Part shown: one piece after another, positions 1 to 64,000 of the stretch | How positions within the stretch are numbered: the first letter of the stretch is position 1 | Layout: every line of letters starts with the position of its first letter | NCBI RefSeq assembly: GCF_006352065.1 | Contig: NZ_CP040915.1 | Span: 3,782,001 to 3,846,000 of the forward strand | Length of the DNA stretch: 64,000 bases | Origin: Georgenia yuyongxinii | GTDB lineage: Bacteria; Actinomycetota; Actinomycetes; Actinomycetales; Actinomycetaceae | Reading direction: 5' to 3' | The notes under the pieces: model-generated | Database searches by the model: none | Told to the model about the DNA's origin: nothing | The model's input: the letters and a program-made list of their open reading frames with translations, nothing else | Translations under genes and position numbers: made by a program

Positions 1-2
1 AG

Positions 3-227
3 GGTGTGCTCAAGTGCCTCTTCGTCGGCGTCCCCCTCTCCGCGGTATATGGGCTGCGCAGCCGCGCGGACGCCGAGCTCGCGCGCATGGTCGCCGCCTA
101 CGCGATCGAGCGGCTCGCCGCGGGACGCGACGTACCGGCCGACGCCCTCCGCGTCCTTGCCGACTTCCCCGACGTCGTCTCGGCGTCCGGTCTCGACGGG
201 TGCCTGCCCGAGCCGGCGCCGCGCTGA
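3..227 (+). CDS. eboA: EboA-domain protein, C-terminal part (5' end outside window)
   Basis: Only the last 74 or so codons are present; the frame is open to the left edge, so the start lies upstream. The visible residues (KCLFVGVPLSAVYGL, then an ELARMVAAYAIERLAAGR-like helix) resemble the end of EboA proteins. The call rests mainly on context, because three recognisable ebo genes follow on the same strand. EboA has no defined biochemical activity; in cyanobacteria the ebo operon is needed to move scytonemin precursors to the periplasm. The next gene starts 41 bp later with its own ribosome site. Taken alone, a 74-residue fragment would not be enough for a name. Confidence 0.6.
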   Translation, partial: GVLKCLFVGVPLSAVYGLRSRADAELARMVAAYAIERLAAGRDVPADALRVLADFPDVVSASGLDGCLPEPAPR

Positions 228-268
228 GCCGCAAGACCCCACACCGACACCGATCAGCAGGAGGGCCC

Positions 269-1135
269 ATGCGCATCTTCGACCCGCACATCCACATGAC
301 GTCGCGCACAACGGACGACTACGAGGCCATGTACGCCGCCGGCGTACGTGCGCTGGTGGAGCCGGCGTTCTGGCTGGGGCAACCCCGCACGAGCGTCGGC
401 GCCTTCGTCGACTACTTCGACGCCCTGCTCGGCTGGGAGCGGTTCCGGGCCGCGCAGTTCGGCATCGCCCACCATGCGACGATCGCGCTCAACCCCAAGG
501 AGGCCAACGATCCGCGGTGCACACCGGTGCTCGACGTCCTGCCCCGCTTCCTGGAGAAGGACGGCGTGGTGGCCGTCGGCGAGACGGGGTTCGACTCGAT
601 GACGGCGGACGAGGAGCGGGCATTCGTCCGGCAGCTTGAGCTGGCCGGCGAGCACGACCTGCCGGTCCTGGTCCACACCCCGCACCGCGACAAGGCGGCC
701 GGGACGAGGCGCACCCTAGACCTGGTGCGCAGCGTCGGTCTCGAGCCCGGCCGCGTGCTCGTCGACCACCTCAACGAGACGACCGTGGAGCTCGTGGCGG
801 ACTCCGGCTGCTGGATGGGGTTCTCGATCTACCCGGAGACGAAGATGGACGAGCAGCGCATGGTGCAGATCCTCGCCGATCGTGGGCTTGAGCGGACCCT
901 GGTCAACTCCGCCGCCGACTGGGGGCGCAGCGACCCCCTCAAGACCGCCAAGACCGGGGCGGCGATGCTGGCCGCCGGGTTCACCGACGCCGACGTGGAC
1001 ACGGTGCTGTGGCAGAACCCCATCGCCTTCTACGGCCAGAGCGGGCGCCTGCTGCTCGACGACGGAACCGAGGCCGGTGAGACGTTCGAGGGCAACTCCG
1101 TGCTGCGTGGCGAACGCGTGGCCGTGGAGGGCTGA
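269..1135 (+). CDS. eboB: TatD-family metal hydrolase EboB
   Basis: A 288-residue amidohydrolase-fold protein. The N-terminus has the metal-binding HxH pair (FDPHIHM, H7 and H9), followed by a VGETGFD strand carrying the central Glu, LVHTPH and VDHLNE His strands, and a late NSAADWG Asp, all in the order expected for TatD-like enzymes. The ATG at 269 follows a good ribosome site (caggaggg, 257-264); the open frame continues upstream but there it overlaps eboA. A TatD-like hydrolase followed by eboE and eboF is the diagnostic ebo gene order. The substrate is unknown in the family. The stop is 3 bp before the eboE start, so the two are almost certainly translationally coupled. Confidence 0.85.
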   Translation: MRIFDPHIHMTSRTTDDYEAMYAAGVRALVEPAFWLGQPRTSVGAFVDYFDALLGWERFRAAQFGIAHHATIALNPKEANDPRCTPVLDVLPRFLEKDGVVAVGETGFDSMTADEERAFVRQLELAGEHDLPVLVHTPHRDKAAGTRRTLDLVRSVGLEPGRVLVDHLNETTVELVADSGCWMGFSIYPETKMDEQRMVQILADRGLERTLVNSAADWGRSDPLKTAKTGAAMLAAGFTDADVDTVLWQNPIAFYGQSGRLLLDDGTEAGETFEGNSVLRGERVAVEG

Positions 1136-1138
1136 GTC

Positions 1139-2299
1139 GTGCGGTTCCGGCACCGGGACGGCACGACCGTCCACCTCGCCTACGGCACGAACGTCCATCC
1201 CGCCGAGGACGTCGACGGCCTCATCGCGCAGCTCCACCGGTACGGCGAGCCGGTACGGGCGGCCCTCGGCGTGGATCGCATGGGCCTGGGGTTGTGGCTG
1301 CCTGCACCGGCCGCGGCCCGGCTCGTCGCCGAACCTGGCCAGCTCACGCGCCTGCGCGACGCGCTCGACCGGGCCGGGCTCGAGGTGGTCACGCTCAACG
1401 CCTTCCCGTACGCCCACTTCCACGCCCCGGTGGTGAAGCACGCGGTGTACCGGCCGGACTGGACCGAACGCTCGCGCCTGGACTACACGCTCGACTGCGC
1501 CCAGGTGCTCGCCGCCCTCCTTCCCGACGACGCGTCCCGCGGCAGCATCAGCACCCTTCCCCTGGGGTGGCGCAGCCCGTGGTCGCCGGCCGACCAGGCT
1601 GGCGCGCTGGCGCAGCTGGACCAGCTCGCGGAGGGGCTCGCGGCGGTGGCCGCCCGGACCGGCAGGACCGTCCGCGTGGGCATCGAGCCGGAGCCCGGAT
1701 GCGTTGTCGAAACCACCGCCGACGCCGTTGCGCACCTCGGCACGATCGACACCGAGTACATCGGCATGTGCCTCGACACCTGTCACCTCAGCACGGCCTT
1801 CGAGGATCCGGTCGCCTCGGTGGCAGCCCTCGAGGTGGCCGGGCTCCCGGTGGTCAAGGCACAGCTGGCGGCCGCGCTGCACGTGGACCGGCCCGCCGAC
1901 TCGCGGGCCCGTGCCGCCCTCGCCGGCTTCGCCGAGGACCGATTCCTGCACCAGGTTCGCGAGCTCGACGGTGAGGTCCTCGGCCGGGACGACCTTCCCG
2001 AGGCGCTCGACGGCGCGCTGCCCGGTGCCGGCCCCTGGCGGGTGCACTTCCACGTGCCCGTGCACGCCGAGCTCGCCGCACCGCTGGCGAGCACGCGGGA
2101 CGTCCTCGTGTCCGCGGCGGCGGCGCTGCTCGGCGGTGCCCGCGCCCGGACCGACCACCTGGAGGTGGAGACCTACACCTGGTCGGTTCTACCGCAGGAC
2201 CAGCGGCCCACCGACGACGCAGGCTTGGTCGCCGGTCTGGTGGCCGAGCTCGGGTGGGCACGGGCCAGGTTGCTGGAGCTGGGGCTGGCGGACGCATGA
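1139..2299 (+). CDS. eboE: Metabolite traffic protein EboE (xylose-isomerase-like TIM barrel)
   Basis: A 386-residue protein of the sugar-phosphate isomerase/epimerase fold. Visible family signatures are YGTNVHPAED near residue 20, LNAFPYAHFH, the metal-site strands GIEPEPG and CLDTCHLS, HFHVPVH, and the C-terminal LEVETYTWSVLP, which I associate with EboE. The start is GTG at 1139, directly after the eboB stop. The end overlaps eboF by 4 bp (ATGA). The reaction is not known for the family; the conserved His/Glu/Asp set suggests a metal-dependent isomerase or epimerase. EboC (UbiA-like prenyltransferase) and EboD (dehydroquinate-synthase-like) do not lie between eboB and eboE here; they may be upstream of the window. 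Confidence 0.85.
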   Translation: MRFRHRDGTTVHLAYGTNVHPAEDVDGLIAQLHRYGEPVRAALGVDRMGLGLWLPAPAAARLVAEPGQLTRLRDALDRAGLEVVTLNAFPYAHFHAPVVKHAVYRPDWTERSRLDYTLDCAQVLAALLPDDASRGSISTLPLGWRSPWSPADQAGALAQLDQLAEGLAAVAARTGRTVRVGIEPEPGCVVETTADAVAHLGTIDTEYIGMCLDTCHLSTAFEDPVASVAALEVAGLPVVKAQLAAALHVDRPADSRARAALAGFAEDRFLHQVRELDGEVLGRDDLPEALDGALPGAGPWRVHFHVPVHAELAAPLASTRDVLVSAAAALLGGARARTDHLEVETYTWSVLPQDQRPTDDAGLVAGLVAELGWARARLLELGLADA

Positions 2300-3687
2300 G
2301 GAAGATGGTCGTGATTGACGTCGTCGGGCTCACGCCGCGGCTCCTCGAGCACATGCCGCACGTGCGCGCCGTGGCGCACCGGGGCTACCAGGCGGAGCTG
2401 GGGACGGTGCTGCCTGCGGTGACGTGCTCGGCGCAGTCCACGTTTCTCACCGGACTGCCTCCGAGCGAGCACGGCATCGTCGGCAACGGCTGGTACTTCC
2501 GGGACCTCGGCGAGATCCTGCTCTGGCGTCAGCACAACGGGCTCGTCAGCGGGGAGAAGGTGTGGGAGACCATCCGCCGCGAGCGCCCCTACACCGTGGC
2601 CAACGTGTGCTGGTGGTACGCCATGGGATCGACGGCGGAGACCACCGTGACTCCGCGGCCCGCCTACCACGCGGACGGCCGCAAGGAGCCGGACTGCTGG
2701 ACCTGGCCTCCGTCCCTGCACGACGAGCTCGTCAGCGAGCTCGGCCCGTTCCCGCTGTTCACCTTCTGGGGACCGGGTGCATCGATCGAGAGCTCGCGAT
2801 GGATCGTCGGGGCGGCCCGCAAGCTCATGCCGCACCACGACCTGACGCTCGTCTACGTGCCCCACCTCGACTACGACTTGCAGCGCTTCGGCCCGTCCGG
2901 GCCCGAGGCGGTCCGGGCCGCCAGGGAGGTCGACGCCGTCCTCGCGCCGCTGCTCGATGACGCCATGGCGACGGCGACCACGGTGGTGGTGCTGAGCGAG
3001 TACGGCATCACCGACGTCTCGCGACCGGTGGACGTCAACCGGGCGCTGCGCCGAGCGGGGCTCCTCCACGTGCACACGAACGCGACCGGCGAGCTGCTCG
3101 ACACCTGGACGTCGCGCGCGTTCGCGGCGGCGGACCACCAGATCGCGCACGTCTACGTCCGAGAGCCCGAGGACGTTCCTCTCGTGCGCGACCTGCTCGC
3201 CGAGCTGCCCGGCGTGGCAGAGGTGCTCGGAGAAGAAGGCAAGGCGGCGTACGGCCTCAACCACCCGCGGGCAGGCGAGCTCGTCCTCCTCGCCGAGCCC
3301 GACGCGTGGTTCACCTACTACTACTGGCTCGACGACGCGCGGGCCCCGGACTTCGCGCGGCTCGTCGAGATCCACAAGAAGCCCGGGTACGACCCCGCCG
3401 AGCTGTTCCTGGACCCGACCGATCGGTGGGTGAAGGCCCGCGCCGCGAAGGCCCTTCTGCGCAAGAAGCTGGGGATGCGCTACACGATGGACGTGGTCCC
3501 GCTCGACCCGTCGCCGCTACGGGGCAGCCACGGACGATTGCCGGCCGACCCCGCCGACGGTCCGGTGCTCCTGTGCTCGGACCCGCAAGGTGCCCGGGCT
3601 CGGGTGGCCGCGACCGAGGTTCGCGACGTGCTGCTCTCCCTCGCGGGCGCGTCGGCGCCGCGGCCATCCGTGGCCGGCCGGTCCTGA
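2296..3687 (+). CDS. eboF: EboF-like alkaline phosphatase / nucleotide pyrophosphatase family protein
   Basis: A 463-residue protein of the alkaline phosphatase/NPP superfamily: an N-terminal VVIDVVGLTP metal strand, a TCSAQSTFLTG segment holding the nucleophile Thr, GLPPSEHGIVGN, and PHLDYDLQRFG. The strand that usually reads S-D-H-G reads SEYG here (residues 234-237), so two normally metal-binding residues are replaced. Whether that is normal for EboF or means loss of phosphatase activity I cannot tell. The start is the ATG at 2296, overlapping the eboE stop; an ATG at 2305 is an alternative. It is the last ebo gene, with purD converging 21 bp after its stop. Confidence 0.8.
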   Translation: MRKMVVIDVVGLTPRLLEHMPHVRAVAHRGYQAELGTVLPAVTCSAQSTFLTGLPPSEHGIVGNGWYFRDLGEILLWRQHNGLVSGEKVWETIRRERPYTVANVCWWYAMGSTAETTVTPRPAYHADGRKEPDCWTWPPSLHDELVSELGPFPLFTFWGPGASIESSRWIVGAARKLMPHHDLTLVYVPHLDYDLQRFGPSGPEAVRAAREVDAVLAPLLDDAMATATTVVVLSEYGITDVSRPVDVNRALRRAGLLHVHTNATGELLDTWTSRAFAAADHQIAHVYVREPEDVPLVRDLLAELPGVAEVLGEEGKAAYGLNHPRAGELVLLAEPDAWFTYYYWLDDARAPDFARLVEIHKKPGYDPAELFLDPTDRWVKARAAKALLRKKLGMRYTMDVVPLDPSPLRGSHGRLPADPADGPVLLCSDPQGARARVAATEVRDVLLSLAGASAPRPSVAGRS

Positions 3688-3708
3688 CGGTTCGGGACGC
3701 GCCGGTGG

Positions 3709-5004
3709 TCAGTCGGTGCGGCGGCGTGCGCGGGCGATGTCCGTGCGGTGCTGTGCACCGGCGAGGCCGATGCGCTCCACGCCCGAGTAAGCCGCTGCGC
3801 GGGCCGCCTCCAGGTCCGGGCCCGTCCCGACGACGCTGAGGACGCGGCCACCTGCGCTGACCAGTGTTCCGCCGTCGCCCCGGGCTGTCCCCGCGTGCAG
3901 CACGTGGACGCTGTCCAGCCCGTCGGCGTCCTCGACGCCGCTGATCACGTCGCCCTTGCGGACCTGCTCGGGATAGCCGTGCGCGGCGACGACGACCGTC
4001 ACCGCGGCCTCGTCCCGCCAGCGCAGGGGCCCGAGCAGATCCAGCCGCCCGGTGGCCGCGGCGTGCAGCGCCTGCGCGAGGGAGGATGCGAGCCGGGGAA
4101 GGACCACCTGCGTCTCCGGGTCCCCGAAGCGCACGTTGAACTCGATGACGCGCAGCCCGCGGCTGGTCAGCGCGAGGCCGCAGTAGAGCAGCCCGACGAA
4201 CGGGGTGCCACGCCGGGCCATCTCGGCGACGACGGGGCGGGCCACCCGCTCGAGCACTTCCTCCGTCAGGCCGGTGGGCGCCCAGGTGAGCGGTGAGTAG
4301 GCGCCCATGCCACCGGTGTTCGGGCCGGCGTCACCGTCGCCGAGGCGCTTGAAGTCCTGGGCGGGATCGAGGGGCACGACGTCGCGGCCGTCGCACAGGC
4401 AGAACAGGGAGATCTCCGGACCGTCGAGGAACTCCTCGACGACGACGGCGGGCGGGCCGGCCGTCGTCGGGTCGTCGTCGTCGCGGCTCTTGGCCAGGCA
4501 GGTCCGGGCGTGGGCGAGCGCCGCGGCTCGGTCGGTGGTGACGACGACGCCCTTGCCGGCGGCCAGCCCGTCGTCCTTGACGACGTACGGCGGCCCGAAG
4601 GCGTCCAGGGCGTCGGCTACCTGTTCGAGCGTCGTGCACACGTGCGCCAGTGCGGTGGGCACCTCGGCGGCGGCCATGACGTCCTTGGCGAAGGCCTTGG
4701 ACCCCTCGAGCCGGGCCGCCTCGCGCCCGGGCCCGAAGCAGGCGATGCCGGCGGCCCGGACGGCGTCTGCCACGCCGGCCACGAGCGGGGCCTCCGGGCC
4801 GACGACCACGAGGTCGGCCTCGACCTGGTGGGCCGCGGCGACCACCGCTGCGCCGTCGAGGATGTCGAGCTCGAGATTGGTGGCGATCTGGGCGGTGCCG
4901 GGGTTGCCCGGGGCGACCACCAGCCGTTCGGTCTGGGGGTCACGGGCCAGGGCCCGGGCCAGCGCGTGCTCGCGGGCGCCAGAGCCGATCAGCAGGATCC
5001 TCAC
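3709..5004 (-). CDS. purD: Phosphoribosylamine-glycine ligase
   Basis: A 431-residue ATP-grasp enzyme that joins glycine to 5-phosphoribosylamine to give GAR, the second step of purine synthesis. It starts RILLIGSGAREHALA, the typical PurD nucleotide-fold start, followed by APGNPGT, the ATP-grasp core (VVKDDGLAAGKGVVV), DFKRLGDGDAGPNTGGMGAYSP-type substrate loops and FNVRFGDPETQ. I choose the GTG at 5004, not the in-frame GTG at 5028, because homologues begin at this residue. A TAGGCT box (5012-5017) lies exactly 7 nt before the GTG, as expected for a leaderless transcript. It converges on eboF. Confidence 0.93.
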   Translation of the reverse strand: MRILLIGSGAREHALARALARDPQTERLVVAPGNPGTAQIATNLELDILDGAAVVAAAHQVEADLVVVGPEAPLVAGVADAVRAAGIACFGPGREAARLEGSKAFAKDVMAAAEVPTALAHVCTTLEQVADALDAFGPPYVVKDDGLAAGKGVVVTTDRAAALAHARTCLAKSRDDDDPTTAGPPAVVVEEFLDGPEISLFCLCDGRDVVPLDPAQDFKRLGDGDAGPNTGGMGAYSPLTWAPTGLTEEVLERVARPVVAEMARRGTPFVGLLYCGLALTSRGLRVIEFNVRFGDPETQVVLPRLASSLAQALHAAATGRLDLLGPLRWRDEAAVTVVVAAHGYPEQVRKGDVISGVEDADGLDSVHVLHAGTARGDGGTLVSAGGRVLSVVGTGPDLEAARAAAYSGVERIGLAGAQHRTDIARARRRTD

Positions 5005-5011
5005 GTGCCCG

Positions 5012-5017
5012 AGCCTA
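5012..5017 (-). promoter_or_regulatory. Probable -10 box of a leaderless purD transcript
   Basis: TAGGCT on the minus strand ends 7 nt before the GTG start of purD, with no purine-rich ribosome site between. The same geometry recurs before many genes here. No clear -35 is visible. Confidence 0.45.
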
Positions 5018-5068
5018 CTGCGGGCCACCGACAGGCCCGACGGGGTGTTCGGCTGTCGGGCGGACCAC

Positions 5069-5074
5069 TACGTT
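5069..5074 (+). promoter_or_regulatory. Probable -10 box of a leaderless lipoprotein gene
   Basis: TACGTT ends 6 nt before the ATG at 5081 and there is no ribosome-binding sequence between them. Confidence 0.4.
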
Positions 5075-5080
5075 CAGCCC

Positions 5081-5995
5081 ATGACCGCCCCGCGTCCCGG
5101 CGCCCGCAGCAGGCTCCGGCTGCTCGTCCTGCCGTTGCTGCTGCTGCTCGCCGGGTGCGTCCGCATGGAGCTCGGCTTCACCATCCAGCCCGACGACACC
5201 GCGGACCTGGCGATGGAGGTCGTCGACAAGACCGGGATGATGACGCGGGACGACCTCGACTGCACCGCACTGGCCGCCGAGGTGGGCCAGGCCGGGCTAC
5301 CGGCGGGCGTCGACTACTCGGTGGAGGACCTCGACGAGGACGGCAACCTCGGCTGCGCGCTCGACGTCGTGGGGGCACCGCTGTCGCAGCTGGCTGCCGA
5401 GGGGCTCTCGATCACCCGGTCCGGCGAGCTGTACACGTTCACGCTCGACGGCGACGGCGCGGGTGCCGCAGAGGGCGTCACCGACCTGCCCGGTCTGGAG
5501 TTCACGCTGGCGGTGACGTTCCCGGGCGAGGTGGTCGACGACGGTGGCGGCGACGTCACCGGCAACACGGTGACCTGGACCGACCCCGCCGTGCTGAGCT
5601 CCGGCGTCACGGCGACGGGCCGGGCGGCCGGGCCGGGCGTGGTCGCCGGGGAAGCCGGGTCGGACGGCGTCGCCGGGGCGCTCCCCACCGGGTCGCTCTC
5701 CTGGCTGTGGTGGGCGCTCGCCGGGGTGGGCGCACTGGCGGCGATCGGCGGCATCGTCTTCCTCACCCGGCGCACGCGGACACCGGCCGACGCCGCACCG
5801 GCCGGAGGTGTCGCCGACGTGTTCGCCCCGCAGGGGCAACAGGTGCCGGGTGGCGCGTCGGGCGGCTACCCGCCGGGCGCCTACGGATCACCCACCCCGT
5901 ACCAACCCAGTCAGCCGTCCGACCCTTACCAACCCGATCAGCACCGTCCCGACCCGTACCGGCCCGGTCACCGCACCGATCCGCCGGCGGGGTAA
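5081..5995 (+). CDS. LppM-like lipoprotein with C-terminal membrane anchor and proline/tyrosine-rich tail
   Basis: 304 residues. The N-terminus is a lipoprotein signal peptide (arginines, then a Leu-rich core ending LLAGC, lipid-modified Cys at 26). The ectodomain, starting VRMELGFTIQPDDTADLAMEVVDKTGM, resembles the LppM family (DUF3153), extracytoplasmic lipoproteins of actinobacteria. Residues about 205-230 form one membrane segment (SWLWWALAGVGALAAIGGIVF), followed by RRTRT and a Gly/Pro/Tyr-rich cytoplasmic tail with PYQP-type repeats. It starts leaderless and is divergent from purD. The role is not known; LppM in mycobacteria affects phagosome interactions, which need not apply here. Confidence 0.7.
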   Translation: MTAPRPGARSRLRLLVLPLLLLLAGCVRMELGFTIQPDDTADLAMEVVDKTGMMTRDDLDCTALAAEVGQAGLPAGVDYSVEDLDEDGNLGCALDVVGAPLSQLAAEGLSITRSGELYTFTLDGDGAGAAEGVTDLPGLEFTLAVTFPGEVVDDGGGDVTGNTVTWTDPAVLSSGVTATGRAAGPGVVAGEAGSDGVAGALPTGSLSWLWWALAGVGALAAIGGIVFLTRRTRTPADAAPAGGVADVFAPQGQQVPGGASGGYPPGAYGSPTPYQPSQPSDPYQPDQHRPDPYRPGHRTDPPAG

Positions 5996-6026
5996 CGCAC
6001 TTCACGCCCACACCTGCGGCACGCGC

Positions 6027-6070
6027 TTTTACACGGAATACTCCTTCATTAATGTGGTGGTGTCAGTACT
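6027..6070 (+). promoter_or_regulatory. AT-rich leader, probable promoter of the DUF2249 gene
   Basis: The gap 5996-6089 contains an unusually AT-rich block (TTTTACACGGAATACTCC, then TTCATTAATGTGG) in an otherwise GC-rich window. It sits 20-60 bp before the ATG of the next gene and probably holds promoter and operator elements. A TTTACA at 6028 could be a -35, but no good -10 is spaced correctly. Confidence 0.35.
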
Positions 6071-6089
6071 CTCTGGAAGGACGTGCCGC

Positions 6090-6395
6090 ATGGCCACCAA
6101 TGACGTCGAGATCCTCAGCAGCAAGGAAGCACCCCGCTCGGGCGGGTGCGCTTGCGGCGAGCACGACACCGAGATCCCCGCCCTCGATGTGCGCACCATC
6201 CCGCACGCGATCCGGCACGCCACCATCTTCGGTGCCCTGAGCGCCATCGCCCCGGGGTTCTCGATGGACCTCGTCGCCCCGCACAACCCCGTGCCGCTGC
6301 TCGCCCAGCTCGAGCAGCGTGAGCCGGGCGCCTTCGAGGTGGCCTACCTGCAGGAGGGCCCGGAGGACTGGACCCTGCGGCTGACCCGCCGCTGA
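6090..6395 (+). CDS. DUF2249 domain small protein
   Basis: A 101-residue protein. After a short tail with a C-A-C-G motif (residues 20-23) comes a DUF2249-type domain: LDVRTIPHAIRHATIFGAL, PGFSMDLVAPHNPVPLLAQLEQ, and a C-terminal WTLRLTRR strand. In that family the domain folds like SirA/TusA and is often found with hemerythrin or nitric-oxide-responsive genes; no such partner is adjacent here. The start at 6090 follows tctggaagg. The upstream AT-rich leader suggests its own promoter. The Cys-x-Cys near the N-terminus and the conserved His residues could bind a metal, which is inference. Confidence 0.75.
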   Translation: MATNDVEILSSKEAPRSGGCACGEHDTEIPALDVRTIPHAIRHATIFGALSAIAPGFSMDLVAPHNPVPLLAQLEQREPGAFEVAYLQEGPEDWTLRLTRR

Positions 6396-6446
6396 CGAAC
6401 GAGCCGGCGTCGTCGACGGCGCCGGCCCGGGGCCACCTTGCTGTGC

Positions 6447-6475
6447 GAGCCGCGGGGCGTGCCGCCCCGCGGCTC
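6447..6475. terminator. Strong hairpin between convergent genes
   Basis: A perfect 13-bp inverted repeat (6447-6459 and 6463-6475) with a 3-nt loop, GAGCCGCGGGGCG-tgc-CGCCCCGCGGCTC. It overlaps the stop codon of the minus-strand gene at 6474 and lies 51 bp after the DUF2249 stop, so it could terminate from both sides. Confidence 0.7.
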
Positions 6476-6983
6476 ACCGGTCGAAGCGCCAGCGCGTCGA
6501 GCGTTCGGCGAAGTCGGGCTGGCGTTCCACGACGGCGAACGCCCGGATGGGGACGAGCTCGACGAGCACGTTCTCCAGCAGGAACCCGGCACCCAACGCC
6601 GGGGACACGGGCGCGTACTTGGCGAGGTACCGCCCGATCCACGTCTCGCGACGCTCGTGGTCGCGCACCACCTCCGCACGGCCCTCGAGCGAGAGGCACT
6701 CGACGCTGTCGTCGACCGCGACCGCCGCGTGCGGGTTCGCCTCCAGGTCCGCCGCCTTGCGGGAGTGCGGACCGCACGAGAACGCGAACCGGTGCTCGTC
6801 GTCGTCCCACACGCCCCAGACGGGCATCGTGTGCACGCGGCCCGACCCCGAGGCGGTGGAGAGCCAGTAGTTGTGGCCCTCGGCGAGCTTGACGGCGGCC
6901 CAGGACCACGGCAGCTCGTGCCAGTTCGGGGTGTCTACCCCGTAGTCGGGCATGTAGGGACGTTCGGCACGCGGCTCGCCCAT
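6474..6983 (-). CDS. Pyridoxamine 5'-phosphate oxidase family (FMN/F420-type) protein
   Basis: 169 residues with the split-barrel flavin-binding fold: NYWLSTASGSGRVHTMPVWGVWDDD, FSCGPHSRKAADLEANPHAAV, CLSLEGRAEVVRD, and a late Trp/Tyr helix. Such proteins bind FMN or F420 and include oxidases and reductases of unknown substrate; true PdxH is longer and differs at the C-terminus. A TACGGT box (6990-6995) lies 6 nt before the ATG, so the transcript is probably leaderless. It is downstream of pckG but separated from it by a strong terminator. Confidence 0.8.
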   Translation of the reverse strand: MGEPRAERPYMPDYGVDTPNWHELPWSWAAVKLAEGHNYWLSTASGSGRVHTMPVWGVWDDDEHRFAFSCGPHSRKAADLEANPHAAVAVDDSVECLSLEGRAEVVRDHERRETWIGRYLAKYAPVSPALGAGFLLENVLVELVPIRAFAVVERQPDFAERSTRWRFDR

Positions 6984-7048
6984 ACCGTCACCGTACGTCC
7001 GCGCGGAGCAGACGACGAGCCCCGAGAATGCAGGTCACTGGGCAGGCG

Positions 7049-7081
7049 CCGGCCGGCCCGCCACGGTGGCGGGCCGGCCGG
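7049..7081 (-). terminator. pckG terminator
   Basis: A perfect 15-bp inverted repeat (7049-7063 and 7067-7081, loop cgg) that begins 7 bp after the pckG stop. No T-run follows, as is common in actinobacteria. Confidence 0.75.
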
Positions 7082-7088
7082 TGCGGCG

Positions 7089-8930
7089 TCAGTTCGCGAG
7101 CCGCTCACGCAGCTGCGCGAGCTGGTCGGTCATCGCGTCGGGCAGGCGTGAGCCGAACTGGCCGAAGTACTCCTCCGTCAGGTCCGCCTCGGCCGACCAG
7201 GAGGCCGGGTCGATCGCGAACAGCTCGGCAAGCTCGCTCTCGGTGACCTCCAGGCCCTCGAGGTTGAGGTCCTCGGTGCGGGGCAGCCGGCCGGTGGCGG
7301 CGTCGACGGCGCCCACCTCACCGTTGACACGGCGCAGCGCCCACTCGAGCACGCGGGAGTTCTCACCGAACCCGGGCCAGAGGTACGTGCCGTCGCTTCC
7401 CTTGCGGAACCAGTTGACCTGGAAGATGCGCGGGGCCTTGTCGCCCAGCTTCTCGCCCATCTCGAGCCAGTGACCCCAGTAGTCGGCCATGTTGTAGCCG
7501 CAGAAGGGCAGCATGGCGAAGGGGTCGCGGCGCAGGGCACCCACGGCTCCCTCGGCGGCAGCCGTCTGCTCGGAGGAGACCGTCGCACCGATGAAGACGC
7601 CGTGCTCCCAGTCGTAGGACTCGGCCACCAGCGGCACGTTGGTGGCCCGGCGCCCGCCGAAGAGGATGACGTCGATCGGCACACCGCCGAGGTCCTCCCA
7701 CTCCGGGGCGATGGACGGCGCCTGGTCGGCCCGCACGGTGAAGCGCGAGTTGGGGTGCGCGGCCGGGCGGCCGGCGTCGGGCGTCCAGTCGTTGCCCTGC
7801 CAGTCGGTCAGGTGGGCGGGGACCTCGTCGGTCAGACCCTCCCACCACACGTCCCCATCGTCGGTCAGGGCGACGTTGGTGAAGATGACGTCGCGGTCCA
7901 GGGCGGCGATCGCCGTCGGGTTGGTGGTCTCGCCGGTGCCGGGGGCGACACCGAAGAACCCGGCCTCGGGGTTGATGGCGTAGAGGCGCCCGTCGTCGCC
8001 GGGGCGCATCCAGGCGATGTCGTCGCCGATGGTCTCCACCTTCCAGCCTGGGATGGTCGGGCGGAGCATGGCGAGGTTGGTCTTGCCGCAGGCGGAGGGG
8101 AAGGCGGCGGCGAGGTGGTAGACGCGCTCGTCGGGGCCGGTGATCTTCAGGACGAGCATGTGCTCGGCCATCCAGCCCTCGTCGCGGCCCAGGACGGAGG
8201 CGATGCGCAGCGCGTAGCACTTCTTGCCCAGCAGGGCGTTGCCGCCGTAGCCGGAGCCGTAGGACCAGATCTCCCGGGTCTCAGGGAACTGGACGATGTA
8301 CTTGGTGTCGCTGCACGGCCAGGCCACGTCGGGGCGGCTCGCACCGTCGGCCTGGACCAGCGGGTAGCCCACCGAGTGCACTGCGGGGACCCAGTCGGCG
8401 CCCCGGTCGATCTGCTCGAGGGCCGCGGCGCCCATGCGGGTCATGATGCGCATGGAGGCGACGACATAGGGCGAGTCGGTCAGCTCGACGCCCACGCGGG
8501 AGATCGGTCCGCCGACCGGGCCCATGGAGAAGGGGACGACGTACATCGTGCGGCCGCGCATGGCACCGGCGAAGACGCCGCGCAGCTCCTCGCGCAGGGC
8601 GGTCGGCTCGGCCCAGTTGTTGGTGGGGCCGGCGTCGATCTCCTTCTCCGAGGCGATGAAGGTGCGCGACTCCACGCGGGCGACGTCGGAGGGCTCGGAG
8701 CGGGCGAGGTAGCTGCCGGGCCGCTTGGTCTCGTTGAGCTTGATGAACGTGCCGGCCTCGACAAGCTCCGCCGCGAAGCGCTCGTACTCCTCCTGGGAGC
8801 CGTCGCACACGTAGATCTGGTCCGGCTGCGTCAGCGCACCGATCTCCTGGATCCACGAGAACAGGTCGGGGTCGGTGATCCGGTGGCCGGTCATCGGGAT
8901 CGTGGTCGTGCGGGGGTCTGTCGCGGTCAT
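7089..8930 (-). CDS. pckG: Phosphoenolpyruvate carboxykinase (GTP)
   Basis: 613 residues, the normal length for the GTP-dependent enzyme that makes PEP from oxaloacetate for gluconeogenesis. Visible motifs are the [14 protein letters not shown]-loop (kinase-1a), [31 protein letters not shown] (cut here for length: metal and kinase-2 region), [12 protein letters not shown] and the [14 protein letters not shown] loop. The start is the ATG at 8930, preceded by aggaaagc; the frame stays open upstream but only into non-conserved sequence. It is divergent from a RamB-type regulator 124 bp away, which fits control of gluconeogenesis by acetate or acyl-CoA status. Confidence 0.97.
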
Positions 8931-9018
8931 GCTTTCCTCCGTGGGTCTGTCCGAACGCCGCCGAGCGCTCTGAGTCCACTCTCCGCCCATTTCCAGCCCC
9001 GTTTCAACCCTGTGACGA

Positions 9019-9047
9019 TGTAAAAACCGTGAAAGTTTCGCTATCGT
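9019..9047 (+). promoter_or_regulatory. Candidate promoter/operator in the pckG-ramB divergent region
   Basis: TATCGT (9042-9047) ends 7 nt before the regulator's ATG, as in a leaderless promoter. Just upstream, GAAAGTTTC (9031-9039) is a small palindrome with a one-base centre in a local AT-rich patch (GTAAAAACCGTGAAAGTTTCG). It could be an autoregulatory operator; it only loosely resembles the AT-rich RamB boxes of corynebacteria. Confidence 0.35.
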
Positions 9048-9054
9048 CAACAGC

Positions 9055-10527
9055 ATGCCGTCGACCACGTCCTCCCAGGCTCCCAGACCGGCCTCCGATC
9101 CGCTCGTTCTCGGGCGTCGGATCCGGCACGCCAGAACGGCTGCCGGGCTGACGCTGCGCGAGCTCGCCGGAGCGGTCGGCTCGACCATCAGCCAGCTCTC
9201 CCTGGTCGAGAACGGCCGGCGCGAGCCTCGGCTGTCGTTGCTGACGGCGATCGCGGAGACGGTGGGCACCACGCCGGCCGAGCTGCTCAGCTCCGAGGCG
9301 CCGCCGGACCGGCGCGCCCAGCTGGAGATCTCCCTCGAGCGGGCGCAGCGCAGCCCGGTCTTCGCCGCTCTCGGCGTACCGACCGTGCGGCCGGGCCGGC
9401 GCGTGCCGATGGACGCGCTGGAGTCGCTGGTGGCGCTGCACGGTGAGCTGGACCGGCGGGCGCGGGCGGCGATCGCGACACCGGAGGAGGCGCGGCGCAT
9501 CAACACCGAGCTGCGCCTGGAGATGCAGTCCCGCAACAACTATGTGCCCGAGATCGAGGAGCTGGCCGAGGACTTCGTCCGCTCGGTCGGATACACCGGC
9601 GGCGCGCTCACCCACCACATGGTCGCGCAGATGGCCGAGAAGCTCGGGTTCACGATCATCCACGTCGACGACCTGCCGCACTCCACGCGGACCGTCACCG
9701 ACCTGGAGAACGGCCGAATCTACCTGCCGCCCGCCTCTATCCCGGGTGGCTACGGGCTGCGCTCGCTGGCCCTGCAGTCGATGGCGCACCGGATCTTCGG
9801 TCACGAGAACCCGGAGAACTACGGCGACTTTCTCCGCCAGCGGCAGGAGCTGGCCTACTTCACAGCCTGCTGCCTGGTCCCCCGGTTCGCCGCGGTCGCC
9901 TTCCTCGAGCGCAAGAAGGCCGCGAAGGACCTGGCCATGGAGGACTTCCGCGACGCCTTCGGCATCACCCACCACTCCGCCGCGCAGCGATTCACCAACC
10001 TCGCGACGGCCCACCTGGGCCTGCCGGTCCACTTCATCCGCGCCAACAGCGACGGCGCCCTGTACCGCGGGTACGAGAACGACGGCGTGCCCCTGCCGGC
10101 CGACGCGAGCGGGGCCATCGAGGGCCAGCCGCTCTGCCGGAAGTGGGCGGCGCGCGCGGCCTTCGCCCGGCGCAACCGCACCACCGAGTTCTTCCAGTAC
10201 ACCGACACCCCGGCCGGCACCTACTGGTGCAGCACGCAGACCGGTACGAGCACGGACGCGGAGTTCTCGATCACGCTCGGTGTGCCCTTCGCGCACGCGA
10301 AGTGGTTCCGCGGCCGGGAGACCGTCCGCCGGGCGCAGTCGACCTGCCCGGACGTGAGCTGCTGCCGCCGCCCGGACCCCGAGCTGGCGGCACGGTGGCG
10401 GGAGAAGTCGTGGCCGAGCGCCAAGATGCACGCCCACGTGCTGAGCCCGCTGCCCTCAGGCACGTTCCCCGGCGTGGACGACACCGAGGTCTACGAGTTC
10501 CTCCAGGCGCACGCACCTGAGTCCTGA
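9055..10527 (+). CDS. RamB/ScfR-type XRE-family regulator of acetate or short-chain acyl metabolism
   Basis: 490 residues in the RamB architecture. An XRE helix-turn-helix lies at about 18-75 ([20 protein letters not shown], then [16 protein letters not shown]). A central IrrE/M78-like domain covers about 170-300, and a DUF2083-type C-terminal domain carries a Cys cluster ([12 protein letters not shown]). In place of the HExxH of true M78 peptidases the protein has MAHRIFGHE, so it is probably a ligand sensor, not a protease. Relatives repress or activate acetate, glyoxylate and propionate genes. Divergence from pckG suggests pckG is a target. Its 3' end faces purA across an unusual palindromic element. 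Confidence 0.85.
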
Positions 10528-10531
10528 TCCC

Positions 10532-10612
10532 GCGAGATGTCATCTTCTGCCCGAGATGGCATGCAGATGCCTGCAGACACCGTGACGTCTCACGGAGTAG
10601 ATGACATCTCGC
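10532..10612. repeat. Compound palindromic element between convergent genes (copy 1)
   Basis: An outer perfect 14-bp inverted repeat, GCGAGATGTCATCT (10532-10545) with AGATGACATCTCGC (10599-10612), encloses two further perfect hairpins: GGCAT-gcag-ATGCC (10558-10571) and CCGTGA-cgtc-TCACGG (10580-10595). It fills most of the gap between the ramB-like and purA stops. Its core GCGAGATGTCA recurs in the palindrome at 21295-21326. It probably ends transcription from both sides, or is a small dispersed repeat. Confidence 0.7.
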
Positions 10613-10635
10613 CGACAGGTGGGCGGCGGGGCGGG

Positions 10636-11922
10636 TCAGTCGAGCAGGTCGTGCCGGACGATCGTCTCTTCCCGGTCCGGCCCGACACCCACGGCGGAGA
10701 TCCGCGTGCCGCTCATCTCCTCCAGGGCCAGCACGTACCGCTGCGCCGCTGCGGGGAGCTCCTCGAACGTGCGGGCGGCGGTGATGTCCTCCGACCAGCC
10801 GTCGAAGTGCTCGTAGACCGGGCGCGCGTGGTGGTAGGAGGACTGGTCGGCCGGCATCTCGTCGTGCCGGACGCCGTCGACGTCGTACGCCACGCACACC
10901 GGGATCGTCTCCAGGCCGGTGAGCACGTCGAGCTTGGTCAGCACCAGGTCGGTCAGCCCGTTGACCCGGTTGGCGTAGCGCGCCACGACGGCGTCGTACC
11001 AGCCGGTGCGTCGCGGCCGGCCGGTCGTCGTGCCGAACTCACCGCCCGCCTGCCGCAGCCGCTCGCCCATGTCGTCGAGCAGCTCGGTGGGGTAGGGCCC
11101 CTCACCCACGCGGGTGGTGTACGCCTTGGCCACCCCGACCACGCGGTCGATGCGGGTGGGCCCGACGCCCGAGCCGGTGCACGCGCCGCCCGCGGTCGCC
11201 GAGGAGGAGGTGACGAACGGGTACGTGCCGTGGTCGACGTCGAGCATGGCGGCCTGGCCGGCCTCGAACAGCACCGTCTTGCCGGCGTCGAGCGCGTCGT
11301 TGAGCACCAGCGTCGTGTCCGCGACCATCGGGCGCAGCCGCTCGGCGAAGGCGAGCAGCCCCTCCGTGGTCTCGTCGATGTCGACGGCGCGGCGGTTGAA
11401 CACCTTCACCAGCAGCTGGTTCTTCTGCGCCAGCGCCCCCTCGACCTTCTGCCGCAGGATGCTGGCGTCGAAGAGGTCCTGGACCCGGATGCCCACGCGG
11501 GCCATCTTGTCGGCGTAGGTCGGGCCGATGCCGCGCCCGGTGGTGCCGATCTGCCGCTTGCCGAGGAAGCGCTCGGTGACCTTGTCCAGGGTGCGGTTGT
11601 ACGGCGGGATGATGTGCGCGGAGGCGGACACGAGCAGCTTCGAGGTGTCGACACCACGCGCGTTCAGGCCGTCGATCTCCTGGAAGAGCACCTCCAGGTC
11701 GACGACGACGCCGTTGCCGATCACGGGGGTGCAGCCGGGCGTGAGGATGCCCGAGGGGAGCAGGTGCAGGGCGTACTTCTCCTCGCCCACGACCACGGTG
11801 TGCCCCGCGTTGTTGCCGCCGTTGAACTTCACGACGTAGTCCACGCGCGAGCCGAGCTGGTCGGTCGCCTTGCCCTTGCCCTCGTCGCCCCACTGCGCTC
11901 CGACGACCACCACGGCTGGCAT
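10636..11922 (-). CDS. purA: Adenylosuccinate synthetase
   Basis: 428 residues, usual length. It joins IMP and aspartate using GTP, the first committed step to AMP. It begins [20 protein letters not shown], containing the invariant GTP-binding GDEGKGK loop and catalytic Asp, followed by [22 protein letters not shown], the TSSSATAGG substrate loop and [10 protein letters not shown] near the C-terminus. I take the ATG at 11922, whose upstream sequence gagaggactgaag gives a ribosome site; the frame runs 10 codons further without conservation. It is monocistronic. Confidence 0.96.
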
Positions 11923-12173
11923 CTTCAGTCCTCTCAGGCCGCCCCAGGGCACCGGACGGCGCCCCGACGAGGCTACCGGAGCACCCCGGCCGGCAGCCCG
12001 TCGTCTCAGCCGGGCCTACGACGTCCTGCGCGGCACGGAAGGCCTGCCGCCTCTCCGCAGGCGGGCCGTCCAGCCGTCGGGGTGCGGCACCGGGCGACGC
12101 GGGTTAGTTTCGATCCGGACAAAGCACCGTTTTATGCAGGGCAGACTCCGGCGGGTAAGGAGGGCACGACCGC

Positions 12174-12554
12174 ATGATCGAGATCTCCGCGTCGGCGACG
12201 ACGGCGGTCGTGCGCATCGCGGGCGACCTCGACCTTGCCGAACGGGTCCAGTTCCCCGAGGTCACCGCCCGGGTGAGCGGCCTGCGGCGTCAGCTGCTCG
12301 TGCTCGACATGTGCCAGGTGACGTTCCTGGACTCCACGGGCGCGGCGTTCCTCATGGCCCTGGCTGAGGCGGCCGCCAAGCGAGGCGGGACCGCCGTCCT
12401 GCGCGGGGTCAGTGACCGCGACCTGTTCGTGCTGGAGATCTGCGGAGCGCTGACGCTGTTCCGGCTCGACACCGAGCACAGGTGCCCGCCCCCCGGCGAC
12501 GGGGACAGTTCCGCGTCGGCCGGGGCATTCGGCCGCGCCGACCGTCAGTCCTGA
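12174..12554 (+). CDS. STAS-domain anti-sigma factor antagonist
   Basis: 126 residues; a STAS domain covers about 1-100 (VVRIAGDLDLAERVQFPEV, LVLDMCQVTFLDSTGAAFL) with the phosphorylatable Ser in the FLDSTG loop, then a disordered acidic tail. Unphosphorylated antagonists of this type bind anti-sigma kinases and free sigma factors. A strong ribosome site (aaggaggg, 12157-12164) precedes the ATG. It converges on a SpoIIE-type phosphatase whose C-terminal kinase domain is an obvious partner. The upstream gap, 11923-12173, holds only its promoter region, with no clear gene. Confidence 0.85.
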   Translation: MIEISASATTAVVRIAGDLDLAERVQFPEVTARVSGLRRQLLVLDMCQVTFLDSTGAAFLMALAEAAAKRGGTAVLRGVSDRDLFVLEICGALTLFRLDTEHRCPPPGDGDSSASAGAFGRADRQS

Positions 12555-12606
12555 CCCGTCCGGTCACGCCAAACGGTCAGCCCGTCCGGTCACGTCAAAC
12601 GGTCAG
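12555..12606. repeat. 26-bp tandem duplication in a convergent gap
   Basis: Two adjacent copies (12555-12580 and 12581-12606) of cccgtccggtcacg(c/t)caaacggtcag, differing at one base. The array begins right after the STAS stop codon and its second copy contains the stop of the opposite gene at 12603. Confidence 0.85.
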
Positions 12607-14885
12607 CTCGCGCCGACCTCGTCACCAGGCCCTCCGCCGTCGTCCTCCGTCGCGTCCCCGCTGGGTCGCTCCTGCGTCGAGGCGGCTGACGTCGCACCGC
12701 CCGACGTCGCGCCCGCCTGCGAGCGCAGGCGCGCCCACACCACCTTCCCCGAGGGGGTGGGCCGCCAGCCCCAGTCCGCGAGCCGGTCGACGATGTGCAT
12801 GCCGAAGCCGCCCACCCGGCCGGTGGAGCGCTCACGGGTGATCGGCGGTGCCGGGTTGGCGTCCTCGACCTCGATGCGCAGGCCGTCGCCGGTGTCCTGC
12901 AGGCGCAGCCCGATCCGGCCCCACCCGTGCATGACGGCGTTGGCCGTGAGCTCGGAGATCACCAGCTCGGCCGCGGCGACGTCCTCGATGCCCCAGGCGG
13001 CGCACGCCCGCCGGACCGCATGCCGGGCGCGGCCGATGGAGGCGGCATCGACCGGCAGCTGCCAGCGCCGACGTCGCGGGGCGGCGACGTCGACCTCCCC
13101 CTCGCTGCCGCCGGGCACCCGGATCACCACGAGCGCGACGTCGTCCTCCGCGGCGTCGGCGAGCTGGAGCAGCTCCTCCCCCACGCCCGCCGCGTCCGGT
13201 GCGTGGACGCGGGCGCACAGGTCACGCAGGGCCTCGAGCCCCGCGCGCATGGGCCGGTCACGGCGCTCGAGGAGGCCGTCGGTGTAGAGCACCAGGACGT
13301 CGCCGGGCTCGAGCCGGGCCGATGCCGTGCCCCGGGCGGCCAGACCGAAACCGATGAGGGTGCCGTGCGCGCCGTCGAGCGCGGTCACCGTCCCCTCCCG
13401 CACCAACAGCGGCGGCAGGTGGCCGGCCCGGGAGTAGGCCATGTCCCACGCGCCCTCCGCGGCGGGCGTGAGGGTGGCGTACACGAGCGAGGCGCTGCGT
13501 GGGATCCGCATCCCCGCGACGAGGGCGTCGACCCGGCCCAGGACGGTGCCGGGGTCCACCAGCTCCGCGGCGTAGGCGCGCACCACCGACCGCAGCTGCC
13601 CCATCGCCGCCGCCGCCTCGACGTCGTGGCCCACCACGTCACCGATGACGACGGCCACCCGGTCCTCGTCGAGGTTGACGACGTCGTACCAGTCACCGCC
13701 CACCTGGGCGTGCTCCGCGTTGGGGGCGTAGTAGGTCCACACGTCCAGACCCGGGACGTCGTCCTGCTCGGGCAGCATGGCGCGCTGCAGCGTCTCGGCC
13801 AGGGCGTGCTCGCGGGCGTAGAGCTGGGCGTTGTCCATCGCCATGCCCACGCGGCGCGCGGTCAGCTCCAGGACGGTGCCGAACTCGTCGTGCAGGCTGG
13901 GCGCGGCGTCCGCGGCACCGCTGGACTGCAGGGCCACGCCGTCCAGGTCCCGCCGCGGCAGCGCGACGAGCAGCCCGAGCGTGCGCTGCCGGCCGAGCAC
14001 GGGTAGGACCAGGACCTCCGCCCGCGCGTCGCGCAGCCGCCGCAGGTGCGGTGCGACCAGCGCCAGCAGGTCCGCGGTGAGGGTGCCCTCGACGGCGGGG
14101 ACCTCCGGGTCCAGCCGCACCGTGCGCATGGCGGCACCGCGGAGCAGGTCGAGCACAGGGTCGGAGGCGGTGCGCTCGAAACGGTAGGCGGTCGGGTGCA
14201 TGGGCGGCGGGTCGTCGTCGATGCCCTCGGCCACGCGCAGGTTGCGGCCCACGATGACGAACGCGCACCAGGCGACCGCCTGGCGGATCAGCATGTCCGC
14301 GATGGCGCGCAGCACGTCCGCGGAGTCCGCCTCCTGGAGCAGGTCGGAGACCCGTGCCACCAGGCTGAGGCCCACCCGGGCGCGCCGCTCGGCCTCCAGC
14401 AGGCCCTGCTGCGCCTGGGCGTTCGCCACCTCCTCCGAGACGTCCCGGACGACGGCGCTCCACAGCTCCTGCTCCACCTCCGCCAGGCGCAACGGCGCGA
14501 GCTGGATGCCCGCCCAGTAGGTGCGGCCGTCCGCCCGGCGGGCGGCCAGCGTCAGCGAGCCGGAGGCGTGACCGGCGAGGGCGGCGGCGACGGCGGCGGC
14601 GCCGTCGTCGTCCAGGCCCAGGGCGTCGCGCACCCGCGACCGTGGGCCCAGCAGGTCCTGCCGCTCGAGGCCGGTGAGGCGGGCGGCGACGGCGTTGACG
14701 AGCACGGCATGCCAGTCGTCGTCCCGGCGGCCGAGGACGAGGACGGCCTCGGACAGCTGGTCCAGGACGGGTGTGCGCAACCCGCGCAGGGCGTCGGTCC
14801 GGAACGGCGCGCCGGTCCCTTCGCGATGCTCGTCGACGGGCACTGCCCGGTCCCCCGTGCGTGCCGAACCGCCGCGTGGCACCAT
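12603..14885 (-). CDS. SpoIIE-type serine phosphatase fused to RsbW-like kinase (PAS-GAF-PP2C-HATPase)
   Basis: 760 residues in four regions: a PAS-like sensor at about 35-145 (VLDQLSEAVLVLGRR, then VRDVSEEV), a GAF domain at about 180-350, a SpoIIE/PP2C phosphatase at about 365-585 (VGGDWYDVV and GDVVGHDVEAAAAM metal Asp motifs, LYTDGLLERRD) and a C-terminal histidine-kinase-like ATPase at about 610-715 (ISELTANAVMHG, GFGMHIVDRL) of the anti-sigma type. The start is the ATG at 14885 behind ggaggg; the adjacent GTG at 14882 has better spacing. It can both phosphorylate and dephosphorylate STAS partners; one is encoded on each side. No sigma-factor gene is nearby. Confidence 0.88.
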   Translation of the reverse strand: MVPRGGSARTGDRAVPVDEHREGTGAPFRTDALRGLRTPVLDQLSEAVLVLGRRDDDWHAVLVNAVAARLTGLERQDLLGPRSRVRDALGLDDDGAAAVAAALAGHASGSLTLAARRADGRTYWAGIQLAPLRLAEVEQELWSAVVRDVSEEVANAQAQQGLLEAERRARVGLSLVARVSDLLQEADSADVLRAIADMLIRQAVAWCAFVIVGRNLRVAEGIDDDPPPMHPTAYRFERTASDPVLDLLRGAAMRTVRLDPEVPAVEGTLTADLLALVAPHLRRLRDARAEVLVLPVLGRQRTLGLLVALPRRDLDGVALQSSGAADAAPSLHDEFGTVLELTARRVGMAMDNAQLYAREHALAETLQRAMLPEQDDVPGLDVWTYYAPNAEHAQVGGDWYDVVNLDEDRVAVVIGDVVGHDVEAAAAMGQLRSVVRAYAAELVDPGTVLGRVDALVAGMRIPRSASLVYATLTPAAEGAWDMAYSRAGHLPPLLVREGTVTALDGAHGTLIGFGLAARGTASARLEPGDVLVLYTDGLLERRDRPMRAGLEALRDLCARVHAPDAAGVGEELLQLADAAEDDVALVVIRVPGGSEGEVDVAAPRRRRWQLPVDAASIGRARHAVRRACAAWGIEDVAAAELVISELTANAVMHGWGRIGLRLQDTGDGLRIEVEDANPAPPITRERSTGRVGGFGMHIVDRLADWGWRPTPSGKVVWARLRSQAGATSGGATSAASTQERPSGDATEDDGGGPGDEVGAS

Positions 14886-14966
14886 CCGGCCCTCCGATCG
14901 TCTAGCGTTTGCCCCGGGCACGCCCGCGCGTGCCACCTTGCCCCATCCTTGCCGAGAGGAAGTGAC

Positions 14967-15365
14967 GTGCGCGACGTGACCGAGGAACCGGGTGGGCCGA
15001 CGGCCGTGCCGACGGCTGCCGAGACCGGTTCCGTTCATGTGATGGTCTCCACCGCGCGCACCAGGCTGGTGCTCTCGGGGGAGATCGACGTCGCGCTGGC
15101 CAACGAGCTCACCGAGGCGGTGTCGGACGCCGAGCGGGCGGGCCTGCCCGTGGAGATCGACGCACGTCACGTGACGTTCATGGACTCGTCCGGGGTCAGC
15201 ATGCTCGCCCGGCTGGCGCACCGCACGCCGGGCCGGCTCACGATGATCGAGCCGCCGGATGTCGTGCGCTTCCTGCTGGAGGTCACCCGCATCGGCGAGG
15301 TCATCGACGTGCTGGACACCGACCCGGGCTTCCCCGAGGAAAAGCCGCCCACCGACGCCGCCTGA
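14967..15365 (+). CDS. STAS-domain anti-sigma factor antagonist
   Basis: 132 residues. After about 25 variable residues a STAS domain spans the rest: RLVLSGEIDVALANELTEAV, EIDARHVTFMDSSGVSMLARL (phosphoacceptor Ser in MDSSG). The GTG at 14967 is 5 nt past gagaggaag; a second in-frame GTG lies 9 bp later. It is divergent from the SpoIIE/HATPase gene across 81 bp, so the two are likely co-controlled. A strong terminator follows directly. Confidence 0.85.
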   Translation: MRDVTEEPGGPTAVPTAAETGSVHVMVSTARTRLVLSGEIDVALANELTEAVSDAERAGLPVEIDARHVTFMDSSGVSMLARLAHRTPGRLTMIEPPDVVRFLLEVTRIGEVIDVLDTDPGFPEEKPPTDAA

Positions 15366-15379
15366 GCACCTCACGCGAC

Positions 15380-15409
15380 GAGGCCCGCCCCCGGCTGGGG
15401 GCGGGCCTC
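15380..15409. terminator. Bidirectional terminator between STAS gene and fba
   Basis: A perfect 13-bp hairpin, GAGGCCCGCCCCC-ggct-GGGGGCGGGCCTC, in the 65-bp gap between converging genes. Confidence 0.85.
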
Positions 15410-15430
15410 GTGGCGTCAGCGGCGGACCGC

Positions 15431-16453
<1,023 letters not shown>

Positions 16454-16539
16454 GTCTGATCTCCTGTGTGTGGGTGACGGTGTTCGCTGGTGATTGTCCC
16501 ACTTTCCCGGCGCGCGGCGTAGGACGGACGGCACAACCC

Positions 16540-16554
16540 GGGCGCCGGGCGCCC
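16540..16554. terminator. Small GC palindrome after the SpoU-type gene
   Basis: GGGCGCC-g-GGCGCCC, a 7-bp stem about 40 bp after the stop of the minus-strand methylase; possible weak terminator. Confidence 0.35.
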
Positions 16555-16561
16555 TGGGGCC

Positions 16562-16605
16562 GGCCGGCTCGACTGCGGTGCCGGGCCGGCTCTACTCCGG
16601 TGCCG
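16562..16605. repeat. 22-bp tandem duplication over a stop codon
   Basis: Two adjacent 22-bp copies, GGCCGGCTC(G/T)ACT(G/C)CGGTGCCG, at 16562-16583 and 16584-16605. The second copy includes the stop codon and last codons of the SpoU-type gene. Confidence 0.75.
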
Positions 16606-17263
16606 GGCCGGCGTGCTGCACCATCCACGCGTGCATGGCGACGGCGGCCGCGGCACCGGCGTTGATGGAACGGGTGGAGCCGTACTGGGTGATGTGCAGG
16701 ATCTCGGTGCAGCCGGCGCGCGCCTCCGCGCTGAGCCCGGCGGACTCCTGACCGAAGAGCATCACACAGGGCCCCGGCAGCGGGCGGCCCTCGATCGGGA
16801 GGGAGCCCGGCACGTTGTCGATACCGAGGACGGGCAGGCCGGCCATCTCCGCCCAGGCGAGCAGCCCGGCGACGTCCTCGTGATGGTGCAGGTGCTGATA
16901 GCGGTCGGTCACCATGGCTCCGCGCCGGTTCCAGCGACGCCGGCCCACGATGTGCACCGCGGCGACGGCGAAGGCGTTCGCCGTGCGCACCACGGAGCCG
17001 ATGTTCATGTCGTGCGCGAAGTTCTCGATCGCGACGTGCAGCGGGTGCCGGCGGGTGTCGATGTCGGCCACGATCGCCTCGATCGTCCAGTACCGGTACC
17101 GGTCCGCCACGTTGCGGCGGTCACCGTGGGCAAGCAGCTCACGGTCGTAGCGACGGTCGGCCGGCCAGTCCGCCTCGCCACCGGGCCAGGGCCCGACCCC
17201 GACGGCGTCGGCCGGCTCAGGGGGCGTCACGCGGGTGGCACGGGATGAAGTCTCTTCGAGCAC
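16592..17263 (-). CDS. SpoU/TrmH-family RNA 2'-O-ribose methyltransferase
   Basis: 223 residues of the SPOUT knot family: ENFAHDMNIGSVVRTANAF (motif 1), LPGPCVMLFGQESAGLS (motif 2), LHITQYGSTRSINAGAAAAVAMHAW (motif 3, shown in part), which form the SAM-binding knot. It methylates a ribose of tRNA or rRNA; the exact target cannot be read from the sequence. A longer frame starts at 17296, but I choose the GTG at 17263 because a TACCGT box lies exactly 7 nt upstream and the skipped residues are not conserved. It is divergent from a HAD hydrolase gene. Confidence 0.85.
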   Translation of the reverse strand: MLEETSSRATRVTPPEPADAVGVGPWPGGEADWPADRRYDRELLAHGDRRNVADRYRYWTIEAIVADIDTRRHPLHVAIENFAHDMNIGSVVRTANAFAVAAVHIVGRRRWNRRGAMVTDRYQHLHHHEDVAGLLAWAEMAGLPVLGIDNVPGSLPIEGRPLPGPCVMLFGQESAGLSAEARAGCTEILHITQYGSTRSINAGAAAAVAMHAWMVQHAGPAPE

Positions 17264-17424
17264 GCCGGCGACGGTACTGGACGCTCGCCCGGTCACGGTC
17301 TACCGGCGTGGGAACGTGAGCCGTCCCACCCGGGCGGGTGCCGCCGTCGTCGGTAGGGTCGGAGGTGAGGCGTCGCGCCGTGGGCACGGACGAGCCCTGA
17401 CCACGTGCGCCTGGGAGGCACCCG

Positions 17425-18195
17425 TTGACCGAGATCCGCAGCTGGCTGACAGACATGGACGGTGTCCTCGTCCACGAGGGCAGCGCGCTGCCCGGGGCGC
17501 CGGAGTTCATCGCGCGGCTCACCGAGCTGGACCGGCCGTTCCTGGTCCTGACGAACAACTCGATCTTCACCCCTCGCGACCTCGCGGCCCGCCTGGCCGC
17601 CTCGGGCATTCCGGTGCCGGAGGAGCGGATCTGGACGTCGGCGCTGGCCACCGCGAGCTTCGTCCACCAGCAGCTGCCCGGCGGCAGCGCCTACGTGATC
17701 GGTGAGGCGGGCCTGACCACCGCCCTGTACGGGGCGGGCTACACCATGACGGACACCGACCCGGACTACGTCATCCTCGGGGAGACCCGCACCTACTCGT
17801 TCTCCGCGATCACCCGGGCGATCCGGCTGGTTGAGGGCGGGGCACGGTTCATCGCCACCAACCCCGATGCCACCGGGCCCTCCCAGGAGGGGCCGCTGCC
17901 GGCCACCGGCGCGGTGGCCGCCCTGATCACCAAGGCCACCGGGCGCACGCCCTATTTCATCGGCAAGCCCAACCCCGTGATGATCCGGGCCGCCCTGAAC
18001 CGCATCGAGGCCCACTCGGAGACGACGGCGATGGTCGGGGACCGCATGGACACCGACGTGCTGGCCGGGATGGAGGCGGGCCTGCACACGTTCCTGGTGC
18101 TCACCGGCTCCACCGAGGCCCACGACGTGGAGAAGTACCCGTTCCGGCCCAGCGAGGTCCGCCAGTCGATCGCGGACCTCGTCGAGCTCATCTAA
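17425..18195 (+). CDS. HAD-superfamily IIA (NagD-like) hydrolase
   Basis: 256 residues. Catalytic DMDGV motif at residues 10-14, TNNSIFT motif II, IGKPNPVMIRAAL motif III Lys, and GDRMDTDVLAGMEAG motif IV, with the large C2 cap inserted between motifs II and III that defines HAD-IIA enzymes. Relatives dephosphorylate nucleotides or sugar phosphates such as 4-nitrophenyl phosphate and phosphoglycolate. The start is TTG at 17425 behind a strong ribosome site (gggaggca); there is no ATG or GTG at a sensible position. Confidence 0.88.
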   Translation: MTEIRSWLTDMDGVLVHEGSALPGAPEFIARLTELDRPFLVLTNNSIFTPRDLAARLAASGIPVPEERIWTSALATASFVHQQLPGGSAYVIGEAGLTTALYGAGYTMTDTDPDYVILGETRTYSFSAITRAIRLVEGGARFIATNPDATGPSQEGPLPATGAVAALITKATGRTPYFIGKPNPVMIRAALNRIEAHSETTAMVGDRMDTDVLAGMEAGLHTFLVLTGSTEAHDVEKYPFRPSEVRQSIADLVELI

Positions 18196-18243
18196 GACCG
18201 CCGTTCCCTCATCCGACCCAGTCGGCTGCCGGGACGCAACCTG

Positions 18244-19017
18244 CTAGCGCGGCGGCCAGTCCTCCACGCCCGAGCCGGCCGGCCACGCCCCGTCCGGGGC
18301 CCCGGCCGCCGGCGCGGCGCCGTCGACCGGTCGGCCGGCGTCGCGGGCGGGGTCGAACCCGCCGCGCTGCCCGCCGAACCCGGGGGTGGACTCCGCCGGC
18401 ACGGGCCGGTGCCCGCCCGGCGCGTACGCCGCCGCGGTGGTCGGGTCGGTGAAGGTGACCGCGGGGGCGGTGCGCACCGCGGGGTCGTTGGCCTCGAAGT
18501 ACTCCGCGCGGCGGAACGCGAACACGGACGCGATGAGGTTGGCGGGGAAGCTCTCGGTCTTGGTGTTGAGCTGGCGCACGTTGGCGTTGTAGAACCGCCG
18601 GCCCGCGGCGATGCGGTCCTCGGTGTTGGTCAGCTCCGCCTGCAGCCGCTGGTAGGGCTCCGCGGCCCGCAGCTGAGGGTAGGCCTCGGCCACGGCGATC
18701 AGCCGCCCGAGCGCGGCCGTCAGCGCGTTCTCCTGCTCGGCGCGCTGGGCCGGCCCCGCGGCCGGCGTGGCCACCGCCGCGCGGGCCCGGGTGACCTCGT
18801 CGAGCGCGGACCGCTCGTGCGCGGCATAGCCCTTGACGGTCTCCACGAGGTTCGGGATGAGGTCGTAGCGGCGGTGCAGCTCGACGTCGATCTGCCGCCA
18901 GGCCTCCTGCACGAGGTTGCGCAGCCGGACGAAGCCGTTGAACGTCGCGACCGCCCACAGCAGCACGACCACCACGATGACACCGGCCACGACGAGGCCC
19001 ACCACCAGCGCGTCCAT
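18244..19017 (-). CDS. LemA-family membrane protein
   Basis: 257 residues. One N-terminal membrane helix (VVGLVVAGVIVVVVLLWAV) is followed by the helical LemA domain: FNGFVRLRNLVQEAWRQIDVEL, RRYDLIPNLVETVKGYAAHE, ARNFYNA-like RRFYNANVRQLNTKTESFPANL. Residues from about 195 on are Pro/Gly/Ala-rich and probably disordered. The family is widespread and its function is poorly defined. ATG at 19017 behind gggagagccg. Its neighbours pyrE and the SDR gene are on the same strand, but a 76-bp gap and a leaderless-type pyrE promoter argue against one operon. Confidence 0.87.
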   Translation of the reverse strand: MDALVVGLVVAGVIVVVVLLWAVATFNGFVRLRNLVQEAWRQIDVELHRRYDLIPNLVETVKGYAAHERSALDEVTRARAAVATPAAGPAQRAEQENALTAALGRLIAVAEAYPQLRAAEPYQRLQAELTNTEDRIAAGRRFYNANVRQLNTKTESFPANLIASVFAFRRAEYFEANDPAVRTAPAVTFTDPTTAAAYAPGGHRPVPAESTPGFGGQRGGFDPARDAGRPVDGAAPAAGAPDGAWPAGSGVEDWPPR

Positions 19018-19093
19018 CGGCTCTCCCGTCCCCAGGTCTGGCGTGATTGAACCACACGGGCGTCCGCTGCATCGCGGCCCCGGTGGGCCGTGC

Positions 19094-19663
19094 TCAGTCC
19101 AGGTCGAGGTCCGCCACGCCCAGGGCGGCGTGGTACGGCACCCCGGTCGCCTCGATCGCCTCGCGTGCGCCGGTGGCCCGGTCCACGACGACGGCGACGG
19201 CGAGCACCTGGGCGCCGACCTCACGCAGCGCCTCGATCGCCGCCAGGGGGCTGCCCCCGGTGGTGGAGGTGTCCTCCAGGACCACCACGCGGCGCCCGCC
19301 GACATCGGGGCCCTCGATGCGCCGTCGCATGCCGTGGGACTTGACCTCCTTCCGGACGACGAACGCGTCCAGGTCCAGCCCACGGGAGGCCGCCGCGTGC
19401 AGCATCGCGGTGGCGACGGGGTCGGCGCCCATCGTCAGGCCGCCGACGGCGTCGACCTCGTCCGGGCCGAGGCCGGCTTCCTCGAGCATGTCGAGCATGA
19501 CGTGGCCGATGAGCGGCGCGGCCGCGTGGTGGAGGGTGGCGCGGCGCATGTCGACGTAGAAGTCGGACGTCAGGCCGGACGCCAGGGTGACCTCGCCGCG
19601 GACCACGGCGAGCTCACGGACCAGGGCGGCGAGCCGCGTGCGTGGGGTGTCGTTGGAGGTCAC
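19094..19663 (-). CDS. pyrE: Orotate phosphoribosyltransferase
   Basis: 189 residues, a full-length PyrE that converts orotate and PRPP to OMP in pyrimidine synthesis. Motifs: LASGLTSDFYVDMRR, FVVRKEVKSHG (PRPP-binding Lys pair) and the PRPP loop VVVLEDTSTTGGSPL. GTG start at 19663 with TAGGCT (19671-19676) 7 nt upstream, so probably leaderless. It is separate from other pyr genes. Confidence 0.94.
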   Translation of the reverse strand: MTSNDTPRTRLAALVRELAVVRGEVTLASGLTSDFYVDMRRATLHHAAAPLIGHVMLDMLEEAGLGPDEVDAVGGLTMGADPVATAMLHAAASRGLDLDAFVVRKEVKSHGMRRRIEGPDVGGRRVVVLEDTSTTGGSPLAAIEALREVGAQVLAVAVVVDRATGAREAIEATGVPYHAALGVADLDLD

Positions 19664-19673
19664 GGCCGCAAGC

Positions 19674-20453
19674 CTAACGGGCGGTCATCGCCCGTCCGCT
19701 GGCGGCCGGCCCGGCGACCGCGCGCACCAGGGCACGCGGGGCGTGCCGCAGCGCCGCGGCCGCCACCCGGTAGCGCAGCGACGGGACGACCACCACGTCC
19801 CCGCGGCGCACCCCCGCCAATGCGGCGGTGGCTACCTTCTCGACGTCGATCCAAGCCGGGGCGGGCCAGGTGGCCGCCTCGAGACCGGCCCGGTCGTGGA
19901 ACTCGGTGCGCACCAGGCCCGGGCACACCACGGTGGCGGTCACCCCGGTGCCGGCCAGCTCACCGGCCAGGGCCTCGGTGAAGGTGAGGACCCAGCCCTT
20001 GTGGGCGGCGTAGGTGCCCATGGTGGTGAGCGCGGACATCGAGGACACGTTGAGGATCGCCCCGCGCCCGCGCGGCACCATCGCCTCGGCGGCGGCCTTG
20101 GACAGCTCCAGCACCGCGCGGACCATGACCTCGATCGCCTCCTCCTCGCGGGCGAGGTCGCCACCGAGGAAGTGCTGGCCGAGGCCGAAGCCGGCGTTGT
20201 TCACCAGCAGGCCCACCGGCGCGTCGTCCTGGCGTAGCCGGGCGACGACGGCGTCGCGGCCGGCGGCGGTGGCGAGATCGGCCCGCAGGACCTCGACCTC
20301 GACCCCGGCTGCGGCGCGGAGCTGCCCGGCCAGGGTCTCCAGTCGGCCGGAGTCGCGGGCGACGAGCACCAGCCGGTGCCGGTTCGCCGCCAGCTGCCAG
20401 GCGAGCTCCAGGCCGATGCCCGAGGTGGCGCCGGTCACGAGTGCGGTTCCCAT
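19674..20453 (-). CDS. Short-chain dehydrogenase/reductase
   Basis: 259 residues, classical SDR fold. It starts GTALVTGATSGIGLELA (TGxxxGIG cofactor loop), then LVNNAGFGLGQ, LNVSSMSAL (catalytic Ser), YAAHK (YxxxK), CPGLVRTEFHD and an extended C-terminal Arg-rich region typical of the DltE-like SDRs. The substrate is unknown. I use the ATG at 20453, which has TACGCT 6 nt upstream; the frame runs further but without similarity. The divergent xth start is only 37 bp away. Confidence 0.88.
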   Translation of the reverse strand: MGTALVTGATSGIGLELAWQLAANRHRLVLVARDSGRLETLAGQLRAAAGVEVEVLRADLATAAGRDAVVARLRQDDAPVGLLVNNAGFGLGQHFLGGDLAREEEAIEVMVRAVLELSKAAAEAMVPRGRGAILNVSSMSALTTMGTYAAHKGWVLTFTEALAGELAGTGVTATVVCPGLVRTEFHDRAGLEAATWPAPAWIDVEKVATAALAGVRRGDVVVVPSLRYRVAAAALRHAPRALVRAVAGPAASGRAMTAR

Positions 20454-20459
20454 TCCGGC

Positions 20460-20483
20460 AGCGTAGGTGCTGGCCGGTACGGT
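20460..20483. promoter_or_regulatory. Back-to-back leaderless promoters (SDR / exonuclease III)
   Basis: In the 37-bp divergent gap, TACGCT (minus, 20460-20465) lies 6 nt before the SDR start and TACGGT (plus, 20478-20483) lies 7 nt before the xth start. Each gene's -35 region must lie in or near the other's coding start. Confidence 0.45.
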
Positions 20484-20490
20484 CGGCCCC

Positions 20491-21273
20491 ATGAGGCTGG
20501 CGACGTGGAACGTGAACTCGATCCGCACCCGGGTGGACCGGGTCCTGGCGTTCCTGGAGAGCTCCGGCACGGACGTGCTGGCGATGCAGGAGACCAAGTG
20601 CCGCGACGACCAGTTTCCGGCGCTGGCGTTCGAGGCCGCCGGCTACGAGGTGGCCCACCACGGGCTGAGCCAGTGGAACGGTGTCGCGGTGGCCTCCCGG
20701 GTGGGGCTCGAAGAGATCGAGATCGGCTTCCCCGGCATGCCCACGTGGGGTGAGCCGGCCGCGGCGGAGGCGCGGGCCATCGGCGTCACCTGCGACGGCG
20801 TGCGGGTGTGGAGCCTGTACGTGCCCAACGGCCGCACGCTCGAGGACCCGCACTACCGCTACAAGCTGGAGTGGCTCGCCGCCCTGCGGGCGGCCGCCGG
20901 CGGCTGGCTGGCGGCGGACCCGGACGCGGAGGTGGCCCTAGTGGGCGACTGGAACATCGCCCCGTTGGACACGGACGTGTGGGACATGTCGGTGTTCGAA
21001 GGGGCCACGCACGTCTCGGAGCCGGAGCGGGCGGCGTTCCGCGCCCTGGAGGACGCCGGCTTCGCGGAGGTGACCCGCACCTTCGTGCCCCAGCAGTACA
21101 CGTACTGGGACTACCAGCGCCTGCGCTTCCCCCGCAACGAGGGCATGCGCATCGACTTCGTCCACGCCTCCCCCGAGCTCGCCGCGCACGTCGTTGGCGC
21201 GACGATCCACCGGGACGAGCGCAAGGGCAAGGCACCCAGCGACCACGTCCCGGTGGTCATCGACATCGACTGA
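20491..21273 (+). CDS. xth: Exodeoxyribonuclease III (AP endonuclease family)
   Basis: 260 residues, EEP-fold nuclease acting in base-excision repair. Motifs in order: LATWNVNSIRTR, LAMQETKC (catalytic Glu, metal), VPNGRTLEDPHYRYKLEW, VGDWNIAPLDTDVW (Asp/Asn), and the C-terminal RIDFVHASPEL and APSDHVPVVIDID (catalytic Asp-His). Start ATG at 20491, leaderless by the -10 position. It converges on a ScyD/ScyE-like gene across a perfect 32-bp palindrome. Confidence 0.94.
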   Translation: MRLATWNVNSIRTRVDRVLAFLESSGTDVLAMQETKCRDDQFPALAFEAAGYEVAHHGLSQWNGVAVASRVGLEEIEIGFPGMPTWGEPAAAEARAIGVTCDGVRVWSLYVPNGRTLEDPHYRYKLEWLAALRAAAGGWLAADPDAEVALVGDWNIAPLDTDVWDMSVFEGATHVSEPERAAFRALEDAGFAEVTRTFVPQQYTYWDYQRLRFPRNEGMRIDFVHASPELAAHVVGATIHRDERKGKAPSDHVPVVIDID

Positions 21274-21294
21274 ACGGTGGCCAGCTGACCCGTC

Positions 21295-21326
21295 AGCAAC
21301 TGACATCTCGCGAGATGTCAGTTGCT
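21295..21326. repeat. Perfect 32-bp palindrome between convergent genes (copy 2)
   Basis: AGCAACTGACATCTCG followed at once by its exact reverse complement CGAGATGTCAGTTGCT, with no loop. Its central bases share GCGAGATGTCA/TGACATCTCGC with the compound palindrome at 10532-10612. Both occupy convergent gaps, suggesting a shared terminator-like or dispersed repeat family. Confidence 0.85.
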
Positions 21327-21337
21327 CACGCCGTTGA

Positions 21338-22471
21338 TCAGTCGAGCTCGAACCGCAGGATCTCGCCCTGGCCCGGGACGATCGTCTGGTTGGAGATGTA
21401 CACGGTGTCCTTGTGGACGGCCAGCCCGCCCGGCAGAGTCAGGTCGTCGGTGAGCAGCTTGTGGTCGTCGGTGTGCTTGCGGTTGACCTCGAAGAGGGCG
21501 CCGGTCGTGTCGTCCGAGGCGAGACCGTTTTGGGCGATCTCCAGCACGAGGAGGTTGCCGTCCTCGGTGAACGCGAGGTCGATGACGTTCGTGAAGCCGT
21601 CGGCATACACGGTCGGCTTCTCACCTGGCACGATCCGCCAGACGGTTGCCGTGCCGGTGACGAACGGGAAGCCAGTGAGCTGGCCGACGTAGAGGGCGCC
21701 GTCCGGGCCCTTGACGACTGCGTTGGGCACCGGGTCCGGCGCGATCTTGGTGCCCGGGGCGAGCGGGTTGTCCACCTCGGCCTCCTGCGGGAAGGTGGCG
21801 AGGGTGACGATCTTGCCGTCGGGCCGCACGCCGAGCAGCGAGTTGCCACCGGCGTCGGCGACCACGGTGAGCTTGCGGGTGAACGTCAACGAGTGAGGGT
21901 TGGTGTCGAGGTCGCTGTCCTCGGGGTTCTTGTCGAGCTCGAAGTCGGCGATGTCGGCGTACTCGTGCAGCTCGCCGTGGCGGACCCGGTTGACCGAGGC
22001 GAGCTGCTCGACGAGGTCCTCGTCCGCCCCGTCGGCCAGGAGGTCGGCCAGCAGTTCGGGGTTGTTGCCGAGGCCGACCGTGGCGTGCAGCTTGCCGTGT
22101 CGGTCGAAGGCGACGTCCGACGGGCCGATGGCGGCTGAGCCGTCCTCGGCGGCGAGCGAGGGGAGCCCGGTGACGACGTCGTGGACCTTCCCCCGCCGGA
22201 CATCGACCCGTGAGATCTTGCCCGTGTCGCCCAAGCACGTGGGCCCCTCGGGCCCCGCGATACAGGGTCCGTCACCGCCCCGGCCGGCCTGCGCGACGTA
22301 GAGGTCCCCGTGCCAGCCCAGCGCCAGGCCGCGCGGCCCGTCCAGTCCGCTGACGACCACCTCGGGGTTCTCCTCACTGCCGCCACCGTGGCCCAGGGCG
22401 GGCGCCGCCCCCAGGGCGACGACGGCACAGGCCGCCCCTGCGGCGGCGAGGGAGAGACGGGTTCGACGCAT
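21338..22471 (-). CDS. ScyD/ScyE-family secreted beta-propeller protein
   Basis: 377 residues with a Sec signal peptide (MRRTRLSLAAAGAACAVVALGAAPA). The mature part is a beta-propeller with repeated GPRGLALGWHGDLYVAQAG, GPSDVAFDRHGKLHATVGLG, GPDGALYVGQLTGFPF and LAFTEDGNLLVLEIA blades, as in the ScyD/ScyE family. In cyanobacteria the namesakes sit in scytonemin operons; in actinobacteria the family is common and its role unknown. ATG at 22471 with ggaggtgcgtc before it. The 184-bp gap upstream (22472-22655) shows no gene. Confidence 0.82.
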   Translation of the reverse strand: MRRTRLSLAAAGAACAVVALGAAPALGHGGGSEENPEVVVSGLDGPRGLALGWHGDLYVAQAGRGGDGPCIAGPEGPTCLGDTGKISRVDVRRGKVHDVVTGLPSLAAEDGSAAIGPSDVAFDRHGKLHATVGLGNNPELLADLLADGADEDLVEQLASVNRVRHGELHEYADIADFELDKNPEDSDLDTNPHSLTFTRKLTVVADAGGNSLLGVRPDGKIVTLATFPQEAEVDNPLAPGTKIAPDPVPNAVVKGPDGALYVGQLTGFPFVTGTATVWRIVPGEKPTVYADGFTNVIDLAFTEDGNLLVLEIAQNGLASDDTTGALFEVNRKHTDDHKLLTDDLTLPGGLAVHKDTVYISNQTIVPGQGEILRFELD

Positions 22472-22655
22472 GACGCACCTCCGGCCGCCGGCCGACCCGG
22501 GCTGGCGCGCCGGGCGGGTCTGGGTTGGGAGGGCACGCGTCGCTGCCGCCTGCGGTGAGGGAAGTAAACGAGGCGCCGCCGGGTGGGGTCAACGGAGGGA
22601 GTGAGTGCGGGGTGAGCGGGGGCGAGCCGGGGCGGTAGGTGGGGGGTTGGCCTCG

Positions 22656-23258
22656 TCAGCGGCTCTGCAGGGCGTCGAGCGCGACGGCGATCGAGACGGC
22701 CAGGCGGAAGTCCAGCCGTGGGTCGGGCACGGTGATCGTGTACCGGTCCCGCACCGCCACGTGCTTCTGGGAGCTCATCACGGTCTGGCCCGTGGCGTTG
22801 TCGGTGAAGTCGAAGTGGAAGAGGAACGGCACCCAGGTCTCCCCCAGGACCGGGATGAAGTCCCACACCCGCCGCAGGACGGCCACGCCCCGGTTCCGCT
22901 CCGTGCCGCGGGCCTCCAGGCCCGACCCGGACACGTGCCAGGTGGAGCGGACCAAGCTCGCCTTGAAGTCCTTGCGGAAGAAGCCGATCGGCTGCCCGGC
23001 AGCGTCCCAGACGTCGTAGCCGGAGCTAGGGTCGATCACCTTGCGGGCCTTGAAGGAGAACACCGGCCGCTGCTTGTCCCGGTCGGTGTAGAAGGTGACG
23101 TGCTCCTTCATGGCCATGCGCTTCTGCTCCGCGAACGCCAGCAGCGGGCCCTCCGCACCGTCAGGGTTGGCCGCGAGCACCTCGTACCGGTTCACCATCA
23201 TGGTGAGGTGCTGCCGGACGAAGAACTGGGGAACGTGGTGCACGGGCAGCGTCGTCAT
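22656..23258 (-). CDS. Tubby C-terminal/LURP-one-like domain protein
   Basis: 200 residues. A run of short beta strands, NRYEVLAANPDGAEGPLLAFAEQKRMAMKEHVTF..VFSFKARKVIDPSSGYDVWDAAGQPIGFFRKDF in outline, matches the LURP-one-related/scramblase-like fold seen in many actinobacteria; residues are non-catalytic and function is unknown. It starts 18 bp after the stop of the upstream GDPD gene on the same strand, so the two are probably co-transcribed. A lipid-related role would fit both the fold and the neighbour, but that is inference. Confidence 0.65.
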   Translation of the reverse strand: MTTLPVHHVPQFFVRQHLTMMVNRYEVLAANPDGAEGPLLAFAEQKRMAMKEHVTFYTDRDKQRPVFSFKARKVIDPSSGYDVWDAAGQPIGFFRKDFKASLVRSTWHVSGSGLEARGTERNRGVAVLRRVWDFIPVLGETWVPFLFHFDFTDNATGQTVMSSQKHVAVRDRYTITVPDPRLDFRLAVSIAVALDALQSR

Positions 23259-23276
23259 GGGGGGAGTCTGGCCCTG

Positions 23277-24059
23277 TCAGCGGGCGGCGAGCCAGCCGCG
23301 CAGCCGGTCGGGGCGGTCGGTGATGATGCCGTCCACGCCGGCGGCGACGGCGGCCGCCCAGTGGGCGGGCTCGTCCAGCGTCCACACCATGGTCCGCAAG
23401 CCCTCGCCGTGTAGCGCGTCGACGAGGTCGGGCTCGCGCCGCAGCAGCCGCCCGGAGGGATTCAGGGTCATGACGCGAAGCTCCCGGCACAGGGCGAGGA
23501 GGTCCTCGGGCAGCTCGTCGACGAGCAGGCCGCGCGGCAGCTCCGGCGCGGCGGCGCGCAGCGCCTCGACGGTGGCGACGTCGAAGCTCTGCACGACCAT
23601 GCGGTCGGCGAGCCCCATGAGATCGACGGCGTCGGTGACCTGGCGCACCTCCTCAGTGCCCCACGGGCCCTTGAACTCCGCGAGCAGACAGATCGGAGGG
23701 TGCGCGACGAAGAACGCGAGCAGGTCCTCCCCCGTCGGCACCCGCTGCCCGCCGAAGTGGTCCGAGAACCAGTCGCCCGCGTCGAGGTCGGCCACTTGAG
23801 CCGCGGTGAGCCGGTCCACCCGGCCGGCGCCGTTCGTCGTGCGGTCCACGGTCTCGTCGTGGATGACGACGGCGACGCCGTCCGCCGTCAGCTGCAGGTC
23901 GATCTCGATGACGTCGGCGCCCACCCGCCAGGCCGACTCGAGCGCGGCGAGGGTGTTCTCGGGCGCCACCGAGGAGTTCCCGCGGTGCGCGATGACGAGC
24001 GGGAGACCGGTGGTGGCGGGCTGTCCGTCCGGCCGAGGATCGAGGTCCGTGGTGGTCAT
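23277..24059 (-). CDS. Glycerophosphodiester phosphodiesterase
   Basis: 260 residues, a TIM-barrel GDPD. Active-site strands: VIAHRGNSSVAPENTLAAL (catalytic His), VIEIDLQLTADGVAVVIHDETVDRTTNG in the family order (metal Glu/Asp and second His), LLAEFKG, and GVDGIITDRPDRL at the C-terminus. It has no signal peptide, so it should act in the cytoplasm on deacylated phospholipids, releasing glycerol-3-phosphate. It heads a probable two-gene unit with the tubby-like protein. The 203-bp upstream gap, 24060-24262, holds a TAGCGT -10-like box but no gene. Confidence 0.92.
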   Translation of the reverse strand: MTTTDLDPRPDGQPATTGLPLVIAHRGNSSVAPENTLAALESAWRVGADVIEIDLQLTADGVAVVIHDETVDRTTNGAGRVDRLTAAQVADLDAGDWFSDHFGGQRVPTGEDLLAFFVAHPPICLLAEFKGPWGTEEVRQVTDAVDLMGLADRMVVQSFDVATVEALRAAAPELPRGLLVDELPEDLLALCRELRVMTLNPSGRLLRREPDLVDALHGEGLRTMVWTLDEPAHWAAAVAAGVDGIITDRPDRLRGWLAAR

Positions 24060-24262
24060 GCGGCTTCCGTTCTCTGAGGCGACGCCGCCACGCTAGTTCC
24101 GCGACGTCACACGAGCGGCGTCCGCCCCGGGCTGACGACAACTGTTCCCGAGACGTTCAGCCGTGGTCTCGCGCCGCGTCGCTCACCGCTCACCTGTCGA
24201 GGAATTCTCGCGCTGCGGACACTGGGGCGCTGCGGTCCGCGCGGGGCAGAAGTACCAGAGAC

Positions 24263-25075
24263 CTACGCCCGGGCGTGGTCGGCGAGGATCGCGTCGGTCA
24301 GCCGTGGCCAGGTGCGGCCGGCCCACTCCCCGAACGGCTTCGCCCCCAGGAACGCGGCCGCCAGCTGGGCGTCGGGGTCCACCCACAGGAAGCTGCCCGA
24401 CTGGCCGAAGTGGCCGAACGTGCGCGGCGAGGAGCTCGCCCCGGTCCAGTGCGGGGACTTGTGGTCGCGGATCTCGAACCCGAGTCCCCAGTCGTTGTGC
24501 TCCTGGCGGCCGAAGCCGGGCAGCACCCCGGACAGGCCCGGGAAGACGACCTGCGTCGCCTCGGCGAACAGCTCGTCGTCGAGCAAGGTGGGCGCGAGCA
24601 GCTCACGCCCGAGCCGGGCAAGGTCCTCCGCCGAGCCGCTGGCCGCGTGCGCGGGTGAGCCCTCGATCAGGACGGTGGACATCCCGAGCGGGTCGATGAC
24701 CGTCTCCTCGGCCCAGCTGGTGAAGTCGGCGCCTACCTGCTCGGACACGTGCTCGGCCACGAGCTCGATGCCGTAGTTGGAGTACACCCGCCGACGTCCG
24801 ACCGGGGAGATCGTGGCGCCGGCGTCGAAGGGCACTCCGGAGGCGTGCGCGAGCAGGTGCCGCACCGTGGCACCCTCGGGCCCGGCGGGGTCGTCGAGGC
24901 CGACCAGCCCGCGCTTCACCGCGACCAGGGTGGCCAGCGCCGACACGAGCTTGGTCACCGACGCCCACCGGAACACGGTGCCCGTCTCGCCATAGGTGGC
25001 CACGACGCCGTCGGCGTCCGTCACCACCACCCCGACGGGGAAGTCCAGGTCGCGCAGTGCCTCGAAGGTCGTCAC
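24263..25075 (-). CDS. Beta-lactamase-fold serine hydrolase (class C-like / esterase type)
   Basis: 270 residues with the penicillin-binding/class C beta-lactamase fold: the SxxK motif ASVTKLVSAL at about residue 39, YSNYG as the YxN motif, and FGHFGQSGSFLWVD as the third motif, where the usual KTG reads HFGQSG, which is common in esterase-type members. There is no signal peptide, so it acts in the cytoplasm and is unlikely to be a resistance enzyme. Start GTG at 25075. It is 69 bp downstream of clpB on the same strand; co-transcription is possible. Confidence 0.82.
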   Translation of the reverse strand: MTTFEALRDLDFPVGVVVTDADGVVATYGETGTVFRWASVTKLVSALATLVAVKRGLVGLDDPAGPEGATVRHLLAHASGVPFDAGATISPVGRRRVYSNYGIELVAEHVSEQVGADFTSWAEETVIDPLGMSTVLIEGSPAHAASGSAEDLARLGRELLAPTLLDDELFAEATQVVFPGLSGVLPGFGRQEHNDWGLGFEIRDHKSPHWTGASSSPRTFGHFGQSGSFLWVDPDAQLAAAFLGAKPFGEWAGRTWPRLTDAILADHARA

Positions 25076-25144
25076 GGGACCAGGGTGCCACGACGTCGCG
25101 GGGGCGCCGCCCTCCGGCGACGCCCCGCGCCCGTCGGCCCACCG

Positions 25145-27814
25145 TCACGTCCGGACGGCGCCCTCCGGCGTCGCCACGGTGAGGACCAGCCCCTGCCCCT
25201 CGGGCAGCGAGCCGGTCTGGGCCAGGGCCGCGGCCGGGTCGATGTCCGCCCGGTCCACGGTGACCGTGTCGCCGTCGTGGACCTCGCCGGCCAGGAGCAT
25301 CTTGGCGAGCGTGTCGCCGATCTCCCGCTGAATCAGCCGGCGCAGCGGCCGGGCGCCGTACGCTGGGTCGTAGCCCTCCAGCGCCAGCCACTCGCGGGCG
25401 GCGTCGGTCACCTCCAGCCGCAGGCGGCGCTCCGCCAGCCGCAGGGCCAGCCGGTCCACCTGCAGGTCCACGATCGAGCCGAGCTCGTCGAGGCTGAGCG
25501 CGTCGAAGATGACGACGTCGTCGAGCCGGTTGAGGAACTCCGGCTTGAAGCTGACCCGCACCGCGGCCATCACGGCCTCACGCTTGGCGGCCTCGTCCAG
25601 GCTCTGGTCGACGAGGAACTGCGAGCCAAGGTTCGAGGTCAGCACGAGGATGGTGTTGCGGAAGTCCACCGTGCGGCCCTGGCCGTCGGTGAGCCGACCG
25701 TCGTCGAGCACCTGCAGGAGGATGTCGAAGACCTCGGGGTGGGCCTTCTCCACCTCGTCCAGCAGCACGACGGCGTAGGGCCGACGGCGGACCGCCTCGG
25801 TGAGCTGGCCGCCCTCCTCGTAGCCGACGTACCCCGGCGGGGCACCGACGAGCCGGGCCACCGAGTGCTTCTCGGAGTACTCCGACATGTCGATGCGCAC
25901 CGTGGCGCGCTCGTCGTCGAAGAGGAAGTCCGCCAGGGACTTGGCCAGCTCGGTCTTGCCCACGCCGGTGGGCCCGAGGAAGAGGAAGGAGCCGGTGGGC
26001 CGGTCGGGGTCGGCGACGCCGGCCCGCGAGCGGCGCACCGCGTCGGACACGGCGCGCACGGCCGTGCGCTGACCGATGAGGCGCTGACCGATGACGTCCT
26101 CCATGTGGAGGAGCTTCTCGGTCTCACCCTGGAGCAGCCTGCCGACGGGGATGCCGGTCCAGGTGGCCACCACCTCGGCGACCTCGTCCGGGCCGACGTG
26201 GTCGGTGACCATCGGGGCCTGGCGCGTCGCCGCCCCTTCCACCGCCCCCGCCTCCTCCGCCTGCTCGGCGGCGGCGAGCTCGCGTTCGAGCGTGGGGATC
26301 TCTCCGTACAGCAGCCGCGAGGCGGTCTCCAGGTCACCCTCACGCTGCGCCCGGTCGGACTCGGTGCGCAGGGCGTCGAGCTGGGCCTTGATGTCACCGA
26401 CCCGGTTGTGGCCGGCCTTCTCGGCCTCCCACCGGGCGGTCATGCTCGCCAGCTCCTCCTGCCGGTCGGCGAGGTCGGCGCGCAGCTTCTCGAGTCGCTC
26501 CTGCGAGGCCGGGTCGTCCGACTTCGCCAGGGCGAGCTCCTCCATCTTGAGCCGGTCCACGGTGCGGCGGAGCTCGTCGATCTCGATCGGGGAGGAGTCG
26601 AGCTCCATCCGCAGCCGGGACGCCGCCTCGTCGACGAGGTCGATGGCCTTGTCGGGCAGCTGGCGGCCGGTGATGTAGCGGTGCGAGAGCGCCGCGGCCG
26701 CGACCAGGGCGCCGTCGGAGATGCGGACCTTGTGGTGGGCCTCGTAGCGCGGGGCGATGCCGCGCAGGATCGCGACGGTGTCCTCCACCGAGGGCTCGCC
26801 GACGAAGACCTGCTGGAAGCGGCGCTCCAGCGCCGGGTCCTTCTCGATGCGCTCGCGGTACTCGTCCAGCGTGGTGGCGCCGACCAGGCGCAGCTCACCG
26901 CGGGCGAGCATGGGCTTGAGCATGTTGCCCGCGTCCATGGAGCCCTCGGAGGCACCGGCGCCGACGACGGTGTGCAGCTCGTCGATGAAGGTGACGACCT
27001 CGCCGTCGGAGCTCTTGATCTCCTCCAGGACGGCCTTGAGCCGCTCCTCGAACTCGCCGCGGTACTTCGCGCCGGCCACCATGGCGGCCAGGTCCAGGGC
27101 GATGAGGCGCTTGCCGCGCAGGGAGTCGGGCACGTCGCCGGCCACGATCCGCTGGGCCAGGCCCTCGACGACGGCGGTCTTGCCGACGCCGGGCTCGCCG
27201 ATGAGCACGGGGTTGTTCTTGGTGCGGCGGGAGAGTACCTGCACGACGCGACGGATCTCGGCGTCGCGGCCGATGACCGGGTCGAGCTTGCCGTCGCGGG
27301 CGGCGGCGGTCATGTCCTGGCCGTACTTCTCCAGGGCCTTGAAGGTGCCCTCCGGGTCCGGCGAGGTGACCTTGCCCGTGCCGCGCACGGTGGGCAGCGC
27401 GGCGAGCAGCCCCTCGCGGTTGGCGCCGGCGGCGCGCAGGATCTCCCCGGCCGGGCTGGTGGACGCGGCGAGCGCGACAAGGAGGTGCTCGGTGGAGACG
27501 TATTCGTCACCCAGGGCCCGGGCCTCGTTGCCGGCGTCGGTGATCATCGTCATCGTCGCCCGGGAGGTCTGCGGCTGGGCGACCGAGGAGCCGGACGCGC
27601 CGGGCAGCGTGGCGAGCGAGGCGCGGACGCGCTGGGCGATCGCGCCACGGTCGGCCCCGACGGCGTCGAGCAGGGCGGCGGCGACCCCGCCCTCCTGCTG
27701 GAGCAGGGCGGCGAGCACGTGCGCGGGCTCCAGCTGCGGGTTGCCCGCGGTGGACGCGGCGCGGATCGCCTCGGCGATCGCCTCCTGCGACTTGGTGGTG
27801 AGCTTGGTGTCCAT
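25145..27814 (-). CDS. clpB: ATP-dependent chaperone ClpB
   Basis: 889 residues, full-length disaggregase. N-domain at 1-150 ([17 protein letters not shown]), first AAA+ module with Walker A GEPGVGKT, the coiled-coil middle domain at about 410-530 (rich in Glu/Arg, [22 protein letters not shown] region), second AAA+ module with [15 protein letters not shown] and a GYVGYEEGG pore loop, and a C-terminal small domain. It works with DnaK to rescue aggregated proteins. A HAIR-type inverted repeat at 27866-27890 indicates repression by HspR, itself encoded at 48 kb. Confidence 0.97.
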
Positions 27815-27865
27815 GTGACCTCCGGGTCGATCAGAGTTCAGAGTCAGTACGGATCAACCGTTCCG

Positions 27866-27890
27866 AAGTTGAGTCTATTCCGCTCAACTT
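27866..27890 (-). promoter_or_regulatory. HspR operator (HAIR) upstream of clpB
   Basis: Inverted repeat AAGTTGAG-N9-CTCAACTT, a close match to the HAIR consensus CTTGAGT-N7-ACTCAAG. It lies 52 bp before the clpB start, just after the corA stop, and matches the sites before dnaK. Confidence 0.85.
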
Positions 27891-27892
27891 AC

Positions 27893-28909
27893 TCAGAGCC
27901 ACCGGTGCCGCTTGAAGACCAGGTAGAGCACGGTGCCCATGACGACCATGCCGAGCAGGGCAAGGGGGTACCCGAGAACCCAGGCCAGCTCGGGCATGTG
28001 GCGGAAGTTCATCCCGTAGATCGTGCCGATGAGGGTCGGGGCGAACAGGATCGCCGCCCAGGACGAGATGCGCTTGACCTGCTCGCTCTGCAGATAGCTG
28101 GCCTCGGTGAGCCGGCGCGTCTCGTCGTTCTGCTGCTGGGCCACGAGCGTCGCGTTGACGAGGAGGGCGTTCTGGAGCAGGGCGCGGAAGGAGTCCGCGC
28201 GCTCGACGATCCGCAGCGCGTGGTCGTGGACGTCGCGCAGCTTGTGCTGCAGCTCGATGTCCACCCCGTAGCGGTCGAAGCCCTGCTCGAGGTTCTCCAG
28301 GATCGGCAGCAGCGGGTGGGTGGCCCGCTGGAAGGCGATCACCTCACGGGACAGCTCGTAGATGCGGCGGGACACCGTCGGGTCGCTGCTGAAGAGCTCG
28401 TCCTCGATCTCGTCGATGTCGTTCTCCAGCCCGGCGGCCACCGGGGCGTACTCGTCGACGACCTGGTCGAGGATGGCGTACAGCACGGCCTCGGGTCCCA
28501 GCCGCAGCATGTGGGGCTCGCGCTCCAGCCGGCGCCGGACCTCGCCGAGGTCGGGCGACTCCGCGTGTCGGACGGTGACGACGAAGCTCGGCCCCGTAAA
28601 GACGTGCAGCTCGCCGAACTCGACCTTCTCGGTGCTGTCGACGTAGCGGGCCGGGCGCAGCACCGTGAACAAGGTGTGGCCGTACCGTTCCAGCTTGGGC
28701 CGCTGGTGCGCCTTGTTGGTGTCCTCCTCGGCGAGCTCGTGGAGGTCGAACTCCTGGGCAACCGCGCGCACCTCGGCGGCGTCGGGCCGGTACAGACCGA
28801 GCCAGGCCATGCCGCCGTGCTCGCGCAGCAGCCCGAAGGTCGCCTCGAGGGTCGGCGGGCTGGCGGCCCGGGCGCCGTCGACGTAGATGACGTTGTCCAC
28901 CACAGTCAT
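27893..28909 (-). CDS. corA: CorA-family Mg2+/Co2+ transporter
   Basis: 338 residues. The large cytoplasmic N-terminal domain is followed by two C-terminal membrane helices with the YGMNF signature (GMN motif) at the end of the first and an LGYPLALLGMVVMGTVLYLVF second helix, ending in KRHRWL. The loop between them (RHMPELAW) is the periplasmic entrance. ATG at 28909 behind gggaagg. Its stop abuts the HspR site of clpB, so clpB's promoter overlaps the end of corA. Confidence 0.93.
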   Translation of the reverse strand: MTVVDNVIYVDGARAASPPTLEATFGLLREHGGMAWLGLYRPDAAEVRAVAQEFDLHELAEEDTNKAHQRPKLERYGHTLFTVLRPARYVDSTEKVEFGELHVFTGPSFVVTVRHAESPDLGEVRRRLEREPHMLRLGPEAVLYAILDQVVDEYAPVAAGLENDIDEIEDELFSSDPTVSRRIYELSREVIAFQRATHPLLPILENLEQGFDRYGVDIELQHKLRDVHDHALRIVERADSFRALLQNALLVNATLVAQQQNDETRRLTEASYLQSEQVKRISSWAAILFAPTLIGTIYGMNFRHMPELAWVLGYPLALLGMVVMGTVLYLVFKRHRWL

Positions 28910-29020
28910 AACGCAACCTTCCCGCACGACGCACCCGGATGCGCTCTCGCATGGCCCACCCGGATGCGCGGCCCCCCTCGACGACCTACCGTGCACCCAC
29001 AATGAACGAGGGAGGAAGCC

Positions 29021-29326
29021 ATGGGGTTCGACGACCTGGCCCGGAAGGCCAAGGACGCCTTCCAGAGTGAGAAGGTGCAGCAGGCGTTGCGCTCGGAGAA
29101 GGCGGAGACGGTCAGCGACACCGTGCTTGAGAAGGCCGCCGGGATGGCCGACAAGGCCACGGGCGGCAAGTACGAGCAGCAGATCGCCGGTGCCCGGAAC
29201 ATGGCCGACACCAAGATCGGCACCGACAACCCCAGCAGCCTTCCAGACCCCCGACGACGAGAGCGGGCAGGGGGGGACCCCCGCCCGCCCGTGACAGCCG
29301 GTACGGGTCAGGAGGGCCGCCGCTAG
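29021..29326 (+). CDS. Small Rv0909/MT0933-like antitoxin-family protein
   Basis: 101 residues, no membrane segment. The N-terminal half (GFDDLARKAKDAFQSEKVQQAL, then VSDTVLEKAAGMADKATGGKYEQQIA) matches the short hydrophilic 'MT0933-like antitoxin' family. The C-terminal third is Pro/Arg-rich and differs from its paralogue at 30894. A strong ribosome site (gggaggaagcc) precedes the ATG. No toxin gene is adjacent; its stop overlaps the convergent amidase stop by 4 bp (the CTAG at 29323-29326). The antitoxin label comes from the family name only; a stress-hydrophilin role is equally possible. Confidence 0.65.
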   Translation: MGFDDLARKAKDAFQSEKVQQALRSEKAETVSDTVLEKAAGMADKATGGKYEQQIAGARNMADTKIGTDNPSSLPDPRRRERAGGDPRPPVTAGTGQEGRR

Positions 29327-30783
29327 ACCTCGACGCCGGGCGCGAACATCGGCCACGGGTCGGCGGCCTCCAGCTGCGCCGCGAGCGCCAGGAGCGTCTC
29401 CTCCTGCCCGAGCCGAGCGCCGAGCATGACACCGAAGGGCAGCTCGCGGGCGCCGTCGCCCTCGTCGACCACCTGCCGGTGCAAGGGCAGGGAGATCGCC
29501 GGGGCCCCGATGAGGTTCCACGCCGAGGTCCACGGGGTGAAGGCCTTCTGCGCCGCGAAGTCGCCGGCCGGGTCGGAGTCGTCGCGCAGGGCCCCGATCA
29601 GCGCCGGCGGCTGGGCGAGGGTGGGCGTGAGGATGACGTCGAACGCGGACCAGGCCAGCGCCGTCTGCCGGGTCAGGCGCTGGACGTCCGTGACCGCCTG
29701 GGCGTACTGCGCCCCGGTGAACCGCCGGCCGAGCTCGCGCATCCACCGCGTCAGCGGCACCAGGAGCTCCTCCTGCTCGGGCGGCACGGGCGCACCCAGC
29801 ACCCCGACGGCCCACAGCGGCATGAAGGCGTCCCACTGCTCCGGTGCGAAGGGCACCGGCGCCTCCGCGAGGTGGTGGCCCAGGCCCTCGAGCAGCCGGG
29901 CGGCCCGGTCGACGGCGGCCCGGGCACCGGGGTGCACCGGCGCCCCGGCGACGTTGACCGGCTCGGTGAGCACGCCGACGCGCAGCGGCGCGGGTGGCTG
30001 GTCGCACGCCTGCAGGAACGTGCTGCGCGGGCCGGGCAGGAGGTAGTGGTCACCCGGCCAGGGTGGGGCGAGCACGTCGAGGAAGGCCGCGGTGTCGCGC
30101 ACCGTGCGGGTGAGCACGCCGTTCACGCCCAACCCGGCGCCGTCGACGCCGTACGGCCCGGAAGAGATCCGGCCGCGGCTGGGCTTGAGTCCCACCAGGC
30201 CCGTGGCGGCCGCCGGGATGCGGATCGACCCGCCACCGTCGCTGCCGTGGGCCACCGGCACGATGCCGGCCGCGACGGCGGCTGCCGCACCGCCGCTGGA
30301 GCCACCGGCGGACCGGGTGAGGTCCCAGGGCGTACGGGCCGGGGGTGCGACGTCGGGCTCGGTGTAGGGCGGCAGACCCAGCTCCGGTGTCGTGGTCTTG
30401 CCGACCATGAGCGTGCCGGCCGCGCGCAGCAGCGTCACTACCCCGTCGTCCACGCTCGCGACGTTGCCGGCGAAGGCGGCCGAGCCGCACTCGAACGGCA
30501 GGCCGGCCACCATCGTCAGGTCCTTGACCGGGGCCGGGACGCCCAGGAACGGCGGGAGGACGCCGTCGTCGCGGGCGGCGGTGCCGACGGCGGAGAGCTG
30601 TTCCTCCGCCTCGGCCGCCTGGGCGTGGGCGCGCTTCTCGGCGAGGTGGACGAATGCCCCCACCTGCGGGCCAAGTCGGCGGGCCCGCTCGAGGGTGTGG
30701 TCGGCGATCTCCGACGGCGACACCTCCCCCGCCCGCACGGCAGCGGCGAGGTCGAGGGCGGAGAGCTCGTGGATCTGGGTCAT
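29323..30783 (-). CDS. Amidase-signature family hydrolase
   Basis: 486 residues. Catalytic triad of the amidase signature: Lys in APVKDLTMVAG, cis-Ser in SAGGSSGGAAAAVAAG, and the nucleophile Ser in HGSDGGGSIRIPAAATGLVGLK. The C-terminal FTPWTSAWNLIGAPAISLPL and GVMLGARLGQEETLL are typical. The substrate (an amide, nitrile-derived amide, or 6-aminohexanoate-like compound) cannot be read. The ATG at 30783 has TAGCCT 6 nt upstream, so it is probably leaderless. It is sandwiched between two antitoxin-like genes on the other strand. Confidence 0.9.
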   Translation of the reverse strand: MTQIHELSALDLAAAVRAGEVSPSEIADHTLERARRLGPQVGAFVHLAEKRAHAQAAEAEEQLSAVGTAARDDGVLPPFLGVPAPVKDLTMVAGLPFECGSAAFAGNVASVDDGVVTLLRAAGTLMVGKTTTPELGLPPYTEPDVAPPARTPWDLTRSAGGSSGGAAAAVAAGIVPVAHGSDGGGSIRIPAAATGLVGLKPSRGRISSGPYGVDGAGLGVNGVLTRTVRDTAAFLDVLAPPWPGDHYLLPGPRSTFLQACDQPPAPLRVGVLTEPVNVAGAPVHPGARAAVDRAARLLEGLGHHLAEAPVPFAPEQWDAFMPLWAVGVLGAPVPPEQEELLVPLTRWMRELGRRFTGAQYAQAVTDVQRLTRQTALAWSAFDVILTPTLAQPPALIGALRDDSDPAGDFAAQKAFTPWTSAWNLIGAPAISLPLHRQVVDEGDGARELPFGVMLGARLGQEETLLALAAQLEAADPWPMFAPGVEV

Positions 30784-30893
30784 GCCCCGAGGCTAACCAC
30801 AGCCCGGTGTCCGGTTGCAGGGCCGGCGGTGCGGCGCGAGGCTCGACCTCGTGACGCTGGCCGGCGTGACGGTTCGATGAAGGGACGGCAGCC

Positions 30894-31076
30894 ATGAGCA
30901 TCGGCGACCTGGGCGACAAGGCCAAGGACCTCGCGGGCAGCGAGAAGGCCGAAGGGATCAGCGACTCCGGCATCGAAAAGGCCAAGGACGCGGCGAGCGA
31001 GAAAACCGGCGGCAAGTTCGACGAGCAGCTGGACAAGGGCGGCGACGCCGCCGACCAGCGACTCGGCAACGAGTAG
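30894..31076 (+). CDS. Short Rv0909/MT0933-like antitoxin-family protein (paralogue)
   Basis: 60 residues, very hydrophilic: SIGDLGDKAKDLAGSEKAEG, then EKAKDAASEKTGGKFDEQLDKGGDAADQRLG. It is a shorter paralogue of the protein at 29021, sharing the K-A-K-D start, the SEKAE stretch and the TGGK(F/Y) segment. No toxin partner is visible. It stands 118 bp before two repeat proteins on the same strand and may be transcribed with them. Confidence 0.65.
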   Translation: MSIGDLGDKAKDLAGSEKAEGISDSGIEKAKDAASEKTGGKFDEQLDKGGDAADQRLGNE

Positions 31077-31194
31077 CACGCACAGCGTGACATGGTCGGT
31101 GGCCCGGCCATCTCACCGCGCCCTGTTGCAGCCCGGTCGGACCGGGACGAGACTTCAGGTGGCGGCGAGCCCCGGCCAGAACGGAGAGAACGCC

Positions 31195-31518
31195 ATGACC
31201 AGGAAGCACGACCCGGACGCCGAGGAGCCCCGAGCCGCACCGCCCGGGCGCGGCCGTTACGACGAGGGCCAGGCCTCGGACGAGGATCTGCAGGCCGAGC
31301 TCGGCCGGCACCACGGCCGGTACGACGACGGCGAGCGGACCGACACCACGCATCCCTCCACCGACGAGCTGCTCCGCGGCCGGTACGACGAGGGCCAGGC
31401 CACGGACGCGGACCTCGCGGCCGGAGTCCGGCGCCCGCACGGCCGGTACGACGAGGGGACGCGAGCCCCCGACGCCGACTCCGACGACGCCGGCGACGAG
31501 TCCCGGTCCGACTTCTGA
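31195..31518 (+). CDS. Acidic protein of four 21-residue GRYDEG repeats (unrecognised family)
   Basis: 107 residues, strongly acidic and hydrophilic, with no Cys, Trp, signal peptide or membrane segment. The hexapeptide GRY-D-(E/D)-G begins at residues 20, 41, 62 and 83, an exact 21-residue period; in the first and third repeats it is followed by QA(S/T)D. The start is the ATG at 31195 after cggagagaacgcc; an open frame back to 31087 lacks the repeat. I know no named domain for it. A sister protein follows 22 bp later. It is probably disordered or a repeat solenoid; a role in stress protection or ion binding would be a guess. Confidence 0.75.
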   Translation: MTRKHDPDAEEPRAAPPGRGRYDEGQASDEDLQAELGRHHGRYDDGERTDTTHPSTDELLRGRYDEGQATDADLAAGVRRPHGRYDEGTRAPDADSDDAGDESRSDF

Positions 31519-31540
31519 ACCCCACTGGACGAGGTGCCCC

Positions 31541-31837
31541 ATGAGTGAGATCCAGCCGCAGGACCCTGCCCAGCACGTACCCGGCGCGCCGCCTGAGCCG
31601 CACGGCCGCTACGACGAGGGCGAGGTGGCCGAGGAACGCCTCGTCGAGGACGAGCACACCCGCGGCCGCTACGACGAGGGCGAGGTCGCCGAGGAGGTGA
31701 TCGCCAAGGAGGAAGGCGTCCACGGTCGGTTCGACGAGGGCCAGGCGGCGGACGCCACCCTCGACGCCGAGGAGGGCATCGAGGGCAGCTTCGACGAGGG
31801 CCAGGCCAGCGACGACACCCCCTCGCCCACCCCCTGA
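31541..31837 (+). CDS. Acidic protein of four 20-residue GRYDEG repeats (sister of the preceding gene)
   Basis: 98 residues, rich in Glu/Asp. GR(Y/F)DEG (last copy GSFDEG) starts at residues 22, 42, 62 and 82, an exact 20-residue period. The following positions read EVAEE or QA-(A/S)-D, and each repeat carries an acidic stretch before the next Gly. The first two repeats share about 23 identical bases at a 60-bp interval, so duplication is recent there. ATG at 31541 behind ggacgaggtgcccc. No known domain. A strong terminator ends the unit 19 bp after the stop. Confidence 0.75.
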   Translation: MSEIQPQDPAQHVPGAPPEPHGRYDEGEVAEERLVEDEHTRGRYDEGEVAEEVIAKEEGVHGRFDEGQAADATLDAEEGIEGSFDEGQASDDTPSPTP

Positions 31838-31855
31838 CCCGAGGATCCGTCCAGG

Positions 31856-31883
31856 AGCGACCGGCCCAGACGGGCCGGTCGCT
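31856..31883 (+). terminator. Terminator of the GRYDEG unit
   Basis: Perfect 12-bp hairpin AGCGACCGGCCC-agac-GGGCCGGTCGCT followed by CCTT, 18 bp after the stop of the second repeat protein. Confidence 0.88.
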
Positions 31884-31986
31884 CCTTGCTGTTCGCCGCG
31901 GTGCCCGCCGCTCGTCGCCAGGCGTGCGGGCCGCGATGTGTGGCCGACCGTGTCCGGATCGTGACCGGGTGTGGTGGGCGAACCTG

Positions 31987-32015
31987 TTGACAGCGTGTGA
32001 CCGGGCGCACAAGAT
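31987..32015 (+). promoter_or_regulatory. Promoter of the importer/catabolic operon
   Basis: A perfect -35 TTGACA (31987-31992), 17-bp spacer, and CAAGAT (32010-32015) as a modest -10. It stands about 55 bp before the substrate-binding protein gene, in the only sizeable gap before the operon. Confidence 0.6.
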
Positions 32016-32016
32016 G

Positions 32017-32040
32017 CAACCTGAATCACCTCTCAGGTTG
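32017..32040 (+). promoter_or_regulatory. Inverted repeat at the operon's transcription start
   Basis: CAACCTGA-N8-TCAGGTTG begins 2 bp past the -10 box, so it covers the expected start site. It could be an operator (for example for the TetR protein encoded in the operon) or a 5' RNA hairpin; the ribosome site follows. Confidence 0.5.
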
Positions 32041-32068
32041 GGAGGTGCACCCTTAAGGAAGGCGTCTT

Positions 32069-33307
32069 ATGCGAGCCACAAGGAAGTCCCTCGCGCTGAC
32101 CCTCGGCGTCGCGACCATGCTGGCCGTGGCTGCGTGCGCCCCCTCCACCGGAGGTGGCGGGAACGAGAGCACCAGCGGGTCCAGCGAGTCCACCACCGAA
32201 GCCGCCGAGGGTGGCGGCGAGCCGATCAACATCGGCATCATCACCTCGACCACCGGCCCGCTCGCCGCGTACGGCGAGACCTTCGTCGACGGATTCGAGG
32301 CCGGCCTGGACTACGCCACCGACGGCACCGGCGAGGTCAACGGCAGCCCCCTGGAGGTGAAGTTCGAGGACGATGGCGGCGACACCGACCGCGCCGTCAC
32401 CCTCGCCCGTGACCTCATCGGCCAGGGCTACACGATCCTCGGCGGCACCGCCTCCTCCGGCATCGCCCTGTCGCTGGCCGAGCAGGCCGAGCAGAACAAG
32501 GTGCTCTACGTCTCCGGCCCCGCGGCGTCCGACGCCATCACCGGCATCAACGACTACACCTTCCGCTCCGGTCGCCAGTCCCTGCAGGACGTCGCCACCG
32601 CCGGCTCCTTCGTGGACGTCGAGGGTCAGCAGGTGCTGGTCCTCGCCCAGGACAACGCATTCGGCCAGGGCAACTTCGCCGCCGTGCAGGCGGTCCTCGG
32701 GGCCAAGGGCGCCGAGGTGACCTCGGTGATGGTGCCCGAGGACGTCACCGAGTTCACCCCGTTCGCCGCGCAGGTGCGCGACGCCGCACCGACCATGGTG
32801 TTCGTGGCCTGGGCCGGCGCCACTTCCGGTGCGATGTGGCAGGCCCTGGACCAGCAGGGCGTGCTCGACGACATCACCGTCGTCACCGGTCTGGGCGACG
32901 CCTCGACCTTCGGCGCCTACGGCGCGGCGTCGGACAAGATCGACTTCCTCAACCACTACTTCCCCGGTGCGCCGGACAACGAGATCAACGCCGCGATGGT
33001 CGAGCACGTCGAGGCGGCCGGTGGCACGCCCGACCTGTTCACCCCGGACGGCTTCACCGCCGCCCAGATGATCGTCCGCGCGATCGAGGAGGCCGGCGGC
33101 GCCGACGACGTCGACGCCATGATCGCCGCGCTGGAGGGGTGGAGCTTCGACGGGCCCAAGGGCAGCTACACGATCCGTGCGAGCGACCACGCCCTGATCC
33201 AGCCGATGTTCCAGGTCAAGCTCGTCTCCGACGGCAACGGCGGCTGGACGCCGGAGCTCGTCTCCGAGGCGGCAGCGGAGGACGTCGCCCCGCCCGAGGC
33301 CGGCTGA
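32069..33307 (+). CDS. livK: Branched-chain amino acid-type ABC transporter, substrate-binding lipoprotein
   Basis: 412 residues. Lipoprotein signal with lipobox VAAC (Cys23), a Gly/Ser/Thr linker (STGGGGNESTSGSS), then a type I periplasmic-binding fold: INIGIITSTTGPLAAYGETF, LEVKFEDDGGDTDRAVTLARDLI, GGTASSGIALSLAEQAEQ, PDLFTPDGFTAAQMI. The ligand class (leucine-type, amides, urea, aromatic or hydroxy acids) cannot be decided from fold. The acetyl-CoA-forming genes downstream suggest an organic acid. It is the first gene of the operon, with a hairpin after it that would favour extra copies of this protein. Confidence 0.9.
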   Translation: MRATRKSLALTLGVATMLAVAACAPSTGGGGNESTSGSSESTTEAAEGGGEPINIGIITSTTGPLAAYGETFVDGFEAGLDYATDGTGEVNGSPLEVKFEDDGGDTDRAVTLARDLIGQGYTILGGTASSGIALSLAEQAEQNKVLYVSGPAASDAITGINDYTFRSGRQSLQDVATAGSFVDVEGQQVLVLAQDNAFGQGNFAAVQAVLGAKGAEVTSVMVPEDVTEFTPFAAQVRDAAPTMVFVAWAGATSGAMWQALDQQGVLDDITVVTGLGDASTFGAYGAASDKIDFLNHYFPGAPDNEINAAMVEHVEAAGGTPDLFTPDGFTAAQMIVRAIEEAGGADDVDAMIAALEGWSFDGPKGSYTIRASDHALIQPMFQVKLVSDGNGGWTPELVSEAAAEDVAPPEAG

Positions 33308-33348
33308 CCTCGTCCGAGGCCCAGCTGACCTCGGCCGAGGCCGGCTGA
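33288..33348. repeat. 20-21 bp tandem repeat at the livK 3' end
   Basis: Three successive units ending in GCTGA (33288-33307, 33308-33328, 33329-33348), the first containing the livK stop. Units 2 and 3 read cctcg(t/g)ccgaggcc..gctga; unit 1 shares ccgaggccggctga. Confidence 0.7.
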
Positions 33349-33361
33349 CGCGCCCCACACC

Positions 33362-33390
33362 GGGCGGCCGTCCGCTCCGGACGGCCGCCC
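33362..33390 (+). terminator. Intra-operon hairpin between livK and livG
   Basis: Perfect 13-bp stem GGGCGGCCGTCCG-ctc-CGGACGGCCGCCC. Lying between the binding-protein gene and the rest of the importer, it probably acts as partial terminator or mRNA-stabilising structure. Confidence 0.75.
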
Positions 33391-33461
33391 GCGCAGACCG
33401 CACCACCGGCGCCACGCCACCCGGCCCCCGAGCACGCCACCCGGCGCCCCGAGAGGACACC

Positions 33462-34220
33462 ATGCCCAGTTCCGCCGCGCTCACCGTCGAGTCCCTGAGC
33501 TTCCAGGTCGGCGGCGCCAAGATCCTCACCGACGTCAACCTCGAGGTGGCGCCGGGCGAGATGATCGGCGTCATCGGCCCCAACGGGGCCGGCAAGACCA
33601 CGCTGTTCAACATGATCTCCGGGATCCACGCCCCCACGGCCGGCCGGGTGCTTCTCGGGGGCACCGAAATCACCCACGAGCCGATCCACCGCCGGGCCAA
33701 GGCCGGGCTGGGCCGGACCTTCCAGACCTCCAACCTCTTCCCCGGGCTGAGCGTGGCCGAGAACGTGCGCCTGGCCGCCCAACGGCACCTCGGCGGGAAC
33801 CTCTCGGTCTGGCGCTTCCCGCGCCGGGGCGACCATGCCTCCACCCTCGCCGCCGGCTACCTGGACGAGGTGGGGCTGACCGACCTCGCCGAGGCACCGG
33901 CCAGCGGCCTGTCCCACGGCGACAAGCGGAAGCTCGAGATCGCCGTCCTGCTGGCCATGGACCCCAAGGTCATCCTCCTGGACGAGCCCATGGCCGGGGT
34001 GGCCCGCGCCGACGTGCCGGGCCTGAGCGAGGTCATCCGCCGCATGCACCGCGACCACAAGTGCACCGTGCTCATGGTCGAGCACCACATCGACGTGGTC
34101 CTCGGCCTGGTCGAGCGGGTCGCGGTGCTGCACCAGGGCACCATCCTCGCCCTGGACCAGCCCGACGCGATCATGGCCGACCCGCTCGTGCAGAGCGCCT
34201 ACCTGGGAGCCCCCGTATGA
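33462..34220 (+). CDS. livG: ABC transporter ATP-binding protein, LivG type
   Basis: 252 residues. Walker A GPNGAGKT, Q-loop in TFQTSNLFPGL, signature LSHGDKRKLEIA (the usual LSGGQ reads LSHGD, common in LivG), Walker B VILLDEPMAGV, and the switch His in VEHHIDVV. LivG proteins have the extra insert seen here between the Q-loop and signature. It pairs with LivF to power the two permeases. The start has gagaggacacc upstream; its stop overlaps livF by 4 bp. Confidence 0.94.
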   Translation: MPSSAALTVESLSFQVGGAKILTDVNLEVAPGEMIGVIGPNGAGKTTLFNMISGIHAPTAGRVLLGGTEITHEPIHRRAKAGLGRTFQTSNLFPGLSVAENVRLAAQRHLGGNLSVWRFPRRGDHASTLAAGYLDEVGLTDLAEAPASGLSHGDKRKLEIAVLLAMDPKVILLDEPMAGVARADVPGLSEVIRRMHRDHKCTVLMVEHHIDVVLGLVERVAVLHQGTILALDQPDAIMADPLVQSAYLGAPV

Positions 34221-34975
34221 GCCCCATCCTCGAGGTCGAGCACCTCTCCGCCACCATCGCCGGCCAGCCGGTCATCGAGGACATCACGTTCTCCGTGCCC
34301 GCCACCGGCGTCACCGCCGTGCTCGGGCGCAACGGGGTGGGCAAGACGTCCACGATGAAGGCGGTGATGGGTCTCATCGCCCGGTCCGGGAAGGTCGTGT
34401 TCGACGGCGTCCGGATCGACCGGGAGGACACGCACCGCATCGTCCGGCGCGGCATCGGGTACGTCCCCGAGGACCGTGAGGTCTTCGGCTCTCTGACCGT
34501 GGCCGAGAACCTGCGCCTGGCGGAGCGGGACGCCCACCCACGGCGGGACCTCGTCGAGCAGCTGTTCCCGGACCTGGTCCGGCGCGGCGGGCAGCGGGCC
34601 GGCACGCTCTCCGGCGGGCAGCAGCAGATGCTGTCCCTGGCCCGCGCGCTGCTCAACGACAACCGGCTGCTGCTGGTGGACGAGCCGACCAAGGGCCTGG
34701 CCCCCAAGATCGTGACCGAGGTGGCCGAGGCGCTCGAGGAGGCGGCCCGCACCGTGCCGGTCCTGCTCGTCGAGCAGAACCTGCCGGTCATCGAGCGCCT
34801 CGCCGCCGACGTTGTCGTCATCGACTCCGGCCGCGTCGTCCACACCGGCCAGGCGGGCGCCCTACTCGCCGACGCCGAGGCGGTCCACCGGCTGCTCGGC
34901 GTCCACGCCGACACCGCCGACTCCGTGGCCGCCGACGCCGTGGCCGCGGCCACCGCCCCGGAAGGAGTGAAGTGA
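34217..34975 (+). CDS. livF: ABC transporter ATP-binding protein, LivF type
   Basis: 252 residues. Walker A GRNGVGKT, Q-loop region GYVPEDREVFGSLTVAENL (LivF-specific), signature LSGGQQQMLSLARALL, Walker B LLLVDEPTKGLAPKIV, switch residue in VEQNLPV, then a short Ala-rich C-terminal extension (DSVAADAVAAATA). ATG at 34217 overlaps the livG stop; its own stop overlaps the livH GTG. It is a complete ABC subunit. Confidence 0.94.
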   Translation: MSPILEVEHLSATIAGQPVIEDITFSVPATGVTAVLGRNGVGKTSTMKAVMGLIARSGKVVFDGVRIDREDTHRIVRRGIGYVPEDREVFGSLTVAENLRLAERDAHPRRDLVEQLFPDLVRRGGQRAGTLSGGQQQMLSLARALLNDNRLLLVDEPTKGLAPKIVTEVAEALEEAARTVPVLLVEQNLPVIERLAADVVVIDSGRVVHTGQAGALLADAEAVHRLLGVHADTADSVAADAVAAATAPEGVK

Positions 34976-35844
34976 GCACCATCGTCCTGCTGCTGATCAC
35001 CGGACTGGGCCTGGGGGCGCTGTACTTCCTCGTCGCCTCGGGCCTGTCGCTCATCTACGGCCTGATGGGCGTGCTCAACTTCGCGCACGGCTCGTTCCTC
35101 ACCCTCGGCGCGTTCGCGGGCTGGGAGGTCGCCCGCCGCATCGGGCCAGGGACGTGGACCGGCTTCCTGGTCGCGCTGCTGGTCGGGGCACTGGCGGGGG
35201 CGCTCATCGCCGCCCTCACCGAACTCCTGCTCATCCGCCCGCTGTACAACCGGCACATCGAGCAGGTGCTCGTCACGGTCGGCCTGGGCCTGGCCACCGT
35301 GGCGCTGTTCGAGGGCATCTGGGGCACGGACGCGATCAACATCTCCGGGCCGGAGTGGCTCAGCGGCACCACGACCATCCTTGGTGCTCGCGTGCCCAAC
35401 GACCGCTTCCTGGCGATCGCCGTCGCCGTGCTCGTGCTGGCCGCGCTGGTCGCTTTCCTCAAGTTCACCCGGTTCGGGCTCATCATCCGCGCGGGCGTGG
35501 AGAACCGCGCCATGGTCACCGCGCTGGGCATCGACGTGCGCCGCTCCTTCACCCTGGTGTTCGCCATCGGGGGCGCGGCCGCGGGCCTCGGCGGTGTGCT
35601 CGCCTCGCAGTACTTCGACTACGTCTCCGCGCACCTGGGTGCCACGCTGCTGATCTTTGCGTTCATCGTCACCGTCATCGGCGGCCTCGGCTCCCTGGGC
35701 GGGGCGGCCGCGGCAGCGGTGCTCGTGGCCATCCCCCAGCAGTTCGCCAACTACTACTGGGGCGTGGGCGACCTCATCGCGGTGCTGGCCCTCGCCGTCG
35801 TCCTGCTGCTGCGACCCTCCGGACTGATGGGAGCGAAGGCATGA
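34972..35844 (+). CDS. livH: Branched-chain amino acid-type ABC transporter permease, LivH type
   Basis: 290 residues, about eight membrane helices. The N-terminus LLITGLGLGALYFLVASGLSLIYGLMGVLNFAHGSFLTLGA and the later VTVIGGLGSLGGAAAAAVLV are hallmark LivH sequences. GTG start at 34972 in the livF stop (GTGA), ribosome site gaaggag upstream. It forms the channel with LivM. Confidence 0.95.
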   Translation: MSTIVLLLITGLGLGALYFLVASGLSLIYGLMGVLNFAHGSFLTLGAFAGWEVARRIGPGTWTGFLVALLVGALAGALIAALTELLLIRPLYNRHIEQVLVTVGLGLATVALFEGIWGTDAINISGPEWLSGTTTILGARVPNDRFLAIAVAVLVLAALVAFLKFTRFGLIIRAGVENRAMVTALGIDVRRSFTLVFAIGGAAAGLGGVLASQYFDYVSAHLGATLLIFAFIVTVIGGLGSLGGAAAAAVLVAIPQQFANYYWGVGDLIAVLALAVVLLLRPSGLMGAKA

Positions 35845-37082
35845 CCACCTCAACCCACGCGCCCGAGCGCACCGACGCATCCACGCCCGAGCCGCGCCGC
35901 GCCCGCGGCGGCCAGGTGTCCCGGCGGGGCCTGACGCCCTGGCTGGTGGGCATCGGCGTGGCCGTGGTCATGTTCTGCCTGCCGCTGCTCAACCTCTCCC
36001 TGCCGGGCGTGCTGCCCGGGCCGACCTACACCCCCGGCAGCCTGCACCTGCTGGCCCTGTGCCTGCTCTTCGCAGCCCTGGCGTTGAGCTACCACCTGCT
36101 CTACGGCGTCGCCGGCATGCTCAGCTTCGGCCACGCCCTGTACTTCGCCGCCGGCGCGTACGGGCTGGCGATCCTGCTCGACCGCACGGAGCTGGGGCTG
36201 CTCACCGCCGGGGCGCTCGTGCTCGTCGGCGCGATCGTGCTGGCCAACGTGGTGGGCGCCATCTCGTTGCGGGTCAGCGGTGTCTCCTTCGCGATGGTCA
36301 CCCTGGCTTTCGCCCAGGCCGGCAACGTCCTGGCGCGCCGCAACACCGCTGGCCTCACCGGCGGCGAGGAGGGCGTGGGCCTGCGCACCACCAACGTGCC
36401 CGACGCGCTCATCGGCGTGGTCAACACCCGCACCATCTACTGGGTGGCGCTCGCGGTGCTCCTCGTGGTCTACGTGGTCGTCACCTGGGTGCAGCGCTCC
36501 CGGGCCGGTCACGTGGTCGAGGCCACCCGCGAGAACGAGATGCGCGTGCGGGTCATCGGCCAGCAGCCGTACCTCATCCGGCTGCTCACGTTCGTCATCG
36601 CCGGCGCCCTGGCCGCCCTCATCGGCATGGCCTACCTCGTGCTGCAGTCCCAGGCCGTACCGCAGATCTCCTCCGCCGACTTCACGATCACGGTGCTCGT
36701 CATGGTCGTGCTCGGCGGTGTCGGTTCACGGTGGGGCGCCATCGTCGGGGCTGTCGTCTACACGCTGCTCGACCAGCGCCTGGGCGTCTTCGCCTCCTCC
36801 GCGTTCGTGGACTCCCTACCGGCGGTGCTGCGGGTACCGCTGGGTGAGCCGCTGTTCATCCTCGGCGTCCTGTTCATCCTGGTGGTGCTGTTCATGCCCG
36901 GCGGCATCGCCGGCGCCGTGGACCGGCTGCGCCGCGGCGGCTCGGGGCGCAGCGGCACGGGCCGCGGCGGCGCAGGGCACGGCGGCAGACGCCGCGTCGG
37001 CAAGGGCCGCCGGGCCGCCGGCTCGCACAGCGAGACCGCCGCGGAGAGCACCGAGCGGCAGCGCCTCGAGGAGCTCGCATGA
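35841..37082 (+). CDS. livM: Branched-chain amino acid-type ABC transporter permease, LivM type
   Basis: 413 residues. A cytoplasmic N-tail of about 35 residues, then eight to ten membrane helices including YHLLYGVAGMLSFGHALYFAAGAYG and the VVLGGVGSRWGAIVGAVVYTLL segment typical of LivM. The last 65 residues are a basic, Gly/Arg/Ser-rich cytoplasmic tail (RRGGSGRSGTGRGGAGHGG) not usual in the family. ATG overlaps the livH stop; its stop overlaps the synthetase gene start by 4 bp, so transporter and catabolic genes are translationally linked. Confidence 0.93.
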   Translation: MTTSTHAPERTDASTPEPRRARGGQVSRRGLTPWLVGIGVAVVMFCLPLLNLSLPGVLPGPTYTPGSLHLLALCLLFAALALSYHLLYGVAGMLSFGHALYFAAGAYGLAILLDRTELGLLTAGALVLVGAIVLANVVGAISLRVSGVSFAMVTLAFAQAGNVLARRNTAGLTGGEEGVGLRTTNVPDALIGVVNTRTIYWVALAVLLVVYVVVTWVQRSRAGHVVEATRENEMRVRVIGQQPYLIRLLTFVIAGALAALIGMAYLVLQSQAVPQISSADFTITVLVMVVLGGVGSRWGAIVGAVVYTLLDQRLGVFASSAFVDSLPAVLRVPLGEPLFILGVLFILVVLFMPGGIAGAVDRLRRGGSGRSGTGRGGAGHGGRRRVGKGRRAAGSHSETAAESTERQRLEELA

Positions 37083-38734
37083 GCGACAACCGGCACACCA
37101 TCGGCCGCTGGACCGCCGACCGCGCCCGGCTCAGTCCCGACGCCGTCGCGATCGAGGAACGTGGCCACGCCACCACCTACGCACGCCTCGACACCCGCGC
37201 CACCGCGCTGGCCGAGCGCCTCGTCCGGGCCGGGTACGGCCGCGGGGACCGGGTGGCCACGCTGACCCGGAACAGCACCGACCACGTCGTGCTCTTCTTC
37301 GCCTGCGCCAAGGCCGGCCTCGTCCTCGTGCCCCTGTCCTGGCGCCTGTCGACCGACGAGCTGGGCTACCAGCTGCGGCACGCCCGCCCGGCCCTCGTGC
37401 TGGTCCAGGCCACACTCGCGGACAGCGCCCGGGCCGCGCTCGCGGGGCTCGACCCGGCCCCCGCCGTCGAGCTCCTCGGCGCCGACGGGGTGGAGCAGCA
37501 CGTCCCCTACCCGGTGCGAACCGATCCCGCCCCGCCTGGGCCGCAGCGACCGGTGGCCGACGACGACCCCTTGCTGATCGTCTACACCTCCGGCACGGCG
37601 AGCGCCCCCAAGGGCGCGATCCTCACCCACGCGAACTGCTTCTGGACCAACCTGTCCCTCTCCGGCGCGATCGGGCTGACCGAGCACGACGTCGTCCTCG
37701 CCGTGCTCCCCCAGTTCCACGTGGGCGGGTGGAACATCCAGCCGCTGCTGGCGTGGTGGACCGGCGCCACCGTCGTCCTCGAGCCCGAGTTCGACGCCGG
37801 CCGGGCGCTGGCGGCGATCGCCGCGCACGGGGTCACGACCACGATGGGCGTACCGACCATCTACCGGCTCCTCGCCGAGCACCCCACGTTCGCCGACGCC
37901 GACCTGTCGAGCCTGACCCACGCCGTCGTCGGGGGGGCCACGATGCCCCCGGCGCTGCTGCGCACCTGGCACGATCGCGGAGTCCGGGTGACCCAGGGCT
38001 ACGGCCTCACCGAGGCCGGACCGAACGTCCTCGCCCTGCCCGCTTCCGACGCCGCCGCGCACCTGGGGTCGGTGGGCAAGCCCTACCCGCACGTGGAGGT
38101 CACCGTCACCGACCCCGCCACCGGGCAGGTGCTGCCCGGGAGCGGCCGCGGCGAGCTGCTCGTGCGCGGACCGAACGTGTTCGCCGGGTACTTCCGCGAC
38201 CCGGAGGCCACCGCCGAGACGCTGCGGGACGGCTGGCTCCACACGGGGGACCTCGTCGAGCGCGATGCCGAGGGGTTCTTCCGCGTCGTCGACCGCATCA
38301 AGGACATCTACATCTCCGGCGGGGAGAACATCGCGCCGGCCGAGGTCGAGGCGGCCCTGACAGCCCACCCGGAGGTCCTCGAGGCGGCCGTGGTCGGTGT
38401 GCTCGACCAGCGCTGGGGCGAGGTGGGGCACGCGTACGTGGTCCGGGCGGCCGGGTCGCGGCTGACCTCCGAGCAGGTCATCGCCCACACCCGCACCCTG
38501 CTCGCCGCGTTCAAGGCACCCCGCACGGTCGACTTCGTCGACCAGCTGCCCCGTACCGCCCTGCACAAGGTGCGGCGCGGCGCGCTCCCCCGCCCGGCAC
38601 CGACCGCGGGCCGGGCGGGAGAGCCGCCCGCGGGTCAGCCGGGGGCGGGTCACCCGGTGGTGGGTCGGCCGGCGACGGGTCAGCCGGCGGCCGCACTGCG
38701 GCTGGTCTCCGGCGACGAGGGGGCGGCCCGATGA
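37079..38734 (+). CDS. Acyl-CoA synthetase (AMP-forming, class I adenylate-forming)
   Basis: 551 residues. Adenylation motifs: IVYTSGTASAPKGAILTH (P-loop), VLPQFHVGGWNIQPL, QGYGLTEAGPNVL (A5), GWLHTGDLVERDAEGFFRVVDRIKDIYISGGENI (A7-A8, shown in outline) and KAPRTVDFVDQLPRTALHKVRR with the catalytic Lys. It activates a carboxylic acid to its CoA thioester; chain length cannot be read. The C-terminal 40 residues (GQPGAGHPVVGRPATGQP) are low-complexity and encoded by a 15-bp tandem repeat. It lies between the importer and TetR genes with 4-bp overlaps. Confidence 0.9.
   Translation: MSDNRHTIGRWTADRARLSPDAVAIEERGHATTYARLDTRATALAERLVRAGYGRGDRVATLTRNSTDHVVLFFACAKAGLVLVPLSWRLSTDELGYQLRHARPALVLVQATLADSARAALAGLDPAPAVELLGADGVEQHVPYPVRTDPAPPGPQRPVADDDPLLIVYTSGTASAPKGAILTHANCFWTNLSLSGAIGLTEHDVVLAVLPQFHVGGWNIQPLLAWWTGATVVLEPEFDAGRALAAIAAHGVTTTMGVPTIYRLLAEHPTFADADLSSLTHAVVGGATMPPALLRTWHDRGVRVTQGYGLTEAGPNVLALPASDAAAHLGSVGKPYPHVEVTVTDPATGQVLPGSGRGELLVRGPNVFAGYFRDPEATAETLRDGWLHTGDLVERDAEGFFRVVDRIKDIYISGGENIAPAEVEAALTAHPEVLEAAVVGVLDQRWGEVGHAYVVRAAGSRLTSEQVIAHTRTLLAAFKAPRTVDFVDQLPRTALHKVRRGALPRPAPTAGRAGEPPAGQPGAGHPVVGRPATGQPAAALRLVSGDEGAAR
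38632..38687 (+). repeat. 15-bp tandem repeat in the 3' end of the acyl-CoA synthetase gene
   Basis: GGGTC(A/G)(G/C)CCGG recurs at 38632, 38647, 38662 and 38677, each followed by four variable bases. It encodes a Gly/Pro-rich tail of the protein. Confidence 0.85.
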
Positions 38735-39375
38735 GCGCCCTGCCCCGCACCGAGCGCGGTGGCCGCACCCGCGCGAAGATCCTCGAGGTCGCCACCGCCG
38801 TCTTCGCCGAGCGCGGCTACCACGACGCCTCGATCGTGAAGATCACCGAGGCCGCCGGGGTGGGCCAGGGGACGTTCTACCTCTACTTCGCCTCCAAGCA
38901 GGAGGTGTTCGAAGAGGTGGTCCGCGACCTGAACTCCCGCGTGCGGCGGGCGATGTTCGAGGCCTCCAACGGTCAGGCCGGCCGGCTGGCCGCGGAGCGG
39001 GAGGGCTTCCGCGCCTACTTCCGCTTCACCGCCGACAACCCGGCCCTCTACCGCATCATGCGGCAGGCCGAGTTCGTCGCGCCGCACGTGCTCCGCGAGC
39101 ACTACGAGCGCATCGCCGCCGGGTACGTCGCCGGCCTGCAGGACGCCCAGCAGCACGGCGAGCTGGCCGAGTCGATCGAGCCGGAGGTCGCCGCCTGGGC
39201 GCTCATGGGCATCGGCGAGCTGGTCGGCCTGCGCTGGGTGCTGTGGGAGCACGAGAACGGCAACGGCCACGCGACCATGCCCCCGCACGTGTTCGAGTCG
39301 ACGATGCGCCTCATCGAACGGGCCCTCACGCCGCTGCCCGGCGAGGGGTCCACCACGGAAGGACGGTCCTCATGA
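38731..39375 (+). CDS. TetR-family transcriptional regulator
   Basis: 214 residues. N-terminal helix-turn-helix at about 12-60 (RAKILEVATAVFAERGYHDASIVKITEAAGVGQGTFYLYFASKQEVF, abbreviated here by its ends: RAKILEVATAVF..TFYLYFASKQ), then an all-helical ligand domain. It overlaps the genes on both sides by 4 bp, so it is made as part of the operon and probably regulates it in response to an acyl-CoA or the imported compound. The inverted repeat at 32017-32040 is a candidate operator. Confidence 0.9.
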   Translation: MSALPRTERGGRTRAKILEVATAVFAERGYHDASIVKITEAAGVGQGTFYLYFASKQEVFEEVVRDLNSRVRRAMFEASNGQAGRLAAEREGFRAYFRFTADNPALYRIMRQAEFVAPHVLREHYERIAAGYVAGLQDAQQHGELAESIEPEVAAWALMGIGELVGLRWVLWEHENGNGHATMPPHVFESTMRLIERALTPLPGEGSTTEGRSS

Positions 39376-40124
39376 GCTCCACGTCCCTCGCCGGCCGCCG
39401 CGCCGTCGTCACCGGGGGTGGCGCCGGCATCGGCGCCGCCTGCGCCCGCGCCCTGGCCGCCGAGGGCGCGCACGTGGTCGTCGCGGACCGGGACGAAGCC
39501 GCCGCCACCGCCGTCGCCAACGAGGTGAACGGTGAGGCCTGGGTGGTGGACCTCGACAACACCCGCGCCCTCGACGGGCTCGCGCTCGAGGCCGACGTGC
39601 TGGTCAACAACGCCGGCATCCAGGTGGTGCGCCCCATCGAGGAGTTCGACCCCGAGGACTTCCGCCGCATCCAGCGGCTCATGATCGAGGCACCGTTCCT
39701 CCTGGTGCGCGCGGCCCTGCCGCACATGTACGCCCGGGGCTGGGGCCGGGTGGTCAACCTGTCCTCGGTTCACGGCCTCATCGCGTCACCCTTCAAGGTC
39801 GCCTACGTCACCGCCAAGCACGCCTTGGAGGGCTTGAGCAAGGTCACCGCCCTCGAGGGCGCCGCGCACGGTGTCACCAGCAACTGCGTCAACCCGGCAT
39901 ACGTGCGCACCGCGCTGGTCGAGAAGCAGATCGCCGACCAGGCCCGGGTGCACGGCATCAGCGAGGCCGAGGTGGTCGAGAAGGTGCTGCTCACCGAGCA
40001 GTCGGTCAAGCGCCTCGTCGAGCCGGAGGAGGTGGCCTCCCTGGTGGTGTGGCTGACCGGCCCGCACGCGGGCATGGCCACCGGCGGTTCCTACACGCTG
40101 GACGGGGGGTGGCACGCACGATGA
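39372..40124 (+). CDS. 3-hydroxybutyrate dehydrogenase (SDR family)
   Basis: 250 residues, classical SDR: VVTGGGAGIGAACARAL cofactor loop, VDLDN acidic strand favouring NAD, VNNAGIQVVRPIEEF, NLSSVHGLIASPFKVAYVTAKHALEGL (catalytic Ser, Tyr, Lys; shown in part) and SNCVNPAYVRTALVEKQI, which are characteristic of (R)-3-hydroxybutyrate dehydrogenases. It would oxidise 3-hydroxybutyrate to acetoacetate, which the CoA-transferase and thiolase downstream could turn into acetyl-CoA. ATG at 39372 in the TetR stop; the frame extends upstream only as a shadow. Confidence 0.85.
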   Translation: MSSTSLAGRRAVVTGGGAGIGAACARALAAEGAHVVVADRDEAAATAVANEVNGEAWVVDLDNTRALDGLALEADVLVNNAGIQVVRPIEEFDPEDFRRIQRLMIEAPFLLVRAALPHMYARGWGRVVNLSSVHGLIASPFKVAYVTAKHALEGLSKVTALEGAAHGVTSNCVNPAYVRTALVEKQIADQARVHGISEAEVVEKVLLTEQSVKRLVEPEEVASLVVWLTGPHAGMATGGSYTLDGGWHAR

Positions 40125-41086
40125 GCATCGACAGCGCGCCCCGCACGCACACCTACACGGAGCTCGACGTGGCCGTCGACGGCGGCATGCTGCACGCCGG
40201 GGTGTGGGAGCCCCGCGGCGCCCATGACGAGTCCCGCGCGGCGACCGACGGCGAGCCCGGCGCGCCCTCGGACGGCGTCCCCACCGTCCTCGCGATCCAT
40301 GGCATCACAGCCACGCACCGCGCCTGGGACTGGGTGGCCCCGGCCCTGGCCGGGACCCGGGTGGTGGCGCCCGACCTGCGCGGCCGCGGCCGCTCGAACA
40401 CACTCACCGGCCCGTTCGGCATGGCGCGCCACGCCGACGACGTCGCCGCCCTGGCGCGCGACGTCGGCGCACGGCAGGTGGTGGTCGCCGGGCACTCCAT
40501 GGGCGCCTTCGTCGCCGTCGTGCTGGCCCACCGCCACCCGGACCTGGTGCGCTCGCTCGTCCTGGTCGACGGTGGCCTGCCGCTGGCCCTGCCGGCGGGC
40601 CTGGACGCCGACGCCGCCATGACGGCGGTCCTCGGCCCGGCCGCCGAGCGGCTGGCCATGAGCTTTCCGGATCACGCGGCCTACCGAGAGTTCTGGCGGA
40701 GCCATCCGGCGTTCGCCACGTGCTGGGCAGAGGACCTCGGCGGCTACTTCGACTACGACCTCGAGCCGGTCGACGGCGTCTTCCGCGCCTCGGCCCGCCT
40801 CGAGGCGATGACCGGCGATCAGCGCGAGCTGTTCACCGGGGAATCCTTGCTGCCGGCGCTGTCCGCCCTCGCGGTGCCGACCACGTTCCTGCGCGCCCCG
40901 TTCGGCCTCATGGCCGATAACCCGCTCTACCAGCCCGGAACGGTGGAAGAGTGGCGCGGACGGCTGCCCACCCTACGGTCGGTCGAGGTGCCCGACGTCA
41001 ACCACTACACGATCGTCATGACGCCCCCGGGCGCAGCCACCGTCGTCCGCGAGATCACGCGGCACCTGGCAGCGAGCACCCCATGA
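40121..41086 (+). CDS. Alpha/beta hydrolase
   Basis: 321 residues. Oxyanion HGITATHRAWDWV, DLRGRGRS, nucleophile elbow GHSMG, an Asp in the late strand and a C-terminal His in PDVNHYTIV complete an esterase-type triad. In this operon an ester substrate such as a 3-hydroxybutyrate oligomer or ester would make sense, but nothing in the sequence proves it. ATG overlaps the dehydrogenase stop. The next gene starts 160 bp later; that gap holds no gene and has no strong hairpin. Confidence 0.85.
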   Translation: MSIDSAPRTHTYTELDVAVDGGMLHAGVWEPRGAHDESRAATDGEPGAPSDGVPTVLAIHGITATHRAWDWVAPALAGTRVVAPDLRGRGRSNTLTGPFGMARHADDVAALARDVGARQVVVAGHSMGAFVAVVLAHRHPDLVRSLVLVDGGLPLALPAGLDADAAMTAVLGPAAERLAMSFPDHAAYREFWRSHPAFATCWAEDLGGYFDYDLEPVDGVFRASARLEAMTGDQRELFTGESLLPALSALAVPTTFLRAPFGLMADNPLYQPGTVEEWRGRLPTLRSVEVPDVNHYTIVMTPPGAATVVREITRHLAASTP

Positions 41087-41246
41087 GCGGACTCGCAACG
41101 CCCCCTCTCCGTCGGACGGACCCGCCAGACGCGGGTCGCGGAGCGAAGCAACGATCGCGGTCATACCTGGCATTCGCACATCGAGGTTCCCCGGACGAGG
41201 CGGGGACGGCACAGTGAATCGGCACGAGCGACGAGGAGGTCCTGGC

Positions 41247-42026
41247 GTGGACGGGTTGGACAAGGTGGTGGGTTCGGCCGCGGAGGCGGTGGCGGACATC
41301 GGTGACGGTGCGTCGTTGGCGGTGGGCGGGTTCGGGTTGTCGGGCAACCCGATCGCGTTGATCGAGGCGTTGCTGGCGCAGGGTGCGAGCGGCCTGGAGG
41401 TGGTGTCGAACAACTGCGGGGTGGACGACTGGGGGCTGGGCATCCTGCTCGGCGCCGGGCGGCTGGCGAAGATGACCGCCTCCTATGTGGGGGAGAACAA
41501 GGAGTTCGAGCGGCAGTTCCTCTCCGGGGAGCTGGAGGTCGAGCTGACCCCGCAGGGCACGTTGGCGGAGAAGCTGCGCGCGGGTGGGTCGGGGATCGCG
41601 GCGTTCTTCACCCCGACGGGGGTGGGCACGCAGGTGGCCGAGGGTGGTCTGCCGCGCAGGTACGACGGCGCGGGCCAGGTGGCGGTGGCGTCCCCGGTCA
41701 AGGAGGTGCGCATGTTCGACTTCGCCGGCGGTAGCCGTGAGTTCGTGCTGGAGGAGGCGATCACGACCGACTTCGCCCTGGTGCACGCGATCCGGGGGGA
41801 CCGGCACGGGAACCTGGTGTTCAACAAGGCGGCCCGGAACTTCTCCCCGTTGGCGGCGATGGCGGGGCGGGTGTGCATCGCCCAGGTCGAGGAGCTGGTC
41901 GAGCCGGGGGAGCTGGACCCGGACGAGGTGCACCTGCCGGGGATCTACGTCCACCGGCTCGTCGAGGTGGGCGGCGGGATCGAGAAGCGGATCGAGAAGC
42001 GCACCGTGCGTGAGGGGAGCAACTGA
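41247..42026 (+). CDS. 3-oxoacid CoA-transferase, subunit A
   Basis: 259 residues, CoA-transferase family I alpha subunit: [25 protein letters not shown] start, [30 protein letters not shown], and [24 protein letters not shown]. With subunit B it would move CoA from succinyl-CoA or an acyl-CoA to a 3-oxoacid such as acetoacetate. I use the GTG at 41247, with a near-perfect ribosome site gaggaggt; an upstream ATG at 41214 adds 11 non-conserved residues. Codon third positions here are richer in G than in the genes before it. Confidence 0.92.
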
Positions 42027-42688
42027 TGGCGCTGACCAGGCAGGAGATGGCCGCGCGGGCGGCCCTGGAGCTGGCCGACGGGTCCTACGTGAACTTGGGG
42101 ATCGGGTTGCCGACCCTGGTGCCCAACTACGTGCCGGCCGGCCGGCAGGTGGTGCTGCAGTCGGAGAACGGGATCCTCGGCGTCGGGCCGTACCCCGTCG
42201 ACGCGGACGTGGACCCGGACCTGATCAACGCCGGCAAGGAGACCGTGACGACCCTGCCGGGTGCGGCGTACTTCGACTCGGCCCTGTCCTTCGGGATGAT
42301 CCGCGGCGGGAAGATCGACGTGGCGATCCTGGGCGGCATGCAGGTCTCCGCCGGAGGGGATCTGGCCAACTGGATGATCCCGGGGAAGATGGTCAAGGGC
42401 CCGGGCGGGGCGATGGACCTGGTCCACGGCGCCGGGAAGGTCATCGTCCTGATGGAGCACAACGCCAAGAACGGTGACGCGAAGATCGTGACCGAGTGCT
42501 CCTTGCCGCTGACCGGCCGGGGGGTGGTGGACCGGATCATCACCGACCTGGCCGTCATCGACGTGACCGACGAGGGGCTGGTGCTGGTCGAGACCGCCCC
42601 CGGGGTGTCCGTGGAGCAGGTGCGTGAGCGCACCGAGCCGGCGCTGACCGTCGCCGCGGACCTGGTCACCGTGGGGGTGCGGGCATGA
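42026..42688 (+). CDS. 3-oxoacid CoA-transferase, subunit B
   Basis: 220 residues. Catalytic Glu in [16 protein letters not shown], preceded by [17 protein letters not shown], then [40 protein letters not shown] in outline, all standard for beta subunits of SCOT/PcaJ-type enzymes. The ATG shares one base with the subunit A stop (TGATG); the end overlaps the thiolase ATG by 4 bp. Confidence 0.94.
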
Positions 42689-43923
42689 GCGCCACCGACC
42701 CCATCACCACGCCAGCGGCCGGGGCCGCGTCGAACGGGCAGGGGCCCGCCGACGTCGTCATCGTCGGTGCGGCGCGGACCCCGCAGGGCAAGCTCCGCGG
42801 CCAGCTCGCGTCCTTCGCTGCCACCGAGCTGGGTGCAGCCGCGATCCGCGGCGCGCTGGCCCAGGGCGGGGTGCCGGCCGAGGCGGTGCAGGCGGTGATC
42901 CTGGGTCAGGTGCTGCAGGCCGGGGCCGGGCAGAACCCGGCCCGGCAGGCCGCCATCGGCGCGGGCATCCCCTGGTCCGCGCACACCGCCACGGTGAACA
43001 AAGTCTGCCTGTCCGGGCTGACCGCGGTCATCGACGCCGCCCGGCTGCTGCGTTCCGGGGAGGCCGAGGTCGTGGTCGCCGGGGGCATGGAGTCGATGAC
43101 CAACGCCCCGCACCTGCTGCCGGGCTCGCGGGCCGGGTACGCCTACGGGCCGGTCACCCTGCTGGACCACACCGCCCACGACGGGCTCACCGACGCCTTC
43201 GACCATGAGGCCATGGGCACCTCCACCGAGCGGTACACCACCGAGCGCTACCCGCTGACGAGAGAGCAGCAGGACAGCGTCGCCGCCGCCTCCCACCAGC
43301 GCGCCGCCAAGGCGTGGGAGAACGGGACGTTCACCCCCGAGGTGGTCCCGCTCACCGTGACCACCCGCAAGGGGCAGACGGTCGTGGACACCGACGAAGG
43401 CATCCGGCCCGAGACCACGGTGGCGACCCTGGCCAAGCTGCGGCCCGCGTTCACTCCGCAGGGGTCCATCACCGCCGGGAACGCCTCCCCGATCTCCGAC
43501 GGCGCCGCCGCCGTGGTCCTGACCACCCGCCAGGTGGCCACCGAGCGGGGCTGGCCGGTGCTGGCCACCGTGCGGGCGGCCGGGCAGGTCGCCGGGCCGG
43601 ACACCTCCCTGCACGCCCAGCCGGCCCGGGCGATCGAGGCCGCCCTCAAGCGGCAGGGCTGGGACGCCCACGACCTCGACCTCGTCGAGATCAACGAGGC
43701 CTTCGGCGCCGTCGTCGCCCAGTCCACCGCCGAGCTCGGCGTCGACCCCGCCAAGGTCAACCCCCACGGCGGCGGCATCGCGATCGGTCACCCCATCGGC
43801 GCCTCCGGCGCCCGCCTCGTGGTCCACGCCGCCCACCAGCTCCACGCCGACCACGTCCAACGCGCCGCCGTCGCCCTCTGCGGCGGCGGCGGACAGGGCG
43901 AAGCACTCCTCCTCGAAGCCTGA
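42685..43923 (+). CDS. Acetyl-CoA acetyltransferase (thiolase)
   Basis: 412 residues. Nucleophile Cys108 in [53 protein letters not shown] (catalytic His) and [15 protein letters not shown] (second Cys). It would split acetoacetyl-CoA into two acetyl-CoA. The first 20 residues are a variable extension. It is the last gene of the operon, followed by a very strong terminator. Confidence 0.95.
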
Positions 43924-43939
43924 CCGCCCGAGGGGACCA

Positions 43940-43976
43940 CGAACGCCCGGTGCGTCACTGACGCACCGGGCGTTCG
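43940..43976 (+). terminator. Very strong terminator of the importer/catabolic operon
   Basis: An 18-bp perfect inverted repeat with a single central base: CGAACGCCCGGTGCGTCA (43940-43957), then its complement at 43959-43976. It lies 17 bp after the thiolase stop and ahead of a convergent gene. Confidence 0.9.
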
Positions 43977-44052
43977 CCGCCGTCCGCTGGTGATGCGGGA
44001 GATCGGACGGCGTGCGGCTGGGGCGACCCGGGAACAGTGGTGCCGCCTCGCG

Positions 44053-45171
44053 CTACGACGTGCGGTCTGCCGCGACCTCGCGGGCTGCGGCCAGCGCGCC
44101 GGTGAGCAGCTCGAGGAACCGGTCGGGCACCTCCAGGTGTGGGCTGTGCCCGATGCCCTCGAGCACGACCTCCTCGTACGACCCACCGTTGGCGGCGAAC
44201 CGGTCCAGGACGGCCCGTGTCTGGGCCACCATCGGCTGGCGCGGGTAGACCTCCTCCCCCGGCCAGCCGGGCACGGCGCCCAGCGCACCGAGGTGCCCGA
44301 AGTCGAACAGCGAGGCGTCGGAGACGATCGCGTCGACGTCGCCACGGATCCAGGTGACCGGCCCGATCCCGGGTGTCTCGGCGACGTCACTGACGTCGAA
44401 GAAGGCCGGGGAGAGGGCGTTGTTCATGCCGGTTGTGCCGGGCGCGACGCCCGGCCAGTTCTCGCTGGGCACGACCGTGCCGGGGTAGTGGTCGTCGCCG
44501 GTGCGGGTGGAGAGCACGGAGTCGACGAGCAGGTCCTCGTCGTCCCCGGAGAAGCTCGGGGCCACGTAGAACGCACGAAAGACGTTGCGCGGGGAGTGCG
44601 GGTGCTCGGCGGTGCGGTCGCCGGCCGCGAGTGCGGCGATGAACTCGGGGTTCACGGTGCCGCCGCCAGAGCCGGCGTGGTCGTCCCAGATCGGGGCCCC
44701 CTCGGTGCCGCGGGTGCCGCCGAACCCGTAGGGCGACATCGGCGCCTCGAGCACGATCGCGCCCACCCGTTCCGGGTGGTCGATGGCCAGCTGCAGCACG
44801 GCGCCGGCGCCCGCGGAGTGCGCCACGAAGTCGGCCCGCTCGATGTCCAGCGCGACCATGAGCGCGAGCAGGTCGTCGGCGAAGTCACCCATGCCCTGGG
44901 TGGCATCGATGGGCAAGGGCTCCGTGTCGCCGAACCCGCGCAGATCCGGTGCCACGCCGCGATGGCCGGCGGGCAGCCGTTCGAGCAGACCTTGGAAGAA
45001 CGCCGACGACGAGCAGTTGCCGTGCACGAGGATCACCGTGGGCTGATCGCGGGTGCGGGCGGCCCAGGTGTCGCCGTCGAGGGTGGCATGGTCGCCGTCC
45101 TCCAGGGCGGCGGTCGCGCGCACGTGCACGCGCAGCCGGTCCGTCGTCACGTCGAACTCGTGAACCGTCAT
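44053..45171 (-). CDS. Alpha/beta hydrolase
   Basis: 372 residues. Oxyanion region LVHGNCSSSAFFQGLL, DLRGFGDTEPLP, nucleophile in VAHSAGAGAVLQLAI (here S in HSAGA, not the usual GxSxG Gly), APMSPYGFGGTRGTEG, and a C-terminal GIGHSPHLEVPDRF His. Such proteins include haloalkane-dehalogenase-like and ester hydrolases. ATG at 45171, with gggggagag as ribosome site; the open frame upstream is a shadow. It is divergent from the S9 peptidase, with 166 bp between. Confidence 0.85.
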   Translation of the reverse strand: MTVHEFDVTTDRLRVHVRATAALEDGDHATLDGDTWAARTRDQPTVILVHGNCSSSAFFQGLLERLPAGHRGVAPDLRGFGDTEPLPIDATQGMGDFADDLLALMVALDIERADFVAHSAGAGAVLQLAIDHPERVGAIVLEAPMSPYGFGGTRGTEGAPIWDDHAGSGGGTVNPEFIAALAAGDRTAEHPHSPRNVFRAFYVAPSFSGDDEDLLVDSVLSTRTGDDHYPGTVVPSENWPGVAPGTTGMNNALSPAFFDVSDVAETPGIGPVTWIRGDVDAIVSDASLFDFGHLGALGAVPGWPGEEVYPRQPMVAQTRAVLDRFAANGGSYEEVVLEGIGHSPHLEVPDRFLELLTGALAAAREVAADRTS

Positions 45172-45337
45172 GGTCTCTCCCCCACTTCGACGGCGCCGTC
45201 GCCGCCCTGCCAGCACGATAGGTGCGTAGATCGCCCGCGTACCGCCTTTCGGCCCGGTGTGCCGGGTTCTGGCTGTCCGCGCCCTGCCTTGGCTGCCGTG
45301 CGCCCTCATGACCGCGCCGCGTGATGGGATAGCAGGC

Positions 45338-47479
45338 ATGACGAGCACCACCGCGCCCGACGGCACGACCAGGGCGTCCGACGCCGCCACCAGCGTCGAG
45401 ACCGCCGACCCGTACGCCTGGCTGGAGGACGTCGACGGCACCGAGCCGCTGGCCTGGGTCCGGGAGCACAATGCCGATGCCGAGGCGGCGCTGGCGGCGT
45501 CGGCGCGGTTCGAGGAGCTGCGCAGCGGGATCCTGCAGGTGCTGGACTCGACCGAGAAGATCCCGGCCGTCGCCCAGCGCGGCGCGCACCTCTACAACTT
45601 CTGGACCGACGCCGAGCACGTCCGGGGGGTGTGGCGGCGCACCACCTGGGCCTCATACCGCACGGCCGACCCGCAGTGGGAGGTCCTCATCGACGTCGAC
45701 GCCCTGGCGGAGGCCGAGGGGGTCGGCTGGGTCTGGCACGGCGCCCGGGTGCTCCGGCCGTCGTTGACCCGCGCGCTGGTCGCACTCTCCCGCGGCGGCG
45801 CCGACGCGGACGTCACGCGCGAGTTCGACCTGACGACCCGGTCCTTCGTCGAGGACGGGTTCAGCCGCCCGGAGTCCAAGGGCGGGATGGGCTGGGCCGA
45901 CGCCACCGGCGACGCCGTGTTCGTCTACACCGACGTCGGCGAGGGCTCGATGACGACGTCGGGCTACCCCCGCACCGTGCGCCGCTGGCGGCGCGGTTCC
46001 GCACTGGCCGAGTCCTCCGAGATCTTCGCCGGTGAGGTCACCGACCTGTCCATCGCCGCCGTGCACGACACGACCCCGGGCTTCGAGCGCGACTTCGTGG
46101 TGCGGGCCCGCGCGTTCTACGACTCCGACACCTACCTGCTCGGCGACGACGACGTGCTCACACGGTTGGACGTGCCGCGCTCGAGCGAGCCCGGCGTGCA
46201 CCGTGAGTGGCTGACCGTCGAGCTGCGTGAGGACTGGGCGGTGGCGGGACGCACGTACCCCGGCGGGGCGCTGCTCGCGGTCCGGTTCGACGATTTTCTC
46301 GCCGGTGCCCCGGACTTCGAGGTGCTCTACGCCCCCACGGCGACGACGTCGCTGGCGGGCATGAGCTGGACCCGCCACCACCTTGTGCTCAACATCCTGG
46401 ACGACGTCACGAACCGGCTCGAGGTGCTCACCCCGCCCACCGGCGCCGGGGCACCCTGGCGCCGGCGACCGCTGGACCTCGGCGGCGGTAGCACGCGAGT
46501 CGAGCTCCCCGAGCTGGCGACGATCGCCGTCGGCGCCGTGGACCCGGACGAGGAGGACGCCCTGTGGGTGACCACCTCCGGCTTCCTTTCCCCGACAACA
46601 CTGTCGCGTCTCGACCTCGACACCGACGGCGCCACCACCGCCGTCGAGCCGCTGAAGGCGTTGCCGGCGTTCTTCGACGCGACCGGGCTGCACGTCGAGC
46701 AGCACTTCGTCACTTCGGCGGACGGCACGCGCGTGCCCTACTTCCAGGTCTCACGCGAACCGGTGGCCGATGACGCGCAGGTGCGTCCCGCGCCGACGCT
46801 GCTCACGGGCTACGGCGGGTTCGAGATCTCCCGGCTTCCCGGGTACTCGGGCTCGGTCGGGCGCTCGTGGCTCGAGCGGGGCGGGGTGTACGTCGTCGCC
46901 AACATCCGCGGCGGGGGCGAGTACGGACCTTCCTGGCACCAGGCGGCGCTGCAGGAGAAGAGACACCGGTCGTACGAGGACTTCGCCGCCGTCGCCCGCG
47001 ACCTGGTCGCCCGCGGTGTGACGGACCCTGCGCACCTCGGCGCGCAGGGCGGGTCGAACGGCGGGCTGCTCGTGGGCAACATGCTGACCGGGTACCCCGA
47101 GCTGTTCGGCGCCGTGGTGTGCCAGGTGCCGCTGCTGGACATGAAGCGGTACTCGCACCTCCTCGCCGGGGCGTCGTGGATGGCTGAGTACGGCGACCCC
47201 GACGCGCCCGAGCAGTGGGAGTTCATCCGCACGTTCTCGCCCTACCACCTGTTCGACCCGGCCGTGGCTCACCCGCCGGTGCTGTTCACAACCTCGACCC
47301 GCGACGACCGCGTCCACCCCGGGCATGCCCGGAAGATGGCGGCGAAGATGCTCGAGGCCGGCAAGGACGTCACCTATTACGAGAACATCGAGGGCGGGCA
47401 CGGCGGTGCGGCGACCAACGCGCAGGCGGCGTTCATGCAGGCGCTTGCGTTCGAGTTCCTCTGGCAGCGGTTGACGTGA
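45338..47479 (+). CDS. Prolyl oligopeptidase family (S9) serine peptidase
   Basis: 713 residues, typical for the family: an N-terminal seven-bladed propeller (about 60-420) and a C-terminal alpha/beta hydrolase domain with the nucleophile in GGSNGGLL, Asp in STRDDRVHPGHA and His in ENIEGGHGG. The YFQVSR and GGGEYGPSWHQAALQEKR segments are prolyl-oligopeptidase hallmarks. It has no signal peptide, so it cleaves short Pro-containing peptides in the cytoplasm. I pick ATG 45338; ATG 45308 is possible. The stop overlaps the following HIT gene. Confidence 0.93.
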   Translation: MTSTTAPDGTTRASDAATSVETADPYAWLEDVDGTEPLAWVREHNADAEAALAASARFEELRSGILQVLDSTEKIPAVAQRGAHLYNFWTDAEHVRGVWRRTTWASYRTADPQWEVLIDVDALAEAEGVGWVWHGARVLRPSLTRALVALSRGGADADVTREFDLTTRSFVEDGFSRPESKGGMGWADATGDAVFVYTDVGEGSMTTSGYPRTVRRWRRGSALAESSEIFAGEVTDLSIAAVHDTTPGFERDFVVRARAFYDSDTYLLGDDDVLTRLDVPRSSEPGVHREWLTVELREDWAVAGRTYPGGALLAVRFDDFLAGAPDFEVLYAPTATTSLAGMSWTRHHLVLNILDDVTNRLEVLTPPTGAGAPWRRRPLDLGGGSTRVELPELATIAVGAVDPDEEDALWVTTSGFLSPTTLSRLDLDTDGATTAVEPLKALPAFFDATGLHVEQHFVTSADGTRVPYFQVSREPVADDAQVRPAPTLLTGYGGFEISRLPGYSGSVGRSWLERGGVYVVANIRGGGEYGPSWHQAALQEKRHRSYEDFAAVARDLVARGVTDPAHLGAQGGSNGGLLVGNMLTGYPELFGAVVCQVPLLDMKRYSHLLAGASWMAEYGDPDAPEQWEFIRTFSPYHLFDPAVAHPPVLFTTSTRDDRVHPGHARKMAAKMLEAGKDVTYYENIEGGHGGAATNAQAAFMQALAFEFLWQRLT

Positions 47480-47919
47480 GCGTCGCGGACGGCGGCGCCG
47501 GGGAGTGCGTGTTCTGCCAGATCGCCAGTGGTGCCGAACCCGCGAGCATTGTGCGAGCGGACGATGAGGTGCTTGCGTTCCTCACGCACCAGCCGGTCAA
47601 CGCTGGGCATGTGCTCGTGGTGCCACGAACACACGTCGTGGGTCTCGCGGACCTGCCTGACGCGACAGGCGCGGCGATGTGGAAGCTGGCGCAGGAGATC
47701 GCGACCACCCTGCGGCACGACCCGGCATGGTCCGACGGCGTGAACCTGCACCTGTCGGACGGTGCCGCCGCCGGCCAGCACGTCTTCCACGTGCACCTGC
47801 ACGTCATTCCGCGGTTTCGCGGTGACGGCCTGCGCATCACGGACGAGCGGCATCACCCGCCCACGCGGCACGAGCTCGACGAGGCGGCGACCAAGCTGCG
47901 CGGTGCCTTGGGGCGGTAG
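47476..47919 (+). CDS. HIT-family protein
   Basis: 147 residues. The N-terminal CVFCQIASGAEPASIV zinc-like Cys pair and the histidine triad HVFHVHLHVIPRF place it in the Hint/HIT nucleotide hydrolase group that removes AMP from lysyl or other phosphoramidates. GTG start at 47476 inside the peptidase stop (GTGA), so the two are coupled. The gap to hspR, 47920-48041, shows no gene. Confidence 0.92.
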   Translation: MSVADGGAGECVFCQIASGAEPASIVRADDEVLAFLTHQPVNAGHVLVVPRTHVVGLADLPDATGAAMWKLAQEIATTLRHDPAWSDGVNLHLSDGAAAGQHVFHVHLHVIPRFRGDGLRITDERHHPPTRHELDEAATKLRGALGR

Positions 47920-48041
47920 GTCCTCCCCCGGCTCTCCGTCGCAGACCTCCCACCGCTTCTCCTGGGCCCGACCTGCCGCTCGGCGAGCCTGACATCGCCG
48001 CGAATGGGGCGCCGCGACTGAGGGCCCCCGCTGGAAGGCAG

Positions 48042-48470
48042 TCAGTTCTGGGTCGGTCGCCAGAGCACGAGGGCACCGCCGTTGCTGGTGGTCACCCGGC
48101 GCACCCGCGTGCCGCGCGGCACGGCGACGACGTCACCTGTCGGGCCTGCCGCGAAGATGCGGTGGCCTGGGTCGACCACCGAACGTAGCGAGTCGAGCTG
48201 GGCGCGGATCCGGGCGAGCTCGCGCTCCAGGTCCAGGATCCGCTTGATCCCGGCGAGGTTGACGCCCTCCTCCTGGCTCAGCCGCTGAACCTCTCGAAGC
48301 ATGGCGACGTCACGAAGGCTGTACCGCCGTCCGCGACCGGGCGTGCGCCGCGGCTCCACGAGCCCGACCCGGTCGTACTGGCGGAGCGTCTGGGGGTGCA
48401 TGCCGGCGAGCTCCGCGGCCACCGAGATGGTCAGGACGGGTGCGTCCTCGCGCGGGTTCGTCGGTGTCAT
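48042..48470 (-). CDS. hspR: MerR-family heat-shock repressor HspR
   Basis: 142 residues. MerR-type DNA-binding domain: VLTISVAAELAGMHPQTLRQYDRVGLVEPRRT, then RRYSLRDVAMLREVQRLSQEEGVNLAGIKRIL and a coiled dimerisation helix. HspR represses the dnaK operon and clpB by binding HAIR repeats and uses DnaK as co-repressor in streptomycetes. ATG at 48470 behind a very strong ribosome site (aaggaggggcc). It is the last gene of the dnaK-grpE-dnaJ-hspR operon; suitable operators occur at 52.2 kb and at 27.9 kb. Confidence 0.95.
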   Translation of the reverse strand: MTPTNPREDAPVLTISVAAELAGMHPQTLRQYDRVGLVEPRRTPGRGRRYSLRDVAMLREVQRLSQEEGVNLAGIKRILDLERELARIRAQLDSLRSVVDPGHRIFAAGPTGDVVAVPRGTRVRRVTTSNGGALVLWRPTQN

Positions 48471-48534
48471 GGCCCCTCCTTCCGGTATCTGCACTTCGCC
48501 GTGACGGGCCGGAGGTCACCGGCCCGCCACGGGA

Positions 48535-49545
48535 TCACTTCGCGGCGGCCTCGGCCAGCCCGGACCGGGGATTCACCCCGTCATTGGCCTCGGCGAACGC
48601 CTTGACCGCGGCCTTCGCCGCGCTGCTGAGCCGGCTCGGCACCACCACGTTGACGGTGACGAGGAGGTCGCCGTCGGGCGCGGAGGGGATGTTCAGGCCC
48701 TTGCTCCGCACACGCAGCGTCCGGCCCGACGGCGTACCCGCCGGGACCTTGACCTTCACCGTGCGCCCGTCGAGCGTGGGGACGTCGATCGTGGCACCCA
48801 GGGCGGCCTCGTCGAACGTGATGGGCACCGTGATGCGCAGGTGCTTGCCGTCCAGTGAGAACACCGGGTGGGGCTCCACCTGCACGGCCACGATGAGATC
48901 GCCGGGTTCGCCGCCCCCGGTCCCTGGCTGTCCCTTGCCGCGCAAGCGGATCTTCTGACCGTCGTGCACCCCGGGCGGGATGCGAGTGGTCATGGTGCGA
49001 CCGTCCACGGTGAGCAGGACGGTGGCACCGGTGACCGCCTGCCGGAAGGGCAGCTTCGTCGTCGCCGTGATGTCGCCGCCGCGCTGCGCCCGCCGGCGCG
49101 AGCCGAAGCCGCCACCGCCGAACATGCCCGAGAGGATGTCTTCGAAGCCACCGGTGCCGGTCCCGGTGCCCGTGCTCGTGGGCCCGCCGGAGTAGCGCAC
49201 CCGCGTGCCGCCGGGCGCGCCGGCCCCCTGGCCGAACATCCCGCCGAAGAGGTCCTCGAAGCCGGCGCCGCCGGCGCCACCGGACCCGGCGGAGAAGCGC
49301 GCCCCGCCGCCGGCCATGGCGCGCAGCGCGTCGTACTGCTTGCGCTGCTCGGGGTCGGAGAGGACCGCGTAGGCCTCACCGACAGACTTGAAGCGCTCCT
49401 CGGACTTGGTGTCCCCCGGGTTGTGGTCCGGGTGGTACTTACGGGCGAGCTTGCGGTAGGTCTTCTTGATCGTGTCGGCGTCGGCGTCCTTCGCGACGCC
49501 GAGGGTGGCGTAGAAGTCCTTCTCGAGCCAGTCCTGGCCGGTCAT
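48535..49545 (-). CDS. dnaJ: DnaJ-type co-chaperone without zinc finger
   Basis: 336 residues. J-domain at about 10-75 ([35 protein letters not shown] in outline, with the HPD motif), two Gly/Phe blocks containing [11 protein letters not shown] and [15 protein letters not shown], then the C-terminal substrate domains directly. The four CxxCxGxG zinc repeats of type I DnaJ are absent and the protein contains no Cys at all, making it a CbpA/type II-like DnaJ in a position where actinobacteria usually carry one. It stimulates DnaK's ATPase. Confidence 0.93.
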
Positions 49546-49621
49546 CTCGCCTCACCTCCTCGATCGTGCGGTGCCGCGGCGGGAAACCCGCCGCGGCACC
49601 GGCCCTCATGGTTCTCGGCCG

Positions 49622-50277
49622 TCACTGCGGGCCGGTCACGCCCACGCGCGCGGCGCGCAGCACCTTCTCCCCGGCACGGTAGCCGGGCTGGAGCACCTGC
49701 GAGACCGTCGTGGCCGTCGCGGCGGGGTCCGCCTGGTGCATGAGCGCCTCGTGGACCTCGGGGTCGAACTCCTCGCCCACCTGGCCGTACCGCTCGACGT
49801 CGAACCGCTGCCGCAGCGTCCCCTCGAGCTTCTCCGCGATCGCCGCGAAGGGCCCCGTGAGGTCGCCGTGCTGACGGGCGAGCTCCAGCTCGTCCAGCAC
49901 GCCGAGCAGCGCCTCGACCACGTCGTGCACGCCAGCCTGCTTGTGGTTGGCCACCTCGGCCTTCGAGCGGCGCACGTAGGCGTTGTACTCCTGCTGAAGG
50001 TTGTAGATGTCCGCGTTGCGTCGGGCGAGCTGGTCGGCCAGGTCGAGCGACTCGGCCCGGGCGGCCTCGAGCGGGTCCGGCCCGCTCTCGGTCGCCGGTC
50101 CACCGGCGGTGCCGGGCCCCGCGGCCGAAGCGGCCGCGGCGGCCCCGGGCTCCGCCGTCGTCCCGGCTGCGGCGTCGGGCTGGCGGACCTTCCCGGTCTC
50201 CGGGTCGATCCGGCGCTTGTCGGTCACTACGGGCTTCTCGACGTCGACCTCTTCCTCGCGTTCGCGGTTGACGTCGG

Positions 50278-50281
<4 letters not shown>
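49622..50281 (-). CDS. grpE: Nucleotide exchange factor GrpE
   Basis: 219 residues. A long acidic and Ala/Gly/Pro-rich N-terminus (to about residue 75), the coiled-coil helix with [22 protein letters not shown], and a C-terminal beta-domain ([36 protein letters not shown]). It releases ADP from DnaK. GTG start at 50281 overlaps the dnaK stop (GTGA). Confidence 0.95.
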
Positions 50282-52134
<1,853 letters not shown>

Positions 52135-52179
52135 GTGCGTAGCTCCTTCGTCGTGCGGCCGACGACGATCGCCGGCATG

Positions 52180-52198
52180 TTGAGTCAGATGCACTCAA
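52180..52198 (-). promoter_or_regulatory. HspR operator 1 (HAIR), proximal to dnaK
   Basis: TTGAGT-N7-ACTCAA, an exact symmetric HAIR core, 46 bp before the dnaK start. It overlaps the probable -10 of the promoter whose -35 TTGACA lies at 52220-52225 (minus strand). Confidence 0.9.
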
Positions 52199-52219
52199 GT
52201 CTGCGTCGTCTTGAGCAGA

Positions 52220-52225
52220 TGTCAA
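52220..52225 (-). promoter_or_regulatory. Probable -35 of the dnaK operon promoter
   Basis: TTGACA on the minus strand; a CAGACT follows 16 bp downstream (52198-52203) inside the proximal HAIR, so repressor binding would block RNA polymerase. Confidence 0.5.
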
Positions 52226-52240
52226 CCCGTAGCGGCTGAA

Positions 52241-52261
52241 CTTGAGTCTATGTGGCTCAAC
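52241..52261 (-). promoter_or_regulatory. HspR operator 2 (HAIR), distal to dnaK
   Basis: CTTGAGT-N7-GCTCAAC, one base from a perfect HAIR on one side, 107 bp before the dnaK start and just upstream of the -35. Two spaced sites suggest cooperative binding. Confidence 0.85.
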
Positions 52262-52373
52262 TACGGTGGTGGGCAGTTTGTTCCCAATGCAGAAGCCGCG
52301 CCGTGAGACCGGGCGGGCGTCGAAGCCCCACATTGTCGAGGGCGCACGCCCTTGATGGCCGAGTCGCCCGGCG

Positions 52374-52510
52374 TCATTCTCGATGGAGGAGGATGGCCTC
52401 CTCGTACGCCGTCGACGCGTCCGCCACCGCGATCGAGACGATCGGCGCCACCGGCCCGCCGGCGTCGTGGGTCAATACCCGAGCGCGAAGCCGCCCAGCG
52501 ATCCCGCGAC
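52374..52510 (-). pseudogene. Relic of a glyoxalase/VOC-superfamily gene
   Basis: On the minus strand an open stretch of about 45 codons reads GRLRARVLTHDAGGPVAP then IVSIAVADASTAYEEA, matching the middle of VOC proteins (the THDAGG-P-V-P-VS-(I/V) strand and the DVDAAYEEA helix). No start codon, N-terminal half or usual PWGVRRFFVRDP end is found, and a stop follows at 52374. The remaining part of the 385-bp stretch between dnaK and the next gene holds only the HspR sites and unassigned sequence. Confidence 0.45.
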
Positions 52511-52519
52511 TGATGTCGA

Positions 52520-52981
52520 TCAGCCGACCGCTTTCCTGACGAGTGCCTCGATGGCGGCAGCCTCGGCGTCGCCGATCTGGGTCAGCGCGTAGCTCGTCGG
52601 CCACATGTGGCCGTCGTCGATCTGCGCGGAGTCGTTGAAGCCGAACGTCGCATAGCGACTCTCGAACTTCGCCGCGCTCTGGAAGAAGCACACGATCTTC
52701 CCGTCGAGGGCGTATGCCGGCATGCCGTACCAGGTCCTGGGGGCTAGGTGTGGTGCCGTGCTGGTGACGATCTCGTGCACGCGTTCGGCGAGTCCGCGGT
52801 CGGGCTGGGGCATCTCGGCGATACTCGCGACGACCGCGCGCCGATCGGCCTCGGCCTTGGCGCTGCCCTTCTCCTTGCGCGCGTCCGCCCGCGCCTCAGC
52901 GGCGCGTTGCTTCATCGCCGCCTTTTCGACCTCGGAGAACCCCGAGCTCTTTCCTTTCGGCCTTGGCGTCGCGCTCATCAT
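52520..52981 (-). CDS. DUF1801-domain protein (YdhG/iron-chaperone-like fold)
   Basis: 153 residues. A charged N-terminal helix rich in Lys/Ala/Glu/Arg (EKAAMKQRAAEARADARKEK) precedes a DUF1801 domain: RVHEIVTSTAPHLAPRTWYGMPAYALDGKIVCFFQSAAKF in outline, FGFNDSAQIDDG and ALVRKAVG end. The family shares the fold of frataxin-related YdhG and has unknown function. The start is one of two adjacent ATGs (52981 or 52978). The 274-bp gap 52982-53255 shows no convincing gene. Confidence 0.75.
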   Translation of the reverse strand: MMSATPRPKGKSSGFSEVEKAAMKQRAAEARADARKEKGSAKAEADRRAVVASIAEMPQPDRGLAERVHEIVTSTAPHLAPRTWYGMPAYALDGKIVCFFQSAAKFESRYATFGFNDSAQIDDGHMWPTSYALTQIGDAEAAAIEALVRKAVG

Positions 52982-53255
52982 GTGTCCTCTCGTTCGGTCG
53001 CCCACCGCCAGTTGGCGGACGCCTGCGGTTCGGGTGGGCCGAGGGTGATCCTTGGTGGACGACACCCCGGCCTGTCTGCTCTCTGGTGACATTAGCTGCG
53101 GCTTTGCGGAGCGTGCTTCTCAGTTCCTGACCGACCTCGTGACGCGGCACATGCGCGTGTGGTTCCCGGTCTTTGCAGGACGGCGGCGCCGATGAAGTTG
53201 CCGTGGGGTACTTCCGCGTGAACGATGACGGAGAGCCCTGCGAAGGGAGAACCCG

Positions 53256-53849
53256 ATGCCAGAGCTGCTGGTCGACTTCATCACCTCGCTCGACGGCTTC
53301 GCCTCGGCCGAGGGCTGGCCCGGCTATTGGGGCCTCGAGGGGCCCGAGTACCTGGCGTGGCTCGACGAGTCACCGGAACGCGAGTTCACCACGCTGATGG
53401 GCGCGACCACCTACCGGCTGATGTCCGGTTTCGTGGCCGCTGACGAGCCTGGCACCGCCGAGCTGACCGCGATGCCCAAGGTGGTGTTCTCCTCAACCCT
53501 GAAGGAACCGCTGGAGTGGGCCAACACCCGCCTGGTCGCCAAGGACCCCGTCGAGGCGGTCCGGTCGATGAAGCAGGACGACACCGCCGGGCTACGCACG
53601 ATCGGCAGCCTCACCCTGTGCCGGTCCCTGCTCGCCGCCGGTCTCGTCGACCGCTTTCGGGTGGTGGTCTTCCCGGTGATCACCGGCAGCGCCGGACGAG
53701 AGCGGATCTACGACGGGTACCCCGACGTCGCCCTCGAGATGGTCGCCAGCCGCACCTTCGACGGCCGGATTCAGCTCCTCGAGTACGTGCCCACCGTCCT
53801 TGCCCAGCGTGAGGGGCCGCCTCTCCACACCAGATCAAGCCACACTTGA
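53256..53849 (+). CDS. RibD C-terminal/dihydrofolate reductase-like protein (first of a tandem pair)
   Basis: 197 residues, DHFR fold of the RibD C-terminal type: ELLVDFITSLDGFASAEGWPGYWG, MGATTYRLMSGF, KVVFSSTLKEPLEWANTRLV, LRTIGSLTLCRSLLAAGLVDRFRVVVFPVITGSAG in outline. These NADPH-binding reductases have unknown substrates in actinobacteria and are not the housekeeping DHFR. Ribosome site gaagggag is close upstream. The 10-bp gap to a homologous gene shows a tandem duplication. Confidence 0.85.
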   Translation: MPELLVDFITSLDGFASAEGWPGYWGLEGPEYLAWLDESPEREFTTLMGATTYRLMSGFVAADEPGTAELTAMPKVVFSSTLKEPLEWANTRLVAKDPVEAVRSMKQDDTAGLRTIGSLTLCRSLLAAGLVDRFRVVVFPVITGSAGRERIYDGYPDVALEMVASRTFDGRIQLLEYVPTVLAQREGPPLHTRSSHT

Positions 53850-53859
53850 GGAGACGATC

Positions 53860-54438
53860 ATGACGGCCACCTACACGTTCGACGTCTTTTCCAGCGTCGA
53901 CGGCTTCGGCTCCCACCGCGGCGACTGGGGCGGCTACTGGGGCAAGCAAGGCCCCGAGCTGCTCGACCACCGCCTCGCCCTGTACGGCGAGGAGCAGCGG
54001 ATGGTCTTCGGGGCCAACACCTATCGGCAGTTCGTGCGGATGCTGGGCCCGAGCACCGAGCGTTCCGGCGTCGGTGACCCATGGGTCACCCGGATGAGGA
54101 GCTTGCCGGCGACCGTGGTGTCGACGACGCTGGAAGAACCGCTCGACTGGCCGGACGCCACCCTCGTCAGGGGTGACGCCATCGACGTCGTCGCGCGGCT
54201 CAAGGCGGAGTCCGACGTGCGGTTGCGCTCCCACGGCAGCCTGTCGATGAACCGGGCGCTCATGGCCGCTGGTCTGGTCGACCGCGTCCAGGTGACGCTC
54301 TTCCCCGTGATCACCGGTCAGACCGGGGAGGCGCCCATCTTTCAGGATGCCGCTGACTTCGACCTCGAGCTGATCGAGAGCCGGACGCTTGATGGCCACA
54401 TCCTGGAGCTCACGTACCGGCCCACCCTGCACGCCTGA
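53860..54438 (+). CDS. RibD C-terminal/dihydrofolate reductase-like protein (second of a tandem pair)
   Basis: 192 residues, same fold and same layout as the upstream gene: FDVFSSVDGFGSHRGDWGGYWG, FGANTYRQFVRML, ATVVSTTLEEPLDWPDATLV, LRSHGSLSMNRALMAAGLVDRVQVTLFPVITGQTG in outline. Identity is moderate, so the duplication is old. Ribosome site gaggag before ATG 53860. Confidence 0.85.
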   Translation: MTATYTFDVFSSVDGFGSHRGDWGGYWGKQGPELLDHRLALYGEEQRMVFGANTYRQFVRMLGPSTERSGVGDPWVTRMRSLPATVVSTTLEEPLDWPDATLVRGDAIDVVARLKAESDVRLRSHGSLSMNRALMAAGLVDRVQVTLFPVITGQTGEAPIFQDAADFDLELIESRTLDGHILELTYRPTLHA

Positions 54439-54501
54439 ACACAGTCCATTCACCCTCACCTGTGCGGTGCGGGCACAGGCACCGCGGCCTACCGTGGGCA
54501 G

Positions 54502-54699
54502 ATGGACCCGCAGACCGTCTGGCGCCAACGCTCGACGGCGGCGCCGCTGCGTGGCGTCGAGGACGAGTACGTGGGCGTCTGCGACGCCCACGACGCCCTC
54601 TTCGGCCGTGCCACCCGTGGCGGCGCCACGCGACGGGCGGTGGACGTGCACGATGTCCGCCCTCACCCCGAGCGGCGCGCCTCGAACAGGACCCCCTAG
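54502..54699 (+). CDS. Small hypothetical protein (leaderless start)
   Basis: 65 codons, Arg/Asp/Ala-rich, no recognised domain; third codon positions are about as GC-rich as in real genes here. Its ATG has TACCGT (54490-54495) exactly 6 nt upstream, the same geometry as other leaderless starts in the window. It ends 11 bp before the YjbR-like gene. It may be a real small protein, the remains of a larger one, or just a leader for the next gene. Confidence 0.35.
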   Translation: MDPQTVWRQRSTAAPLRGVEDEYVGVCDAHDALFGRATRGGATRRAVDVHDVRPHPERRASNRTP

Positions 54700-54710
54700 G
54701 TGGCGCACGG

Positions 54711-55061
54711 GTGACCTTCGACGAGCTGCGCACCTACTGCCTGGGCAAGCCTGGGGCCTGGCAGGACGAGCCGTGGGCGGGCGACGTCGTCGTCAAGGTC
54801 GGCCCTAAGATCTTCGCCTTCCTCGGGAACGGCTCGCGCGGCGCCGTCGGGCTCAAGTGTGGGCGCACCCGTGAGGAGGCGGACGAGTGGCTGCATGTCT
54901 ACCCCGACGACGCCGTCGTCATGGCGTACATCGGCAGGTCCGGCTGGAACACGCTGACCACGGGCGGGGCGATTCCCGACGCGGAGATCCTCGAGGCGGT
55001 CGACGCCTCGTACGAGACGGTGGTGGGCAGCCTGCCGCGCCGGGACCGACCCCCCACCTGA
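54711..55061 (+). CDS. MmcQ/YjbR-family DNA-binding-like protein
   Basis: 116 residues: TFDELRTYCLGKPGAWQDEPWAG, VVKVGPKIFAFLG, GLKCGRTREEADEWLHVYP, GRSGWNTLTTGGAIPDAEILEAVDASYETVV in outline. This is the CyaY-like YjbR fold, linked to DNA binding by structure but without assigned function. The GTG at 54711 lacks a good ribosome site, which suggests coupling to the small frame before it. Confidence 0.82.
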   Translation: MTFDELRTYCLGKPGAWQDEPWAGDVVVKVGPKIFAFLGNGSRGAVGLKCGRTREEADEWLHVYPDDAVVMAYIGRSGWNTLTTGGAIPDAEILEAVDASYETVVGSLPRRDRPPT

Positions 55062-55116
55062 GCCAGACCGGTCCGACGTCACCTCGTTCGCCAGTCCCAC
55101 TGTCGAGGAGACCCAG

Positions 55117-55482
55117 ATGAGCAACGAGCAGCTGGCCCGCGCCTTCTCCGGGCACCGCTTCGAGGAGACGTTCGACCGGATCGCGCCGCACGCGAGCTGG
55201 ACCCTGGTCGGTGAAGCGCTCCTCGAGGGCCGGGACGCCATTATCGAAGCCTGCCGCGGCACCGCTGAGGCGAACGCCGACGTCGAGACCACCTGGCTGC
55301 GGTTCGTCTCCGCCGGCACGGGTGACGTCGTAGCCGTCGACGCCATCGGCCGCTACGCGGGGCCCGACGGAGTCTCCACCGTGTCCTCCTGCGACATCTT
55401 CGAGTTCGACGGCGCGGTCGTCACCGCGATCACCTCCTACACCGTCGAGCTTTCCGACGACGCCGCACGACCTCGGACGTGA
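55117..55482 (+). CDS. SnoaL-like/NTF2-fold polyketide-cyclase-type protein
   Basis: 121 residues: an N-terminal helix (QLARAFSGHRFEETFDRIAPHASWTLVGEALLEGRDAIIEAC in outline), then a curved beta-sheet ending IFEFDGAVVTAITSYTVELS. This is the NTF2-like fold used by SnoaL enzymes and many small binding proteins; no catalytic set is obvious. Good ribosome site (gaggagacc) and ATG. Probably co-transcribed with the YjbR-like gene, 55 bp upstream. Confidence 0.78.
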   Translation: MSNEQLARAFSGHRFEETFDRIAPHASWTLVGEALLEGRDAIIEACRGTAEANADVETTWLRFVSAGTGDVVAVDAIGRYAGPDGVSTVSSCDIFEFDGAVVTAITSYTVELSDDAARPRT

Positions 55483-55537
55483 CTACCGGGCGGGCGCCTG
55501 AGTCACCCGCTGACCCGCGACCGTCGTGGCCGAGTGG

Positions 55538-56329
55538 TCAACCTTCCGTGAAGTGCAGCGTGACCGAACCGAGCGCGGCGATGGTGGCGGTCGCGGTCGC
55601 TCCGGGAGCAACTGCCCGCATCGGCCCTAGGGCGCCCGAGAGGATGACCTGGCCGGCACGCAGCGGCTGCCCGAAGTCACGCGCCTTGAGCGCGAGCCAC
55701 TGCACGGCGACGAGCGGGTCACCCAGGCAGGCCGCGCCGCTGCCCGTGGAGACCTCCTGGCCGGTGACCGTCATCGTCATCTCGACATCTCGGGGTGTGA
55801 ACTCGTCGAGGGTCTTGCGCTCGTTGCCGAGCACGTAGACGCCCGACGACGCATTGTCGGCGACGGTGTCGGCGAACGTGATGTCCCAGCCCGCGACACG
55901 GCTGTCGGCGACCTCGATCGCAGCGACCGCGTAGTCGACGGCGGCCGCCACCTGGTCGAGCCCGAGGTCGCCGTCGGCAAGGTCTTCCTTGAGCACGAAC
56001 GCGATCTCTGCCTCGGCCCGGGGCTGCATGAGCCGGGAGGAAGGGACGGTCTCGCCGTCGGCGTACTGGGTGTCCTCGAAGAGGATGCCCAGATCGGGCT
56101 GGTCCACGCCGAGCTGTTCCTGGACGGCCGTGGAGGTCAGGCCGATCTTGCGGCCGACCACCACGGCGCCCTCGGCCGTGCGCCAGGCCGCGATCGCATC
56201 CTGGACCGCGTAGGCGGCGGCAAGGTCGCTGCTCCCGATGAGATCGCGCACCGGCGGGCACGTCTGCCTCGTCTGCGCCGCACGAATGAGGCGCTCGGCC
56301 GCTGCCCTGACCTCGTCGTCGCCGCTCAC
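55538..56329 (-). CDS. 2-keto-4-pentenoate hydratase family (MhpD-like)
   Basis: 263 residues of the FAH-superfamily hydratase type: VVGRKIGLTSTAVQEQLGVDQPDLGILFEDTQYADG in outline, QPRAEAEIAFVLKEDL (metal Glu residues), VAAIEVADSRVAGWDITFADTVADNASSG, and LGDPLVAVQWLALKARDFGQPL. It adds water to 2-oxopent-4-enoate in aromatic meta-cleavage pathways, or acts on a related 2-oxoacid. The GTG start at 56329 overlaps the stop of the upstream hyuB-like gene, so both once formed an operon; that gene is now truncated, so the hydratase may have lost its promoter. Confidence 0.88.
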   Translation of the reverse strand: MSGDDEVRAAAERLIRAAQTRQTCPPVRDLIGSSDLAAAYAVQDAIAAWRTAEGAVVVGRKIGLTSTAVQEQLGVDQPDLGILFEDTQYADGETVPSSRLMQPRAEAEIAFVLKEDLADGDLGLDQVAAAVDYAVAAIEVADSRVAGWDITFADTVADNASSGVYVLGNERKTLDEFTPRDVEMTMTVTGQEVSTGSGAACLGDPLVAVQWLALKARDFGQPLRAGQVILSGALGPMRAVAPGATATATIAALGSVTLHFTEG

Positions 56330-57654
56330 GACAGCCGCTGCAGCTGGACGTCGTGGAGCGGCTCGTCGCGCTGCCAGCGAACCTCGACGGCGAGGAGCGA
56401 CCCGCAGCCCGGGCAGGCGTAGCCGTCGGCGACCAGCTCGGGATGCAACCTCACCCTGGCACCGAGGTCTTCTGCGGTGAGCGTCGCGCGGCCGGCGAAC
56501 GTCTTCCAGTTCTCCGACCCGGGAGCCAGTACGTGGCCGCAGTCGCACGCGAACACCAGGCCACCGCCTGCGGCCTCGGCGAGGAGCAGCTTGTCACCGA
56601 TCCGCCGGGCACCGGCACGAGTGGCGACCGCCGGTACGTCCCCGGACCTTGACCGCGGCCAGGCAATGCGCCGGGCGCGGATCTCGTCGCGCTTGCGCGT
56701 GGTCGCGGCGACGTCGACCTCGCCGTCCTTCACGACCACCCCGTAGTACCGCTCCGCACCCTCCACGGAGATGCGTGCCCGGGCGACGTCGGCGCCCACG
56801 CTCTGGGCGTCCGCGTCGATCCCGTCACACCACCCACCGCCGCCGTGGAACGACCAGTCGACGACGTCGCCCGGGGTGAGGAACAGCTCGCCGGGGCTGC
56901 CGGCGTAGTCCGTGACGGGGCCATCGAGGTCCCCGACGCCGACGGGTGCCGCCCCAGACGCGAGGGCCTTCTTGACGTTGGTGCCGCGCGCGAGGCGCAC
57001 GTGGTGGGTGGCGCCCGGGAGGCCGCCGTGCAGACCGGTCGACGACGGCATGGACAGGCTGTGGGCCATGAGCACGCCGTGGACGAAGTTGGCGTCGTGC
57101 ACCGTGAAGGCGCTGCTGAGCGACGAGCCGCCGTGGTGACGGCCGGCGCCACCACTGTCGGTGTTGATCTCGCGACGCAGCCACAGCCGCGGGAAGTTCG
57201 ACTCGTCACCCTCGACGTTGGTGATCTGGTACGAGAGGATCTCGTGCGGACCGGCGTAGTCGATGCCGTCGTGGTGCGCCGTGGCACCCCCACCACCGGT
57301 CAGCGCCTCGGTCACCGCACCACCGAACGGGTAGCCGTGCTGGTTCAGGCCGCCGACGTGGAACACCTGGATGGAACCGGTCGACTCAGCCATCGCCTCG
57401 TCCCGGGTGGACGGGTCCGCGGTCGCGAGCGCGGAGATGACGGAGTGGGCCGTGTTCTTCACCATGTAGGCGCCGCCGACGGTGGCACCGCCGCAGGGGG
57501 CGGGCTGCTTCGCGTTGACGACCAGGCCTTCGGGCGCCTCCACGCTGATCGCGCGCATGATGCCGCTGTTCCAGGGGATGTCCGGTGCGATGACGGGCAG
57601 CACCGAGGCGAAGACACCTCCGCGCAGGCCCGAGAGCGTGCAGTTGAGCGACTG
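56326..57654 (-). pseudogene. Hydantoinase B-like protein fused to acetone-carboxylase-gamma-like zinc domain, 5' part missing
   Basis: About 440 codons of a hydantoinase B/oxoprolinase/acetone carboxylase alpha-like protein: LNCTLSGLRGGVFASVLP, APDIPWNSGIMRAISVEAPEG, then NTDSGGAGRHHGGSSLSSAF, GGGGWCDG, followed by an acetone-carboxylase-gamma-like tail with FACDCGHVLAPGSENW and YACPGCGSLL Cys pairs. The normal first 250 or so residues are absent: homology stops near 57,654, where the opposite strand takes up an FAH gene. No credible start codon or promoter remains; an internal GIM Met would remove even more. The gene is most likely broken. Confidence 0.75.
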
Positions 57655-58012
57655 GCTGGCCAAGCGCTCCCCCACCTTCACCCTCGGCAAGTCGTTCGAC
57701 ACGCACGGCCCGATGGGCCCGTGGCTGACGACCGATGACGAGATCGACGATCCGCTCGCGCTGCGCGTGCGCCTGACCGTCAATGGCGAGGTGCGCCAGG
57801 ACTGGCGCACCGAGGACATGATCTACGACATCTACGAGCAGATCGCCTACCTCACCCAGGTGATGACGCTCATGCCCGGGGACATCCTCGCCACCGGAAC
57901 GCCGTCGGGGATCGGCGCCCCGACCGGGCGCTTCCTGAAGGCGGGCGACGTCGTCCGCGCCGAGATCGACGGGCTCGGCGCCATCGAGAACCGGATCGTC
58001 GCCGAGGGCTGA
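57643..58012 (+). pseudogene. Fumarylacetoacetate hydrolase-family gene, 5' part missing
   Basis: The last 120 codons or so of an FAH-fold enzyme: SDWLAKRSPTFTLGKSFDTHGPMGPWLTT, VNGEVRQDWRTEDMIYDI, LMPGDILATGTPSGIGAP, FLKAGDVVRAEIDGLGAIENRIV, in the right order and ending at a normal stop. The N-terminal half, with the first metal ligands, is missing; upstream of about 57,650 the frame simply reads the antisense of the hyuB-like gene. An in-frame ATG at 57482 exists but its product would begin with antisense sequence. Confidence 0.75.
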
Positions 58013-58138
58013 GCCCACTACGTCGTCGATGCGTCCGGATGCCGCTGCTGGTCTCCGGGCGCGTCGTCGTCCTAAGGCACGCTCATTTCGGTACCTGAGT
58101 CAGGCGAGGACCACGACCGGCGCAGCCGGGAAACCGGG

Positions 58139-59278
58139 TCAGCCGCGACCGCTCAACGCCAGCACCCGGCACACGGTCTCGACCGCCCGCTCGAGGTTGA
58201 CCTGCCCCTGCGCCAGCGCCGTCGGCAGGTCCGTGACCGACCGCACGATCGGCACGATCGCGGCGAAGCCGTTGTCGTAGAGCAGCTCCGCGCCGTCGCC
58301 CACGTGGCCGGCGAAGGCGATCACCGGGACGCCGTGGCGGCTCGCGGCGCGGGCTACCCCGAAGGGTGTCTTCCCGAGCAGGGTCTGGGCGTCCACGCCG
58401 CCCTCCCCTGTCAGGACCAGATCGGCGCCCGCCATCCGTTCCTCCAGCCGGGCCGCGGCCATGACAACGTCGACGCCCGGGCGCAGCCGGGCGTCGAAGA
58501 ACGCCAGGAACGCCGCACCGAGCCCGCCGGCCGCACCGGCGCCGGACCGGTCGGCCACGTCCCGGCCCGTCGCGGAGGACACCGCTTCGGCGAAGACGCC
58601 CAGGGCCCGGTCGAGCTCGGCGACCATCTCCGGCGTCGCACCCTTCTGCGGGCCGAACACGGCGCTGGCGCCCTCGGGGCCGCACAGCGGGTTGGTCACG
58701 TCCGAGGCGATCTCGACGTCGAGGGAGGCCAGCCGGGGGTCCAGGCCCGTGGCGTCGATGTCGGCCAGGCGAGCCAGCGCCCCACCGCCGGGCGGGAGCT
58801 CGGCGCCGTCGGCGTCGAGCAGTCGCACACCCAGGGCCTGGAGCATGCCGGCGCCGCCGTCGTTGGTCACCGACCCGCCAAGGCCGACCACCACACGGCG
58901 TGCGCCGCGGTCGAGGGCGTCGAGAAGCATCTCCCCCACGCCGGCGGAGGAGGCCCGCAACGGGTCCCGTTCGGCCGGGGCCACCAGGTCGATGCCCGCC
59001 GCGGCGGCCACCTCGACGACGGCGAGCTGCTCGGCCGCGACATAGCCGTAGGTCGCCGTGATCGGCCGGCCCAGCGCGTCGTGGGCCGCGGTGGTGACGA
59101 GCTCGCCACCCAGTGCCGCGGTGAGCGCCGCGGTGGTGCCCTCCCCTCCGTCGGCCATGGGAGCGGCCACGAGCTCGGCGTCGGGGAAGACGGCGCGCAC
59201 CCCGCGGGACATGGCCTCGACGGCCTCCTGAGCGGTCATGGACTCCTTGAAGGAGTCGGGGGCCAGGACGAGCTTCAT
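58139..59278 (-). CDS. Glycerate kinase (GarK/GlxK family)
   Basis: 379 residues: KLVLAPDSFKESMTAQEAVEAM start, PMADGGEGT, RVVVGLGGSVTNDGGAGMLQAL, CGPEGASAVFGPQKGA, LVLTGEGGVDAQTLLGKTPFGVA and VPVIAFAGHVGD. It phosphorylates D-glycerate, feeding glyoxylate or sugar-acid breakdown into glycolysis. ATG at 59278 behind aaaggcccc. It stands alone; the gap of 126 bp downstream shows no gene. Confidence 0.93.
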   Translation of the reverse strand: MKLVLAPDSFKESMTAQEAVEAMSRGVRAVFPDAELVAAPMADGGEGTTAALTAALGGELVTTAAHDALGRPITATYGYVAAEQLAVVEVAAAAGIDLVAPAERDPLRASSAGVGEMLLDALDRGARRVVVGLGGSVTNDGGAGMLQALGVRLLDADGAELPPGGGALARLADIDATGLDPRLASLDVEIASDVTNPLCGPEGASAVFGPQKGATPEMVAELDRALGVFAEAVSSATGRDVADRSGAGAAGGLGAAFLAFFDARLRPGVDVVMAAARLEERMAGADLVLTGEGGVDAQTLLGKTPFGVARAASRHGVPVIAFAGHVGDGAELLYDNGFAAIVPIVRSVTDLPTALAQGQVNLERAVETVCRVLALSGRG

Positions 59279-59397
59279 GTGGGGCCTTTCAGGTGACGAG
59301 GCGCAGCCATTGACTGGCGGGACAGAGAGCTGGCGCAGCCAGGTGACGGCCGTGGTCAGGTTACGTGCTGTGGTCGCGCAGACCGGAGATCGTGCGC

Positions 59398-59982
59398 TCA
59401 GCGGGCCGCGTACTGCGCGAGGAGCACGCCGGTTGTCGACGTCACCGACCGCACGAGCGTGAGGTTCGCGCGCTCGCCGTCGGCGAACAGCCTGGTACCC
59501 GAGCCCAGGACGATGGGGTGGATCTGCAGGACGTACTCGTCCACCAGGCCGGCGGCGTGGAGTGCGCGCACGAGCTCACCACTGCCCAGGACCACCAGGG
59601 TGCCGCCGACATCCGCCGCGGCCTGCGCCACCGTGTGGAGCGCCTCGCCGGCCAGCAGTCGAGAGTTCGGGTACTCGAGCACCGTTCCGCTCGAGCGGGA
59701 GACGACAAGCTTGGGGGTCTTCACGAGGACGTCCGTGAAGGGGTTGGGCTCGGTCGTCGTCGTCCAATGGTGGAGCACGTCCTCGTAGGTCCGGTGGCCG
59801 AACAGCATGACGTCGCCCGCTCTTCCCATGCCCTGGCCCAGGAACTCCATCGCCACGTGGTCCGCGTACGGCACCGCCCAGCCACCGTGCACGAAGCCGC
59901 CTCGGGTGTCCTCGTCGGCCCGGCCTGGCGCCTGCATCACCCCGTCGAGCGTGATGCTCTCAACAGCGCTGATCGTGCCCAT
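59398..59982 (-). CDS. RibD C-terminal/dihydrofolate reductase-like protein (third copy)
   Basis: 194 residues: AVESITLDGVMQAPGRADEDTRGGF, MLFGHRTYEDVLHHW, KLVVSRSSGTVLEYPNSRLL, LVVLGSGELVRALHAAGLVDEYVLQIHPIVLGSGTRLF in outline. Same family as the tandem pair at 53-54 kb but a different branch (with the DEDTRGGF block). ATG at 59982 behind gagggagcag. The open frame upstream is not conserved. Confidence 0.87.
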   Translation of the reverse strand: MGTISAVESITLDGVMQAPGRADEDTRGGFVHGGWAVPYADHVAMEFLGQGMGRAGDVMLFGHRTYEDVLHHWTTTTEPNPFTDVLVKTPKLVVSRSSGTVLEYPNSRLLAGEALHTVAQAAADVGGTLVVLGSGELVRALHAAGLVDEYVLQIHPIVLGSGTRLFADGERANLTLVRSVTSTTGVLLAQYAAR

Positions 59983-60237
59983 GGTCTGCTCCCTCGCCGA
60001 CCCGCCGCCCGGCCGTGCCCATGCCGTCACTGTACGACGGCGTCCCGACATGCCGGGTTTGCCAGCGGGTGCCAGCACCGCGTACTACCTGACCAGGCGG
60101 CCATCGACGAGCTCCTCGACGATCCGCTCCTGGACGTCGTCCCGACCGACCCCCGCCCGTGGCGCCGCCGTCGTACTCCTGAGTGCGGACCTGCCGCCGT
60201 CGGCGATCGGCCGCGGCGCGGCCGTGCGACCCGGCTC
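59983..60237. other. 255-bp intergenic stretch without assigned gene
   Basis: No full gene. On the plus strand around 60,090-60,170 a short open piece reads AAIDELLDDPLLDVVPTDPR, which looks protein-like but has no start and matches nothing I know. It may be a gene remnant. Confidence 0.3.
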
Positions 60238-61359
60238 TCACGCCGGCAGGATGACGAGATCGTGCGTGGTCGTGTTGAGAGGCTCGACGCCGTCGGGCGT
60301 GCACACGACGATGTCCTCGATGCGCGCGCCGTGCCGGTCGGGCTGGTAGATGCCGGGCTCGACCGAGAAGGCCATGCCCGGCTCCAGCGGGAGGTCGTTG
60401 CCGGTCACGATGTACGGGTCCTCGTGGGTCTCCAGACCGATGCCGTGCCCGGTGCGATGGATGAACCGGTCGCCGTACCCGGCGTCCGTGATGACCTGCC
60501 GGGCCGCGGCGTCCACGGACGCGCAGGTGACACCGGGCCGCACATGGTGCACCGCCGCGGCCTGGGCACGTTGCAGGACGTCGTAGTAGGCGAGGAAATC
60601 TGCGGGCGGGTCGCCCACGGCGTACATCCGGGTGGAGTCCGAGCAGTACCCCGCCGGGGTGGTCCCGCCAATGTCCACCACCACCGGGTCCCCCGGCTCG
60701 ATGACCCGGTTGGAGACCTCGTGGTGCGGGCTCGCGCCGTTCGGCCCGGAACCGACGATGACGAAGTCGACCTCTGCGTGCCCCTCGGCCCGGATCGCCT
60801 CAGCGATGTCCGCGCCCACCTCCCGTTCGGTCCGGCCGGGCCGCAGCCACTGCGCCACCTGGTCGTGCACCCGGTCGATCGCTGCGCCCGCCTCGCGCAG
60901 CGCCTGGATCTCCGCGGGGCTCTTGCGCATGCGCAGCTCGCGCAGCACGTCGCCGGCCAGCCGCTGCTCCATGCCCGGCATGGCCGCACGCAGGTTCAGC
61001 ACCTTCTCGGCCCACATGTGGTTGTCGACGGCGACCCGCCGCCCGTCCGGCAGGAGGGACGCGACGAGGTCGTACGGGTCTGCGGTCTCGTCCCAGGTGA
61101 GCACGTCCAGGCCCAGCGCGCCGGCCGGCGAGGCGGCCGCCGCCGGCGCTTCGAGCCGTGGCACGACCAGCACCGGGTCGCCCTGCGTGCGCACCACCAG
61201 GCAGGTCAGGCGCTCCAGCGGCAGGGCCTCGTACCCGCAGAGGTAGCGCAGGTCGGGGCCGGGCGTGACGAGCAGGGCGTCCAGGCCGGCGTCGTCGGCC
61301 AGCTTCGTCGTCTTCTCGAGCCGTGTGCGAAGGGCCGCCGGCTCCCACGGATCGCTCAT
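60238..61359 (-). CDS. M24-family Xaa-Pro peptidase
   Basis: 373 residues. An N-terminal creatinase-like domain (to about 140), then the pita-bread metallopeptidase domain with VVVDIGGTTPAGYCSDSTRMY (two metal Asp), the HRTGHGIGLETHEDPYI His motif, FSVEPGIYQPDRHGARIEDIV (metal Glu pair). It removes residues before proline in peptides, likely in the cytoplasm. ATG at 61359 behind aggagagg; six more codons upstream are possible. It is 49 bp downstream of a peptide transporter on the same strand, so the pair may import and digest Pro-containing peptides. Confidence 0.92.
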   Translation of the reverse strand: MSDPWEPAALRTRLEKTTKLADDAGLDALLVTPGPDLRYLCGYEALPLERLTCLVVRTQGDPVLVVPRLEAPAAAASPAGALGLDVLTWDETADPYDLVASLLPDGRRVAVDNHMWAEKVLNLRAAMPGMEQRLAGDVLRELRMRKSPAEIQALREAGAAIDRVHDQVAQWLRPGRTEREVGADIAEAIRAEGHAEVDFVIVGSGPNGASPHHEVSNRVIEPGDPVVVDIGGTTPAGYCSDSTRMYAVGDPPADFLAYYDVLQRAQAAAVHHVRPGVTCASVDAAARQVITDAGYGDRFIHRTGHGIGLETHEDPYIVTGNDLPLEPGMAFSVEPGIYQPDRHGARIEDIVVCTPDGVEPLNTTTHDLVILPA

Positions 61360-61408
61360 CGCGGACCTCTCCTCCATGCTGCCAACGGTGTACCCAGGCG
61401 AACGAGGA

Positions 61409-62926
61409 TCAGCGGATGCCGCGCATCAGCCGGGAGATGCGCGGCGAGAGCACCAGCAGGATCACGCCGATCCCGATGGTCACCGCGCCGAGAATGCCGA
61501 AGTAGGCCGCCTCGTTGTCCTCGGAGTAGAAGCCGGCCAGCGTGCCCGACAGCGCGGTCCCGAGCGACACGGACAGGTAGAACAGCGCCACCATGAGCAC
61601 CGGGAAGGCGCGGGGGGCCAGCTTGGTGGCCAGCGACAGGCCCACCGGGGAGAGCATGAGCTCACCCAGCGTCGCGACCAGCATGATGACCGCGATCCAG
61701 AGCACCGGGACCGCCTCCACGCCGACCATCGGCAGGAAGAGCAGGAACGCTGCCCCCATCAGGGCGATGCCGATGCTGAACTTCACGGGGGTGGTCGGCT
61801 GCCGATCCCCCAGCTTCGTCCACAGCGCAGCGAAGACCGGCGCCAGGACGATGATGAAGAACGGGTTGAAGGACTGCACCCAGGGGATGGGCATCGTCCA
61901 GTCCCCGAGCAGCGGCAGGTCGGTGAACTCGCGGTCCAGCCGGGTGTCGGAGTAGATCGTGATGACGGTGAACTGTTGCTGGAACAACGCCCAGAAGGCG
62001 GCCGAGCCGATAAACATCGGGATGAAGGAGAACACGCGGGAACGCTCGTCGGCGTCGAGCTGCTTGCTGGTCAGCAGGACGCTGAAGAGCACCACCGCCG
62101 CCACCGCGACGGCGCCCACGACGACGTTGGCCAGGTTGTCGGGGTTGAGCAGCCCGGTGGCCACGGCGACGGCGATCACCGCGACGGCGCCGACGGCGAC
62201 GGCGATGGCCCGGCCGTACTTGCTGCGCGGGAGGGGGTCGGGCACGTGGTGGACCGACTCGGGCAGGTTCTTCCGGCCTAACGCGTACTGGGTGAGGCCG
62301 ATGGCCATGCCGATGGCGGCGAGGCCGAAGCCGAGGTGGAAGCCCACCCGCTGCTGGGCGAGACCGGTCAGCAGCGGGCCGAGGAGGCCGCCGATGTTGA
62401 TGCCCATGTAGAAGATCGAGAAGCCCGCGTCGCGGCGCGTGTCCCCGGGCGCATACAACGAACCGACGAGGTTCGTGATCGTGGCCTTCAGCCCGCCGGA
62501 GCCGACGGCGATGCAGATCAGCCCGAGGGCCAGTCCCGGTACCCCGGGAAGCAGCGCCAGGGAGATGTGACCGAGCATGATGAGCACGGCGCTGGCGTAC
62601 ATGGTGCGCTCGGAGCCGAAGAGGCGGTCCGCCACCCAGCCGCCCAGGACGGAGAACAGGTAGACCGATCCGCCGTAGGCGCCGACGATGCCGGCGGCCG
62701 CGGCCTGGTCGAGGCCGAGACCGCCCTCGGTGACCTCGAAATACATGTAGAGCAGGACGATGCCCTGCATGCCGTAGAAGGAGAACCGCTCCCACAGCTC
62801 CACGCTGAAGAGGTTCGCCAGTGCGCGAGGCTGCCCGAAGAAGGTCTTGCCACCGGGCTCGCCGGTCAGCGGCACCCCCGCTGACGTGCCGGCCTTGGCC
62901 TGGTCGTCCGCGTCCATGCGGACCAT
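61409..62926 (-). CDS. POT-family proton-dependent peptide transporter
   Basis: 505 residues, about 14 membrane helices. Signature FSVELWERFSFYGMQGIVLLYM (the ExxER(F)YYG-type PTR motif), GGWVADRLFG, FSIFYMGINIGGLLGPLL (PTR2 motif), AFWALFQQQ and SPVGLSLATKLAPRAF. It takes up di- and tripeptides with protons. I prefer ATG 62926 (gggagc upstream) over 62917. It is divergent from the PIN gene across 172 bp, which hold its promoter region. Confidence 0.94.
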   Translation of the reverse strand: MVRMDADDQAKAGTSAGVPLTGEPGGKTFFGQPRALANLFSVELWERFSFYGMQGIVLLYMYFEVTEGGLGLDQAAAAGIVGAYGGSVYLFSVLGGWVADRLFGSERTMYASAVLIMLGHISLALLPGVPGLALGLICIAVGSGGLKATITNLVGSLYAPGDTRRDAGFSIFYMGINIGGLLGPLLTGLAQQRVGFHLGFGLAAIGMAIGLTQYALGRKNLPESVHHVPDPLPRSKYGRAIAVAVGAVAVIAVAVATGLLNPDNLANVVVGAVAVAAVVLFSVLLTSKQLDADERSRVFSFIPMFIGSAAFWALFQQQFTVITIYSDTRLDREFTDLPLLGDWTMPIPWVQSFNPFFIIVLAPVFAALWTKLGDRQPTTPVKFSIGIALMGAAFLLFLPMVGVEAVPVLWIAVIMLVATLGELMLSPVGLSLATKLAPRAFPVLMVALFYLSVSLGTALSGTLAGFYSEDNEAAYFGILGAVTIGIGVILLVLSPRISRLMRGIR

Positions 62927-63098
62927 GCTGCTCCCGGTACGGGGAGCGCGGCCACTCGGGAGCGCCACCAATCGGTCACATCCGCCGCTGCACTCCTCGC
63001 GGGTCAAGTTAGATTCCTCGCAGGCGCGGGTCTGCGCCCGCACCGGTCGGGCACCCGGCCGTCTTCGCCTGCCTCGCCCGTTGTTGAGAGGGGGACCG

Positions 63099-63506
63099 GT
63101 GACCAGGTTCGTCGTCGACGCCGGAGCCGTGCTCGACCTCGTGGCGAGCGGGGCCGAGGTGCCGGCAGCCCACGAGCTGCTTGCCCCCACGCTTCTCCGC
63201 TCGCAGACGTTGTCCCTGCTGCACGAGGCGGTCCACCGTGGCGACCTGTCCGCCGTCGCCGCCCGGGACCGGCTCGACCGGATCGGGCGGATGCGGATCC
63301 GGCTGCTGGGCGACTCCGCGCTGCGCCGTCGCGCGTGGCAGGTGGCCGACCAGCTCGGCTGGGCGTCGACCTTCGACGCCGAGTACGTGGCGCTGACGCA
63401 GCTGCAGGCCGACGCCCTCGTGACCGCGAGCGCCGACCTCTCGGCCGCCGTCGCCGATGTCGTCCGGGTGGCGCCGATCGCGACGCTCCTCGACCCCTCA
63501 GCCTGA
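63099..63506 (+). CDS. PIN-domain protein (VapC-like), no antitoxin visible
   Basis: 135 residues: TRFVVDAGAVLDLVASG (first PIN Asp), a central helix with HELLAPTLLRSQTLSLLHEAV (conserved Glu region), STFDAEYVALTQLQADALVTASADL (later Asp residues) and a hydrophobic end. Fold and length fit VapC ribonucleases. The GTG at 63099 follows gagaggggg. No VapB-like gene lies upstream, where the transporter is divergent, so it is an orphan or uses a distant antitoxin. Confidence 0.72.
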   Translation: MTRFVVDAGAVLDLVASGAEVPAAHELLAPTLLRSQTLSLLHEAVHRGDLSAVAARDRLDRIGRMRIRLLGDSALRRRAWQVADQLGWASTFDAEYVALTQLQADALVTASADLSAAVADVVRVAPIATLLDPSA

Positions 63507-63523
63507 CCTCGTGCGCTGATTCG

Positions 63524-63547
63524 ACCCGCCGCCGCGTGCCGGCGGGT
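63524..63547. terminator. Hairpin between convergent genes
   Basis: ACCCGCCG-N8-CGGCGGGT in the 44-bp gap between the PIN gene and the convergent aldo/keto reductase. Confidence 0.5.
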
Positions 63548-63550
63548 GGG

Positions 63551-64000
63551 TCACGCGACCGGCTGCGTCGCCTCCGCGAAGTCCTCCGGGAAGCCGTTGA
63601 AGCGGTCCGGGTGGAAGCCCGTGCGGCCGCCGCGGTCCAGCGAGGCGATGGCGGTCATGTCGTCCTCCGACAGCTCCGGCCCGCCGAGATCGAGATTCTC
63701 CGCCATGCGCGCGGCGTGGACGGACTTGGGAATGACCACGTTGCCCAGCTGGAGGTGCCAGCGCAGCACGACCTGCGCGGGGGTGCGGCCGAGCCGCTCG
63801 GCGATGCCGGTGATGACCGGATCGGCGAGCACGCCGCCGCGGCCGAGCGGGCTGTAGGCCTCGGTGACGATGCCGTGCTCGGCGTGGAACGCACGGAGCT
63901 CACGCTGCTGGAGGTAGGGGTGCAGCTCGATCTGGTTCACCGCCGGGACGACGCCGGAGGTGTTCAGGACCTCCTCGAGGTGGTGCACCAAGAAGTTCGC
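63551..64000 (-). CDS. Aldo/keto reductase, C-terminal part (5' end outside window)
   Basis: The last 150 or so residues of an AKR5-type reductase: SNFLVHHLEEVL, VPAVNQIELHPYLQQREL, VTEAYSPLGRGGVLADP, VVLRWHLQLGNVVIPKSVHAARMAENLDL. The (N)F..HL..L and NQIE.HP motifs and the IPKS cofactor loop are those of 2,5-diketogluconate-reductase-like enzymes. The frame is open to the right edge; catalytic Tyr/Lys/Asp and the start lie outside. Confidence 0.92.
   Translation of the reverse strand, partial: ANFLVHHLEEVLNTSGVVPAVNQIELHPYLQQRELRAFHAEHGIVTEAYSPLGRGGVLADPVITGIAERLGRTPAQVVLRWHLQLGNVVIPKSVHAARMAENLDLGGPELSEDDMTAIASLDRGGRTGFHPDRFNGFPEDFAEATQPVA

Follow-up and report, generated by a model that had tools for sequence, protein, structure and literature searches.

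The two adjacent repeat genes of the window (the whole stretch of 64,000 nucleotides of Georgenia yuyongxinii that was analysed) belong to a real, genus-restricted family of repeat proteins, for which the searched libraries gave no convincing match. The motif set contains 11 proteins of one genus (four of type A, six of type B, and one of type C) with 44 motifs, and four motifs were found in every protein. The motif and the number of motifs are the conserved features; the exact period is not. The family evolves fast, and the motif is kept better than the rest of the protein. The explanation we favour, although with less than even confidence, is a genus-restricted and probably young family of acidic disordered proteins, which would carry four aromatic-acidic docking motifs on a chain with hydrophilin-like chemistry.

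The preliminary description of this DNA had reported two adjacent reading frames, A and B, each with four GRYDEG repeats at exact but differing periods. The reading frames, their adjacency, and the residue positions were all correct (Table 1): the motifs start at residues 20, 41, 62, and 83 in A and at residues 22, 42, 62, and 82 in B, which gives spacings of 21/21/21 and 20/20/20 in this genome. The two genes are separated by 22 nt. Four motifs per protein were confirmed, but only five of the eight are literally GRYDEG, the exceptions being GRYDDG, GRFDEG, and GSFDEG. A small antitoxin-family protein had been placed upstream, and this protein, called T here, does match PF14013; its gene is presumed to be the first of a T-A-B unit. 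The strong terminator described behind the pair was also recovered as a perfect GC hairpin. A terminator consensus scan was silent at this place because it requires a T run. When the 100 nt after B were shuffled, none of 2000 shuffles yielded a perfect stem of at least 12.

Table 1. Positions of the T, A, and B genes, their motifs, and the hairpin in the window.
Feature	Position	Strand	Remarks
T, PF14013 (MT0933-like antitoxin family) protein	30894..31076	+	60 aa; Pfam E 1.2e-13; orthologues by sequence
Protein A	31195..31518	+	107 aa; acidic; four R[YF]D[ED]G motifs as two 42-residue units
A motif 1	31252..31269	+	GRYDEG, next residue Q
A motif 2	31315..31332	+	GRYDDG, then ER
A motif 3	31378..31395	+	GRYDEG, next residue Q
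A motif 4	31441..31458	+	GRYDEG
Protein B	31541..31837	+	98 aa; acidic; net charge -23; four motifs, period 20
B motif 1	31604..31621	+	GRYDEG
B motif 2	31664..31681	+	GRYDEG
B motif 3	31724..31741	+	GRFDEG
B motif 4	31784..31801	+	GSFDEG
Hairpin 3' of B	31853..31886	.	perfect 15-bp GC hairpin; presumed terminator; no clear T run

Both genes have a coding-like pattern of GC content by codon position (0.81/0.53/0.94 in A and 0.83/0.44/0.93 in B), and their ribosome-binding sites look plausible by eye. The repeats are also apparent from self-similarity. B has 31 identities at a lag of 20, a value reached by none of 2000 shuffles. A has its best lag at 42 (23 identities, reached by one of 2000 shuffles), because units 1 and 3, in which Gln follows the motif, resemble each other (67% of amino acids) and units 2 and 4 much less (33%). 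Some spacers of the two proteins have moderate helix propensity on a crude scale.

The same four blocks are visible in the alignments, beside the motif calls made with the search expression. This expression fixes Asp at position 4 and Gly at position 6, and the presence of Asp at position 4 in 44 of 44 motifs is thus imposed by it. Gly occupies position 1 in 37 motifs and Arg position 2 in 43. Position 3 is Phe in 29 motifs and Tyr in 15; position 5 is an acid in 42 (38 Glu and four Asp), with one Gln and one Lys. The motif period drifts from 18 to 25 residues across the family. The spacing in A is 21/21/21 in three proteins and 21/19/21 in that of genome G004; in B it is 20/20/20 in three proteins, 19/19/19 in two, and 18/19/19 in one; in C it is 21/25/21. 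Regular spacing had earlier been taken to imply selection on spacing, and such values do not support this claim. Homologues with similar periods do exist in related genomes, but the exact period is not shared. Since the period drifts while the count stays at four, the motif number looks more constrained than the exact spacing. All 11 proteins are related and come from a single genus, so they do not amount to eleven independent observations of the number four.

Several further stretches might be decayed extra units: GRTDF/GRSDF (or SRSDF) at the C-terminus of A, a VGFGEG stretch in B of genomes G001 and G006, and the N-terminal extension of B in G004. The last, in the B-A locus at L027:1300-2125 (+), is long and rich in Arg, Asp, and Ala. 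The B proteins of G006 and G001 (encoded at L028:1444-1833 (-) and L029:1444-1851 (-)) have an N-terminal extension rich in His and Asp, possibly metal-binding; the other four B proteins do not have it. R[ST]DF forms the C-terminus of all four A proteins. PDZ domains bind C-termini of the type [ST]-x-hydrophobic, and the end of A could fit this type; alternatively, it could be a truncated repeat.

The acidic residues of the motif raise the possibility of metal or cation binding, in which the spaced Asp-Glu pairs would buffer a divalent cation and the His-rich N-terminus of B would aid in two species. The acids at positions 4 (44 of 44, as fixed by the expression) and 5 (42 of 44), together with the His-rich N-termini in G001 and G006, are in line with this reading. 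However, four of the B proteins have no His-rich part, and the conserved Arg and aromatic residue would be left unexplained. No Ca2+-binding family was found among the Pfam matches of A and B at E up to 10 or of the 11 members at E up to 1, and a match to Zip (zinc transporter) at 0.55 is far too weak to count. Metal binding is considered improbable. Tyrosine modification as the purpose of the motif was rejected, as position 3 is Phe in 29 of the 44 motifs. The type VII secretion signal is YxxxD/E; this candidate was also rejected, since most of the motifs have Phe by eye. The interchange of Phe and Tyr suggests that the aromatic ring, rather than a modified tyrosine hydroxyl, would be recognised. 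Interchangeable Phe and Tyr beside a near-invariant Arg, an Asp, and a Gly would be expected if the motif were a short docking or sticker site.

Comparison with the known families returned no convincing match. A and B matched nothing in Pfam and NCBIfam at E up to 10; A, B, and C gave only E 0.24 or weaker against PHROGs; and the joint profile found nothing in the PDB at E up to 1. When all 11 members were compared with Pfam at E up to 1, five families appeared. The best of them was Sas10 (8.3e-4, one member), a match which probably reflects acidic composition bias. A literature search by the motif string GRYDEG gave no match, and a wider motif string gave only papers unrelated by title. These results agree with the earlier suggestion of a possibly undescribed repeat family. 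A profile comparison with hhalign shows that A and B are related (99%).

The family was found in six of the nine genomes of the genus. Both A and B are present in G000 (the window's genome), G002, G004, and G008; G001 and G006 have B only; and G003, G005, and G007, which represent three species, have no member. The joint profile A4 was searched at E 1e-3 against 213 genomes (36 genera) of the taxonomic family, and no member was found in the other 204 genomes. A further family-level search of 151 genomes with profile A2 gave no relative outside the genus. Beyond the genus, only the window's own genome matched among 297 genomes of the order (A1), 394 of the class (A4), and 296 of the phylum (A4); these samples overlap, and 12-29 candidates per genome were scored where first-look candidates were abundant. 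No relatives were found in plasmids (queries P0001 and P0002), phages (query P0002), and viral contigs (A4). In genome contigs searched with exact short peptides (query P0002), one of 177 stretches was confirmed, with 28 residues, in Candidatus Electrothrix. This match was taken as chance, because no local reading frame has at least two motif-like hits.

The motif pattern had at least one match in 298 of the 394 class genomes, as expected of short motifs. The window's genome has 12 matches, and the next highest count among the matches listed is 7 (G606 and G694). One other motif pair at comparable spacing among the matches listed, in G661, was rejected, as it sits inside a WD40-type protein by eye. 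Adjacent tandem motif copies were seen in two class members, with steps of 15 and 18 nt (G703:C413:816-862 and G645:C221:136136-136170); these are probably unrelated low-complexity genes.

The third member, C, is a paralogue of 100 aa at a distant locus of the same chromosome (G000:C1:2860580-2860882), with the motifs GRFDQG, GRYDDG, GRYDEG, and GRYDDG. By eye, an aconitase gene lies on one side and a reductase gene on the other; it has no T-like (PF14013) neighbour. The lag test for C alone was not significant (221 of 2000 shuffles), and C was placed in the family because of its profile match, which is 7.0e-18 with profile A1 (C not included) and 3.0e-27 with A4 (C included). The units of C alternate as in A; C is therefore read as an A-type paralogue.

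The dN/dS values of three close pairs are 0.24 (A, G008/G002), 0.27 (B, G008/G002), and 0.21 (B, G006/G001), and those of six distant pairs are 0.57-0.80. In eight orthologue pairs, the motif-core codons have 15 amino-acid-changing and 25 silent differences in 160 codons, and all other codons (spacers and ends) have 274 and 82 in 704; the pairs share sequences and the motif codons were picked by expression in one row per pair, so these counts describe the pattern but do not test it. Some proteins contain near-identical units over 54 nt from the motif start, such as units 1 and 3 of A in G002 (96%) and G004 (93%), units 2 and 3 of B in G004 (96%), and units 1 and 2 of B in G008 (96%). We infer from these units that the arrays may have been partly renewed with the count kept at four. 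The spacer identity of neighbouring B units is 55% within proteins versus 41% for the same index between species. For A units two apart (1 and 3), the values are 45% and 43%; these averages barely differ, and renewal is therefore clear only in some proteins.

A family that is genus-restricted and fast-evolving, with partly homogenised repeats, might also be a neutral repeat expansion, i.e. a low-complexity reading frame kept by chance. However, the low dN/dS of the three close pairs (0.21-0.27), the silent changes within the conserved motifs, the frames open in six genomes, and the constant motif number all argue against chance retention. This explanation is disfavoured, and we regard it as quite improbable.

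The genomic position of the family was compared among the nine genomes of the genus. A T orthologue lies downstream of a divergent amidase start in all nine; the Pfam scan was made with the window's copy, and the other T proteins are orthologues by sequence. The distance between amidase and T is about 0.1-0.3 kb in seven genomes and about 2.1 kb in G003 and G005, which have other sequence in between (L066 and L065). Beyond the amidase gene, a second PF14013-like protein was recognised by eye at 29021-29326 (+) (LARKAKDAFQSEK...TGGKYEQQI), and G002, G007, and G008 contain copies that resemble it. A/B sit directly after T in all six genomes that carry them, with the order B then A in G004, and T occurs without A/B in the other three genomes. 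The link between A/B and the antitoxin-family gene is positional only. A binding-protein gene (SBP) lies further downstream in eight genomes; none was found in G006 at E 1e-40, where T and B are followed by apparent CoA-transferase genes by eye (L051), and the G006 locus is therefore rearranged.

Behind the last repeat gene, each of the six carriers has a perfect GC hairpin of 14-18 bp. T and SBP are about 200 nt apart in G003 and G005, and a perfect hairpin lies 13-20 nt behind T. G007 has an EamA-type transporter gene (by eye) between T and SBP, and the search behind T gave no perfect stem. G000, G001, G002, and G006 have no perfect stem of at least 8 bp in the 330 nt after T; G008 has an extra hairpin at a distance of 7 nt behind T, and G004 has one at 77 nt. 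Judging from the hairpin right after T in G003 and G005, A/B might have been inserted ahead of the terminator of T. The amidase tree (nine rows, unrooted) splits the three family-free genomes from the six carriers at 100/99, and in the SBP tree (eight rows, unrooted) a branch at 97/95 again has these three genomes on one side. With a single separating branch and 204 empty genomes in the taxonomic family, the simplest history is a single gain within the genus. If the gain is older, loss of the family beyond that amidase-tree branch is possible.

The shared position suggests another explanation, in which A/B would be the partner of T in a toxin-antitoxin-like unit. A/B follow T in six of six carriers, four of which (G000, G001, G002, and G006) have no perfect stem of at least 8 bp within 330 nt after T, and the hairpin 13-20 nt after T in G003 and G005 is where it would be if A/B had entered before the terminator of T. 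On the other hand, T occurs without A/B in three of nine genomes and C without T, and the partner described for Rv0909 is a START-like protein (PMC2781298); such a partnership is therefore unlikely, and we rate it as very improbable. Reading the ORF lists by eye showed no START/polyketide-cyclase toxin gene in the interval from T to the genes that follow.

T also contains a GGK[YF]DE-like stretch, and an origin of the repeat from this stretch was considered and rejected. The hhalign probability was 2% (E 0.023) with eight T proteins (those of G001 and G006 are the same). The repeat-profile score was reached by 642 to 1378 of 3000 T shuffles, for seven T proteins from the nine genomes. Moreover, the score of the window's T was reached by 85 of 580 ordinary 60-aa segments and that of G005 by 21 of 580, where the segments include repeated copies of the same proteins.

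The charge-hydropathy line has all 11 proteins on its disordered side, and by this measure A, B, and C are probably disordered. They might therefore be read as hydrophilin/LEA-like protectants, bulk hydrated chains that protect proteins or hold water in drying or osmotic stress, with the motif merely a repeat seed without a specific partner. A Gly content above 6% and a GRAVY below -1 are two of the three hydrophilin criteria quoted in PMC4190154, a paper which itself deems the criteria insufficient as a definition. The Gly content is 8.9-15.0% in the family, thus above 6% in all 11 proteins, and GRAVY is below -1 in 10 of 11 (-1.64 for A and -1.16 for B of the window; the exception is B of G002 at -0.93). 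The neighbouring PF14013 protein is likewise small and charged by eye. A stress or hydration role would be compatible with this hydrophilin-like chemistry. However, composition would suffice for a bulk role, yet the hexapeptide is kept far better than the rest and its number is constant. In addition, no sigma-B- or sigma-H-like promoter was found in the nine loci with two simple patterns, which is a weak test. The protectant reading is possible but rather doubtful.

In the docking explanation that we favour, each of these small, mostly acidic proteins would present four G-R-[YF]-D-[ED]-G motifs with about 12-19 faster-changing residues between them. The four Arg-aromatic motifs may be equivalent docking or "sticker" sites, which would bind either a single cellular partner or one another, and the hydrophilic spacers would keep the motifs soluble and apart. 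With four such sites along one soluble chain, avidity or bridging might result, and A, B, and C would function as multivalent binders. A more specific version holds that the family was born in the genus by a single gain between the PF14013 gene and its terminator, with exactly four copies of a new docking motif, R[YF]DEG, an array that is renewed, and selection on the stoichiometry of this newly arisen four-site scaffold; in all its parts together, this version is unlikely. If true, it would be a placed case of bacterial orphan-gene birth, in which one genus holds empty sites (three species), occupied sites (six species), and a dispersed paralogue. The motif would be a directly testable functional unit of a new protein, and motif number, not spacing, could be a selected trait of a disordered bacterial protein.

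Several known systems share features with this family. The T protein of the PF14013 (Rv0909) type adjoins A/B, is short and charged, and has the GGK[YF]DE-like stretch resembling the A/B motif; however, A/B/C have no profile similarity to it (hhalign probability 2%), and PF14013 was absent among the Pfam matches of the 11 members (E up to 1) and of A and B (E up to 10). The MORN and RHS/YD repeats are about 20 residues long, with Gly-aromatic motifs and further conserved hydrophobic and Gly positions. A/B/C share the period near 20 and the Gly/aromatic core, whereas they lack these further positions, and neither repeat appeared when the 11 members were compared with Pfam (E up to 1). With the hydrophilins and LEA-like proteins, A/B/C share high Gly content, strong hydrophilicity, small size, and probable disorder. 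Hydrophilins are also defined by a mean hydrophilicity above 1 and by induction under osmotic or water stress. A/B/C differ from them in the fixed R[YF]DEG motif, whose number is constant; the likeness is one of physico-chemical class rather than of demonstrated homology, and one of the 11 proteins misses the GRAVY limit. Like the orphan (taxonomically restricted) families of bacteria, for example in Bacillus, A/B/C are homologous copies confined to one taxon. They differ from these families in their regular four-motif architecture, in a strongly conserved motif, and in being assigned to one branch of the amidase tree.
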